From: Clostridia bacterium
GTDB taxonomy: Bacteria; Bacillota; Clostridia; Oscillospirales; Acutalibacteraceae
Direction of reading: 5' to 3'
DNA length: 48,316 bases
Assembly: GCA_017397105.1 (NCBI GenBank)
Contig: JAFQKF010000008.1
Span: 1 to 48,316, forward strand
Both the position numbers and the translations under genes were made by a program. Shown here piece by piece: positions 1 through 48,316 of the stretch; position 1 is the stretch's first letter, and each line of letters opens with the position of its first letter. The notes beneath the pieces are model-generated. The model saw nothing but the letters and a program-made list of their open reading frames with translations, was not told the origin of the DNA and did not search any database.

Positions 1-324
1 CGACGCCGGATAGACTCCTGCCGTGTGGTCAACAAAGTACGCTTCAAGGTTATATTTCTTTACTTCATCGGCAGAAAGGTTTCTTGTAAGCTGATGAACA
101 ATCGCTCCGATCATTTCAAGGTGACCGAGTTCCTCGGTACCGATATCAGTAAGCAAGCCCTTGAGTTCGGGATAAGGCATGGCAAATCGCTGACTGAGAT
201 ATCTCAGGGAAGCTCCGAGCTCGCCATCAGGTCCGCCGTACTGTGTTAAAATTATCTGCGCATATTTCGGATTGGGATTTGCAATCTTCACAGGATACTG
301 AAGTCTTTTTTCATAATTAAACAT
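1..324 (-). CDS. cotJC: Spore coat protein CotJC, manganese-catalase family (3' end outside window)
   Basis: The first 108 codons are visible and the frame runs off the left edge. The protein begins MFNYEKRLQYPV and carries the ferritin-like di-manganese catalase signature: Glu35, then an E-E-L-G-H block at about 64-68 that would supply metal ligands. Family knowledge: CotJC is a mother-cell protein of the spore coat with a manganese-catalase fold, thought to remove peroxide. It is the last gene of cotJA-cotJB-cotJC. Its ATG shares one base with the TAA stop of cotJB, so translation is coupled. The full family length is about 190-200 residues, so roughly half is seen here. Confidence 0.93.
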   Translation of the reverse strand, partial: MFNYEKRLQYPVKIANPNPKYAQIILTQYGGPDGELGASLRYLSQRFAMPYPELKGLLTDIGTEELGHLEMIGAIVHQLTRNLSADEVKKYNLEAYFVDHTAGVYPAS

Positions 325-581
325 TAGCAGCCACACCCCTCATAATCCCACGGCCACGGGTCAGAAATCCATGATTTTCTGCAAATATCGGTATTAAAGA
401 GAGGACCGTGTTCGTTTACAAAGCTCTCTTTAACAAGTTTATATTCATTTACTGCTCTTTTGAATTCTGCAAAAGCCTGCATATCGGTAGGATGAGTATC
501 AAGGTAAAGATTCCATTCCGTTACCGCAAAGCCTTTTTCACTCACCGCTTTCAACGCGGCGTTACGCTGTTTCATTTGCAT
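324..581 (-). CDS. cotJB: Spore coat protein CotJB
   Basis: An 85-residue protein of the size and composition of CotJB: helical, rich in aromatic residues, with the LYLDTHP and DPWPWDYEGCGC segments. Family knowledge: CotJB is a small coat component, assembled with CotJA and CotJC in the inner coat; its biochemical role is unknown. The start lies inside the last codons of cotJA (10-nt overlap), and the stop overlaps the cotJC start by one base, so all three are one operon. The C-terminal G-C-G-C tail may allow crosslinking; this is inference. Confidence 0.92.
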   Translation of the reverse strand: MQMKQRNAALKAVSEKGFAVTEWNLYLDTHPTDMQAFAEFKRAVNEYKLVKESFVNEHGPLFNTDICRKSWISDPWPWDYEGCGC

Positions 582-799
582 CTGCCTCCCAAGAACGGTT
601 TATCGAGAACGGGAAATATAGTTCCGCATTCAAGCCCCTTTGAGCAATTATAAGTCTGAATATCAGATTGAAGCGGAATAAAAGCCATTGCGGGCGTGCA
701 ATGCATTTGTGCAGCCACGTTCAATCCTGAGTAACTTCTCCTGAGAGCATCGTTTCTTCGGTTTGACTGCATATCATTATAGACTCTGTTGTCGCCCAT
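572..799 (-). CDS. cotJA: Spore coat associated protein CotJA
   Basis: A 75-residue protein with the CotJA core: a proline-containing segment (PAMAFIPLQ) followed by YNCSKGLECGTIFPVLDKPF. Family knowledge: CotJA is needed for CotJC to assemble on the spore. It is the first gene of the cotJ operon. A GGAGTG ribosome binding site lies about 10 nt before the ATG. The operon is transcribed by sigma-E in Bacillus; a GACATATAG motif on the minus strand near 860-870 could be part of such a promoter, but no convincing -10 partner was found. Confidence 0.92.
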   Translation of the reverse strand: MGDNRVYNDMQSNRRNDALRRSYSGLNVAAQMHCTPAMAFIPLQSDIQTYNCSKGLECGTIFPVLDKPFLGGRCK

Positions 800-878
800 T
801 TACAGTAACACTCCTATCAGTTTTTCAGGACAATGTTTTTGATTTGCCCTCAATTCACTATATGTCAAATCCGCAAAA

Positions 879-957
879 TTGCGACAATCCGTTTGAGATT
901 TAGTATTGCTTTTGTCGGTATGATATGATATACTTATTAAAAATTGCGGTGTCGCAA
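879..957. repeat. Inverted TTGCGACA / TGTCGCAA motif around the gtrA-like promoter
   Basis: TTGCGACA at 879-886 recurs in inverted form (TGTCGCAA) at 950-957, flanking the promoter at 906-934. The second copy is also the right arm of a 5-bp hairpin (TTGCG-GTGT-CGCAA, 944-957) that would sit in the mRNA leader. The pair looks like an operator for a dimeric regulator, but no regulator is adjacent. Chance occurrence is possible. Confidence 0.3.
906..934 (+). promoter_or_regulatory. Sigma-A-type promoter for the GtrA-like gene
   Basis: TTGCTT (906-911), a 17-bp spacer, then TATACT (929-934). A ribosome binding site AGGAG (969-974) follows before the ATG at 983. It faces away from the cotJ operon, so the two units are divergent. 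Confidence 0.7.
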
Positions 958-982
958 AATAAAATTTTTAGGAGAATTTATT

Positions 983-1525
983 ATGGGAAAATTGAATCAG
1001 ATTGACAAAGCTGCTGAAAGCAAAGGCTCACTTCTTGTAACAATCTGGCAGTTTGTCAAGTTTATCGTTGTAAGCCTTCTTGCAATGATCGTGCAGTTTG
1101 TTCTTTTAAACACACTCAACTTAATCCCTGCTATCAAAGACCTTTATACTGAGCCTTTTGAATGGTGGGTATTCATTTACCCCGTAGCAGTAGGCGGTCT
1201 CGGTTATTTTATAGTAAGTAACGTTGCAAACATCATCGCTCAGATTGTTGCTTTCTTCGTTAACAAAGAAAAAACCTTCAACTCCGGCGCAAACGTAGCA
1301 GTTGCTCTTCCTATTTACATAGTTTTCACAATTGCTCTTATTTTCTTCTCCGCATGGCTTAACCCCACTCTTAAGGAACTCCTCATCAATAAGGAAATCT
1401 TTGGTTATCTTATCAACGAAACTGCTGCAAAGAATGCTGCTACCATGGTATGCTCTGCGCTTCAGTTCTTCCTTTACTTCCCTGTTGATAAAATCCTTTT
1501 CCACAAGAAGAAGGAAGAGAAATAA
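983..1525 (+). CDS. GtrA-like four-helix membrane protein
   Basis: A 180-residue integral membrane protein with four hydrophobic segments (about residues 20-42, 55-80, 98-120 and 140-165) and short lysine-rich ends. It has the GtrA/DPMS fold pattern, including the conserved VSNVANIIAQIVAFFVNKEKTF segment at the second/third helix boundary. Family knowledge: GtrA proteins are thought to move lipid-linked sugars across the membrane or to anchor partner glycosyltransferases; no glycosyltransferase gene is nearby. The frame extends 13 codons further upstream, but the ATG at 983 is chosen for its AGGAG site 9 nt away. It stands alone between a promoter and a strong terminator. Confidence 0.8.
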   Translation: MGKLNQIDKAAESKGSLLVTIWQFVKFIVVSLLAMIVQFVLLNTLNLIPAIKDLYTEPFEWWVFIYPVAVGGLGYFIVSNVANIIAQIVAFFVNKEKTFNSGANVAVALPIYIVFTIALIFFSAWLNPTLKELLINKEIFGYLINETAAKNAATMVCSALQFFLYFPVDKILFHKKKEEK

Positions 1526-1541
1526 TTTTTATAAAAACTTA

Positions 1542-1568
1542 CGGGGCTGCATCAGCAGCCCCGTTTTT
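1542..1568 (+). terminator. Rho-independent terminator after the GtrA-like gene
   Basis: A perfect 9-bp stem (CGGGGCTGC / GCAGCCCCG), ATCA loop, then TTTTT. The opposite strand also has a short T-run beyond the stem, so it may end spoVM transcription as well. Confidence 0.92.
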
Positions 1569-1658
1569 CTATGTATTTTCCTCATTCTTTTTAATTCCGA
1601 AAAGCATTCTGAGAATCCCTCTGAAGGCCTTAGGACTCCTTACTACCACTATTTTCAT
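1569..1658 (-). CDS. spoVM: Stage V sporulation protein SpoVM (29 residues)
   Basis: A 29-codon gene starting MKIVVVRSPKAF and ending GIKKNEENT, with a strong AGGAGGGG ribosome binding site 7 nt before the ATG. It has the SpoVM pattern: hydrophobic N-terminus, a proline near position 9, then an amphipathic helix with regularly spaced arginines (R12, R16) and a C-terminal Lys cluster. Family knowledge: SpoVM is a mother-cell peptide that recognises the positive curvature of the forespore outer membrane and anchors SpoIVA, so starting coat and cortex assembly. Bacillus SpoVM has 26 residues. It lies convergent with the GtrA-like gene, directly against its terminator. A longer homologue is possible, but nothing else that small with such a ribosome binding site fits. 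Confidence 0.8.
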   Translation of the reverse strand: MKIVVVRSPKAFRGILRMLFGIKKNEENT

Positions 1659-1675
1659 TAAGCTTCCCCTCCTGC

Positions 1676-1819
1676 TTAACAGTATCTGCACAGACTGAGC
1701 CCTGCAATCAGCAGCAAAGCGGCTATTATCAGAATCAGCGCTCTGTTAGGAAAACAGCAGGCAACTATCAGCCCTGCCGCAAAAGCAACACAGTAAAACC
1801 AACTGAATTTTCTTCTTAT
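1676..1819 (-). CDS. Possible one-helix Cys-rich peptide coupled to spoVM (non-AUG start)
   Basis: An open frame of up to 47 codons ends at a TAA 18 nt before the spoVM ATG, with the spoVM ribosome binding site directly after the stop. It encodes a short basic N-terminus (R-R-K), one strongly hydrophobic helix of about 35 residues with several Cys, and ends L-C-R-Y-C. There is no ATG, GTG or TTG in the frame after its upstream stop. The only start candidate with a plausible upstream purine site is ATA at 1819, preceded by GGCGGTGA, which overlaps the terminator of rsgA. The composition looks like a real membrane peptide, but the start problem leaves it uncertain; a sequencing error or a decayed gene are alternatives. 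Confidence 0.35.
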   Translation of the reverse strand: MRRKFSWFYCVAFAAGLIVACCFPNRALILIIAALLLIAGLSLCRYC

Positions 1820-1880
1820 AAAAAATCACCGCCGATATACTTAAACTCAAGCCTTGCTTAGTACAGTATAATCAGCGGTG
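1819..1880 (-). terminator. Terminator at the end of the rsgA operon
   Basis: On the minus strand CACCGCTGATTATAC (1880-1866) pairs with GTATATCGGCGGTG (1840-1827), followed by ATTTTTT. A small inner AAGC/GCTT hairpin sits in the loop. A T-run also follows the stem on the + strand. It lies 11 nt after the rsgA stop. Confidence 0.8.
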
Positions 1881-1890
1881 TTATTTTTTG

Positions 1891-2784
1891 TTACTTCAGT
1901 TCCCACTCATTAAGCTGGCGTGCACTTTCAACCATGGCAACATAGCTTTCATGACGCGAGGATGAAATTTTACCCTCATCAACGGCTTCAAGAATTTTGC
2001 ATCCTTTATCCTTGACGTGCAGACACGTTGAAAACTTGCAGGTGCCGAGATAAGGTAAAAATTCCTTAAAGCCGAAGGCAACGTTTTCCTTGAGCATGAG
2101 GTCATCACCTTCAAATTCAAGCGATGAGAAACCGGGTGTATCGGCAACATAGCCGTCTTCAAGCTTTATCAGCTCACTCTGGCGCGTGGTATGCCTGCCT
2201 CTGCCAAGCTTTTGACTGATTTCGCCTGTTTCAAGCTCCAGATGTGGAAAAACAGCGTTGAGTATTGATGACTTGCCTACGCCGGTGTTACCCGTGAATG
2301 CGCTTATATGCCCCTTGAGGGCGCTTTTGATGCGCTCAATCCCCTCTCCTGTGACACACGAAACCGCAAAAGCCTCTATACCTGCTTTATTATAAATCGC
2401 AATATATTCACCGGGATTTGCAAGGTCACTTTTTGAAAAGACAACAACGGGTTCAATTCCTTTGTTGCAAGCGAGAGCTGTCATTCTGTCAATAACAAGA
2501 AAATTCGGCGACGGCTCCACAACAGATGAAATGATAAACAGCTTATTTATATTAGCAACAGGAGGTCTTGAAAACATGCTTGTGCGTTCGTAAATACTGT
2601 CCACAACGTTTCCGTTAATCTCACTGAGAATCACCTTGACTCTGTCGCCGGCAAGCGGCTTCATTCCTTTTTTACGGAAAACTCCCCTGGCACGGCACTC
2701 GTGAATACCGCTATCTGTTTCAACGTAATAGAATCCGTCAATACCCTTTAAGATAATGCCGTCTGCAACGATATCATTAGCCAT
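1891..2784 (-). CDS. rsgA: Ribosome small-subunit-dependent GTPase RsgA
   Basis: A 297-residue circularly permuted GTPase. An N-terminal OB-fold (about 1-70) is followed by the G4-like motif FSKSD (116-120), the P-loop GNTGVGKS (165-172), the G3 motif DTPGF (215-219), and a C-terminal zinc-binding domain with Cys249, Cys254, His256 and Cys262. Family knowledge: RsgA helps mature the 30S subunit late in assembly and responds to ppGpp. It is the last gene of the long minus-strand operon, 2 nt after prkC, the usual partner order in Firmicutes. The rpe and thiN genes that often follow are absent; a terminator follows instead. Confidence 0.97.
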   Translation of the reverse strand: MANDIVADGIILKGIDGFYYVETDSGIHECRARGVFRKKGMKPLAGDRVKVILSEINGNVVDSIYERTSMFSRPPVANINKLFIISSVVEPSPNFLVIDRMTALACNKGIEPVVVFSKSDLANPGEYIAIYNKAGIEAFAVSCVTGEGIERIKSALKGHISAFTGNTGVGKSSILNAVFPHLELETGEISQKLGRGRHTTRQSELIKLEDGYVADTPGFSSLEFEGDDLMLKENVAFGFKEFLPYLGTCKFSTCLHVKDKGCKILEAVDEGKISSSRHESYVAMVESARQLNEWELK

Positions 2785-2786
2785 TC

Positions 2787-5003
2787 TTATACCCCTTCAT
2801 ACGTGCCTACGGTAAGTGTTATCTTGGTATCAAGCGGATAACTTGCCGCAAAAAGAGAGGATGATGAGGCTTCGGGTGACTGGTCAAGAACAATGCCGTT
2901 CTGGATTGAATTGCTGACCGCAACCTCTTTGACTTCAATATTATTGAAGCCCTGTGTAAGCAAATCAAGCTTTGCACGGCTTAAAGTAAAGCCGACAACA
3001 GAAGGAAGAGTTGCCTTGGCGGCGCTAACGTTATTGTACTGCGCATCACTGATTGATGCAGGAGTTTTGGTAAAATCAATCTGACAGGTATAAAGGAGTG
3101 TGCTGTCAACAAATACCTTTAACGTATTGTCCTCACCTGCACCTTCAACCGAAAAGCTGTAGACGCTTCCGTCAAGGAGAAGGTTCTTTTCAAAGAGAAC
3201 GTCATTGTTGAGAGTAGCCATAACTTTGCCTGTTGTGCCCGTTGAATAGCTGGGAAGCTGAACGGAAATGGAAGCAGTTGAGGCCTCGGGAATACCGTTA
3301 CTTACTGTTACTCCAACCTTTGTGCCGGATTCAACCTTTGTTCCGGGGTCAAGTGACTGACCGATAACCTCACCTTCGGGAGCATCACTGTTTTCGCTCT
3401 TGATATCAGCATCATCAAGCTCAAGATTAAGTGAAATAAGAAGCTGTTCAGCAGTTTCAAGGTCCCAGCCTATAAGCTCAGGAACAGAGATAAGACTCTC
3501 ATCACTTGCGTAATAAATTACAACCGTTGTGCCTTCCTGTACTTCGGTGTTGGGCTCCGGATAAGTTGTAATAACCGTACCGAACTCCTGGGTGGAACTG
3601 GTCTGAGGAGTTGCTGTTACGCTAAAGCCCTTGCTTGTAAGCATCTTCTTGGCTTCTGTATAGTTATAACCCGTAACGTCAGGAACAGGAACCATCTGAA
3701 TGGTGCTTGCAACGGAAATAATAATTGTATTACTGTTTTTATCAATCTTCTGACCTGCACGGGGTTCCTGATTGAAAACGTGTCCATCCTCATGTGTGCT
3801 GTTCTGAACATATTCGACCTCAAACTTAAAGCGGTCATAATCAGAATTGCCTGCGATTTCCTCTGCATAGTTCTTACCGACAAGATTGGGTACGGTAAGG
3901 CGCGAATTTGCAAAGAATTTAAAGAAAAGTACACCAAATACAATCAGCAACACTACAAGCAAACCTGAAACAACACCAATAATTACAGGTGTTTTACTGT
4001 TGGAGGTTTCCTGCTCTTCAACAGGCTCGGGCTGTTTTGCAACAGGCTGTGAAACCACGGGCGCGGGCGCACCGTTAATGGACGGCATAGAAACCGCTTT
4101 GGAGCGTATCTGAGCCGAAGGGATACTTCTTGTGGGATTCTTATCGGTAAAATAGCTGTCAGAAAAACGGGTGTTGGGATTGCGTTTGAATTCTTCAATA
4201 TCCAGAAGCATTTCAGCAGCAGACTGATATCTGTCCTTTACATTTTTCTGCATTGCACGCATTGTAATCTGCTCAAGACCTACGGGGATGTTGCTGTTGA
4301 TCTCCCTGGGTCTTTTTGCATCGTTTTGCAGATGCATAAGAGCAACGGATACAGAACTCTCCGATTCAAAAGGAACTTTACCCGTAAGCATCTCATAAAG
4401 AACAACTCCGGCAGAATACAGATCCGTTTTATCGTCTGTGATATCTCCTCTTGCCTGCTCGGGGCTGATATAATGAACTGAACCGATGGCACTGTCAGTC
4501 ATGGTTTTTGTATCACTGCAGCTGAAGCGTGCGATACCGAAATCAGTAACCTTGATGTTACCGTTTGACAGCAGCAAAATATTCTGGGGCTTGATATCTC
4601 TGTGAACAACGCCCTTATCGTGAGCGTGCTGAAGAGCACGGAGAATCTGCATCATAAAATGAACGGTTTCACGCACGTCAAGCCTGCCCTGCTGCTCAAT
4701 ATACTCTTTAAGCGTTATTCCTTCAACGTATTCCATAACGATATACTGAAGTTTGTCGCCATAGCTTACGTCAAATACTTTTACTATGTTAGGATGCGAA
4801 AGCACAGCAATTGCTTTTGACTCATTCTTGAATCTGCGTCTGAATTCAGCGTTTGCAAGATACTCTTCCTTGAGAATTTTAACTGAAACAATACGGTCGT
4901 TTATATTGTCATAAGCCTTGTAAACAACCGCCATACCGCCAACGCCGATAACTTCATGTATTTCATATCTGCCGTCAAGTCTTTTACCTGTGTAATTCTG
5001 CAT
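2787..5003 (-). CDS. prkC: PASTA-domain Ser/Thr protein kinase PrkC
   Basis: 738 residues. A cytosolic Hanks-type kinase (about 10-275) has the Gly-rich loop at 20-27, Lys42, HRD (134-136) and DFG (154-156). A linker, a transmembrane helix (about 339-362), and extracellular PASTA repeats at about 368-430, 436-500, 505-568 and 664-733 follow. Between PASTA 3 and 4 lies an extra beta-rich stretch (about 577-645) of Ig-like look. Family knowledge: PASTA domains bind muropeptides and lipid II, and the kinase controls cell-wall synthesis, stationary phase and spore germination. It lies just downstream of its cognate phosphatase prpC (13-nt gap), so the switch is co-expressed. Confidence 0.97.
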   Translation of the reverse strand: MQNYTGKRLDGRYEIHEVIGVGGMAVVYKAYDNINDRIVSVKILKEEYLANAEFRRRFKNESKAIAVLSHPNIVKVFDVSYGDKLQYIVMEYVEGITLKEYIEQQGRLDVRETVHFMMQILRALQHAHDKGVVHRDIKPQNILLLSNGNIKVTDFGIARFSCSDTKTMTDSAIGSVHYISPEQARGDITDDKTDLYSAGVVLYEMLTGKVPFESESSVSVALMHLQNDAKRPREINSNIPVGLEQITMRAMQKNVKDRYQSAAEMLLDIEEFKRNPNTRFSDSYFTDKNPTRSIPSAQIRSKAVSMPSINGAPAPVVSQPVAKQPEPVEEQETSNSKTPVIIGVVSGLLVVLLIVFGVLFFKFFANSRLTVPNLVGKNYAEEIAGNSDYDRFKFEVEYVQNSTHEDGHVFNQEPRAGQKIDKNSNTIIISVASTIQMVPVPDVTGYNYTEAKKMLTSKGFSVTATPQTSSTQEFGTVITTYPEPNTEVQEGTTVVIYYASDESLISVPELIGWDLETAEQLLISLNLELDDADIKSENSDAPEGEVIGQSLDPGTKVESGTKVGVTVSNGIPEASTASISVQLPSYSTGTTGKVMATLNNDVLFEKNLLLDGSVYSFSVEGAGEDNTLKVFVDSTLLYTCQIDFTKTPASISDAQYNNVSAAKATLPSVVGFTLSRAKLDLLTQGFNNIEVKEVAVSNSIQNGIVLDQSPEASSSSLFAASYPLDTKITLTVGTYEGV

Positions 5004-5016
5004 AGGTTAATCCTCC

Positions 5017-5745
5017 TTACTTCACAAAAGCCACAACAGTGATATTATCAGAGCCGCCTTTTTTATTGGCGAGGCTAACAAGTCTGTCGGCGAATTTATG
5101 ATACTGACCGTCTGCTGTGAGCGAAAGCATATCCTCTTCGGTTACAAATCCGGATAAACCGTCAGTGCAAACCAAAAGAATATCACCCTGTTCAATTTCA
5201 ACACTCAAAAAATCAACGTTGATTTTATCATTTACACCCACAGCACGTGTGATAATATGACGGTCGGGGTGTGACTTGGCTTCTTCGCGGGTGATCTCTC
5301 CCCGCTCAATCATCTGAGCAACAACGGAATGGTCACGGGTAAGCTGAGTAATGCCGCCATTTCTGATAACGTACGCCCTGCTGTCGCCCACGTGAGCAAT
5401 ATATGCTATATCACCGTCTGCAATCAGAGCAACAACGGTGGTACCCATACCGTAAAGCTCGTCGCTTGATTCCGACATATCGAAAAGGCAGGCATTTGCA
5501 CTTTCAACAGCAGAAACCACAATGTTTCTAACTGTATTCTCACCAAGTCCGTCCCTGTAACAGTTAACAATCTTTTCAGAAATCATTTTAACGGCAACGG
5601 AGCTTGCAACAGCACCGCCTGCAGCACCGCCCATACCGTCACACACAACAGCCCATGCTGCACCGTTTGACAGTTCGCCGGTGTTGTAAGAATCCTGATT
5701 CTGTTTTCTGACCAGACCGACATCGGTCTTTGCAACTATTTTCAT
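5017..5745 (-). CDS. prpC: PP2C-type Ser/Thr phosphatase PrpC (Stp1)
   Basis: 242 residues, the usual length for bacterial PPM phosphatases. The metal-binding motifs are in order: the TDVGLVRKQNQDS start with Asp18 and its partner, CDGMGGAAGG, HVGDSRAY, LTRDHS, CTDGLSG and GGSDNITV. Family knowledge: it is a manganese-dependent cytosolic phosphatase that reverses PrkC phosphorylation. It lies between rlmN and prkC. The ribosome binding site AAGGATGTGATG decides the start. Confidence 0.97.
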   Translation of the reverse strand: MKIVAKTDVGLVRKQNQDSYNTGELSNGAAWAVVCDGMGGAAGGAVASSVAVKMISEKIVNCYRDGLGENTVRNIVVSAVESANACLFDMSESSDELYGMGTTVVALIADGDIAYIAHVGDSRAYVIRNGGITQLTRDHSVVAQMIERGEITREEAKSHPDRHIITRAVGVNDKINVDFLSVEIEQGDILLVCTDGLSGFVTEEDMLSLTADGQYHKFADRLVSLANKKGGSDNITVVAFVK

Positions 5746-5772
5746 AAAGCATCACATCCTTAAAAAACACAT

Positions 5773-6801
5773 TCAGTCCTTGTGGCGCAGCCTTAACTGC
5801 CCGCAGGATGCATCAATATCTGAGCCGAGCTTGCGACGAACGGTAGTATTGATGCCGTTTTTCTCAAGTATTTGCGTAAATTCCTTTACACGCTGCGGAG
5901 AGCTTGGATGAAACGGGCTCTCTGCAACTTCATTTACCGGTATAAGATTTACGTGGCAAAGCATTCCTTTAAGTTTTGCCGCAAGAGTTTTAGCACACTC
6001 ATCAGTATCGTTTACCCCCGCCAGCATAGCATACTCAAAAGAAATACGCCTTGAACTGTCCTTAGCATATTTTCTGCAAGCGGCGATAAGTTCGTCAATA
6101 TGATATGTTTTATTAACCGGCATAATCTGACTTCTCAATTCGTCAAACGGTGCGTGAAGAGATATGGAAAGAGTAAGCTGAAGCTTTTTCTCAAGCAAAT
6201 CATAAATTCTCGGCACTATTCCGCAAGTTGAAAGAGAAATGTTCCTCATTGATATATTATGACCGTCAGCGTTTGTAATTAATTCAATAAAACGCATCAC
6301 GTTATCATAATTATCAAGCGGTTCACCCATTCCCATAAGAACAATATGTGAAACGGTGATATCAAGATCTTTTTCAGCAGTATAAAGCTGAGAAAGAATT
6401 TCACTCGGGGTAAGATGACGGCGAAAACCGCCAACAGTTGATGCACAAAATGCGCATCCCATTTTGCAGCCTGCCTGAGTTGAAACACAAACGGTATAGC
6501 CGTATTTATACTTCATAATTACAGATTCAACCAATTCACCGTCATGCAGACGAAAAAGATACTTAACCGTTGAATCAACCGCCGATACCTGCTTGCGCTC
6601 AATTGAGCAGGAATAGATTTCAAAACAGTTTTCAAGTTCAGAGCGTAAATCTTTAGGAATATTACTCATCTGAGCAAATTCATCAACTTTTTTTATATGA
6701 AGCCATGAATATACCTGCCCCGCTCTGTAGGATGGCAGACCCATGGCGGAAAACTCATCTTTGAGCTGAGTAAGGAGCATGGATTTAATATCTTTCTTCA
6801 T
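5773..6801 (-). CDS. rlmN: 23S rRNA (adenine2503-C2) / tRNA A37 methyltransferase RlmN
   Basis: About 342 residues of the radical-SAM family. The CxxxCxxC cluster motif is CKMGCAFC (Cys112, Cys116, Cys119); the methyl-carrying Cys lies in the C-terminal GSDIDASCGQL segment. Family knowledge: it adds a methyl group to C2 of A2503 in 23S rRNA. A GTG at 6804 would add one residue, but GAGGTGA lies 6 nt from the ATG at 6801, which is preferred. That ATG shares its first base with the rsmB TGA stop. It lies between rsmB and prpC, the normal order in Clostridia. Confidence 0.96.
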   Translation of the reverse strand: MKKDIKSMLLTQLKDEFSAMGLPSYRAGQVYSWLHIKKVDEFAQMSNIPKDLRSELENCFEIYSCSIERKQVSAVDSTVKYLFRLHDGELVESVIMKYKYGYTVCVSTQAGCKMGCAFCASTVGGFRRHLTPSEILSQLYTAEKDLDITVSHIVLMGMGEPLDNYDNVMRFIELITNADGHNISMRNISLSTCGIVPRIYDLLEKKLQLTLSISLHAPFDELRSQIMPVNKTYHIDELIAACRKYAKDSSRRISFEYAMLAGVNDTDECAKTLAAKLKGMLCHVNLIPVNEVAESPFHPSSPQRVKEFTQILEKNGINTTVRRKLGSDIDASCGQLRLRHKD

Positions 6802-8129
6802 CACTGCTCACCTCTCTTTTGAAAAACAGCAACAAAGAATCCGTCCGTTTTACTGATATGAGGAAGTAAAGTAAGATAACTTGAACCGTCAGGTCTTTCA
6901 AACTCTTCCATGAAGTCTACGGCGGTAAATTCACGGCACTCACTCAAAAATCTGTTGCATACCTCCTGATTCTCAGCAGGATTAAGTGTGCACGTAGAAT
7001 AAATCAATCTGCCGCCGGCCTTGACATAGCGCCTTGCATTGCAAAGAATTCTGTACTGCAATTCAGGAAGATTTTCAATTTCATTCTGCTTTTTAAAGCG
7101 AATTTCAGGCTTTCTGCCGATTATGCCGAGCCCTGAGCAAGGAACGTCACAAAGCACTCTGTCGGCAAAGCCGTAATGTTCATTAAATATTGAAGCATCC
7201 GACAGGAACGGCTTTACGTTATCAAGCCCAAGCCTGCGGGCACCGCTTCTGATAAGATCAACGCGTGACTGATAAATATCAAAAGCGTTTACCACTCCTG
7301 TTGCGTTCATATACTGAGCAATGGTGAAGGTTTTACCGCCCGGAGCTGAGCATACGTCAAATACAGTTTCTCCGGGCTTTGCATCAACAGCTTTACAGCA
7401 AATCTGCGAAGCAAAATCCTGAACGTGGAAAAGTCCGTCTTTATAAGCCTGAAGCCGCTCAAGAGCGCCTTGCTTTGTAAGAACAAGTGCATTTTCAATT
7501 GTATCACTCTTTGTTGCCTCAACGCCCTGTTCTTTAAGAATTTCAATAAGTTCATCAGCAGTTGTTTTGCATGTATTTACTCTGAGAACAACGTGTTTAG
7601 CATCTAAAGCATCCAGCGCTATAGCCTTTGCATTGTCCAATCCATAAGCATCGGCCCACATTTTAAGTACCCACGCAGGGCAGGAATACTCAATCTCCAT
7701 GCGTTCAAAAGAGTTTTCATCACCCTCGGGAAGAACGAAACCGTTAGCCGCAACTCTTCTGAGCACGGCATTTACCATAGAAGCCGCAAACGCCGATTTG
7801 TTCTCCTTTGCGAGCCTTACACTCTCATTGACAGCGGCTGAATCGGGAACCTTGTCCATAAATAAAATCTGATATGTACCCATCCTCATTATTGAAAGCA
7901 ACTCCGGACGAAGCTTTTTGATGGGCTGTGTCAAATAAAGAGATAAATTATAATCAATAGAAATCAACCGTTCAAGAGTGCCGTAAACAAGTGCACAGAC
8001 AAAAGCGGTATCTCTGCCGTCAAGTGCAGTGTTTTCATTAAGCATACTGTCCACAGTGAGGTTTGAATACGCACCGTCACGGTGAACACGAAGCAATATT
8101 TCAAAAGCAGTCTGTCTTGCTGATTTCAT
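6801..8129 (-). CDS. rsmB: 16S rRNA (cytosine967-C5)-methyltransferase RsmB
   Basis: 442 residues. An N-terminal NusB-like helical domain (about 1-140) is followed by an m5C methyltransferase domain. The SAM-binding motif is DVCSAPGGKT, and the two catalytic-cysteine motifs are CDVPCSGLG and STCTLNPAENQ. Family knowledge: it methylates C967 of 16S rRNA using a covalent Cys-C6 intermediate. It lies directly downstream of a zinc-protease gene and upstream of rlmN. Confidence 0.96.
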   Translation of the reverse strand: MKSARQTAFEILLRVHRDGAYSNLTVDSMLNENTALDGRDTAFVCALVYGTLERLISIDYNLSLYLTQPIKKLRPELLSIMRMGTYQILFMDKVPDSAAVNESVRLAKENKSAFAASMVNAVLRRVAANGFVLPEGDENSFERMEIEYSCPAWVLKMWADAYGLDNAKAIALDALDAKHVVLRVNTCKTTADELIEILKEQGVEATKSDTIENALVLTKQGALERLQAYKDGLFHVQDFASQICCKAVDAKPGETVFDVCSAPGGKTFTIAQYMNATGVVNAFDIYQSRVDLIRSGARRLGLDNVKPFLSDASIFNEHYGFADRVLCDVPCSGLGIIGRKPEIRFKKQNEIENLPELQYRILCNARRYVKAGGRLIYSTCTLNPAENQEVCNRFLSECREFTAVDFMEEFERPDGSSYLTLLPHISKTDGFFVAVFQKRGEQ

Positions 8130-8152
8130 AAAAATTAAACCGTCCTTTAAAT

Positions 8153-8845
8153 TTATCTTCTTCTGTTGCCAAAACGCAGAACAAGTCGCAAAAGGTTAGC
8201 CAGTGAAACGATGAGTGAAGCAACGTAAGTCATTGCCGCCGCACTAAGAACCTTTCGTGCTTTGCCTGTTTCGTCATCATAAAGTAATCCTCTTTCTTCA
8301 ATAGCTGCCATGGCACGGCTGCTCGCATTGAATTCAACAGGGAGAGTTATAAATTGAAAAACTGCGATAAGTGAATAGAGAATAAGACCGATTGAAACAA
8401 GCGGCTCAAAGCCCATAACATAACCGATAATTGCAAGCGGTAAACCGAGAGAAGAACCGATATTGCAAATCGGAACAAGGAAATTTCTGATTTTTATAGG
8501 CGCATAACCTGTTGCATGCTGAATTGCGTGGCCAACCTCATGGCAAGCGATGCCCACAGCAGCAATAGAATCAGAATCATACACACCCTGCGAAAGGTTA
8601 AGCGTTTTGTTGCGAGGATTATAATGGTCGCTGAGAGTACCGGCACACCTTTGGATGGTAACGTCGGTTATTCCGTAATAGGTAAGCACGGTCTGTGCCG
8701 CCTGCACACCGGTAATACCGCGGATATTTCTGACTTTAGACATCTTGGAATACGTGCTCTTAACATTGATTTGCGCAATAAGAGCGATAATCATCGCAGG
8801 AACAACAAGCAATAAATAGTATTGATCAAAATAAAGCCAACCCAT
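8153..8845 (-). CDS. Membrane zinc metallopeptidase, YugP-like (DUF2265)
   Basis: 230 residues with an N-terminal membrane segment (about 8-25), the zinc motif HEVGHAIQH (102-110; His102, Glu103, His106), and two or three further helices (about 125-165 and 205-225). The family is YugP-like and is common in this neighbourhood of Clostridia genomes, between fmt and rsmB. The substrate is unknown. The third zinc ligand is not certain from sequence alone. Confidence 0.88.
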   Translation of the reverse strand: MGWLYFDQYYLLLVVPAMIIALIAQINVKSTYSKMSKVRNIRGITGVQAAQTVLTYYGITDVTIQRCAGTLSDHYNPRNKTLNLSQGVYDSDSIAAVGIACHEVGHAIQHATGYAPIKIRNFLVPICNIGSSLGLPLAIIGYVMGFEPLVSIGLILYSLIAVFQFITLPVEFNASSRAMAAIEERGLLYDDETGKARKVLSAAAMTYVASLIVSLANLLRLVLRFGNRRR

Positions 8846-8863
8846 AATCTTTCTCCTTTGCTG

Positions 8864-9787
8864 TTAAATTATGATTAACCCCTTGTCAATCGGATTACCC
8901 CTTAAATAGTCTGCTGAATTCATAACCTTTTTCCCCTGAGCCTGCAGGGAAAGAATCTCAACGCATCTACCGTCACCACAAGCGATTACAAGCTTACCGT
9001 TGCTTTCAACAATCTCGCCGGCTTTTCCGCTTCCTTCGGCAAGTCGGCTTGACATAAGCTTGATAACTTTGTCTTGAATTGTTGTAACGGCGCAAGGCCA
9101 TGAATAAAGCCCGCGTATTTTATTGTGTACATTCTGCGCATTTTCATTCCAATCAACCTCGCTGATTGATTTGGAAAGTAAGGGCGCATAGGTAGATTTC
9201 GAATCATCCTGCTTTGTTCTTACAAGCTCACCTTTTTGGAGCTTTTCAATTGTTTCCTCAAGTACCTGTGCGGCGAGTATCGACAATCTGTCCCAAAGCT
9301 CGGCAGAGGTTTCATTTTCACCAATCTCAACCTCCGCTTTAAGCAGCATATCACCCGTATCAAGGCCTTCATCCATAAGCATTGAAGTAACGCCCGTTTT
9401 CTTCAATCCGTTAATAACTGCCCACTGAATCGGTGCCGCACCTCTGAGCTGCGGAAGAAGTGAAGCGTGAATATTGATGCATCCGTGTTTCGGAAGCTCA
9501 AGAATCTCACGGGGAAGGATTTTTCCGTATGCAACAACAACTATCAAATCGGGATTAAGCTGCTTAAGAACCTCAAGCGCCTCGCCGTTTCGCAAGGTTG
9601 CAGGCTGAAAAACAGGGAGCGAAAGCTCCAATGCCTTTTCTTTTACAGGCGGTGCTGTAAGAATCATTTTTCTGCCCTGAGGTTTATCCGGCTGACAGAA
9701 AATACCTGCAATTTCATGGCCAAGTGAATGAAGCTTTTCAAGGCAGCTCACCGCAAAATCAGGAGTGCCCATATAAACAATTCTCAT
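8864..9787 (-). CDS. fmt: Methionyl-tRNA formyltransferase
   Basis: 307 residues, the family length. The N-terminal formyltransferase domain holds MRIVYMGTPDFAV and the catalytic block CINIHASLLPQLRGAAPI, followed by DEGLDTGDML; the C-terminal tRNA-binding domain covers about 205-307. Family knowledge: it formylates Met-tRNA(fMet) using 10-formyl-tetrahydrofolate. Directly downstream of def (9-nt gap), so the enzymes adding and removing the formyl group are co-transcribed. Confidence 0.97.
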   Translation of the reverse strand: MRIVYMGTPDFAVSCLEKLHSLGHEIAGIFCQPDKPQGRKMILTAPPVKEKALELSLPVFQPATLRNGEALEVLKQLNPDLIVVVAYGKILPREILELPKHGCINIHASLLPQLRGAAPIQWAVINGLKKTGVTSMLMDEGLDTGDMLLKAEVEIGENETSAELWDRLSILAAQVLEETIEKLQKGELVRTKQDDSKSTYAPLLSKSISEVDWNENAQNVHNKIRGLYSWPCAVTTIQDKVIKLMSSRLAEGSGKAGEIVESNGKLVIACGDGRCVEILSLQAQGKKVMNSADYLRGNPIDKGLIII

Positions 9788-9796
9788 ACGGTTACC

Positions 9797-10255
9797 TCAA
9801 TTCTCTGCGGAAGCATCAGGAGCAAGTCTCTGGGTGAAAACTATGCCGTCAAGGTGATCAATTTCATGGCAAAAACATCTTGCCTTCAAATCTTCACCTT
9901 TATATATACACCATTTTCCGTTTCTGTCCTGAGCCTTGACCCTTACAACAGCAGGTCTTAAGGTTACGCCACATTCTCCGGGAAGAGAAAGGCAACCCTC
10001 TTCAACTCTCTGCTCACCTTCAAAGCTGATGATTTCAGGGTTTACAAGTTCAATATAACCGTCACCGCAGTCAATTACAACAACACGTCTGAGAATACCT
10101 ACCTGAACAGCTGCAAGACCTACGCCCTGTGCTTCATACATAGTCTGCTTCATATCATCAAGCAGAGTCCAGAGGCGTTCGTCAAATTTTTCTACTGCGC
10201 GTGATTTTTTCGCAAGAATAGGATCACCGATTTTTACAATATTTCTTAAAGCCAT
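9797..10255 (-). CDS. def: Peptide deformylase
   Basis: 152 residues with the three deformylase motifs: GVGLAAVQ (44-51), EGCLSLP (86-92, metal ligand Cys88) and HEIDHLDG (130-137, His130 and His134 as ligands, Glu131 catalytic). Family knowledge: a metal-dependent hydrolase that removes the N-formyl group from nascent chains. It lies between priA and fmt as in many Firmicutes. Confidence 0.97.
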   Translation of the reverse strand: MALRNIVKIGDPILAKKSRAVEKFDERLWTLLDDMKQTMYEAQGVGLAAVQVGILRRVVVIDCGDGYIELVNPEIISFEGEQRVEEGCLSLPGECGVTLRPAVVRVKAQDRNGKWCIYKGEDLKARCFCHEIDHLDGIVFTQRLAPDASAEN

Positions 10256-10273
10256 ATTCTTTACCTTCCTATA

Positions 10274-12712
10274 TTACATTATTGAATCAGGATTAATATC
10301 GGCATGGGAAGTAACAATGGAAAACTCCTTGCGCTCACCCAATTCAATAAGAATTTTCGATATCATTTCTCTGAAACCTTTAGAATTTTTACATTTAACA
10401 ATAAGGCGGTAACGGTATTTATTATTTACCTTATATATTTTAGCCTGCCTCGGACCGAGAACAATAATCTTTTCTTTTGAATATTCTCCGTTTGTTAAAT
10501 CCATTATTCTTTCAAGAGCAAAATTAGCCGCCGCCCTGCATCTGATTTCATTTTCACTTATGAAAGCCAGAACACAGATATCACAGTATGGCGGATAAAC
10601 CAAAGCCTTTCTTATTGAAATTTCATTTTCAAAAAAAGCTTCATAATCCTGCTTTGCGGCAAGTCGGATGATTTCATTTTCAGGAGTCATTGTCTGAATC
10701 ACAGCGCGACCCTTATGGTCCCCTCTGCCTGAACGGCCTACAACCTGAGTGAGAAGAGAAAAGGTCTTTTCGAGGCTCCTGAAATCATCATTATAAAGCT
10801 GCTGGTCTACCGAAACAACGCCTACAAGAGTAACGTTTTCAAAATCAAGACCTTTTGCAACCATCTGAGTACCGATCATTATATCGTATTTCCCCTGTGA
10901 AAACTCACCAAGGAAACGTTCGTGGGAGTTTTTGGCAGAGGTGGTGTCCGTATCCATACGCAGGATACGTGCATCAGGGATAAGCCTTGCAAGCTCATCC
11001 TCAATTTTCTGAGTGCCGAAGCCTGAATACCTGACACTGTCCTGCCCGCACTCAGGGCAGGTTTTTGTAAACGGAACAGACCTGCCGCAGTAATGGCACA
11101 TAAGTCTGCCGTTGGCTGAATGATAGGTCATTGAAATGCTGCAGTTAGGGCAGCTTACAACATGACCGCAGGCATTGCAGGCAACAAAAGTATTGTATCC
11201 CCTTCTGTTAATAAGAAGAATGGATTGCATTTTATTATTTACGTTTTCTTTAAGTTCATCAAGCAGATACCGGCTTATTGATTCACATCCTTCGGCCTTG
11301 GGCTCGGTAAGCATATCAACCGTCACAACGTCCGGCAGCACGGCACGGCCATAACGGTGAGTCAGCTTTTCAAGAGAATACCTCGCATTTACAGCGTTTG
11401 CATAGCTTTCAATGCTCGGAGTTGCAGAGCTGAGCAAAAGTAAACAATTATGCTCAACCGCCCTGAATTTCGCAACTTCAATTGCACTGTATCTGGGTGA
11501 TTGCTCGGATTTATAGGTATGCTCCTGCTCTTCGTCTATGATAATAAGGCCTATATTTTCAAGAGGTGCAAAAACAGCGCTTCGAGTGCCGATTACGATT
11601 TTTGCATCACCGTTTTTTACACGCTTCCATTCATCGGCACGTTCACCTGCAGATAACGCACTGTGAAACACTGCAATACTTTCACCGTATCTGCGCCTGA
11701 AAAGCGAAAGGGTCTGCGGCGTCAGAGAGATTTCAGGCACCATTACGATAACCGATTTGCCTGCATTAACAGTATCGTCAATCGCCCTGAGGTAAACGGA
11801 AGTTTTACCGCTGCCCGTAACACCGTAAAGCAGAGTGACCCCGGCCTTACCGCTCATTATTCTTTTGCTTATGTTGGTATACGCATTATTCTGCTCTTGT
11901 GTCAGAACGATGGGAGAATCGTCAGTTTTATCATATTCACCAACAGGAGTGCGAAGCACTTCAAATTCAACCCATTTTGCAACACCGTTATTGACAAGCG
12001 CATTGGGCACCGCAGGAGTGACGCCGGTAAAATAGCAAATTTCCTTAACCGTTGCGCATCCTATGTCCCTGAGCGTTTCCGCAACAAGTTTTTGCTTTGC
12101 CGTAAGGCGGACAAATTCAGGAGCATCATCGTTGAGCATAAGCATTCTTACACTCGCATCGCCAACATTGCGCACAACATCGGTATTACATACAAGTATC
12201 CCTTTTTTTGCAAGTATTTCTGCAGCACTGTCCGCCGAGGACAAGCCGAGATTTTTATAAACAGTATCTCTTTTTACGTATCCGCCGCAAGATGCAAGAT
12301 AATCAAAAATTTCACGCTGGGTGCCTGTAAGCCCTTCAGCATCGGGATTATCTTTAACGGCAGCATAAGAGATTACAATATGATGATTAATTCCTGTAGG
12401 AAGCATGGCCTTTGCAGCTTCAAACAAGGTGCAGAATGTACGCTCCTTCAACCATTGAGCAAGGCGAAGCATTTCATCATTGAGTAAAGGAGATTCGTCC
12501 AACACTTCAAGAATTGCTTTTAATCCCTTGCGCTTTTCGCCCTCAAAAACGTCGAATATTATTCCGACGCGCTTTTTTGAGCTTTTACCGAAGGTTACGG
12601 ATACCCTGCAACCGGGCCGAGCATTTTCAACAAATTCTTCAGGAATCGAATAATCATAAACCTTATCAAAGCTGAAAGCGGCATTTGAAACTGCGACAGC
12701 GGCAATTTTCAT
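10274..12712 (-). CDS. priA: Primosomal replication-restart helicase PriA
   Basis: About 812 residues. An N-terminal DNA-binding part is followed by a superfamily-2 helicase: Walker A GVTGSGKT (about 297-304), Walker B IIIDEEQEH, and motif VVGRSGRGDH. Eight zinc-binding cysteines lie in CNACGHVVSCPNC ... CHYCGRSVPFTKTCPECG. Family knowledge: it reloads the replisome at stalled forks. An upstream ATG at 12724 would add four residues; the ATG at 12712 is chosen because GGTGA lies 6 nt before it and because family members begin M-K-I-A. In many Clostridia coaBC lies between rpoZ and priA; it is missing here. Confidence 0.97.
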   Translation of the reverse strand: MKIAAVAVSNAAFSFDKVYDYSIPEEFVENARPGCRVSVTFGKSSKKRVGIIFDVFEGEKRKGLKAILEVLDESPLLNDEMLRLAQWLKERTFCTLFEAAKAMLPTGINHHIVISYAAVKDNPDAEGLTGTQREIFDYLASCGGYVKRDTVYKNLGLSSADSAAEILAKKGILVCNTDVVRNVGDASVRMLMLNDDAPEFVRLTAKQKLVAETLRDIGCATVKEICYFTGVTPAVPNALVNNGVAKWVEFEVLRTPVGEYDKTDDSPIVLTQEQNNAYTNISKRIMSGKAGVTLLYGVTGSGKTSVYLRAIDDTVNAGKSVIVMVPEISLTPQTLSLFRRRYGESIAVFHSALSAGERADEWKRVKNGDAKIVIGTRSAVFAPLENIGLIIIDEEQEHTYKSEQSPRYSAIEVAKFRAVEHNCLLLLSSATPSIESYANAVNARYSLEKLTHRYGRAVLPDVVTVDMLTEPKAEGCESISRYLLDELKENVNNKMQSILLINRRGYNTFVACNACGHVVSCPNCSISMTYHSANGRLMCHYCGRSVPFTKTCPECGQDSVRYSGFGTQKIEDELARLIPDARILRMDTDTTSAKNSHERFLGEFSQGKYDIMIGTQMVAKGLDFENVTLVGVVSVDQQLYNDDFRSLEKTFSLLTQVVGRSGRGDHKGRAVIQTMTPENEIIRLAAKQDYEAFFENEISIRKALVYPPYCDICVLAFISENEIRCRAAANFALERIMDLTNGEYSKEKIIVLGPRQAKIYKVNNKYRYRLIVKCKNSKGFREMISKILIELGERKEFSIVTSHADINPDSIM

Positions 12713-12725
12713 AAAATTCACCATT

Positions 12726-12741
12726 GCGCAGCAGCCTGCGC
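12726..12741 (-). repeat. GCGCAG hairpin in the mRNA before priA
   Basis: A perfect 6-bp stem with a 4-base loop (GCGCAG-GCTG-CTGCGC on the minus strand), between rpoZ and the priA start and without a T-run. It could be a processing or stability element inside the operon. Function not shown. Confidence 0.4.
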
Positions 12742-12769
12742 CCCTTTCTTAATTAGTCGGTTACAGAAA

Positions 12770-12979
12770 TTAAAGATTTCTGATTTCTTCAGGCTCAACT
12801 ACCACGTAATCGCCGCGCTGAATCTCATCAACAGCAAGAGTTACGGGCTTTTCTACCATGATAACCTTATCCTCTTCAGCCTTTTCGGCAATTGCTCTTG
12901 CTCTCTTTGCAGTAGCAATAACAAGGGAGTAGCGGCTGATATTGTTCTTGAGAAGTTTTTTCATATCGGGATTAGTCAT
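12770..12979 (-). CDS. rpoZ: RNA polymerase omega subunit
   Basis: 69 residues with the omega pattern: [26 protein letters not shown], then a conserved KPVTLAVDEI segment. Family knowledge: omega binds the C-terminus of beta-prime and aids polymerase assembly. It overlaps the end of gmk by 8 nt, which is the standard gmk-rpoZ coupling in Firmicutes. Confidence 0.95.
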   Translation of the reverse strand: MTNPDMKKLLKNNISRYSLVIATAKRARAIAEKAEEDKVIMVEKPVTLAVDEIQRGDYVVVEPEEIRNL

Positions 12980-13583
12980 TGTTTATTACCTCGCTTATAA
13001 TTTTTTTGTTACGTAAAGTTTTATGTGACTCTGAGCTGATAATAGCCAGAACGTCATCAACCGCATCTTCAAGGCGGTCGTTTACCACAACGTAAGTGTA
13101 TTCAACGCATCTGCGGATTTCTTCTTTAGCGATAAGCAGACGCCTCTGGATGTCTTCCTCATCGTCACTTGCTCTGCCGCGCAAGCGGCTCTCAAGCACA
13201 CGGGACGAAGGCGGAAGAATAAAAACCGTAACACATTCGGGATAAAGTGCTCTGATTTTCTCGGCACCCTGAACATCAATTTTCAGAATAACGTTCTTAC
13301 CTGCGGCAAGCATTTCATCAACGGGAGCCTTGGGTGTGCCGTAGAGATTGGTGCCGTACTCGGCAGATTCAAGGAATCCGCCTTCATCAAGCTTCTTCTG
13401 AAAATATTCGCGTGAAACAAAGTAATAGCTTTCGCCGTCTATTTCGCCTTCACGCTTGTTACGGGTGGTAAGGGAAACAGATACTTTAAGTTCACTGTTT
13501 TTCTTAAGTAATTCAGAGATTACGGTATCCTTACCGGAACCCGAAGGCCCCGAAAGAACAATCAGCATTCCTTTTTTAGCCAT
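12972..13583 (-). CDS. gmk: Guanylate kinase
   Basis: 203 residues with the P-loop GPSGSGKD (12-19) and the GMP-binding block [19 protein letters not shown]. Family knowledge: it phosphorylates GMP to GDP using ATP. The frame extends 20 codons further upstream into remA, but the ATG at 13583 follows GAGGAGG by 7 nt and gives the family N-terminus. It overlaps the last 8 nt of remA. Confidence 0.97.
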
Positions 13584-13845
13584 CGTCTTCCTCCTCGTCA
13601 ATTTCATCAGCTTCATCATTGAGGCGGTTTGCAACAGTTTCACTCTGGAGGTAAGTGAGAATTACGTGGTCACTGTCAGTGATTATAACAGCTCTCGTAC
13701 GTCTGCCGTGGGTAGCATCTATAAGAGTGCCCTTCTCCTTGCTCTCCTGAATAATTCGTTTAATCGGAGCGGATTCGGGGCTGACAATAGCAACAAGCCT
13801 GCCGGCATTTATCATATTGCCGAATCCGATATTTATAAGCTTCAT
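13576..13845 (-). CDS. remA: Extracellular matrix regulator RemA (DUF370)
   Basis: 89 residues. The first 75 match the RemA core ([45 protein letters not shown]). The C-terminus is a long acidic tail ([10 protein letters not shown]). Family knowledge: in Bacillus RemA is a DNA-binding protein that activates biofilm-matrix and osmoprotection genes; in Clostridia its role is less clear. The yicC-remA-gmk-rpoZ order is ancestral in Firmicutes. Confidence 0.93.
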
Positions 13846-13860
13846 ATCAGTACCCCTCCG

Positions 13861-14739
13861 TTATTCAATATTCTGAATCTGCTCACGGATTTTTTCAATC
13901 TCAGCCTTGATGTCAACTACCCTGCGGGCAATCTCAACATCCTGACACTTTGAGCCGATTGTGTTTGCTTCACGGTTAAGCTCCTGCACAAGGAAATCCA
14001 TTTTTTTGCCGATTGCGCCGTCACTGTCAAGGAAAGATCTGAGCTGAGCAATATGGCTCCTGAGTCTGACAGTTTCCTCTGCAACAGCAATCTTATCCGC
14101 AAAAATAGCGGCTTCCGTGAGCAACCTCTGCTCATCAACGCTTACGTCGGCAAGAAGCTCCTGAAGTCTTGAAAGAAGCTTTGCGTTGTATTCTTTTACC
14201 GTTTCAGGTGAACGGGTTTCAACAAAAGCAACACAGTCAAGAATCGAATCAAGCCTTGTGTTGACGTCATTCTTAAGCTTTGCACCCTCACGCTCACGCA
14301 TTGCGGTAAAACCGTCAAGCGCCGCAGCTGCCACAACACTTACCGCATCCCAGATTTTATCCTCATCGGTCTGCTGCTTGCGGACCGCAAAAATATCAGA
14401 CACTCTTGCAAGCGAAGAAACGGTTATATCATTTTCAATAGAGTAGGTTTCGCTGAGTTCTTTGTATGCATCAAGATATCCTTTTGCAAGCGGGTGGTTT
14501 ACGCTGATAACGGTGTCAGGCTCTTCGAGCGCCTCAATCTGAACGTTGCACTCTACCTTACCTCTGGAAATAATGCCTGAGAAAAAGCTCTTGAGCTTTT
14601 CCTCGAGAAAACCGTAGCTTCTTGGAAGCCTTGCGGCAAATTCAAAATATCTGTGGTTTACACTCTTTATTTCAAGAGTTATGTTCATTCCGTCTACAGT
14701 CTGCTGTGAACGTCCGTAGCCGGTCATACTTCTAATCAT
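13861..14739 (-). CDS. yicC: YicC/YloC-family endoribonuclease
   Basis: 292 residues, family length. It begins IRSMTGYGRSQ, has an N-terminal YicC domain, and ends with the DUF1732 block NREANTIGSKCQD ... DIKAEIEKIREQIQNIE. Family knowledge: a hexameric endoribonuclease that takes part in RNA turnover. It is directly upstream of remA (15-nt gap). Confidence 0.94.
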   Translation of the reverse strand: MIRSMTGYGRSQQTVDGMNITLEIKSVNHRYFEFAARLPRSYGFLEEKLKSFFSGIISRGKVECNVQIEALEEPDTVISVNHPLAKGYLDAYKELSETYSIENDITVSSLARVSDIFAVRKQQTDEDKIWDAVSVVAAAALDGFTAMREREGAKLKNDVNTRLDSILDCVAFVETRSPETVKEYNAKLLSRLQELLADVSVDEQRLLTEAAIFADKIAVAEETVRLRSHIAQLRSFLDSDGAIGKKMDFLVQELNREANTIGSKCQDVEIARRVVDIKAEIEKIREQIQNIE

Positions 14740-14757
14740 CGGAACATCTCCAAAACT

Positions 14758-15132
14758 TTATTTATTGCAATTTGAACAGCATCCGCCGATAAAAACATCG
14801 GGAATGTCAACGGTATAATAATCACCCTCAAGTTCAAACTTGAGCGATATAAGCACCTGTGCACACGATTCGCTGACAGCTTGAGCGGCTACGTAAGCCG
14901 TAAACGAATCACGGTTAGCCGCATAAGTCAATGCAGAGCGCACAAGACCTTCAACGGTGAGAGGGTCATCACATGGAGCTTTAAGCTCATGAATATAAGT
15001 TTTCATTCCCTCAACGCTAAAAACACATCTGGCAGCTTCGTAATCGGAATCCGCCGCAACATAGGCAACTGCATTCTCACCGAAAGCTGATTTAACAGCA
15101 GCATCATTAAGAAGGGGTTTGAATTCTATCAT
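14758..15132 (-). CDS. Conserved-looking hypothetical protein with C-terminal CCSNCNK tail
   Basis: I do not recognise this 124-residue protein. It is soluble, mildly acidic, mixed alpha/beta, with Cys36, Cys54 and Cys90, and ends G-G-C-C-S-N-C-N-K, a possible metal- or thiol-active tail. No signal peptide or membrane helix. Its start overlaps the rluB stop by 4 nt and it ends 18 nt before yicC, so it is embedded and translationally coupled in a housekeeping operon. That argues for a real and selected gene. A role in RNA metabolism would fit both neighbours but is only inference. Confidence 0.7.
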   Translation of the reverse strand: MIEFKPLLNDAAVKSAFGENAVAYVAADSDYEAARCVFSVEGMKTYIHELKAPCDDPLTVEGLVRSALTYAANRDSFTAYVAAQAVSESCAQVLISLKFELEGDYYTVDIPDVFIGGCCSNCNK

Positions 15133-15896
15133 CTTTTTGAGCCGTTCTTCTGTCTTTTAATACCTGCCGCAGAGAACAGCTTGTCCACCTCCTGCTCTGT
15201 TAAATCACGCCACTGACCTTGCTGAAGCATACCGAGCTTTAAATTGCCAATAGCAATTCTTCTCAGCCTTGCAACCTCAAGCTCAACAGCCTCACACATT
15301 CTTCTTATCTCACGGTTCCTGCCTTCATAAAGAACAATTTCAAGAACCACCCTGCCCTCTTCCTTTGTAACAACACGCACGTCGGCAGGCGCAGTCATTC
15401 TGCCGTCAATGTCAACACCTGTCGCAAGCTTTGTGAGCTGATCCTCATTGACGGAGGGTCTTACTGTTACACGGTAGGTCTTGGGAACGTGATGAGAAGG
15501 ATGCATCATTGCGTTTGCAAATTCACCGTCATTTGTCATAAGAAGCGCACCTTCGGAGTTTCTGTCAAGCCTTCCGACGGGATAAACACGCTCGTTTATA
15601 TCGCTGACAAGCTCTGCAACGCATTTTCTGCCCATTTCATCATGGTTGGTGGTTACGAATCCTCTGGGCTTGTTGAGAAGAATATATCTCATGACAGTTT
15701 CTCTCATAATTTTTTTGCCCTTAACTGTAACCGTGTCCTTTTTAGGGTCAACGCAGTCGCCGATTCTGGCTTTCACACCGTTAACCTTGACTTCGCCGTT
15801 TTCAATCATTGTTTCTGCTTTTCTGCGGGAAGCAACGCCCGCTTCAGAAAGAAACTTCTGTAATCTTATCTTGTTGTTATCCGCCAACGGATACAC
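15129..15896 (-). CDS. rluB: RluB/RsuA-family pseudouridine synthase
   Basis: 255 residues. An S4 RNA-binding domain (about 8-57) is followed by the catalytic domain with the motif GRLDRNSEGALLMTNDGE, giving catalytic Asp111. Family knowledge: it converts a uridine in 23S rRNA helix 89 (position 2605, RluB) to pseudouridine; the sequence alone does not separate RluB from RsuA or RluF, but Firmicutes usually have RluB here. It lies 4 nt after dacF. Confidence 0.92.
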   Translation of the reverse strand: MYPLADNNKIRLQKFLSEAGVASRRKAETMIENGEVKVNGVKARIGDCVDPKKDTVTVKGKKIMRETVMRYILLNKPRGFVTTNHDEMGRKCVAELVSDINERVYPVGRLDRNSEGALLMTNDGEFANAMMHPSHHVPKTYRVTVRPSVNEDQLTKLATGVDIDGRMTAPADVRVVTKEEGRVVLEIVLYEGRNREIRRMCEAVELEVARLRRIAIGNLKLGMLQQGQWRDLTEQEVDKLFSAAGIKRQKNGSKR

Positions 15897-15900
15897 TCCT

Positions 15901-17073
15901 TTAATTACCGTAAAACAAACCGTATAGAGTTGATTTGATACGGTTTATTGCTCTTTTAAAAAAATTCTGATTATCTTGTGTGGATTCCTTTGACTCGGGA
16001 ACTTCGGTTATCGCCTTAACATTCGCATCCTGCGCCGCAACAATACAGCTATATCCGCACACCTTACCGTCGCTGACATATTCAACGTAGCCGACACATT
16101 CGCCTGCATTTATCGGCGCATATTCAAACTGACGCAAATACACCTTGTATTCAACGGGAAAACTGCTGACAATTGCCGGTATCTTATCCGACTCAACCGC
16201 AACACCCGCCACGTCACCGCCGACTATCGGTAACTTAACCGATGATAAATCGGGAAAAACTTCAGACTTTTTCACCTGAGAAAAACCGTATTCTAACATA
16301 TTGATATGGTCATTCCAGTCATCACGGTCATTGAGAGTGACAGCTACAAGAGTTATTCCGTCCCTCTCAGCGGCACTTACAAGGCATCTGCCGCTTTTTT
16401 TGGTAAAACCTGTCTTAACACCTATAGCGTGTGAGTAGCTCCATAAAAGCCTGTTGTGATTAGTCAAAGTTCTGCTGTAAGGGGGATTTCCGTAGCAAAG
16501 AGTTGCTGTTTTTTTTGCGCAAATACTGCGAAACTCAGGATTCTCAAGAGCCTCGCAGGCAAGTAACGCCATGTCATAAGCGGTTGAATAATGCTCTTCG
16601 TCATCGAGACCCGAAGCTGTAACAAAATTTGTATTATCCATGCCGATTTCATCAGCTCGTCTGTTCATCATGGATGCAAAATTCTCAGCACTGCCGCCCA
16701 CAACAATGGCCGCTGTGTTGGCAGCATCGTTGCCGGATGCAAGCAGCATACCGTGAACAAGCGCATCAAAGCTTACCGTATCACCGGGTAACAAACCCAT
16801 GGAAGTACCCTCTACAGACACCATCTGCTTTGTAACACTGACCTGACGAAACGGTGTTTTTTCCTCAAGCACAAGCAAAGAAGTCATGATTTTCGTTGTG
16901 CTTGCCATAGAAAGCCGTTCATGTTCATTTACGGCGTATATCACTTCACCGTTATCTGCGCACAGCAGCACTGCCGCTTGGGCACTTACACCGATTGTTG
17001 CATCTGCGCTGACCGTAAAAGCCCACACTAAACAAACGCAACACAGTAAATACAAAAATTTATTATGCTTCAA
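15901..17073 (-). CDS. dacF: D-alanyl-D-alanine carboxypeptidase (DacF-like)
   Basis: 390 residues of the S11 penicillin-binding family with a signal peptide (about 1-23). Catalytic motifs are STTK (58-61), SGN (113-115) and KTG (220-222). A C-terminal beta-sandwich (PBP5_C, about 270-355) is followed by a basic amphipathic tail (INRIKSTLYGLF) that would bind the membrane. Family knowledge: it trims the terminal D-Ala of peptidoglycan pentapeptides; DacF and DacB act in spore cortex formation. Position directly after gerW supports a sporulation role. Confidence 0.93.
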   Translation of the reverse strand: MKHNKFLYLLCCVCLVWAFTVSADATIGVSAQAAVLLCADNGEVIYAVNEHERLSMASTTKIMTSLLVLEEKTPFRQVSVTKQMVSVEGTSMGLLPGDTVSFDALVHGMLLASGNDAANTAAIVVGGSAENFASMMNRRADEIGMDNTNFVTASGLDDEEHYSTAYDMALLACEALENPEFRSICAKKTATLCYGNPPYSRTLTNHNRLLWSYSHAIGVKTGFTKKSGRCLVSAAERDGITLVAVTLNDRDDWNDHINMLEYGFSQVKKSEVFPDLSSVKLPIVGGDVAGVAVESDKIPAIVSSFPVEYKVYLRQFEYAPINAGECVGYVEYVSDGKVCGYSCIVAAQDANVKAITEVPESKESTQDNQNFFKRAINRIKSTLYGLFYGN

Positions 17074-17135
17074 AATGTATCACCTGCAAAAAAGATTTGT
17101 AAATAATATGCAGATGATACAACTATTAATTACTT

Positions 17136-17555
17136 TTAGTTGTTGGCAATATATTCGTCAATTGCCTCGTCAACCTGAGTGTCCTTGTGTGTAAGCTTTG
17201 TGATAACTTCGCTTGCCTTATCAACAACGTCGGGAATCATGCCGATTGCTCTTTCAACCGAGCCTTCGGAAGCGTTGAGATACTTTATGGAAACGTTGCC
17301 GTTATTTACAACAAGAAATGCAACGGGAGAAATGGTGATGCCTGCTCCGCCGCCGCCACCGAAAAGATCCTTGCTGTTCTTTGAGGGGAAATCGGTACCG
17401 CCTGATGCAAAGCCGTATGTAACCTTGGAAACAGGGATAACCTGAAGTACGTCACTGATTACAATGGGGTCACCGATAATTGTGCTTACGTCTACGAGAT
17501 CTTTAATCTTTTCAATTGATGTGCCAAGGATTCCTGCTGCTGACTGTTCTTTCAT
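17136..17555 (-). CDS. gerW: GerW/YtfJ-family sporulation protein
   Basis: 139 residues with the GerW hallmarks: DPIVISDVLQVIPVSKVTYGFASGGTDF, a GGGGGAGITISPVAFLVV glycine run, and a C-terminal helix. The long segments are recognisable at residues 40-66 and 80-97. Family knowledge: GerW (YtfJ) is a forespore-expressed protein needed for normal germination. It lies after a DUF2953 protein, the same pair as ytfI-ytfJ in Bacillus. Confidence 0.93.
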   Translation of the reverse strand: MKEQSAAGILGTSIEKIKDLVDVSTIIGDPIVISDVLQVIPVSKVTYGFASGGTDFPSKNSKDLFGGGGGAGITISPVAFLVVNNGNVSIKYLNASEGSVERAIGMIPDVVDKASEVITKLTHKDTQVDEAIDEYIANN

Positions 17556-17590
17556 TTTAGTTTCCGCCTTTCATAAAATTTATTTGATTA

Positions 17591-18277
17591 TTATTTTAAA
17601 TGCTCCGCTGTTGCAGGCTTTTTAGCCTTTGAACCTTTGAGCAATTTAAACAGAACTTTTCCGGTTAGCTCAAACGCAACGATAATAACGGCGTTAATAA
17701 GCTTCCTGGGTACTACCGAAATCTTAGCGTGAACTCTCACAATATTACGCCCCTGCGCGAAGTCCGGCAGAATTTCGGTCTTATGCTTTTTGATATTCAT
17801 ATGAGTGGTGAGATAACCGAGAATCGGATATACGGCAGCACAGGTTTTACCGTGCTTGATAGCCGTCTGCGCCGAATCCGAATCACCAACAATAAGAGAA
17901 ATAAACAAATCATCTATTATAAACGATTTGAAAATCCTTGAGAACATACCGCCAACGGCTTTCATAAGCCTTTTAAGAAGGTCTATAAAACCGGGAATAC
18001 CGTTGTTACGATAAAAGCGAGTGATAATATTGTCACCCTTTTTCTTGGGCTCCTTTACCGTTTCATCAACAGTTTCCGGCTCGGGTTCTTTTTTCTTCTT
18101 TTCCTTCTTCTTTTTCGGTTTCTTCGGCTCAACCTCAGGCATTATCTGCTTTTTGATGAAAAGCCAACGCACGTCAAGCGCAACGTCTTCATCGTAATGA
18201 ATAACTGCCGTAAATCTTACCGATAGCAAAAGCACAAAGAAAAGGATAATTGCGAAAATGATAATTAACGCTTTCAT
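17591..18277 (-). CDS. DUF2953 protein (YtfI-like)
   Basis: 228 residues. An N-terminal membrane helix (about 3-22), a very Lys/Glu/Pro-rich linker (about 50-80) and a C-terminal domain with the SDSAQTA and ILPDFA segments typical of DUF2953. Function unknown in the family. Pairing with gerW is conserved in spore formers and suggests a shared role in the forespore envelope. Confidence 0.85.
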   Translation of the reverse strand: MKALIIIFAIILFFVLLLSVRFTAVIHYDEDVALDVRWLFIKKQIMPEVEPKKPKKKKEKKKKEPEPETVDETVKEPKKKGDNIITRFYRNNGIPGFIDLLKRLMKAVGGMFSRIFKSFIIDDLFISLIVGDSDSAQTAIKHGKTCAAVYPILGYLTTHMNIKKHKTEILPDFAQGRNIVRVHAKISVVPRKLINAVIIVAFELTGKVLFKLLKGSKAKKPATAEHLK

Positions 18278-18302
18278 AGTATCACCCCTTTACTGAAAGC
18301 CT

Positions 18303-18911
18303 TTATTCTTCATTGATTTCCTCGGTCTGATTGAAAAATCCGCGAATCTGTTCACCCTGCTCACTGTCAATCTCATCATCGTCATCATCCTCAAGCTCAC
18401 GCTTATCGGGAAGCTCGGGAAGCTCTGAAAGCGATGTAAGACAGAAGCACCTGAGAAAGTCCGGCGTAGTGCCGTAGAGCAAGGGTCTGCCCGGCAAATC
18501 AAGCCTGCCCTTTTCCTCAAGCAAACCCTTCTGGCAAAGAGTTGCTATAACGCCCGAGCAGTCAACGCCTCTGATTTGCTCAACGTAAGCCTTGGTTACG
18601 GGCTGATTGTAAGCAACAACAGCAAGCACCTCAAATGCAGCGTTGGAAAGAGGAGCGTTTTTCTTCTTCTCAAGTACGCTGCGTATCTGGCCTGCATACT
18701 CCGCACGCGAGCAAAGCTGATATTTATTGCCGAGCTTTAAAAGGCATATTCCGCTCTCCCTCTGCTCAAGCTTTGCTGCAAGAGTTGAAAGAATTAATGC
18801 GGTTTCTTCATTTTCAATTTCAAGAACCTCTGAGATTCTTGCTATTTCCAACGGCTCGCCCGAAGCAAAAAGTATTGCTTCACATGCCGCACATTTTTCA
18901 TTATTCGTCAA
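18303..18911 (-). CDS. scpB: Segregation and condensation protein ScpB
   Basis: 202 residues. Two winged-helix domains, with the ILFASGEPL start and the VVAYNQPVTKAYVEQIRGVD and LLYGTTPDFLRCF segments. A strongly acidic tail (E-D-D-D-D-D-E) closes it. Family knowledge: ScpB dimers bind ScpA and load the SMC complex for chromosome segregation. It overlaps the scpA stop region by 11 nt. Confidence 0.95.
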   Translation of the reverse strand: MTNNEKCAACEAILFASGEPLEIARISEVLEIENEETALILSTLAAKLEQRESGICLLKLGNKYQLCSRAEYAGQIRSVLEKKKNAPLSNAAFEVLAVVAYNQPVTKAYVEQIRGVDCSGVIATLCQKGLLEEKGRLDLPGRPLLYGTTPDFLRCFCLTSLSELPELPDKRELEDDDDDEIDSEQGEQIRGFFNQTEEINEE

Positions 18912-19632
18912 TTTCTATGTTCTCCCCTCTGCCCTGAAGCAGGATTATTTCGGCATTGTCGCCGTCGCCCTCAATATAAATCCTCTTTGCTTTCGCCATG
19001 GCAAGTAAAGCAAGAAAGGTTGCAACCATCTCCGAACGGGATTCGGAATGTTCAAAGAACGATATAAATTTCTGCTTTGTTGAATTGGTAAAACGCTTTA
19101 TAATACCGTCAATCCTCGAAGCAACCGACACAATCTTATGAGCAACAATGCCCGAAAAAGCTTCAACGGGAGGCGGTAATTTTCTTTTACCTTTACCTAC
19201 CGCAGCAAGATATGCCTTAAAGATTTTGGCAGGCTCGTGTATTCTTGTGTAAGTAAGGTCTGCTTCAATTTCCTCAGGCTCACGCCAGAAGTAATCGAAT
19301 CCGTTTGCCTGTTTGGCAAGCTTGCCGGCTACAAGCTTACAATCCTGATATTCGGTAAGCTCACCACGAAGCTCTTCTACAAGCTTTTCACTCTCCTCAT
19401 GAACGGGAAGAAGAGATGCGGTTTTGATATAAACAAGCCTTGCTGCCATTTCAAGGAATTCACTGGCAACGTCAAGATTCTCCTGCTGCATACGCTTGAC
19501 ATACTCAAGATACTGTTCAATTATTTCAAGAATGGGCACGTCATTGATACTCACCTTTTTCTTACTTATAAGGTGAAGCAGCAAATCCATAGGCCCTTCA
19601 AAAACTTCAATTTTATAAGATAACTGCTCCAA
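18901..19632 (-). CDS. scpA: Segregation and condensation protein ScpA
   Basis: 243 residues; kleisin subunit. The N-terminal block YKIEVFEGPMDLLLHLI and the C-terminal winged helix (VATFLALLAMAKAKRIYIEG) are intact. Family knowledge: it bridges the SMC ATPase heads. It sits downstream of a site-2 protease gene and upstream of scpB. Confidence 0.96.
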   Translation of the reverse strand: MEQLSYKIEVFEGPMDLLLHLISKKKVSINDVPILEIIEQYLEYVKRMQQENLDVASEFLEMAARLVYIKTASLLPVHEESEKLVEELRGELTEYQDCKLVAGKLAKQANGFDYFWREPEEIEADLTYTRIHEPAKIFKAYLAAVGKGKRKLPPPVEAFSGIVAHKIVSVASRIDGIIKRFTNSTKQKFISFFEHSESRSEMVATFLALLAMAKAKRIYIEGDGDNAEIILLQGRGENIEIDE

Positions 19633-19652
19633 CTCAGAGCGCTCCCTTCAAA

Positions 19653-20345
19653 CTAACTGATAAATCTAAAAGGTAATATCGCAATCCATTCAACAGCAAT
19701 CATAACCTTACCCGTAATCCAGGCAAGAGGTGTTGACAGCACACCGAAGAAAAGTAACGCAAGTATACCAAGCATGATATATCTCTCATACTGCATAATT
19801 TTAAAGTAATACTTTGCAGGAATAAGAAGAGTTGCTATTCTTGAGCCGTCAAGCGGAGGAATGGGAAGTAAATTAAACACCGCAAGGCTGACGTTGATAT
19901 AAGCAGCGTAATAGAAGAAATAACGGCACACAAAAAGTACAACTCCGTAGGTTGCTGCAGCATCGTCGCCTGATAAGGCATAGGCACTGAGATTGCTGAG
20001 CAGAAGGAAAAACAGTGCCATTATGAGGTTTGACAGCGGGCCCGCAAGCGCGGTAAGTGCCATACCGCCCCTCGGATTTTTAAACCGTCTTGCATTAACG
20101 GGTACGGGTTTTGCATAGCCGAAGCCAACGAGAACAATCATCAAAGCACCGATAAGGTCTATATGCGCTAAGGGATTTATTGTAAGCCTTCCCTTGAGCC
20201 TTGCGGTATCATCGCCGAGTTTTGTGGCAACCCACGCATGAGCGAATTCATGGATGGGCAACGTGCAGAAAACAACAAATATACTTGAAAAAACACCAAT
20301 GAGTGTCTGCGTAGAAAAACCGCTGCGCAGCAGATTCATAAGCAT
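19653..20345 (-). CDS. Site-2 protease family (M50) membrane metalloprotease
   Basis: 230 residues with about five membrane helices. The zinc motif HEFAHAW lies at 32-38 and the third-ligand motif in PIPPLDGSR. Family knowledge: M50 proteases of the YwhC/FtsH-independent type cut substrates within the membrane; this short form lacks a PDZ domain. In Clostridia it is commonly next to scpA, with unknown substrate. Confidence 0.92.
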   Translation of the reverse strand: MLMNLLRSGFSTQTLIGVFSSIFVVFCTLPIHEFAHAWVATKLGDDTARLKGRLTINPLAHIDLIGALMIVLVGFGYAKPVPVNARRFKNPRGGMALTALAGPLSNLIMALFFLLLSNLSAYALSGDDAAATYGVVLFVCRYFFYYAAYINVSLAVFNLLPIPPLDGSRIATLLIPAKYYFKIMQYERYIMLGILALLFFGVLSTPLAWITGKVMIAVEWIAILPFRFIS

Positions 20346-20352
20346 TGTAAAA

Positions 20353-21198
20353 TCATCCTTTCATTTTTGCGGTAACCATCCTCGGCTGACCGTAAATATC
20401 TGTATGTTCCTTCACCTCAATACAAAAATCAGGGAAAAGATTTGCTACTGCCTCAGTTTGCTCTTCGCCGCATTCAAAAGCAATCAGACCACCCTGCTTA
20501 ACTCTTGAAAGCCATCCGCCGAGAATGGCACGGTAAAAATCAAGACCATCCTTGCCACCGTCAAGCGCCATAACAGGCTCGTGCAAAACTTCCTTCTGAA
20601 GAGTAGATATAACGTCGCTTGCAATATACGGAGGATTCGACACAAGTACGTCGGCTTCAGGTAAATCAAAAAATTCAGGTTTAAAAATATCTCCGATAAC
20701 AAGCTCGGCATTTTCAGCTTCAAGCAGTGAGATATTCTGTCTTAAATATTCAGCCGCTTTTTCAGATTTTTCAACAAGATAAACCTTACATCCCGGATTC
20801 TGCTTGGCAATGCTGAGCCCTATACATCCGCTTCCTGCGCACAAGTCATAGACAACGGCGTTTTCACGGCCCTTCAGAAACTCACAGGCGCTGTCAACAA
20901 GCATTTCACTTTCCGGGCGAGGAATCAGCACCCCTTCACCAACCCTGAACGTATAGGAATAAAAATCCCATTCGCCGATAACGTACTGCAGAGGCAATCC
21001 CTCCGAACGGTCGGCAACGGCTGATGAGAAAGCGGCGTTAACCTTACTGTCGGGGCAAAAGGATGAATTGATAATCAGATCTCTTCTGCTGACACCGAGT
21101 GACTCCAGAATCCAGAGCGCTTCATTTTTCGCATTTTCAACGCCGGCATCAGTGAGAGTTTTTTCGCCCCACTTTAAAAGTTCTGAAATCGATTTCAT
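20353..21198 (-). CDS. prmC: Release factor glutamine N5-methyltransferase PrmC
   Basis: 281 residues. SAM-binding motif DLCAGSGCIG (118-127) and the substrate-glutamine motif NPPY (188-191). Family knowledge: it methylates the Gln of the GGQ motif in release factors RF1 and RF2. Its start overlaps the end of the YqhQ-like gene by 4 nt. prfA, often adjacent, is not here. Confidence 0.96.
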   Translation of the reverse strand: MKSISELLKWGEKTLTDAGVENAKNEALWILESLGVSRRDLIINSSFCPDSKVNAAFSSAVADRSEGLPLQYVIGEWDFYSYTFRVGEGVLIPRPESEMLVDSACEFLKGRENAVVYDLCAGSGCIGLSIAKQNPGCKVYLVEKSEKAAEYLRQNISLLEAENAELVIGDIFKPEFFDLPEADVLVSNPPYIASDVISTLQKEVLHEPVMALDGGKDGLDFYRAILGGWLSRVKQGGLIAFECGEEQTEAVANLFPDFCIEVKEHTDIYGQPRMVTAKMKG

Positions 21199-22235
21199 TC
21201 GGCAGAATCCTCGGAAGCAGCCTGAGCGTCAGTGACGTCATCAGATTCAGCTAAAGGTGCAGGCACCTGTTCGGGTTCACCGCTGAGAGCAGCCTTGAGC
21301 GCCTGAATACCAACCTCTATGATATCATCGGTAGGCTCAACGGTAGTAATACGCTGCATAAGCAGACCGGGGGCTGAAAGAGCCTTTGTAAGCTTGTTGG
21401 GATACTTACCTGCAAGCTGAATGAATTCAAAACCTATGCCCATGATAAGGGGCATAATAAGAACTTTTATTCCGATCCAGAGCCAGGTTGTTTCCACAAT
21501 ATAATCGGGAAGCACAACAGCAAAAATTGAGGAAATGAGAATGCTGAGGATAATGGTGATAAAAATGAAGCTTGTGCCGCATCTGGGATGAAAACGCTTT
21601 TGTTTTTTTACGTTTTCAACGGTAAGTTCAAGCCCTGCTTCAAAGCAGAAAATCGATTTATGCTCAGCACCGTGGTACATATAGACTCTGCGTATTTCCT
21701 TCATTCTCGAAACAGCATACATGTAAATCACAAAAATACCGACTCTGATTACGCCCTCAAACAAAGTCTTGAAAGCGGAAATTCCTCCGTCAAAAAGGTA
21801 CTTATTAACAAGCTCAAATGCTTTCGTAGGCGCATACATAAACAGAAGAAAAGCAAGTGCAAGGCTGAGCACCATTGAAATGCCGCCGATAACAGCCATC
21901 ATCTTAGGTCCGAAATGTTCGGAAAGCCATTTGTCAAGCTTGGATTCTCCAACGTCATTTTCAAGGTCAAGGCTTGTCTTTTCTGCAGATTCCATAAGGC
22001 ACTTATAGCCGACAACCATTGATCCAACAAAAGAAACAATACCTCTCACAAGAGGGAGATTGAGAATTTTATACTTCTTACGGTATGATTTAAAGCTCTT
22101 CATCTGGGTTTCAATTGAGCCGTCAGGCATTCTCAATGACATCGCTGTGCCCTTGGGGCCCTTCATCATAATGCCTTCCATGAGCGCCTGACCGCCAACA
22201 GCAACGTAGGGACATTTGTTATCTTTCTTCTTCAT
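21195..22235 (-). CDS. DUF1385 membrane protein (YqhQ-like)
   Basis: About 346 residues. N-terminal VGGQALMEGIMMKGP, about four membrane helices (about 85-105, 115-150, 205-255), the family signatures YHGAEHKS and HPRCGTSF, and an acidic tail. Family knowledge: DUF1385 is widespread in Firmicutes beside prmC or rpmE; the function is not settled. The frame extends 16 codons upstream, but the ATG at 22235 with AAGGAGAG 9 nt before is chosen; it overlaps the histidine kinase end by 17 nt. Confidence 0.9.
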   Translation of the reverse strand: MKKKDNKCPYVAVGGQALMEGIMMKGPKGTAMSLRMPDGSIETQMKSFKSYRKKYKILNLPLVRGIVSFVGSMVVGYKCLMESAEKTSLDLENDVGESKLDKWLSEHFGPKMMAVIGGISMVLSLALAFLLFMYAPTKAFELVNKYLFDGGISAFKTLFEGVIRVGIFVIYMYAVSRMKEIRRVYMYHGAEHKSIFCFEAGLELTVENVKKQKRFHPRCGTSFIFITIILSILISSIFAVVLPDYIVETTWLWIGIKVLIMPLIMGIGFEFIQLAGKYPNKLTKALSAPGLLMQRITTVEPTDDIIEVGIQALKAALSGEPEQVPAPLAESDDVTDAQAASEDSAE

Positions 22236-23670
22236 TAATCTTTTTCTCTCCTTCCTTGCCTGCAACGTCAACGGGGAAAACAACAGTTACCGTTGTTCCT
22301 TCGCCGAGTACACTGTCAATACTGAATTCACCGTTATGAAGCTTTATAATTTCATCAACTACGGCAAGTCCGATTCCCGAGCCTCTGACGGTTGAATCGG
22401 CTTTGTAGAATTTCTCTTTAACCTTCGGTAAATCATCCTCGGAAATACCCTTGCCCGTATCGGTAAAGGTAATCATGAGTCTGTCGGAATCAATCAGGTC
22501 AGCCTTGACGATAAGCTTGCCGCCCTGTTGATTGTATTTAATTGCATTATCAAGTATATTTACAAAAACCTGCCTTATTCTTGCGGCATCGCCAAAGGCC
22601 GGAATAGGCACGTGAGGTACATTGTAGGTTACTTCTATTCCTTCCTTGACCGCCCTCTCTCTGAAGGTGAATACAGCTTCATCAAGCTCGGCAAGCACGT
22701 CAATTCTCTCGGTATTAAGGCTGAGCTTGCCGTTATTCATTCTTGAGAAATCAAGCAGCTCCTCAACCATATCGTTAAGCCTGGTGGTTTCATCAATAAT
22801 AATCTCCATACCGCGCCTGCTCATGGCAGGGTCACTGTCACCAAGCTGAAGCAGGGTTTCTCCCCAGCCTTTAATAGCGGTAAGCGGTGTACGCAGCTCA
22901 TGCGAAACGGTGGAAATAAAATCGTTCTTCATCTCGTCTGCCGCTTCAAGCTCAGACGCCATATCGTTTATCGTTTTGCACAAACGGCCGATCTCATCAT
23001 CACTGTTGTATTCTTCCATTCGTGCGTCAAGATCTCCGCTTGCAATCTGCTGCGCTGTATCGCACACTTTTTTAACGGGACGAATTATCGATTTAAAGAA
23101 AAAATTTGCGGAAATAAGAACAAGAACTGCAAAGAAGATAAAGCATATTCCGTAAATCAGTAACGAAAGCTTCAAAAGTTGACGCTCAATTCCTTCAAGC
23201 GAAATCATAAACCTTACGGCGCCTGCATGAATACCGTCGGTACCCGTAACGAGAACAGTCTGCGCCATTATGCTTTCGCCGCTTTCAATTTTACCCGACC
23301 AGGAACCCTTGTGAGTTTCGCTGGAAAGCGCCTCTTCATAATCAGGCATTTCGGTTTCATCAATCTCAAAACCGCTTGAGGAAAGAATCACTTTACCGCT
23401 TCTGTCAATTATCCAGACTTCCATAACGTCCTTCTCGGTAAAATCCTCAAGGAATTCTCTGCCGCTTGCGGCAAAGCCCTCGCCCGTTGTGCTGCCATAG
23501 CGCGAAAAGAACAGCGTTACCATATCGCCGGCATTTGAGGAAAGTGTGGTTTCAACAGTACCGTAGTAAGACCTGGCAAGAATCACTACAAGAACGGTTG
23601 CGGTTACAAGAAGAATGGCGAATATAAGAGATACAACCTCAATAAACCATCTTCTTGTTATGCCCTTCAC
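22219..23670 (-). CDS. Sensor histidine kinase (HAMP-HisKA-HATPase)
   Basis: 483 residues. Two membrane helices (about 10-32 and 167-190) enclose an extracytoplasmic sensing domain (about 33-165). HAMP (about 190-243), HisKA with phospho-acceptor His257 in SHELRTP, and an HATPase with N and G boxes (DNAIKYN, DTGKGIS, GSGIGLAVV) follow. The architecture is that of the WalK/PhoR/ResE class. The partner response regulator is 23 nt upstream and an exported lipoprotein precedes it; the lipoprotein might assist sensing. The signal is not known. Confidence 0.93.
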   Translation of the reverse strand: MKGITRRWFIEVVSLIFAILLVTATVLVVILARSYYGTVETTLSSNAGDMVTLFFSRYGSTTGEGFAASGREFLEDFTEKDVMEVWIIDRSGKVILSSSGFEIDETEMPDYEEALSSETHKGSWSGKIESGESIMAQTVLVTGTDGIHAGAVRFMISLEGIERQLLKLSLLIYGICFIFFAVLVLISANFFFKSIIRPVKKVCDTAQQIASGDLDARMEEYNSDDEIGRLCKTINDMASELEAADEMKNDFISTVSHELRTPLTAIKGWGETLLQLGDSDPAMSRRGMEIIIDETTRLNDMVEELLDFSRMNNGKLSLNTERIDVLAELDEAVFTFRERAVKEGIEVTYNVPHVPIPAFGDAARIRQVFVNILDNAIKYNQQGGKLIVKADLIDSDRLMITFTDTGKGISEDDLPKVKEKFYKADSTVRGSGIGLAVVDEIIKLHNGEFSIDSVLGEGTTVTVVFPVDVAGKEGEKKINEEER

Positions 23671-23693
23671 TTTTTTCCCTCCTTACCGTTAAA

Positions 23694-24398
23694 TTATACT
23701 ACCCATTTATAACCGATACCCCATATGGTTGCTATGTTTCTGGGGTTTGAAGGCTCGTCCTCAATCTTCATGCGAAGCCTTCTGACGTTAACGTCAACAA
23801 TTTTTTCTTCACCGAAGTATTCACTGCCCCACACACGGTTGAGAATATCCGTTCTGTGCAGCGCAACACCGGGATTTTTGAAGAAATATTCCATCATCTG
23901 GAATTCAACCTGAGTCAGTTCAATAAAAACACCTTTTTTGGTGAGCGTTCTGCTTTTTAAATCAAGCCTGAAATCGCCAAGTTCGATTATACTGTCAGCC
24001 GTGCTTGCGGATGACGGATTTGACAGCATGGAAACACGGCGGTAAACGGCATCAACACGTGCTACAAGCTCCGTGGGAGAAAAAGGTTTTGTGATATAGT
24101 CATCAGCGCCCATCATAAGCCCTGTTACTTTATCCATCTCCTGAGTTTTTGCTGTAAGCATTATAATACCGATTGTTTCGCTTTCCTTCCTGAGAATTTT
24201 GCAAACGTCAAGTCCGTTAACCTCAGGCATCATAATATCAAGCAAAGCTATATCAAAATCTCCGTTGCACGCTTCGTATTGCTCAAGCGCCTGAGCGCCG
24301 TTACCTGCCTCAACAACCTCATAGCCGCCTCTTCGAAGATTGATTACAATAAACTCGCGGATTGCGGATTCATCCTCGGCAACAAGTACCCTTTTCAC
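23694..24398 (-). CDS. OmpR-family response regulator
   Basis: 234 residues. Receiver domain with Asp10-Glu11 acidic pocket, phosphorylation site Asp54 (ALLDIMMPE) and Lys in ITKPFSP; C-terminal winged helix ending DVNVRRLRMKIE ... WGIGYKWVV. Family knowledge: a DNA-binding transcription factor controlled by the kinase directly downstream. Similar to PhoB/ResD/WalR; target genes not visible. Confidence 0.95.
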   Translation of the reverse strand: MKRVLVAEDESAIREFIVINLRRGGYEVVEAGNGAQALEQYEACNGDFDIALLDIMMPEVNGLDVCKILRKESETIGIIMLTAKTQEMDKVTGLMMGADDYITKPFSPTELVARVDAVYRRVSMLSNPSSASTADSIIELGDFRLDLKSRTLTKKGVFIELTQVEFQMMEYFFKNPGVALHRTDILNRVWGSEYFGEEKIVDVNVRRLRMKIEDEPSNPRNIATIWGIGYKWVV

Positions 24399-24415
24399 AT
24401 TATCACCTCATGTCA

Positions 24416-25774
24416 TCATAATTTCAAGTACATAACTCTCTGAGAAAGCTTGAGCGAATCAATGCCGATTGCTTTACCTGCCGAAGAAATATATGCACAG
24501 ATTATATTATCGCCCTCATACAGTACAGCGTACTGCTCGTAACTTTTTTCATTCCATTCGTCTTCAGGAATTGAAAGAACCGAGAATAAATCAGAGCCGC
24601 TTTTGCTCTGTTCATCGTAAGCGTAAAATACCCAGCAGTTTTCCGTTCTGCTTTTAACGTAAATCGTTCCGATTTCATGCTCCTCAAGCAAGAACATATA
24701 TGAATTTTGGGAATTTATAACGGAATACTCTACGGTAACCAGCTTGTTACCTGAAACGTTCATCCATTCTGTAAGATAAATTTCCTGGAACGTTGCCTGC
24801 GCAACCAAATCAACGTAAAAATCGGAAGTGTCAACGGGGAGCATAATAGTCTGGACGGGAATATCAATCGTACCGTCATTATTGATATCCATGCATCCGA
24901 CGGGTTGATACCGCAGCGTTGCAGAGTTGGTCATTGTTTCCGAATCAAGGAAAGGAGCAACAAGCTCGCCGGATTCCTTATTCCAATACACAACCTCGGT
25001 TATCATCTGTTCGTTACCCTTAAGAGCGTCAACGTAAACACGCATAGGGCTGTTTTCATCAGTTTTTTCAGTCTTGATTGACGTATACTTGCTGACGTTA
25101 GCATCAAGACTTACGTTGCCGGCAACAACAATTGAATCAGAGTTATACTTGAGCATCTTGCCCGTGCACTGATTGCCGGACGCTCCAACAGTACGGCTGA
25201 TAATAAAGGCTTCATCAAGACCGTCCGAATCAAAATCGGCACACGTCATTATTTCATAGGACTCATTGGCAATCTCTTTGTAGGTGCTTTTGAATGAATC
25301 CGAATACGCTACGTATACGGAAAGAATCCTGCCTGAGGTTGTTCCTACCTTCCAGCTTACAAGCACCTCAGCTTCACCGTTACCGTCCATATCAACAAAC
25401 TTCACACTGTCAACCGAGTCACCCGAACCGCCGAAATCGGCAATATTACGCCAAGCTCCGTCAATATAATCAAAAAACGAAACCCGTGCATCACCTTCAT
25501 TTTTTTGCGAATAAAAAATGAGCGCTTCCTCTCTGCCGTCAGAATCAATATCTTCAGTAACAACGGCAGACTTATGGTCACCGCCCGACGGTGGAGAAAA
25601 GACTGCGTTTTCACCGGCGTGGTTTTTAAAGGCATCTATGAGCGCTTCATTCATGCCGGAAAACGAAGGCGGCTTCATAAGCGACTCAACGGGTTTGTAA
25701 AACTGCCCGGAGCAGCCCGAGAAAGAGGCTGCGATAACGGCAAGTAAAATAATTGCAGAAAATATTCTTTTCAT
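24416..25774 (-). CDS. Exported lipoprotein with FG-GAP/VCBS-like calcium-loop repeats
   Basis: 452 residues. Signal peptide with lipobox SFSGC (lipidation at Cys21). At least four Asp-rich loops of the integrin/VCBS type are visible: DIDSDGREEA, DMDGNGEAEV, DFDSDGLDEA and DINNDGTIDI, alternating with beta strands, which suggests a beta-propeller-like fold binding calcium. It is the first gene after the promoter at 25809-25837 and is followed by the response regulator (17-nt gap) and kinase. I do not know a named family. It may be an accessory sensor for that kinase (inference). Confidence 0.82.
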   Translation of the reverse strand: MKRIFSAIILLAVIAASFSGCSGQFYKPVESLMKPPSFSGMNEALIDAFKNHAGENAVFSPPSGGDHKSAVVTEDIDSDGREEALIFYSQKNEGDARVSFFDYIDGAWRNIADFGGSGDSVDSVKFVDMDGNGEAEVLVSWKVGTTSGRILSVYVAYSDSFKSTYKEIANESYEIMTCADFDSDGLDEAFIISRTVGASGNQCTGKMLKYNSDSIVVAGNVSLDANVSKYTSIKTEKTDENSPMRVYVDALKGNEQMITEVVYWNKESGELVAPFLDSETMTNSATLRYQPVGCMDINNDGTIDIPVQTIMLPVDTSDFYVDLVAQATFQEIYLTEWMNVSGNKLVTVEYSVINSQNSYMFLLEEHEIGTIYVKSRTENCWVFYAYDEQSKSGSDLFSVLSIPEDEWNEKSYEQYAVLYEGDNIICAYISSAGKAIGIDSLKLSQRVMYLKL

Positions 25775-25808
25775 GCCGTAAACACCTTCTCTCCCAGTTT
25801 TTCACATT

Positions 25809-25837
25809 ATTATATCATGATTATCTAATATATTCAA
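25809..25837 (-). promoter_or_regulatory. Promoter of the long minus-strand operon
   Basis: On the minus strand TTGAAT (25837-25832), a 17-bp spacer ending in TGA, then TATAAT (25814-25809); the TG makes an extended -10. It is the only clear sigma-A promoter seen before the ~24-kb gene run ending at rsgA, though internal promoters cannot be excluded. Confidence 0.75.
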
Positions 25838-25871
25838 TAACTAATAATAAATATTTTATTAATAAATTATA

Positions 25872-25912
25872 TTATAAAAGGCACCGGACTTTACTTAGAA
25901 GTCCGATGCCTT
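25872..25912 (-). terminator. Terminator after cdaR
   Basis: 14-bp stem AAGGCATCGGACTT / AAGTCCGGTGCCTT with one G-U pair, loop of 6, then TTATAAT. It separates the cdaAR operon from the lipoprotein promoter. Confidence 0.85.
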
Positions 25913-25918
25913 GATTTA

Positions 25919-27193
25919 TTACGCCGATAACGTTACCTCATAATCTCCGCTTGCCCAGCAAAAATCCGAATCGGAAATTATCACCTTAACAGGCACGCTG
26001 AGTTTTTCTAAAAACTTAAGTTCCGATGCATCCGCCTGCAGAGATATAGACTGTTCGTCAATCTTTGCGAGTTCCTCCTGAGTACCTACAACCGTAACGG
26101 TTATACTTCCCTGAGTTACAATCTCCGGTGTGATTCCTCTGGGAATATTTGTTACCTGTATTCCCGACACGGGAATTTCAAAGGTTTCCTCAAACACGTC
26201 AGGTACGTCAACAACAATTTCGAACGACTCCGTACCGTCAAGCAAAACACCTGAATCGACAGGAAGCGAATCGATTATAAACGTGTTGATACCCGGCTTC
26301 AAATCAGAAAAATCAATAGTTGCCACAGAAATAATTCCATTAAGATTTTCAAGTTTGCCTTCATTGACACCAAAAAGTGCTGTTGAGGGGCTTACTGTGT
26401 AACTGAGCGGATTTTTAATATAGTTTGCAGGTGAATTGATAAAGCTGACAGAGGCGCTGAGCATCGCAGTTTTATAAACGGGAATTGTCATTGTAAATCC
26501 GTCTGTATCAATGGAATACGTAAGATATTCAGGCTCGTAACCGTTACTGTCAACAGCCTTCACGTCACAGCCGAAAGATTCGGTCTGTGTTAACTGCGAT
26601 TCAAGAGAAACAGCGGCTGTCACTTTCTCAATACGCTCAATCTGCGTTGAAGGACCTGAAACCGTAACCGTATTGGAGGACATAACGGTATCACCGACGT
26701 GATATCCCTCGGGTGCGATGCCCGACGGTGCATCAATAACGGCTTCAATAGCAAATTCGGTTTCGGTTTCAACATCAAAATAAACACTGATACTGTCAAG
26801 CGAAATATCGGTTATTTCAAATTCAGCGTTTTCATCAACACTTGAGGCAACAAGAGTAAGTGTATACTGACCCGCGGAATCCACGTACTTGGTATTGGCT
26901 TTTACAACAATATCATCAGTTTCAAGCGACACGGGTGAAACAATATATCTTTTACCGTAAACGGTTACGTCAACAGTATATTCGGTTTCACCAAAAGCCT
27001 GAAGACCGAAATCGCTCATAACCTGAGTCTGCTCAATTGTGACGGGTACTTTTTCAATAACGCGTTCGTCCTCGGGGCTGAATTCAAGCACAACCGCCAG
27101 CCACACGATAACAGCGGCAAATATTGAAAAAAACATCAGAAATCTGTTGTTGTAAAAAAGGCTGTTCAAACTGAATTTTTTCTTATTTTTCAT
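25919..27193 (-). CDS. cdaR: CdaA regulatory protein CdaR (YbbR domains)
   Basis: 424 residues. A single N-terminal membrane helix (about 20-40) is followed by four tandem YbbR-like beta domains outside the membrane, each with a DIDISVYF-type or VTVYGxxxIV strand. Family knowledge: CdaR contacts the diadenylate cyclase CdaA in the membrane and tunes c-di-AMP synthesis, linking it to the cell wall. It overlaps the cdaA stop by 11 nt. The glmM gene that often completes the operon is not in the window. Confidence 0.92.
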   Translation of the reverse strand: MKNKKKFSLNSLFYNNRFLMFFSIFAAVIVWLAVVLEFSPEDERVIEKVPVTIEQTQVMSDFGLQAFGETEYTVDVTVYGKRYIVSPVSLETDDIVVKANTKYVDSAGQYTLTLVASSVDENAEFEITDISLDSISVYFDVETETEFAIEAVIDAPSGIAPEGYHVGDTVMSSNTVTVSGPSTQIERIEKVTAAVSLESQLTQTESFGCDVKAVDSNGYEPEYLTYSIDTDGFTMTIPVYKTAMLSASVSFINSPANYIKNPLSYTVSPSTALFGVNEGKLENLNGIISVATIDFSDLKPGINTFIIDSLPVDSGVLLDGTESFEIVVDVPDVFEETFEIPVSGIQVTNIPRGITPEIVTQGSITVTVVGTQEELAKIDEQSISLQADASELKFLEKLSVPVKVIISDSDFCWASGDYEVTLSA

Positions 27194-28082
27194 TTTTTCT
27201 CAGCCCCTCAAAGAATTTTTTAATTGTTTCGCCCAGGTTTTTGGGTGAATCATCATCATCTGAAAGGAAAAGTTCAAAAAGCCTTTCTCTCAGAGAAGCC
27301 TCGTTGAACCCTCTTTCGATTGTACCTTTATAACACACAGAGATTGTTCCCGTTTCTTCAGACGTTATTATTGCAACAGCGTCGCTTTGTTCAGTAACGC
27401 CAAGCGCCGCACGGTGCCTCATACCCAAATCACTGGGGATTTCGGGATTCTGAGTAAGCGGCAAGACGCATCCTGCGGCATAAAGTCTTTCGCCCCTTAT
27501 AATGACGGCGCCGTCATGCAAAGGAGAATTGGGGAAGAACATATTTCCTATAATTTCGTGGGAAATGGCTGCATCTGTAATTGTGCCTGTTTTAATAATA
27601 TCACCCAGAAGAGTCTTGTTTTCAAGAATAATAAGAGAGCCGGTTTTGCTTGCGCTCATACGGCCGCAGGCCTTTGCTATTTCGATAAAATTGGTGCGCA
27701 TCTTGCTTTCGCTGACAGCCTTCCTTTCTCCCAGACCGAAAAACGAAAGTGTTGACGACCAGCTTCTGCCCATGTGCTCAATAGCATGGCGCAATTCAGG
27801 CACAAACAAGATTATGAGCACGAGAATAACGTTTGAAAAAACCTTACTGAAAATGTAGGCGGTTGCCTGCATATCAATGATATTTGTGATTACAAAGTAA
27901 ACAATAGCAAGCAAAAGCAAACCCTTTGCCAGCTGAAATGCACGGGTTTCTCTGATAAGCTTGATTGCCTGATATATAATAAAGGCAACAAGAATAATAT
28001 CAAGCGCATCCGCAATACCGAAAGACGACAAAACGGACGTTATTTTCGAAAACAGACTTGTTATATTTTCAACAAAGGTCAT
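27183..28082 (-). CDS. cdaA: Diadenylate cyclase CdaA
   Basis: 299 residues. Three membrane helices (about 24-44, 52-70 and 76-96) precede a DAC domain with both catalytic motifs: DGA (190-192) and RHR (222-224). Family knowledge: it makes c-di-AMP from two ATP; c-di-AMP controls potassium and turgor. The frame extends 37 codons upstream, but the ATG at 28082 follows AAGGAAGGGGAG and yields the family N-terminus. The promoter at 28124-28152 lies inside that longer frame, which also rejects the longer form. Confidence 0.96.
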   Translation of the reverse strand: MTFVENITSLFSKITSVLSSFGIADALDIILVAFIIYQAIKLIRETRAFQLAKGLLLLAIVYFVITNIIDMQATAYIFSKVFSNVILVLIILFVPELRHAIEHMGRSWSSTLSFFGLGERKAVSESKMRTNFIEIAKACGRMSASKTGSLIILENKTLLGDIIKTGTITDAAISHEIIGNMFFPNSPLHDGAVIIRGERLYAAGCVLPLTQNPEIPSDLGMRHRAALGVTEQSDAVAIITSEETGTISVCYKGTIERGFNEASLRERLFELFLSDDDDSPKNLGETIKKFFEGLRKNEK

Positions 28083-28123
28083 GGGCTTCTCCCCTTCCTT
28101 TTGCGGATTTTTTACAAGTAATA

Positions 28124-28152
28124 ATTCTAACACAGCTTTTACTCTACTGCAA
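28124..28152 (-). promoter_or_regulatory. Promoter of cdaA-cdaR
   Basis: On the minus strand TTGCAG (28152-28147), 17-bp spacer, TAGAAT (28129-28124), 42 nt before the cdaA start. Confidence 0.65.
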
Positions 28153-28179
28153 ATAAATATTGAATAATTAACAAAATTT

Positions 28180-28653
28180 TTAATTTTTGTCAATCAGGCA
28201 TACGCAGTGGGCGGCAATTCCTTCGCCTGTGCCTGTAAATCCAAGCCCTTCCTCAGTAGTTGCCTTGATGCTTATGCAGTCAACGTCAACGCCGCACGCT
28301 GATGCAATATTTGCACGCATATCATCAATGAAAGGGCGCAATTTAGGTGCCTGAGCCAGAACTGTTGCATCAAGATTTACAACACCGTAACCATTGGCTT
28401 TCACGGCATCAACAACTTTTCTAAGGAGCATAAGACTGTCAGCCCCTTTGTATGCGGGGTCACTGTCAGGAAAAAGCTTGCCTATATCGCCAAGCGCTGC
28501 CGCTCCGAGTAAAGCATCACTGACTGCGTGCAAAAGCACGTCGGCATCCGAATGCCCGAGCAAGCCCTTGACGTATTCAATTTCAACTCCGCCAAGTATC
28601 AGCTTTCTGCCTTCAACAAGGCGGTGCACATCATATCCGTGACCGATACGCAT
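28180..28653 (-). CDS. ispF: 2-C-methyl-D-erythritol 2,4-cyclodiphosphate synthase
   Basis: 157 residues, family length. Metal ligands Asp8 and His10 in GHGYDVH and His42 in DADVLLHA are present, with the [12 protein letters not shown]-terminal motif. Family knowledge: fifth step of the MEP isoprenoid route, releasing CMP. It follows rnmV by 3 nt; other MEP genes are elsewhere. Confidence 0.97.
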
Positions 28654-28656
28654 TTC

Positions 28657-29253
28657 TTATTCTCCTCTGCCGTTTATTTCTTCAGCCGCCTTTAAAAAGC
28701 CTTCCTTTGTGGTAATGCAGTTGAGCACCTCAACCAATCCGTTTGAACTCAGGCGCCTCGGTAATCCGAAATATTCAAGCAACCGTGAACGTCTGGCGGC
28801 ACTGTCAGCACAACCCGAAAAGCCTGCCTCGAACAAATCAAGCTTGGTAATCTCACGCTGCTTTACCGATGACTGTTCGCAAAAAACTCCGGCATCTGTA
28901 AGTGCCTTGGTAATAACCTGTTCCGTCATTCCCTCAACACCGAGCATTCCTTCTTTTGAAGGCTCGGTTTTACGCTTTTCCTTGCCGTAAATATCGGGAA
29001 TATACGCATTGATTATGTATTTTTTATCAACCGCATTGCCTATAAAAGAGCGTATTATAAAACCTGCTGAGTCACTGTCGGTAAGCACCACAAGACCCCT
29101 GCTTTTTGCAAGAGTTCTTAAAAGCTGCTGACGCTCTTTATCCTTAAAAATGGCAAAACCGTCAGTTGTAATTATCGGCGCATCTATAAACCGTGAGAGC
29201 TTGATTTTATCATACTTACCCTCGACGATAACTGCCTGATTAATTTTTATCAT
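28657..29253 (-). CDS. rnmV: Ribonuclease M5
   Basis: 198 residues. A Toprim domain with Glu11 in VVEGKYD and the DSDSAG motif (59-64), then a DUF4093 C-terminal domain. Family knowledge: RNase M5 matures 5S rRNA in Firmicutes by double-strand cuts and needs ribosomal protein L18. It starts directly next to the holA stop. Confidence 0.94.
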   Translation of the reverse strand: MIKINQAVIVEGKYDKIKLSRFIDAPIITTDGFAIFKDKERQQLLRTLAKSRGLVVLTDSDSAGFIIRSFIGNAVDKKYIINAYIPDIYGKEKRKTEPSKEGMLGVEGMTEQVITKALTDAGVFCEQSSVKQREITKLDLFEAGFSGCADSAARRSRLLEYFGLPRRLSSNGLVEVLNCITTKEGFLKAAEEINGRGE

Positions 29254-30288
29254 TCAGCGGTCATTCCCCTCATAAATCGCAAGGCGTGCAAGTGTCTGCT
29301 CAAGAATCAGTGTTTTGCTGACTGACGAGCTTTTCATCATCCTGTCAGCCTCAGCGAGAAGTTCAATGCAGGAATAAATAGATGAAAGTGAAAGCCCGTG
29401 GCTTTCCCTTTGAGCATTGGTCAATCTGAAAACTTTACCGGAATAGTTATAAAGCTTAGCCACGTCCTCGGCACGCTTACCTGCCGTCACAGCCGCCCTT
29501 ACGCGGTACATATCGGTATATGACATTATAAAAGCGCCAAGAATCATAAGCGGATCTTCTTTCTGGGCAATAACGTTGCTTAGCTTTTGCTGAGCAATGG
29601 AAAACCTGCCGGAATGAAGAGCTTTTGTAATATCAAAAACTTTAGCCTCAAGAGTTTTGGGACATACGGCATCAACATCATCTTTTGTAACAGTTCTGCC
29701 CTTGGCGTAAGAACAGAGTTTATCCGTTTCGTTGATAACGGTATTAAGATCACTGCCGACACAGCTTATAAGATACGAAGCAACCCCTGCAGCAAAGGGA
29801 GCACCTCTTTTTTCAGCACCCTTCTCAATAGTACGCACAAGGTCGTTTTTTTCTTTTTTATCAAGCTTTACAACACTTCCGAAGGTATCGAAAAGATTAA
29901 TGATTTTTTTCCATTTTTCTCCCGAAACAGAGCGTGAAATCATGCAAAAAACAAGAGCACAAGATTCGGGTAATTCGGAAAGAAGTTCATTAAGAAGCGC
30001 AACATTTCCTGTATCAAGAGTATCAAGCGGCATATCCTTGACGACAATACAGTTTGTTTCGCTCATAACAGGAAAAGCCTGGGCACTGTCATAAACATCG
30101 CCGAGCACAGCTTCATTTCCGTCAAAAACGTGAAGATTGAAATCCTCAAAACTTTTGTCAACGGTTTTGTCAATAATTCTGTCAACATAAACCTTTTTCA
30201 GATAATCCTCGTCACCGTAAATTAGGTATGCACCCGTAGGAGTGCTTCGAAGCTTTTCTTTTAAACCGCTTTCTGATAGTACCGGCAT
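29254..30288 (-). CDS. holA: DNA polymerase III delta subunit
   Basis: 344 residues with the HolA N-terminal AAA-like domain (YLIYGDEDYLKKVYVD) and the C-terminal collar region. No P-loop function is expected in this subunit. Family knowledge: delta opens the beta clamp in the clamp loader. It follows comEC by 24 nt, the common order comEC-holA. Confidence 0.93.
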   Translation of the reverse strand: MPVLSESGLKEKLRSTPTGAYLIYGDEDYLKKVYVDRIIDKTVDKSFEDFNLHVFDGNEAVLGDVYDSAQAFPVMSETNCIVVKDMPLDTLDTGNVALLNELLSELPESCALVFCMISRSVSGEKWKKIINLFDTFGSVVKLDKKEKNDLVRTIEKGAEKRGAPFAAGVASYLISCVGSDLNTVINETDKLCSYAKGRTVTKDDVDAVCPKTLEAKVFDITKALHSGRFSIAQQKLSNVIAQKEDPLMILGAFIMSYTDMYRVRAAVTAGKRAEDVAKLYNYSGKVFRLTNAQRESHGLSLSSIYSCIELLAEADRMMKSSSVSKTLILEQTLARLAIYEGNDR

Positions 30289-30312
30289 AGTTACACCTAC
30301 TTTCCTGTTAAT

Positions 30313-32544
30313 TTATAGTCTGTCAACCGTATATTTCCCTTCTTCCGAAATACGTACTCGGACGTTACCCTCACCTGCGGTTGCAACGGTATTGACACCG
30401 CTGAGCAATAACGAATTCTGACGCAAACAGTCAGTATCCGCAAGCACCACTAAATCATATACATTTGCATCAAAGCCGTAAGGTAAATCAGCTCTGCAAA
30501 TCATAATATCAGGCTCAGGCAAACCGTATTCTGATAAATCGGTAGACGGATAAAACGATATAACAACGTTCAGCGAATAAATCTGCAAATAAGCAAATGA
30601 TGCTTCACTGTTACTCACACACGTAAAATTACCGCTTTCAAAAACATCGCCGAAAAGGCCGTTAAATCCGGTTTTTTCAACATCATTCAGCAAAAGCGCA
30701 CTACCCTCAGGTAATTCATCGCACGCAACGGCAAGCGGTCTGTGCTTAAGTAAAAATTTATTGCAGCAACCCGATTCGGTTTTATTGATTCTCGGAAGCA
30801 TGAGCATTTCAAGTTCGCTTACGTGACAGTCTTCAAGCATATAATTTATCTGCTCCGACGAATAAAAGTCATCCTCTCCGCAGCCGATCATAATACCTTT
30901 TCTGCCTTTGCTGATAAGCACCGCAGAAGCATTTCCTATATCCGCAACAGTTATGTTGACAAGCGGCGAAAAATATGCGTGCGAGAGAATAACCGATGAT
31001 AAAAACACCGCCGCGCAAAGCAAAGAGGCAAGGCGTATACGAAGCTTTGATTTTACAGAAAACAGTACAGCCAATCCCATTATTATCAGACAACCTGAAA
31101 GACAAATGAGTATAAGGCCTTTTTCCGGATAAAAGGTAATCGAATCAAAATTTTTCAGTTTGTCAGCGGTTGCAATGATAAGCTTTGCCGCCACGCCGCA
31201 AACCAGCCCCAAAGGATATTTCAGTACATTTACTAAAGGTAAAAACGAGAATGCGGCAGTTATTCCTGCTGACACCATACAAACTGTCGCTACAGGAATT
31301 ATAAAAACATTCGAAATAAAAGTTAAAAAATTAATTGAATTAAAATAATATATACAGACAGGTAATGTAAAAACAACGCAGGAAAAAGTACCGGTAAGTA
31401 TTCCTGCAAAGTATTCAACGGGTTTTCTTACAAACGATATTCTGATTTTCGAGATAAGCCCGTGTGTTCTGTCACGTATTTCAGGGTACAGTACAAGCAT
31501 ACCGAGAGTTGACAGCACTGACAGCAGAAAAGAAACGTTACCTGCCGCAAACGGTTGAGCAACAAGAATGAGCGCCACCGCAAATCCGAGTGAATTGATG
31601 CCGTCCTTTTCCCGGGAAAAAATATTGCCGAGCAAAGTGATTATAAGCATTATGCCTGCCCTTGTTACAGAATAAGTGAACCCTGAAAGGAACATAAACA
31701 AAAGAACAAACACAACCGACACGGCAGAAGCAACCTTCTTCCCCAGTTTCAGCTTGTCCGATGCTTTCAACACAAGTAAAGCCCAAACGGAAAGATGCAT
31801 ACCGGAAACACAGATAAGATGAGAAACTCCGATATCACGCAAAGAATCGTTAACCGATTCAGGCAAGCGTGCTTTATCACCAAGCAAAAGCGCAACTGCC
31901 AACGCACCCGTTTCCCCGGGCAATAAGCTGCTGAGGGCTGTTTTGATATCCTTGCGTATTTTTACAAAACGGTAAGCAAGAGGTTTTTGTGCCTCATCAA
32001 CCGTCGTTACCTTCAACGCATCGTTGCTGAAGTCTGCAGGATATGCTCCGAGAAAAGTGCCCGTTGATTTGAAATAATCAAGTATTTCAGCATTACGTGA
32101 GCCGAGAACATTAAATACAAAATCTCCGCTTACAGTATCATAGGGCTCAGCATCCAACGGAAGCTGCAGGGACAATCTGAGTTTTGTTTCACACTCAACG
32201 CCATTAATTGAAATACTCTCTGCTTCGTAATAAGTTCTTCCGTTTTCCGAATATGAATAATCAAGAATTCTGATTTCAGAGTTTACTCTGTCCCCTGCAA
32301 GAGACAGTGCAACCCCGTAATCAAACTGCATTGCCGAATAGAACAGCAGGCAGGCAACAAGACCTACAGCTGCAGAGCAGGGAATCACACGTTCTTTCCT
32401 TATACGCTGAAACGAAACGCCAAGAATAAAAACCGCTCCCAGCAGCACGGAAACCGCAATAAGAACTGTATCGGAATTAACGGCAAACAGGATATACAGA
32501 ATAAACAGCAAAGTAAATCCCGTTACCGCAAAAGGTCTCGGCAC
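30313..32544 (-). CDS. comEC: DNA-uptake channel ComEC/Rec2 with degenerate metallo-beta-lactamase domain
   Basis: 743 residues. N-terminal helices, a DUF4131 OB-like part (about 60-180), the Competence domain with many membrane helices and the signature DIGVSHLICVSGMHLSV, then a C-terminal metallo-beta-lactamase-like region. That region keeps a VADIGNASAVLIS strand but has no HxHxDH metal motif: the corresponding loop reads LPRINKTES, so it is probably inactive as a nuclease. Family knowledge: ComEC carries single-stranded DNA through the membrane and its C-terminal domain is thought to degrade the other strand. No other com genes are in the window. Confidence 0.9.
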   Translation of the reverse strand: MPRPFAVTGFTLLFILYILFAVNSDTVLIAVSVLLGAVFILGVSFQRIRKERVIPCSAAVGLVACLLFYSAMQFDYGVALSLAGDRVNSEIRILDYSYSENGRTYYEAESISINGVECETKLRLSLQLPLDAEPYDTVSGDFVFNVLGSRNAEILDYFKSTGTFLGAYPADFSNDALKVTTVDEAQKPLAYRFVKIRKDIKTALSSLLPGETGALAVALLLGDKARLPESVNDSLRDIGVSHLICVSGMHLSVWALLVLKASDKLKLGKKVASAVSVVFVLLFMFLSGFTYSVTRAGIMLIITLLGNIFSREKDGINSLGFAVALILVAQPFAAGNVSFLLSVLSTLGMLVLYPEIRDRTHGLISKIRISFVRKPVEYFAGILTGTFSCVVFTLPVCIYYFNSINFLTFISNVFIIPVATVCMVSAGITAAFSFLPLVNVLKYPLGLVCGVAAKLIIATADKLKNFDSITFYPEKGLILICLSGCLIIMGLAVLFSVKSKLRIRLASLLCAAVFLSSVILSHAYFSPLVNITVADIGNASAVLISKGRKGIMIGCGEDDFYSSEQINYMLEDCHVSELEMLMLPRINKTESGCCNKFLLKHRPLAVACDELPEGSALLLNDVEKTGFNGLFGDVFESGNFTCVSNSEASFAYLQIYSLNVVISFYPSTDLSEYGLPEPDIMICRADLPYGFDANVYDLVVLADTDCLRQNSLLLSGVNTVATAGEGNVRVRISEEGKYTVDRL

Positions 32545-32566
32545 ACGAAATCACTCCGAAAAATAA

Positions 32567-33106
32567 TTATTTAAAGAAAAGAGGAAGCTTTTCGAGGAAT
32601 ATAATATCATCCCTGTCAGCGGCATCACCCTCAGCAAGAACAGCACACTTAGCCACAACGTTTGCAGAAAATCTGGCACAAAGCTCTTCAACAGCCTTAA
32701 GCGATTCACCTGTACTGATAACGTCATCGAGTATTACTACTCTTTTACCGGTAAGCTCTCTGCCCTCAAGCGCATCCATAATAAGAGTCTGCTCACCGTT
32801 AGTGGTAATTGAACGCACACTTACGGATACGGGCTCTTTCATATAAAGCTTGGCTTTTTTTCTGGCAACAAAGTATTTCTTACCGCTCTGCCTTGACATT
32901 TCATAGGCAATGGGAATGCTTTTTGCCTCGGGAGTAACGATATAGTCAAACTCGGGGAGCTTCTTAAGAAGCTCCTCGCTTGCTTTTATTGTCATTTCAA
33001 CGTCACCGAAAATTATGAAGCCTGCAATATCAAGCTTTTCATTCACGGCACAAACAGGCAGGTTTCGTTCAAGACCCGCTATTTTCATTGTATAAAACTC
33101 AGACAT
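32567..33106 (-). CDS. Phosphoribosyltransferase-family protein (adenine PRTase-like)
   Basis: 179 residues, type I PRTase fold. The PRPP-binding loop VVILDDVISTGES is intact and the flexible region around KKYFVARKKAKLYM resembles adenine phosphoribosyltransferase-related proteins. It begins with extra residues (EFYTMKIAGLERNLPV) before the fold. The base specificity cannot be told; an Apt-like or regulatory PurR-like role is possible. Directly upstream of comEC and downstream of the HIT gene. Confidence 0.8.
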   Translation of the reverse strand: MSEFYTMKIAGLERNLPVCAVNEKLDIAGFIIFGDVEMTIKASEELLKKLPEFDYIVTPEAKSIPIAYEMSRQSGKKYFVARKKAKLYMKEPVSVSVRSITTNGEQTLIMDALEGRELTGKRVVILDDVISTGESLKAVEELCARFSANVVAKCAVLAEGDAADRDDIIFLEKLPLFFK

Positions 33107-33142
33107 ATTAACTCTCCTCGCTGAAAATTTTCATACACACAA

Positions 33143-33481
33143 TCAACCCGGAGGCCATGTGAAATCACGGCCGCCAAGAAGATGGAAATGCAGATGCTTT
33201 ACAGTCTGACCTGCTTTGATGCCTGAATTGGTAACTACTCTGAAGTCACCGTCAAGGCCGAGTTCATCAGCAACCTTTGCCGCAACCTCAAAAATATGGG
33301 CAACAACAGCGCTGTTTTCGCCGTTAATTTCAGCGGCGCATGAAATATGCTCCTTGGGTATTATAAGAACATGAACGGGAGCCTGAGGCTCAAGGTCATA
33401 AAAAGCGAGAACCTTCTCATCCTCATATGCCTTTTTTGAAGGAATATCTCCGTTTACAATTTTACAGAAAATGCAATCCAT
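33143..33481 (-). CDS. HIT-family nucleotide hydrolase
   Basis: 112 residues with CIFCKIVNGDIPS at the start (two Cys of a zinc site) and the histidine triad HLHFH (96-100). Family knowledge: HinT-like enzymes cleave adenosine phosphoramidates and related lysyl-AMP adducts. It follows alaS by 51 nt. Confidence 0.94.
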   Translation of the reverse strand: MDCIFCKIVNGDIPSKKAYEDEKVLAFYDLEPQAPVHVLIIPKEHISCAAEINGENSAVVAHIFEVAAKVADELGLDGDFRVVTNSGIKAGQTVKHLHFHLLGGRDFTWPPG

Positions 33482-33532
33482 AAATTCACTTCCTTTTGAT
33501 TTTAATACATGAATATAAATCGCTGTTTAAGG

Positions 33533-36190
33533 TTATTTAAGCATTGCCTTAACAATACTCTCAACTGCGGCCATAGCAGAAGCAACACCTGAAACATCCT
33601 TTGTTCCTGCCATTGCGCTGTCAGGTCTTCCGCCGCCTGAACCGCCGGCAAGCTTTGAAACCTCTCTTACAATATTACCTGCATGGGCACCCTTGGCGAT
33701 TGCATCCTTTCCGCAAGCGCAGGCAAAGTTTGCGCTTGCACCATTAACGGAGCAGATAACCGCAACAGAATCAGCATTTTCCTTTACCTTATCGCACATT
33801 GAACGAAGGTCACCGGGGTTAACACCTTCAATTGTGGTAGCAATAAGAGTTACACCGCCAAGGTCAACAGCACCGCTCATGAGGTCGCCTGTCTTGAGCT
33901 GAGAAAGCTCCGCACGAAGCTGCTCAATTTCCTTTTCTTTTGCCTTAAGGTCAGCCATAAGAGCATTGGCTTTTTTATCAAGCTCGGAAACGTTTGCAAG
34001 CTTCATAGCAGCAGCGGTATTGTTGATTAATGAATTATTCTTAGCAATATAATCAAGCACACCGTAGCCTGTAACAGCCTCTATTCTGCGAACACCTGCA
34101 GCAACAGAGGATTCTGAAACAATCTTGAAGAGACCGAGTTTACCGGTGTTGTTTACGTGTGTACCGCCGCAAAGCTCAGTTGAGAATTCCCCTGCTTTTA
34201 CAACTCGTACAACATCGCCGTATTTTTCGCCGAAAAGTGCCATTGCACCAAGCTTTTTAGCTTCTTCAATGGGCATTTCAGTGCTGGAAACAGGCATTGC
34301 GGCAAGGATAATTTCATTAACATTACTCTCAACTGCGGCAAGCTCTTCGTCTGTAAGAGCAGAGAAATGAGTAAAATCAAATCTCATGACAGTATCATTT
34401 ACAAGCTGACCGGCCTGCTCAACGTGTGAACCGAGCTGCTCACGAAGGGCAGCCTGAAGAAGATGAGCGGCAGTGTGGTTTCTCATGATCTTTTCATGTC
34501 TGCTTACGTTAATTGCCGCATAAACTTTTTCGCCAACAGCAATTGAATCGCCACCGATAAGCTTACCGATATGAAGGATGATTGAGTCGGGAGTTTTGTT
34601 TGTTGCGGTAACTTCAAAGGTTGCGCCTGCTTCGGTTTTTATAACACCTGTATCACCAACCTGACCGCCGCTTTCGCCGTAAAACGCAGTTTTATCAAGA
34701 ACTATAACTGCATTTGTATCTGCGGTAACGATTTCCGCACGCTCGCCGTCAACGATTATTGCCTTAACAACCGCATCACAGCAAGAGCAGTAAGATGAAC
34801 CGTCTTCAAGAAGATTGCAGCCGAGGAACTCAGTTGTTGATATATCCTTGAGAGAAGCCTGGCCGCCCTTCCAAGCCTCAGCACCTGCATCCTTACGTGC
34901 TGCACGGGCAGCGGCTCTGCTTTCAGCGTACAAGCGCTTGTATTCATCTATATCAACGCTCATTCCTCTTTCTTCGAGGAGCTCTTTTGTAAGATCAATG
35001 GGGAAGCCGAAGGTATCCTGAAGCTTGAAGGCATCAGCACCGCTGAGAATTCCGTTTGTATTCTGAGCAATGAGGTTTTCAAGCAAAACAAGGCCGGTAT
35101 CAATTGTCTTGTTAAAACTTTCTTCTTCAGCCTTGATAACCTTTACGATAAGGTCATGCTTTTCAACAAGATTGGGGTAAGCTTCAGCATTTTCTTTGAT
35201 AACGGTTTCACATACCTTATAAAGGAAGGTACCGTCTATGCCGAGAAGTCTTCCGTGCCTTGCAGCTCTTCTGAGAAGGCGGCGAAGAACGTAGCCCCTG
35301 CCCTCGTTTGAAGGCATTACACCGTCACCGATCATGAAAGTTGTGCTTCTGATATGGTCTGTAATAACTCTGAGAGAAATATCGTTCTTTTCATTATCGT
35401 GATATTTAACGTCGGCAATTTCGATAACGTGCTTCATTATATTCTGAACGGTATCAACCTCAAAAAGATTGTCAACACCCTGCATAACGCACGCAAGTCT
35501 TTCAAGACCCATGCCTGTATCAATGTTACAGCTTTTAAGCTTGGTATAATTGCCGTTACCGTCATTTTCAAACTGTGTGAAAACGAGATTCCATACTTCT
35601 ATAAAACGGTCGCATTCACAGCCAACCTTACAGTCAGGGCTGCCGCATCCGAATTTTTCACCGCGGTCAAAATAAATCTCAGAGCAAGGACCGCAGGGAC
35701 CTGCGCCGTGCTCCCAGAAGTTATCTTCTTTACCGAATCTTACCATATGGTCGGGCTTAACACCGATTTCCTTAGTCCAGATATCATAAGCCTCGTCATC
35801 CTCAAGATAAACGCTTACATAGAGCTTATCCTCGGGAATTTCAAGCACCTTCGTAAAGAATTCCCAAGCCCATGCAGTTGCTTCGTGCTTGAAGTAATCA
35901 CCGAAGGAGAAGTTGCCGAGCATCTCAAAATAAGTGCCGTGGCGGGCTGTAATGCCTACACGCTCAATATCAGGAGTTCTGATGCACTTCTGGCAGGTTG
36001 TAACTCTGTTTTTGGGAGGAGTAAGCTCACCTGTGAAATACTTTTTGAGAGGCGCCATACCTGCGTTGATGAGAAGCAGGCTCTTGTCCCCCTGAGGAAC
36101 AAGCGAAAAACTTGGCATTCTCAGATGCTCCTTTGATTCAAAAAATGACAGATATTTTTCTCTGAGTTCATTAAGTGAAGTCCATTTCAT
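33533..36190 (-). CDS. alaS: Alanyl-tRNA synthetase
   Basis: 885 residues, family length. The catalytic domain begins MKWTSLNELREKYLSFF and holds class-II motifs; the editing domain has HTAAHLL and CGGTH zinc ligands, and the C-Ala domain ends in a Gly-rich GGSGGGRPD segment. Family knowledge: it charges tRNA-Ala and removes misacylated Ser and Gly. The frame continues 52 codons further upstream through the T-box terminator, but the ATG at 36190 follows AAGGAGATATATACT and fits the family. Control is by the T-box directly upstream. Confidence 0.97.
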   Translation of the reverse strand: MKWTSLNELREKYLSFFESKEHLRMPSFSLVPQGDKSLLLINAGMAPLKKYFTGELTPPKNRVTTCQKCIRTPDIERVGITARHGTYFEMLGNFSFGDYFKHEATAWAWEFFTKVLEIPEDKLYVSVYLEDDEAYDIWTKEIGVKPDHMVRFGKEDNFWEHGAGPCGPCSEIYFDRGEKFGCGSPDCKVGCECDRFIEVWNLVFTQFENDGNGNYTKLKSCNIDTGMGLERLACVMQGVDNLFEVDTVQNIMKHVIEIADVKYHDNEKNDISLRVITDHIRSTTFMIGDGVMPSNEGRGYVLRRLLRRAARHGRLLGIDGTFLYKVCETVIKENAEAYPNLVEKHDLIVKVIKAEEESFNKTIDTGLVLLENLIAQNTNGILSGADAFKLQDTFGFPIDLTKELLEERGMSVDIDEYKRLYAESRAAARAARKDAGAEAWKGGQASLKDISTTEFLGCNLLEDGSSYCSCCDAVVKAIIVDGERAEIVTADTNAVIVLDKTAFYGESGGQVGDTGVIKTEAGATFEVTATNKTPDSIILHIGKLIGGDSIAVGEKVYAAINVSRHEKIMRNHTAAHLLQAALREQLGSHVEQAGQLVNDTVMRFDFTHFSALTDEELAAVESNVNEIILAAMPVSSTEMPIEEAKKLGAMALFGEKYGDVVRVVKAGEFSTELCGGTHVNNTGKLGLFKIVSESSVAAGVRRIEAVTGYGVLDYIAKNNSLINNTAAAMKLANVSELDKKANALMADLKAKEKEIEQLRAELSQLKTGDLMSGAVDLGGVTLIATTIEGVNPGDLRSMCDKVKENADSVAVICSVNGASANFACACGKDAIAKGAHAGNIVREVSKLAGGSGGGRPDSAMAGTKDVSGVASAMAAVESIVKAMLK

Positions 36191-36207
36191 AGTATATATC
36201 TCCTTTT

Positions 36208-36220
36208 GGGCAGAACGCCC
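36208..36220 (-). repeat. Small GGGC hairpin before the alaS ribosome binding site
   Basis: GGGC-GTTCT-GCCC on the minus strand, ending 4 nt before the AAGGAG of alaS. It could affect ribosome access or be incidental. Confidence 0.3.
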
Positions 36221-36237
36221 GTTATTTAAAAAATTGC

Positions 36238-36455
36238 AAAAAGGTGCAGTTACACAATCAAATGGGACGGCCTTGAGACCGCGGTACCACCCAAATTGCG
36301 CAAATGCACCACTCAATACGTTAACGCCGCATACGCCGCCGCTCATCGCAGCAGATGCTCAGGGATGGCTGCCTCAGCCGGAGGTTTGCAGGTATCTCAG
36401 CAAATGCCCCGCTCTCTGTAAAACACGGAAAAGGCTCTTCCCATCACAGCAAAAG
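36238..36455 (-). promoter_or_regulatory. T-box riboswitch (Ala, specifier GCA) controlling alaS
   Basis: On the minus strand: stem I base GATGG (36445-36441) pairs with CCATC (36368-36364), AGAGAG and GCTGAGA motifs follow in the upper part, and the specifier GCA (36372-36370) sits just above the base helix, an alanine codon. The T-box bulge sequence GGGTGGTACCGCGG is at 36292-36279. The terminator pairs GGTGCA (36310-36305) with TGCACC (36248-36243) followed by TTTTT; it includes part of the antiterminator side, so the two are exclusive. Family knowledge: uncharged tRNA-Ala stabilises the antiterminator and turns alaS on. Confidence 0.9.
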
Positions 36456-36469
36456 TATTAAATTAAAAA

Positions 36470-38665
36470 TCAGATTCCTGATTCTTCAAGATAAGTGGCT
36501 CTTGCCCAGCCGTAACTATCTTCATACTCAAAGCAAATCCACTTTTTACCGTTATCATCCTTATACTCAGCAACAACTGTAACGATTGTTCCCTCGTCAA
36601 TTTCACCGAGGAGAGTATCGTCACCGGTTGCACCGGGCTCAGTTCTTACGTTGATTGTACTGTCAACAACCTCATAAGAACCGGTAAGAGGAGTTGCGTA
36701 TTCATAAATAGCATCAAGGCTGCCGGGCTGAGGAGTAGTTTCGGGCAGTTCAAAGGTATCAACAGCCTGACCTACGCAAAGGATGCCCCATACGCCGTTC
36801 TTGCAAGCGATGAATACACCTGCATCGCCCTGAAGAATTGAATCATACTCAAAGTTAACAATCACGTTGCCGGAAACGTCAACAACGCCCATTTTGCCGC
36901 CCTTCTTGACTGCTACCATGCCGTTATCAACAGCAAGGCAATAGTCAACCATTGCGTACTGCTCGCTTGAAAGACCGTCGTTAACAGCTTCGTAGAGGCA
37001 ATCGATAACAAGCTTGTCACTCTGCTGGGAAACATAGCCCCATTTACCTGTTTCAGCATCTCTTACAGCTGCATAGCCGTTGTGATAACGGTCACGTTCG
37101 CTGTACTTTCTCTCATTAAGCTCATCACCTGTTGAAGAGTGAGTTGCATGAACGGTTGAGCTTACGGTGTAATCAACCATTGAAATCTCATAAAGGCTTC
37201 CGCCTGCTTCAATTCTTACAAGGTAGTGGTAGCTGTCACGCTGGGTGTAATCCCTGCCGTGAGAGCATCTGACGAACTCAACGTAGTTGGGCTCAAGAAC
37301 AACATTGCCCTGATAATCCATAAGTCCGTATTTGCCTGTTTCAGCAGACTTGAAAATACAGCACTTCTCGTTGAAATAGGAAATTTCATCGTAATCGGGG
37401 AAAAGCTCGGGAGTCCAGAGCGATTTAACTGCTTCACCCTGCTGAGTAACTGCAACGTTACCGGTTGTTGTTTCTTCGTTCTTATCCTTATTCATAATAA
37501 GAATACCCGATACAGCAACGGCAATAACAAGGAGAGAAATAAGAACTATATATATAATTGTTTTGGGCTGAAGCTTCTTTTTGCCGCTTTCGCTATCATC
37601 CTGAGCTTCATCGCTCTCAGGCACAGACACCTGAGCAGGAGCCTTTGCCTTGCCGATATAAACACCTGATGATTCCTGAGAAACGGGCGCATCAGGCTGT
37701 GCATTATCGGATGCAGTGCCAAGCTGAACAAGGCCCAAATCGATTTCTTTGAAGATATCCTCGCCGCTTACAACTGCCTGCGAGGGCTTTGTTTTATTAT
37801 CAATGATGATGGTTCTGGGTTCTTCATCCTCCTGAGCGTTTTCTTCCTCAGCGGATTCAGCGGGCTGAGCATCCTGCTCTGCAGAATCTTCAGCATCAGA
37901 CTTAACGTCATCATTTGTTTCCTCAGCCTTTGCTTCGGGCTCTGCAGCAGGCTCTTCTTTTGCAGGCTCTTCAACGGGCTGCCCGGGAGCTGCCTCAACA
38001 ACCTTGTCCTTGTTTTCGTAAGCATCAATTGCAAAAATGAAAACACTTCTTACAAGCTCGTTGTTAATCACCACTTTAGAAGCTGAGGACTGGAAAATCC
38101 GTGTAAGAACGGGAAGATTTTCCTCTGCAAGAGATTCATCGTTCCTGGGAAGAAGCGCAACAATGCTGGTTCTTGCCTTTGCAAGAAGAGAATTAACCGT
38201 GCTTTCGGAAACGCTGAGGAACTTTGCGATAAAGTCGGTAGGCATTCCTACGTAATAATGAAGAACGGTAACTGCTCTCTGCTCTTTGGGAAGGCAGGCA
38301 ACGCCCTCTTCAATCCTCTTTGAAAGAGATTCATCAGCAAGAACAGATACGGGCAAAAACTCTGATCTGAATGCAGAAACGTCACCGTCAGCATCAGAAT
38401 ACACAAAATTCTGAGTTTCTTTGTATGCTCCGGCAACCTTCTGCTTAATCCAAGCTTCAAAAGCTTCGGGACGCTTAAGCTTGGTTAAAGTGCAGAATGC
38501 CTGCGCATATGCCTTTTTGAGAACTTCCTGTGCCTGTGCGTCGTCTGCGGTTAACTTAAGTGCAAGATAATAAGAGCTTTTTAAAGTTCTGGAATAAAGC
38601 TTTGCAAAGGAATCTTCGTTTCCTTTCTGCGCTTCAAGGACAAACTGAATTAAATTCTCACTCAC
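36470..38665 (-). CDS. Membrane-anchored sigma-70/ECF-like protein fused to WG-repeat and SH3b ectodomain
   Basis: 731 residues, GTG start at 38665 with a GGAAG site. Order of parts: sigma region-2-like helices (about 10-90), a helix-turn-helix region-4-like domain (about 115-172, with LPKEQRAVTVLHYY and LSVSESTVNSLLAKAR), a long acidic Ala/Glu/Pro-rich linker (about 220-365), one membrane helix (369-391), at least four WG-type repeats (about 440-630: GKYGLMDYQGN, GKWGYVS, GKMGVVDVSGN, GVWGIL), and a C-terminal SH3b domain (about 665-728, INVRTEPG, GWARATYL). Seen: the whole fusion without stop or frameshift. Inference: cytosolic sigma domain outside regulated by an ectodomain that may bind cell wall. 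No anti-sigma gene is adjacent. It has its own strong promoter. Confidence 0.85.
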   Translation of the reverse strand: MSENLIQFVLEAQKGNEDSFAKLYSRTLKSSYYLALKLTADDAQAQEVLKKAYAQAFCTLTKLKRPEAFEAWIKQKVAGAYKETQNFVYSDADGDVSAFRSEFLPVSVLADESLSKRIEEGVACLPKEQRAVTVLHYYVGMPTDFIAKFLSVSESTVNSLLAKARTSIVALLPRNDESLAEENLPVLTRIFQSSASKVVINNELVRSVFIFAIDAYENKDKVVEAAPGQPVEEPAKEEPAAEPEAKAEETNDDVKSDAEDSAEQDAQPAESAEEENAQEDEEPRTIIIDNKTKPSQAVVSGEDIFKEIDLGLVQLGTASDNAQPDAPVSQESSGVYIGKAKAPAQVSVPESDEAQDDSESGKKKLQPKTIIYIVLISLLVIAVAVSGILIMNKDKNEETTTGNVAVTQQGEAVKSLWTPELFPDYDEISYFNEKCCIFKSAETGKYGLMDYQGNVVLEPNYVEFVRCSHGRDYTQRDSYHYLVRIEAGGSLYEISMVDYTVSSTVHATHSSTGDELNERKYSERDRYHNGYAAVRDAETGKWGYVSQQSDKLVIDCLYEAVNDGLSSEQYAMVDYCLAVDNGMVAVKKGGKMGVVDVSGNVIVNFEYDSILQGDAGVFIACKNGVWGILCVGQAVDTFELPETTPQPGSLDAIYEYATPLTGSYEVVDSTINVRTEPGATGDDTLLGEIDEGTIVTVVAEYKDDNGKKWICFEYEDSYGWARATYLEESGI

Positions 38666-38740
38666 TTTGGTTCCACTTCCTGTCTGATAAAATTTTATAT
38701 TTGACCCTATAAATCCATTTTAATGATTAGTTAGTAACAT

Positions 38741-38767
38741 ATTATACCAGAAAGGGAAAAATGTCAA
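38741..38767 (-). promoter_or_regulatory. Promoter of the membrane sigma fusion gene
   Basis: On the minus strand TTGACA (38767-38762), then TATAAT (38746-38741) at 15 bp, or TAATAT two bases further at 17 bp. It lies between sigE and the fusion gene, so the fusion is not only read through from spoIIGA-sigE. Confidence 0.7.
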
Positions 38768-38786
38768 GTGAGCTTTATTAATATTA

Positions 38787-39485
38787 TTATACCTCTTTTT
38801 TCATTCTCTCGATTATTCTTTTTTCAAGGCGTGAGATATAGCTTTGTGATATGCCCAATATATCCGCCACTTCCTTCTGCGTGTGCTCCTGAGTGCCGCC
38901 GATTCCAAAGCGCATTTTCATGATTGTTCTTTCACGTTCTTCAAGCGAATCAATAATGCGGTACAGCCTTTTCTTCTGGTCTTCGAACTCAAGGTCTCTG
39001 TAGACGTCATCAGGCTCACTTCCAAGGACATCGGAAAGAAGCAATTCATTACCGTCCCAATCAATATTAAGCGGTTCATAGTATGAAACCTCAGCCTTTG
39101 ATGAATTGGTTTTACGCAGATACATAAGAATCTCATTTTCAATACATCTGGATGCATAGGTTGCAAGCTTGATGTTTTTTGTTGGGCAAAAGGTGTTAAC
39201 GGCTTTTATGAGTCCGATTGTACCGATGGAAATCAAATCCTCTATCTGTATGCCCGTACTCTCAAATTTTCTTGCTATGTAGACCACAAGGCGCAGATTG
39301 TGGACAATCAGCGTTTCTCTTGCGGTTACGTCACCGTCCGAAAGCCTTGACATCCATACGTTTTCTTCGTCCTTTGAAAGCGGCGGCGGCAGAGTATCGG
39401 GACCATTTATGTAATCAACCTCTATCCCTGAAAAATGCGCTTTTATCCTTGCAACAATCAAAATCAGCTTACCTTTTAAACTCAT
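38787..39485 (-). CDS. sigE: Sporulation sigma factor sigma-E (pro-sigma-E)
   Basis: 232 residues. N-terminal pro-sequence (about 1-28, ending near GPDTLPPPL), region 2 ([12 protein letters not shown] ... [31 protein letters not shown]), and region 4 ([27 protein letters not shown]). Family knowledge: the mother-cell sigma factor, made inactive and cut by SpoIIGA after asymmetric division. It overlaps the end of spoIIGA by 17 nt. In most Clostridia sigG follows; here the membrane sigma fusion follows instead. Confidence 0.96.
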
Positions 39486-40356
39486 AATTCTTCACCTCAT
39501 AATTAATTGATTCAAACACCGAAGTACCTAACAGCACATCGAAATCACCGGTAATTCTTTGTTCACTGACAGCGATGTAAACGTCATTTACAGTATGCCA
39601 TTTACCGGCGTCAAAAACCTTGATACAATCGCACTTGAAAGACTTGAAAACGCCTGCGTTTTTTACGGTTGAATAAGGAATCAGCCTGAATTTTTCCTTT
39701 GAGTGTATGCTTTGCTCTGCATCTTCAAAAAACCGTTCAAAGCCCTCAGGTATTATCGGCAAAACTATTTTTTTATCAACAATAACTGCAGGATTTCCGG
39801 AAAAGCTTTCCCTGAGATTGCATCCGGTATCATATAGCGCTTTCGCTTTCAAATCCACGTTGTTTTTAGAAATAATAATTTGATATATGGTATTCGCAGG
39901 TATTTTTCTCTTTGTGAGAAAGGATATAAGGCTGAATACCGCATAACAAACAACCGCACTTAAAAGCAAATCCCTTATGCCTACGTCAAAATATACAACT
40001 CCGTTTTTATAAAGAATACTGTTTGGAAACAGTTTATACCACATTGCAAACATCAGCCCGGCAAAAATAAAATTCGCCATAAAATATGCCGCACAGCATT
40101 TGAAAAACCACCTGTGACTTTTAAATCCGAATGCAACCGCAACAATAATAATCAAAGCCGATGCTTTCAGGATGAACGCAACCGAAGCACGCATATCAAC
40201 GAGTATTATCAGCGAAAATAATCCGCCTGAAAAACAAGCAATAATCAACCGCCATGCGCTGATTTTTGTTTGCAGCAACGCGGCGCTTGCACGCAACAGC
40301 AAATAATCAATTATTACGTTTGTCACTATCAGAATATCCAGATATATTATTTGCAT
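39469..40356 (-). CDS. spoIIGA: Sigma-E processing peptidase SpoIIGA
   Basis: 295 residues. Five membrane helices in the first ~145 residues, then a cytosolic aspartic-protease half with the motif YDTGCNLRE, catalytic Asp176. Family knowledge: SpoIIGA dimerises at the septum on a signal from SpoIIR and removes the sigma-E pro-sequence. A GGGGTG ribosome binding site is 6 nt before the ATG. Confidence 0.96.
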
Positions 40357-40375
40357 CTTTTCACCCCTGAAATGA

Positions 40376-40409
40376 ATTATATATCCGACAGCACGGTAAT
40401 TTTGTCGCT
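40376..40409 (-). promoter_or_regulatory. spoIIGA promoter with Spo0A-box-like sites
   Basis: On the minus strand a -10 TATAAT (40381-40376) is preceded, 21 bp further, by GCGACA (40408-40403). Two 0A-box-like motifs are present: TTTGTCGCT on the + strand (40401-40409), over the -35 position, and TGTCGGA on the minus strand (40390-40384). Family knowledge: the Bacillus spoIIG promoter also has an over-long spacer and Spo0A boxes at the -35 region. Each motif deviates from TTTGTCGAA/TGTCGAA, so support is moderate. Confidence 0.5.
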
Positions 40410-40441
40410 TTTAAAAAGCAAGCGAAAATTTTTCAAAACGA

Positions 40442-40470
40442 TTGTAGTTAACGAAATAAAAGTATATAAT
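40442..40470 (+). promoter_or_regulatory. Promoter of the cytosolic PHP gene
   Basis: TTGTAG (40442-40447), 17-bp spacer, TATAAT (40465-40470). A GAGGTGAT ribosome binding site follows before the ATG at 40491. It is divergent from spoIIGA. Confidence 0.7.
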
Positions 40471-40490
40471 TCAATTGAGGTGATACACAG

Positions 40491-41171
40491 ATGAAAAAAT
40501 TCCTTTTCGAAACTCATGCTCACACTTCAGAAACAAGCCCCTGCGGCACCGTAGATGCAAAGACGGTTGTTGAGCATTACAGAGAACTCGGTTACAACGG
40601 TGTGGTTATAACGGACCACCTTTCGGCAGATAATTTCAGGCGCTTCGGTAAGTCGGCACCGGATGAAAAGGCTGATTTTTTCCTTGGCGGTTACCGTGCG
40701 GCAAAGAAATGCGAAACCGAGGACTTTAAAGTAATTCTCGGTGCAGAGATCAGATTCACCGATGACCCCAGCGATTTTCTTGTTTACGGATTCAATGAAG
40801 ATTTTCTTTATGAACACGAGCTTGATAAATTCAGGGATCTTGAAGAATTCAGACCATTTGCTGATGAACACTCACTCGTTGTTTTTCAGGCTCATCCGTT
40901 CAGGGTAAATATTCAGGTGCAGGATCCTGAACTCCTTGACGGTATGGAGATTTACAACTCTCACCCTAACCATAATTCCAGCAATGATATTGCACTCGCA
41001 TGGGCCGAAAAATACTCCTTGCGTTTCATAGCAGGCTCTGATTACCACGGACAGAACTGTAAAATCCCCGGTGGAATTTATACTGATGAACTCATAACGG
41101 ATTCCCGCAATCTCTGCAATATTCTTTTAAGCGGAAACTACGAGGTAAAAACCGATAAAACCGTAAAATAA
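40491..41171 (+). CDS. PHP-domain phosphoesterase (cytosolic)
   Basis: 226 residues of the PHP family without signal peptide. Metal motifs: ETHAHTSETSPC (His9, His11), VITDH, a Glu in GAEIRFTD, a QAHPFR histidine, and GSDYHG near the C-terminus. Family knowledge: PHP proteins are metal-dependent phosphoesterases; histidinol phosphatase, nucleotide-phosphate and RNA phosphatase activities exist, and no other histidine gene is here, so the substrate is unknown. It is a monocistronic gene with its own promoter and terminator. Confidence 0.88.
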   Translation: MKKFLFETHAHTSETSPCGTVDAKTVVEHYRELGYNGVVITDHLSADNFRRFGKSAPDEKADFFLGGYRAAKKCETEDFKVILGAEIRFTDDPSDFLVYGFNEDFLYEHELDKFRDLEEFRPFADEHSLVVFQAHPFRVNIQVQDPELLDGMEIYNSHPNHNSSNDIALAWAEKYSLRFIAGSDYHGQNCKIPGGIYTDELITDSRNLCNILLSGNYEVKTDKTVK

Positions 41172-41174
41172 AGC

Positions 41175-41214
41175 ACGGTCTGTACGGCAGCAAATCACCG
41201 TGCAGACCGTTTTT
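41175..41214 (+). terminator. Terminator after the PHP gene
   Basis: 13-bp stem ACGGTCTGTACGG / CCGTGCAGACCGT with one G-U pair, 10-base loop, then TTTTT. Confidence 0.9.
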
Positions 41215-41247
41215 CCGCATTTCTTTGCGTTAAAAACAATTTAATGC

Positions 41248-41276
41248 TTGAAAACAGATTTTTTCTTTGTTATAAT
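41248..41276 (+). promoter_or_regulatory. Promoter of tRNA-Leu
   Basis: TTGAAA (41248-41253), 17-bp spacer, TATAAT (41271-41276), 10 nt before the tRNA 5' end. Confidence 0.85.
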
Positions 41277-41286
41277 CACGTTGTAT

Positions 41287-41369
41287 GCGGATATGGTGGA
41301 ATTGGCAGACACGCTGGATTTAGGATCCAGTGCGCAAGCGTGCAGGTTCGACCCCTGTTATCCGCACCA
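41287..41369 (+). tRNA. tRNA-Leu, anticodon UAG
   Basis: 83 nt including an encoded CCA. Acceptor stem GCGGATA (41287-41293) pairs with TATCCGC (41359-41365). The anticodon arm is CTGGA-TTTAGGA-TCCAG, giving TAG, which reads CUN Leu codons. The variable arm is long, as expected for tRNA-Leu, and the T arm carries GGTTCGACCC. It stands alone between its promoter and a hairpin terminator. Confidence 0.97.
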
Positions 41370-41375
41370 TACAGT

Positions 41376-41419
41376 AAAAATCCGAACCTTATGCCAGTCG
41401 GCGATGGGTTCGGATTTTT
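41376..41419 (+). terminator. Terminator after tRNA-Leu
   Basis: 13-bp perfect stem AAAAATCCGAACC / GGTTCGGATTTTT with an 18-base loop. Both strands have T-rich ends. Confidence 0.85.
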
Positions 41420-41463
41420 CATCTTCAAAAGCAAACATTCATTTTGTTTTTTCGTTTTAAATA

Positions 41464-41492
41464 TTGTAATAATTCTGTTCTTTTGGTAAAAT
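41464..41492 (+). promoter_or_regulatory. Promoter of the alpha-galactosidase gene
   Basis: TTGTAA (41464-41469), 17-bp spacer, TAAAAT (41487-41492). Directly followed by the palindrome at 41495-41509. Confidence 0.65.
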
Positions 41493-41494
41493 AC

Positions 41495-41509
41495 AGTAAA
41501 CAGTTTACT
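41495..41509 (+). promoter_or_regulatory. Operator-like palindrome at the alpha-galactosidase transcription start
   Basis: AGTAAAC-A-GTTTACT, a perfect 7-1-7 palindrome from 2 nt after the -10, so covering the likely start. The half-site GTAAAC is typical of LacI/GalR-family operators. A bound repressor would block initiation. No regulator gene is in the window. Confidence 0.55.
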
Positions 41510-41523
41510 TAAGGAGGAAAAAT

Positions 41524-43698
41524 ATGATTACGTTTGATCCTGCACAAAAAGTATTTAAACTTGACACACCCAAAACAAGCTATATTATCGGCGTAGGTGC
41601 TGAAAACTATCTTCTGAATCTCTACTACGGCGCATATCTGCCTGACTGCAATCTTTGGGCAAATGCAAAAAGAATTAAAAGCGCATCCTTCAGCCCTGCC
41701 AATCAGCATATTCCCCACGAAGAATTCTCAACAGACGTTGCACCCATGGAGTATTCATGCAACGGCAGCGGTGACTTCAGGATTTCTGCCCTTGCAATCA
41801 AAAATGCCGACGGTAATACAGTTACCGATATCCGTTACGTAAACCATAAGATTTATAAGGGAAAGCCCTCTCTCGCTCCCCTGCCCGCCGTTTACGTAAA
41901 TAACGATGACGAAGCCGATACTCTCGAAATCCTTGCAGTGGATAAGGTGACGGGCGCATCGGTTACGCTCATCTATACCGCATTCAACTGCGTTGATGCC
42001 ATCACAAGAAGCGTGAAGATTGAAAACGCAGGCGATAACGCTCTTGATATTGAACGTGTTTTCTCCGCCTGCCTCGATTTACCCTCCATGGATTTTGACC
42101 TCATCACCCTTTATGGCAGACACGCCAAGGAAAGATGCCGTGAACAGAGAAGGCTTGCCCACGGCATTCAGGGCGTTGCCAGCAAGAGAGGCTCATCAAG
42201 CCATAACCAGAACCCCTTTGCCGCATTGCTCCGCCACGGTGCAACCGAGGATCACGGAGATGCTTACGGCTTCAACCTTGTTTACAGCGGCAACTTTGAG
42301 TTTTCCGCAGAATGCGACTATTCAGGCACAACAAGAGTTATTATGGGTATTAATCCCACAGATTTCTCCTGGCATCTCGAAAAGGGCGAAAGCTTCCAGT
42401 CCCCGGAAGTTGTTCTTGTTTATACATCCGAGGGTCTCGGCGAAATGAGCCGTATTTATCACAAGCTTTATATGCACAACCTCGTAAGAGGCAAGTATAA
42501 GTACGAAAAGAGACCTCTTCTTATCAACAGCTGGGAAGGCTGCTACTTTGATTTTGATACCGATAAACTCGTCAGCTTCGCAAAGCAGGCAAAGGAACTC
42601 GGTATGGAAATGCTTGTTATGGACGACGGCTGGTTCGGCAAGCGTAACGACGATACCAACTCTCTCGGTGACTGGTTCGTAAACGAAAACAAACTCCCCG
42701 GCGGTCTCGGCACTCTTATCAGCAAAGTAAATGAAATCGGTCTGAAATTCGGTATCTGGTATGAGCCCGAAATGATCTCTCCCGATTCTGAACTTTTCAG
42801 GGCGCACCCCGATTGGTACGTTCACGTTCCCAACAGAGAATCCTCCATTGGCAGAAATCAATACGTACTTGACGTTTCGAGAGAAGACGTAAGAAACAAC
42901 ATCTTCAATCAGATGTATTCTGTCATTTCCAAAAATAAAATCGATTACCTTAAGTGGGATTTCAATCGAAATATTTCCGAGGCAGGCTCCGCAATTCTTC
43001 CCGCTGAGAGATCAAAGGAATTCTTCCACCGTTTCGTTCTCGGCACTTATGATCTTATGGACCGCCTCACAAAGGCTTTCCCTGATATGCTTCTTGAAAA
43101 CTGCTCCGGCGGCGGCGGACGCTTTGACCCCGGCATGATTTACTATTCACCTCAGATCTGGACAAGCGACCACACTGACCCCATTGAAAGACTTACCATT
43201 CAGTTCGGTACCTCCATGTGCTACCCTGCATCGGCAATGGGTGCTCACGTTTCCGCTTCAAGGAGAACAGGCTACAAAACAAAGGGCAACGTAGCTCTTT
43301 GGGGCACCTTCGGCTACGAGCTTGACCCGACGAAGATAAGCGAAGAGGATAAAGCCATTGTTCTTGAGCAGGTTAAAGAATATCACAAATACTATGACCT
43401 TGTTCATTACGGCGATCTTTACAGACTTATCGACCCGTACTTTGATCATTTCAAGTGTGCGTGGAGTTTCGTTTCCCCCGATAAATCCGAGGTTATGGCA
43501 ACGGCTGTTATCATGAGAGAGAATAATGAGCATCTGTTCTTCCTCAAGCTTAAAGGTCTTGATAAAAACAAGTTCTATAAATGCCGGAAAACAGGCGAGG
43601 TTTATTCCGGCGCTCTGCTTATGAATTCAGGCATCAATCTGTCATCACTCAAATATACGGGCGACAGCATAACGATGCATTTTATTGAAGAAAAATAA
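41524..43698 (+). CDS. Alpha-galactosidase, glycoside hydrolase family 36
   Basis: 724 residues, full length. N-terminal beta-sandwich (about 1-320), then a TIM barrel with the family segments INSWEGCYFDF, MLVMDDGWFGKR, YLKWDFNR (nucleophile Asp479), CSGGGGRFDPG and WTSDHTD (acid/base Asp549). Positions match the well-studied GH36 enzymes within one residue. It has no signal peptide, so it acts in the cytosol on imported galacto-oligosaccharides such as melibiose or raffinose. An AAGGAGG site is 7 nt before the ATG. No transporter gene is adjacent. Confidence 0.96.
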   Translation: MITFDPAQKVFKLDTPKTSYIIGVGAENYLLNLYYGAYLPDCNLWANAKRIKSASFSPANQHIPHEEFSTDVAPMEYSCNGSGDFRISALAIKNADGNTVTDIRYVNHKIYKGKPSLAPLPAVYVNNDDEADTLEILAVDKVTGASVTLIYTAFNCVDAITRSVKIENAGDNALDIERVFSACLDLPSMDFDLITLYGRHAKERCREQRRLAHGIQGVASKRGSSSHNQNPFAALLRHGATEDHGDAYGFNLVYSGNFEFSAECDYSGTTRVIMGINPTDFSWHLEKGESFQSPEVVLVYTSEGLGEMSRIYHKLYMHNLVRGKYKYEKRPLLINSWEGCYFDFDTDKLVSFAKQAKELGMEMLVMDDGWFGKRNDDTNSLGDWFVNENKLPGGLGTLISKVNEIGLKFGIWYEPEMISPDSELFRAHPDWYVHVPNRESSIGRNQYVLDVSREDVRNNIFNQMYSVISKNKIDYLKWDFNRNISEAGSAILPAERSKEFFHRFVLGTYDLMDRLTKAFPDMLLENCSGGGGRFDPGMIYYSPQIWTSDHTDPIERLTIQFGTSMCYPASAMGAHVSASRRTGYKTKGNVALWGTFGYELDPTKISEEDKAIVLEQVKEYHKYYDLVHYGDLYRLIDPYFDHFKCAWSFVSPDKSEVMATAVIMRENNEHLFFLKLKGLDKNKFYKCRKTGEVYSGALLMNSGINLSSLKYTGDSITMHFIEEK

Positions 43699-43708
43699 GG
43701 TAATTATA

Positions 43709-43746
43709 ATCATCCCTTACAGTTCATCTGTATGGGATGATTTTTT
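43709..43746 (+). terminator. Terminator after alpha-galactosidase
   Basis: 14-base arms ATCATCCCTTACAG / CTGTATGGGATGAT with one mismatch and a TTCAT loop, then a T-run. Confidence 0.85.
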
Positions 43747-43767
43747 GCTGTAAAAAGATTAAATGTG

Positions 43768-43802
43768 TTGACCTTGACAATATAATTGATGTAAAATATT
43801 AA
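43768..43802 (+). promoter_or_regulatory. Overlapping promoters for the AmiE-like/NamZ-like pair
   Basis: TTGACC (43768-43773) with TAAAAT (43792-43797) at 18 bp, and TTGACA (43774-43779) with TATTAA (43797-43802) at 17 bp. The two -35 boxes are direct neighbours. Confidence 0.55.
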
Positions 43803-43822
43803 ACGTTGGAAGGAGTGAGAGT

Positions 43823-44911
43823 GTGTTTGAGAAAAGTCTGAAGCTGATTCAGAACGGAGTCGGGTCTGCTTTTCCCTGCGCTGCGGTAGCGATAGGCGTG
43901 GGGCACACCGTTTTTGTCCGCAGTTTTTTCGGTCAACGGCAGATAAAACCGTATACACACAGCATAACCGAAGGTACTCTTTTTGACCTTGCATCTTTAT
44001 CCAAGCTTGTCGCAACAACTATGGTTGCTTTGAAATTCATCGAAAACGGCAAGCTGAGTTTAAATGACAATATCGGAAGCTTTATTGATAACCCCGGTAA
44101 TTACGGCGATTGCAAAACACTTCACCTGCTTACCCATACTTCGGGTATGCCTGCGGGGCTTCCGCTCTTCAGAGAAGCAAGCGGTAATGAGGCGGCACTT
44201 CGCTCCATTCTTAACTCTGAAAAACGCTTCGAGCCCGGTAAAGAGGTTTGTTATTCCTGTATGGGATACATTGTTCTCCAGCACGTTCTTGAAAAAGTCG
44301 GCGGTCAATCTCTCGACAGGCTTGCAGACGAATATGTTTTCACTCCGCTCGGAATGTCATCTGCCTGCTATAACCCTGCCGCAATGAGAAACAGTACGGA
44401 AAAAACTCCGTTTGCCGCAACAGAACTGTATTCACACAACGGCGAATGGGCAACGGGACACGTTCACGATGAAAATGCATATTTTCTCGGCGGCGTTTCC
44501 GGTAACGCCGGAGTATTCGCCACCCTTGACGACATGATCGCTTTTGCCGGAATGTGCTCCGAAAAAGGGATAGCAAAGGACGGAAAACGCTTTCTTTCAA
44601 AAGAAATATTTGACCTTGCATTACATAATTATACTCCCCGATTCTCAGAGTCAAGAGGGCTCGGATTTCAGTTAAAAGGCGGGCAGGAATCCCCTATGGG
44701 CAAGCAGATGCCAAACGGAAGCTACGGACATACCGGTTTTACGGGAACAAGTTTTTACACTGACTGCGAAACAGGTCTTTGGGGTGTTCTTCTCACCAAC
44801 GCCGTTCATTACGGACGCGATAACAGAAGCGGATATTTTGCCGTAAGAAAAAGCTTTTACGATATGATAGTTACCGAATACAAAACTTTAAGGAATGATA
44901 TTGGAATATGA
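43823..44911 (+). CDS. Beta-lactamase-fold serine hydrolase, AmiE (YbbE)-like
   Basis: 362 residues, GTG start at 43823 with a GGAAGGAG site. Serine-hydrolase motifs: S-L-S-K in LASLSKLVAT (catalytic Ser-x-x-Lys), a Tyr motif reading YSC rather than YxN, and HTG in GHTGFTG. Family knowledge: in Bacillus the related AmiE (N-acetylmuramyl-L-alanine amidase) is encoded with NamZ and splits MurNAc from peptide. The next gene is a NamZ homologue, which supports that role here. No signal peptide is visible. Other class-C beta-lactamase-like activities are possible. Confidence 0.82.
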   Translation: MFEKSLKLIQNGVGSAFPCAAVAIGVGHTVFVRSFFGQRQIKPYTHSITEGTLFDLASLSKLVATTMVALKFIENGKLSLNDNIGSFIDNPGNYGDCKTLHLLTHTSGMPAGLPLFREASGNEAALRSILNSEKRFEPGKEVCYSCMGYIVLQHVLEKVGGQSLDRLADEYVFTPLGMSSACYNPAAMRNSTEKTPFAATELYSHNGEWATGHVHDENAYFLGGVSGNAGVFATLDDMIAFAGMCSEKGIAKDGKRFLSKEIFDLALHNYTPRFSESRGLGFQLKGGQESPMGKQMPNGSYGHTGFTGTSFYTDCETGLWGVLLTNAVHYGRDNRSGYFAVRKSFYDMIVTEYKTLRNDIGI

Positions 44912-46020
44912 AACAAAAGGTTTTATGCGCAGCTGACGTAATTAAACGTGACGGATATAAATTCCATGGGAAATGCGGACTGATAACCAATCATACGGGT
45001 GTTCTGCGCAATCTGACTTCTACCGTTGATTTGTTAAAAGAAATTTGTTCGCTTACGGCGCTTTTTGCTCCCGAGCACGGCGTAAGAGGTGACAAGCAGG
45101 CGGGTATGGATATATCTTCCTATACCGATGAAAAAACTTCACTTCCCGTCTACAGCTTATTCGGCAACGATACTGACGAAGCACTAAAAGCCCTCTGTGC
45201 ACTCGATACCGTTATTTTTGATATTCAGGATGTCGGAGCAAGATTTTACACTTATCAATACACCATGACCGATGCAATGAAGCTTTGCTCACAGCACGGT
45301 ATCAAATTTGTTGTGCTGGACCGTCCCAATCCACTGGGCGGATTAAAGGCTGAGGGCACGGTGCTTGAGCGAAAGTTTTCTTCCTTTGTCGGCCGATTCC
45401 CTACCCCTACCCGTTGTGCGCTTACAATCGGTGAATTCGCCACGATGATGAATGATACGGAGAATATCGGCTGCAGCCTTGAGGTTGTTAAAATGGACGG
45501 GTGGAAAAGATATCTTTATTACGATGATACGGACCTTGTATTCATTCAGCCCTCTCCCAATATCCCCACAGTTGATACGGCTTTTGCATATATCGGCACT
45601 TGTATTTTTGAGGGGACAAATCTCTCCGAAGGCAGAGGTACGACCAAGCCCTTTGAAATGATTGGCGCACCCTGGCTTAATTGTGAAAAAGTACTTAAAA
45701 AACTCGGCGAACAGAAAGGCGTTATTCTGCGTGAATGTTCATTTACACCGACTTTTTCGGATTATAAAGACTGCTTCTGCCACGGCATTCAGCTTCATAT
45801 AACCGACCGTGATTCATTCATGCCCTTTGAAGTCGGAATGCGCTTGCTTGACGCCATAAGAAAAACACACAGTGAATTTGAATTCGAAGAATCAATTGTT
45901 AATCTGCTTGGCACGAATGAAATTTTTAAGTCCGATTTCTGTGCGGAAGCCTTCATAATAAACCACGCATCCAAAACTGCCGAATGGCAAGAACTTTCAG
46001 ATAATTGGCATCTGTATTGA
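44908..46020 (+). CDS. namZ: Exo-beta-N-acetylmuramidase NamZ-like protein (DUF1343)
   Basis: 370 residues of DUF1343, with GLITNHTG, FAPEHGVRGDKQAG, FDIQDVGARFYTY, LDRPNPLGG and EGTNLSEGRGTTKPFE. Family knowledge: NamZ removes terminal MurNAc from peptidoglycan fragments and feeds MurNAc recycling. It overlaps the AmiE-like gene by 4 nt (ATGA), so the two enzymes are co-translated. Bacillus homologues are exported; this one shows no signal peptide. murP and murQ are not in the window. Confidence 0.9.
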   Translation: MKQKVLCAADVIKRDGYKFHGKCGLITNHTGVLRNLTSTVDLLKEICSLTALFAPEHGVRGDKQAGMDISSYTDEKTSLPVYSLFGNDTDEALKALCALDTVIFDIQDVGARFYTYQYTMTDAMKLCSQHGIKFVVLDRPNPLGGLKAEGTVLERKFSSFVGRFPTPTRCALTIGEFATMMNDTENIGCSLEVVKMDGWKRYLYYDDTDLVFIQPSPNIPTVDTAFAYIGTCIFEGTNLSEGRGTTKPFEMIGAPWLNCEKVLKKLGEQKGVILRECSFTPTFSDYKDCFCHGIQLHITDRDSFMPFEVGMRLLDAIRKTHSEFEFEESIVNLLGTNEIFKSDFCAEAFIINHASKTAEWQELSDNWHLY

Positions 46021-46027
46021 TTCAACA

Positions 46028-46056
46028 GTAACCCCCCGGCTTAGCCGGGGGGTTAC
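46028..46056 (+). terminator. Strong bidirectional terminator between namZ and the exported-protein cassette
   Basis: A perfect 13-bp stem GTAACCCCCCGGC / GCCGGGGGGTTAC with TTA loop. It is followed by TATTCTT on the + strand and, for the minus strand, lies 14 nt after the 98-residue gene. No long T-run, so termination is inferred from stem strength and place. Confidence 0.75.
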
Positions 46057-46070
46057 TATTCTTCAGACAA

Positions 46071-46367
46071 TCAGACAAACAGATTTATAATTGAGATAAG
46101 CATATCCCAGAACGCAACGTACGCGGCATCATAAATCTTCATCATCATAGGTGAATCTTTATAATACAAAACGTGAAGCAAAGCTTCAAAATTAAAGCCG
46201 CCGTCTGCAAAAACCTCTTCACCGAGCAAGAATGACACAATCTGCATCAAAATGCTTTCAGACTGCGCCGCCTGAGCATCCGCCGCAGAAACCGTGAGTG
46301 TAAATACACTTACTGTGATTATCATTGCAAGCACAAGAGAAATCACTTTTTTAAATGATAACTTCAT
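46071..46367 (-). CDS. Small exported protein of unknown function (98 residues)
   Basis: I do not recognise it. A signal peptide (about 1-29, cut after VSA) is followed by a ~69-residue helical part with an aromatic, hydrophobic end (YVAFWDML ... INLFV). No Cys in the mature part. It is the last gene of the minus-strand cassette after the exported PHP gene (27-nt gap) and has an AGGAG-type site. It may act as a membrane-active or partner peptide of the PHP protein (inference). Confidence 0.7.
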   Translation of the reverse strand: MKLSFKKVISLVLAMIITVSVFTLTVSAADAQAAQSESILMQIVSFLLGEEVFADGGFNFEALLHVLYYKDSPMMMKIYDAAYVAFWDMLISIINLFV

Positions 46368-46394
46368 AAAAATTCCTCCGTTTCAGTTAAAAAA

Positions 46395-47786
46395 TCACCA
46401 GATGTGATTCCAGAGCACTCTCTTAAGCAGAATGGCAGTAAAGGTGTGACCGATTGTGATATCAAACAACCTTGAAATCGCACGGAAAATCATAGACGTA
46501 TCAAAAGTCTTGTAAACGTCAGAAGTGTAGGTTACACCGTCTGCCATGGTAACGAACGGCTGTGAATAGAGAATACCGCCGGGGCCTGTTATCTGGAAAC
46601 GGACGTAGCATCCGAGCTCATCCTCATATTCATTAAGGTCAAGCGAGGTAAGTCCCTTACCCTCAGCGATAATCTTACCGTCGGATATCCACTGAACGTT
46701 ATCAAATTCGCTGCCCTTAAAAGAGATTGTATCTGTTTCATTATCAACGTATACTCTCGAAACAGCGGGAGGTAAATTACCCGTACCGTTAAAGTCCTCA
46801 CCGAGATACAGTAAATCAACTCTGCCGACAGAGAACCATGCGCCGCTCCACATACATTCCTCAAAGGCTTCCTTGGTAAGTTCGGGCATAAGCATCATTG
46901 TAAACGCCCAGTCATTGTCGCCGAGGTGATGCGAATCGGAAAAGGCTATTCCGGGCACGTTCCTGCCCTTGGGAATTGTCAGCTTAAGAATTTCATCCCA
47001 GATAACCGAATCGTAACGGGTGCTGTTAACGTCAAACGCAACGCATGAATCATATTCCAAAAAGATGTTGGCAAATTTATTGGCATAGAAAGGATGGTGA
47101 GCTCTGGCTTCATCCTCAGGTAATCTGCCTACGTATTCACCAACATGGTCAAGGAATGAGAAACCGCCCTCTGCGTCACACTCTTTTACAACAGTTTCAA
47201 AATCGCCGTAAATGCCCATCTTTGCTCTGACACTCTGGCAATTGAAGGTATTGATGTGGCAATCGTTAATAGGTGTTGCGCCGTTAGCTTCACAGCTGTC
47301 CGTAATCTCCAGCATTCCGCCTAGGTCATAACCGAGCTGCTCTGCCAGCTTATCACGGGCTTCGCTCTTATAAGTGCCGTTAATAATCTGCTCACGCTCC
47401 TCAGGGGTGAGAACAACGGGATCACGCATTCCTGTATTGCCGAATTTGAAAACACGGTAAAGAGGCACGGTTTCGGGCACCTGATCCCATCTTACACCGG
47501 GCACGGCGTGGTCTGAAATCGCCAGAATCTGATAACCGAGGTCATAATGATCCTTGACGCTCTCTTCTATTGACTGAACCGCATCGCTTGCATCGGTATG
47601 AGAATGCAGGGAAGCCTTGTACTGCTTGAAATTATCCCAATCAACACCGTCATAAGGACTTGTTATTGTATAATTATATTCACCCTTAACATCGCTGTTA
47701 CGGGCAGCAAGAACAGTCAGACCGCAGCCTGACAGCAGCGCCAAGCAAAGAATAACCGAAACGATTCTTAAAACTATCTTTTTCAT
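46395..47786 (-). CDS. Exported PHP-domain metal-dependent phosphoesterase
   Basis: 463 residues. The N-terminus is hydrophobic with an LSGC lipobox (Cys21), so a lipoprotein is likely; cleavage by signal peptidase I after LA is an alternative. PHP motifs in the mature part: SLHSHTDASD, ISDHAVPG, NDCHINTF, LDHVGEY and FSDSHHLG. A beta-rich C-terminal domain (about 340-415) and a hydrophobic, amphipathic end (IGHTFTAILLKRVLW) follow. Family knowledge: exported PHP proteins are known but few have assigned substrates. Ribosome binding site AAGGAGG 8 nt before ATG. Confidence 0.85.
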   Translation of the reverse strand: MKKIVLRIVSVILCLALLSGCGLTVLAARNSDVKGEYNYTITSPYDGVDWDNFKQYKASLHSHTDASDAVQSIEESVKDHYDLGYQILAISDHAVPGVRWDQVPETVPLYRVFKFGNTGMRDPVVLTPEEREQIINGTYKSEARDKLAEQLGYDLGGMLEITDSCEANGATPINDCHINTFNCQSVRAKMGIYGDFETVVKECDAEGGFSFLDHVGEYVGRLPEDEARAHHPFYANKFANIFLEYDSCVAFDVNSTRYDSVIWDEILKLTIPKGRNVPGIAFSDSHHLGDNDWAFTMMLMPELTKEAFEECMWSGAWFSVGRVDLLYLGEDFNGTGNLPPAVSRVYVDNETDTISFKGSEFDNVQWISDGKIIAEGKGLTSLDLNEYEDELGCYVRFQITGPGGILYSQPFVTMADGVTYTSDVYKTFDTSMIFRAISRLFDITIGHTFTAILLKRVLWNHIW

Positions 47787-47801
47787 AACAGCCCTCCTTA
47801 A

Positions 47802-47915
47802 TTACACAATAAGACCGGGGAAAAACTGACTCAGCCAGACTACAACATCAAAAAAGAAGTAGTCAACCGATGAAATAAAATTGCGCAAAAACAGGTTAAG
47901 ATCTACAAATTCCAT
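47802..47915 (-). CDS. 37-residue hydrophobic micro-protein upstream of the exported PHP gene
   Basis: Begins M-E-F-V-D-L and ends P-G-L-I-V; a single hydrophobic stretch with many Phe and Val and few charges, so a short membrane-inserted peptide. An AAAGGTG site lies about 8 nt before the ATG, and its TAA is 15 nt before the PHP start, whose ribosome binding site overlaps the stop region. It lies at the head of a promoter-leader-gene-terminator unit, which argues for real expression. I do not recognise a family. Confidence 0.6.
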   Translation of the reverse strand: MEFVDLNLFLRNFISSVDYFFFDVVVWLSQFFPGLIV

Positions 47916-47940
47916 AGAAAAAACACCTTTCTGTTTATTT

Positions 47941-47978
47941 AAGACTTGAGGATAAAAGCCACTCATATCCCAAGTCTT
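47941..47978 (-). promoter_or_regulatory. Leader hairpin of the PHP cassette
   Basis: AAGACTTG-GGATA and TATCC-CAAGTCTT arms (minus strand) form a 13-bp stem with one bulge near the mRNA 5' end, about 26 nt before the micro-ORF. On the + strand the same hairpin has a six-T tail like a terminator, but no + strand gene ends here. It could stabilise the transcript. Confidence 0.5.
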
Positions 47979-47990
47979 TTTTGCAATTTA

Positions 47991-48019
47991 ACAATAACAA
48001 GAAGAACTGAAAAAGTCAA
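47991..48019 (-). promoter_or_regulatory. Promoter of the exported PHP cassette
   Basis: On the minus strand TTGACT (48019-48014), 17-bp spacer, TATTGT (47996-47991). Confidence 0.65.
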
Positions 48020-48080
48020 TAAGCGTACATATTTTTTGTTAATTCTGTATTTCTGTAAAACAAAAATTTGTCAATTTTAC

Positions 48081-48114
48081 AAAAAAAGCTTGTACGCCGA
48101 ATCAACGTACAAGC
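48081..48114 (-). terminator. Terminator of a minus-strand unit entering from the right
   Basis: GCTTGTACG / CGTACAAGC perfect 9-bp stem, 9-base loop, then TTTTTTT on the minus strand. The gene it serves is to the right of the window, beyond or within the repeat-like element. Confidence 0.85.
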
Positions 48115-48203
48115 CTTGAATTATTTAATGCAAGCATAAAGTATATCACGAAGCCTTGCAGGAAGTCATCTGTCAGTTAGAGTGACTACATTCGAACTCC
48201 ATA

Positions 48204-48316
48204 CGGTTTTGAAAGGCAACTTTCCGCCACAGCTGCGTTAAAAACCTTTGGAATAACCTCGTATTCCTGCAGATTTTCGCCTTGCTGTGACAAAAATCTG
48301 CTCTTTCAAAACTGCG
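48204..48316. repeat. Hairpin-rich, repeat-like element at the right edge (cut by window)
   Basis: Outer arms CGGTTTTGAAAG (48204-48215) and CTTTCAAAACTG (48303-48314) form an inverted repeat with one mismatch. Inside lie three hairpins: GAAAG-GCAA-CTTTC with a GNRA loop (48211-48224), GGAATA-ACCTCG-TATTCC (48250-48267), and CAGATTTT...AAAATCTG (48270-48300). This nesting resembles palindromic intergenic repeats or a structured RNA. Only one copy is seen here. Confidence 0.5.

Follow-up and report, generated by a model that had tools for sequence, protein, structure and literature searches.

A gene on the minus strand of the window (the whole analysed stretch, 48,316 nucleotides of a Clostridia bacterium contig), which occupies positions 36470–38665 with its stop codon included, encodes what appears to be a single-pass membrane protein, and we give an even chance to the reading that its ECF sigma fold has ceased to be a polymerase subunit and become a module for protein interactions. 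Judging from its residues, the protein is probably not a working sigma factor, and we lean slightly towards an action through a protein partner, for which an anti-sigma-like element would be a tentative candidate. We infer the fold, the topology and the absence of transcription activity. One-chain ECF sigma factors with a membrane tether have been described, and so has sigma mimicry; a combination of the two was not found in the open-access literature.

Domain architecture of the chain

The 731-residue chain is read as a single open frame from 38665 to 36470, beginning with a GTG start codon, and all of its parts lie on the minus strand. A sigma region-2-like domain (residues 1–88; 38402–38665), delimited by NCBIfam ECF models and residue columns and carrying a replaced clamp motif (Glu47, Lys50 and Lys51), is followed by a sigma region-4-like helix-turn-helix (residues 117–172; 38150–38317), where Asn158 and Leu160 replace basic residues and Pfam recognizes Sigma70_r4_2 (PF08281) at residues 117–166 (E = 3.9e-9, above its cut-off). 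The orthologue alignment then delimits a conserved segment (residues 176–218; 38012–38140) with the pattern LPVLTRIF...VR..F, beyond which an acidic, variable linker (residues 219–366; 37568–38011; net charge −25 by charge count) leads to a single membrane helix (residues 373–391; 37493–37549; Kyte–Doolittle score 3.05). The ectodomain comprises a WG-repeat region (residues 426–640 by our own boundaries; 36746–37390), matched by WG_beta_rep (PF14903; E = 1e-11, above its cut-off), and an SH3b domain (residues 665–731; 36473–36673), matched by SH3_3 (PF08239) at residues 670–727 with E = 3.1e-5 and 24.5 bits, slightly below the 27-bit cut-off. No zinc finger, carbohydrate-binding domain or receiver domain was matched by Pfam in this protein.

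The first-pass annotation had proposed this combination of a sigma-like part, linker, helix, WG repeats and SH3b domain in one chain, and Pfam, NCBIfam and the hydrophobicity profile bear it out. The architecture recurs across the genus, so the fusion is not due to chance. Indeed, WG repeats are recognized by Pfam in all 35 orthologues scanned and SH3_3 reaches E ≤ 0.1 in 33 of them, while solved SH3-type chains are matched by the orthologue profile. The sequence KKKLQPK directly precedes the hydrophobic helix, and since the N-terminal side of the helix is lysine-rich and the WG and SH3b parts follow it, the most likely topology is N-in/C-out, which would leave the sigma part in the cytoplasm.

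The gene had also been credited with a strong promoter of its own. A candidate housekeeping promoter, TTGACA-17-TAATAT or alternatively TTGACA-15-TATAAT, is indeed present at 38739–38767 on the minus strand by its match to the consensus, and points weakly in this direction, but 14 promoter-like sites occur within 36300–40600, compared with 7.6 ± 2.7 expected.

Sigma homology and replaced contact residues

NCBIfam ECF models span residues 15–172 (TIGR02983, E = 3.9e-17; the best 25 of 67 are all below cut-offs), so that both sigma halves are homologous to those of ECF sigma70 factors, and the significant match to sigma regions 2 and 4 on which the first-pass annotation had staked its reading is present. 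A profile built from 35 orthologues matches the solved SigW chain over both regions (E = 2.3e-10) and solved SigE chains from position 33 onward. Compared by hhalign with other tethered ECF proteins, the orthologues score 99.8% probability (E = 1.6e-29, 217 columns), and by this measure the protein has a large class of tethered ECF proteins as relatives. Pfam recognizes Sigma70_r4_2 at E ≤ 0.1 in all 35 orthologues scanned, and Sigma70_r2 at the same limit in seven of the 35 (best 6.1e-4), against 20 of the 22 further tethered proteins that were scanned (best 2e-15); for the window's protein there is no Sigma70_r2 row in Pfam at an E limit of 10. An annotation as "sigma factor" drawn from region 4 alone can mislead.

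Residues were compared between 40 orthologous sigma domains, defined by at least 100 bits in phmmer to the sigma part of the window's protein (lowest 108, best other row 82), and 65 further frames, each 400 amino acids or longer and with an ECF-like part, chosen regardless of the residues compared. A truncated orthologue (L120, from G188) was excluded from the 66 long frames, and the orthologous loci were taken from 41 of the 42 orthologue-bearing genomes (the G190 copy was left out), 40 of which yielded a sigma domain.

Gln50 is found in one of the 40 orthologues versus 58 of the 65 other long ECF frames, Asp or Glu at position 51 in none versus 55, Asn79 in one versus 50, Lys or Arg at position 158 in none versus 61, and Lys or Arg at position 160 in none versus 55. 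The region 2.2 signature D-x-x-Q-[DE] of ECF factors for the β′ clamp is mostly replaced by E-x-x-K-K, with Lys at position 50 in 36 orthologues (Ser in two, Gln and Arg in one each) and at position 51 in 31 (Asn in six, Gln in three). The basic recognition-helix residues of region 4 give way to Asn (34), Asp (three), Glu (two) or Thr (one) at position 158 and to Leu (26), Val (nine), Ile (three) or Phe (two) at position 160. We take the Gln-Glu pair at positions 50–51, which is present in the solved SigW and SigE chains, to face the β′ coiled coil (clamp), and positions 158 and 160 of the region-4 helix presumably face the DNA. Among 21 tethered rows picked by hand, Gln50 is kept in 17, Asp or Glu at 51 in 19, Lys or Arg at 158 in 20 and at 160 in 19, in a selection that, together with seven solo rows, was made with some sequences already seen and includes four known divergent rows. 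Position 50 looks looser in short ECF rows, where Gln50 is present in eight of 13 and one of the misses is a cut-off tethered protein.

Misalignment was rejected as the cause of the motif loss, as the alignment of 21 orthologues runs through the motif as far as Trp72 free of insertions and deletions, with Leu63, Pro66 and Phe69 in register. The loss of these residues argues against polymerase binding, short of proof given that position 47 is acidic in 39 of the 40 orthologues and that Trp72 (34), Arg130 (30) and Thr156 (36) are largely kept. Positions specific to the orthologues include Leu28, Lys29, Lys50, Phe57, Cys58, Glu70, Tyr81, Pro142 and Asn158. We note that Cys58, within the region-2-like domain, is present in 39 of 40 orthologues and lies outside the five commonest residues of the tethered set; Gln75 is likewise present in 39 of 40, and also in three of 21 tethered proteins.

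By mean pairwise identity, the sigma2-like domain is the best conserved part (0.59), followed by the WG region (0.53), the sigma4-like domain (0.51), the SH3 domain (0.39) and the linker (0.21, with 47% gaps across orthologues). Median dN/dS is 0.089 for the sigma2-like domain, 0.092 for WG, 0.157 for the sigma4-like domain, 0.167 for SH3 and 0.274 for the linker, from 15–23 pairs each; these belong to 23 of 595 pairs chosen by a sigma-domain dS of 0.1–1.2, and are non-independent with dS near saturation. The low dN/dS contradicts a decaying sigma domain, which was considered and rejected, and by these estimates the sigma-like domain is under purifying selection.

Occurrence and neighbourhood in the genus

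A survey of genomes for the same fusion, as the first-pass annotation had advised, recovers it throughout the genus: among the matches listed, an orthologue (best match at E ≤ 1e-40) is present in 42 of 45 genomes, and in all 15 with a completeness of 90% or more and a contamination of 5% or less, while 44 of 45 have a match at E ≤ 1e-5. Many of the surveyed genomes are incomplete. The genomes without an orthologue are G157, with no match among those listed, G173, with a best match of 8.9e-13, and G165, where the best match is 3.4e-17 and the sigma-type and WG/SH3-type matches fall in separate frames. Nearly every genome of the genus carries the gene, which leaves co-occurrence uninformative about a partner. 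A search for related loci gave a single one, in a goat-rectum Clostridia metagenome-assembled genome, where the same protein matches over residues 1–247 with the best segment 100% identical, and the plasmid collection yields two weak sigma-only matches.

In all 35 loci that extend far enough downstream, clustering of open reading frames places alaS just after the gene, directly in 31 and with one called frame in between in four (in one case the second half of a split copy); the remaining five of the 40 loci end before the position of alaS. The upstream context differs between species, so alaS is the constant neighbour. A spoIIGA-cluster gene, with or without sigE, is next, next but one or next but two upstream in 11 of the 40 loci, the window among them, an FtsW/RodA/SpoVE-type gene is directly upstream in nine, and an ftsZ gene lies within five genes in four; ftsQ-type genes are also among the neighbours in several species. 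The earlier suggestion that the gene sits where sigG is often found holds in part: the order spoIIGA-sigE-X, with the genes for SpoIIGA and SigE just upstream, is seen in this clade, but other species have FtsW-type or FtsZ genes upstream instead. A replacement of sigG was rejected, as a sigG above the NCBIfam cut-off is encoded on another contig (L002; NF006071, E = 1.3e-124).

Downstream, the clustered neighbours are alaS and three gene clusters that by eye resemble HIT, phosphoribosyltransferase and ComEC-like genes, and no anti-sigma factor was seen among them when they were read by eye. A T-box leader lies upstream of alaS at 36260–36456 on the minus strand; with 84.4 bits it falls short of the gathering score of 93 (E = 4.8e-19). 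The called 937-residue alaS frame starts within this leader, so its called start is too early. An operon with alaS was set aside as a functional clue, since alaS has its own T-box leader. In G170, the orthologue (L111, 896–3317, minus strand) is split into two overlapping frames of 388 and 428 residues, a split that is either real or an assembly error.

Possible function, relatives and origin

In the reading that we prefer, the WG and SH3b ectodomain, which probably faces the cell wall, would sense or bind the envelope, and the sigma-like domain, on its long, flexible, acidic tether, would hold or release a sigma-recognizing protein such as an anti-sigma-like element. The switch would be the envelope sensor within the same chain; the identity of the partner and the partner switch are speculative. 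With degenerate polymerase and promoter contacts that appear to be kept by selection, the domain has the features of a sigma mimic and can be likened to that of PhyR. According to PMC8103513, the sigma-like domain of this alphaproteobacterial protein has degenerate polymerase- and promoter-contacting regions and titrates NepR. PhyR, as portrayed there, is switched by a phosphorylated receiver domain, whereas the present protein is membrane-tethered and has no receiver domain in Pfam.

A structural role is an unlikely alternative: the protein would serve as an envelope scaffold whose sigma fold docks by a basic face (Lys50, Lys51, Lys62, Lys64, Arg65, Lys74 and Lys82) on anionic lipid, on the acidic linker of its own chain or on a complex of cell division or of the cell wall. 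Residues 44–84 have a mean net charge of +2.85 in the 40 orthologues versus −2.0 in 58 intact tethered proteins, a group defined partly by the scored residues themselves, and the charge of the linker, the ftsW-type, ftsQ-type and ftsZ neighbours in several species and the SH3b and WG ectodomain would suit such a scaffold. However, solo ECF proteins are also basic over residues 44–84 (mean +1.25, 12 rows), the upstream neighbourhood varies and alaS alone is constant, and a single face shared by the basic residues is an assumption.

The first-pass annotation favoured a sensor and an active sigma output in one chain, and it is quite improbable that the protein is such an active tethered ECF sigma factor, released by proteolysis, whose polymerase contacts have merely diverged. 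The homology over residues 15–172 and the order of parts, which is that of other tethered ECF proteins of the same genomes, speak for it, as does the precedent of tethered ECF sigma factors such as ECF52 SCO4117 and IutY (PMC8999054, PMC5826349). Against it stand the replacement of the clamp motif and the loss of the basic recognition-helix residues across all 40 orthologues, so that the claim of an active output does not pass one of the refutation tests that the first-pass annotation had set for it. In addition, the window's genome has four further tethered rows (two frames of L040, L041 and L042), all of which keep Gln50, Lys158 and Arg160, although two of them have Asn at position 51. As to the cleavage near the membrane that had been envisaged, the protease 16 kb away does match Peptidase_M50, but nothing was found that ties it to this protein.

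ECF48, ECF52, ECF53 and IutY are, in the accessible parts of PMC8999054 and PMC5826349, ECF sigma factors with membrane-bound C-terminal extensions, and they share with the present protein an ECF sigma part, a membrane helix and a further module in one chain. They are treated in those parts as working sigma factors, whereas the present protein has lost the signatures for polymerase and promoter; the same parts make no mention of the WG or SH3b modules that form the ectodomain here. ECF52, which PMC8999054 describes as exclusive to Actinobacteria, combines a zinc finger with a carbohydrate-binding domain. Of the zinc finger, helix and carbohydrate-binding module of ECF52, only the membrane helix is present in the window's protein.

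Membrane-bound one-component DNA-binding regulators are exemplified by ToxR and CadC, and a regulator of this kind, using the region-4 helix-turn-helix without polymerase, is the least likely reading, as the recognition of Sigma70_r4_2 in every orthologue scanned is offset by the replacement of both basic residues in all 40. The fallback of the first-pass annotation, that the sigma part lost polymerase binding and only binds DNA or a partner, is thus supported by sequence as regards the polymerase and disfavoured as regards DNA.

ECF-like domains in long frames are encoded by the same genomes and by many others in the family and order; the median start of the most hydrophobic stretch in the long frames examined is residue 273, and 55 of 57 pass a loose hydrophobicity threshold, with fewer passing a stricter one. 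At L040, L041, L042, L045, L046, L047 and many further loci, an ECF sigma-like part and a hydrophobic segment share one chain with C-terminal parts of various kinds; some genomes encode several such proteins, and most of the 65 examined retain the sigma motifs. Those at L040, L041, L042, L047 and L157 have a homologous sigma part followed by a hydrophobic segment, and differ in keeping Gln50 and the region-4 basic residues and in their C-terminal parts, which in eight of 22 other tethered proteins scanned are BspA-type leucine-rich repeats. The intact proteins at L157 also carry a similar segment, GVPVLTRIL by eye, after sigma4. A near-universal, conserved and envelope-linked pseudo-sigma beside tethered paralogues that keep most of the motifs would amount to a natural experiment in the turning of a sigma factor into a signalling domain.

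In a quick tree with long branches meeting, computed with seven trait columns removed from 115 of 119 distinct sigma rows (L165, L120, L056 and L057 were dropped as truncated, low-scoring or odd in the alignment), all 40 orthologues fall into a single clade (SH-aLRT 99), separate from the group with intact tethered proteins at an open fork with support 83. Nested within that intact group (support 96) is a pair from another genus, L055 (1789–4206, plus strand), which has an LRR_5 C-terminal part, and L162 (2952–5615, minus strand), both without Gln50 and both region-4 basic residues (three of four features). Their position suggests a second, separate loss of sigma features. We would put forward, tentatively, a membrane-tethered sigma decoy that evolved from one-chain tethered sigma factors, in which the envelope sensor would present the inhibitors of sigma factors with a dead sigma domain and so set the sigma factors free, with L055 and L162 as a second degenerate lineage in the family.

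A protein of a third genus (g15), L156 (5414–7765, plus strand), joins a sigma-like part to a membrane helix, recognized by eye, WG repeats and an SH3 domain, and beyond the SH3b domain it carries a further, terminal helix-hairpin-helix domain (HHH_3, E = 7e-19). Its sigma part shows no sigma region in Pfam at E ≤ 0.01, is recognized by the orthologue profile (E = 2.2e-18), keeps one of the four features and sits on a long branch in the tree; apparently the same gene is found on two contigs of G014. No further protein with sigma-like and WG/SH3 parts was seen among the matches listed in searches of the family (349 genomes) and the order (394 genomes), where the best two candidates per genome were scored in the order search and three and up to eight in the family searches. 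L043 (2400–3620), L044 (2092–3384) and L048 (1922–3172) encode proteins in which an N-terminal membrane helix is joined to a WG/SH3b part and the cytoplasmic sigma-like domain is lacking. They occur in three genomes of the genus, the window's included, each of which also encodes the fused protein, and their ectodomains are related to that of the fused protein (phmmer E = 1.7e-19 to 2.7e-29).
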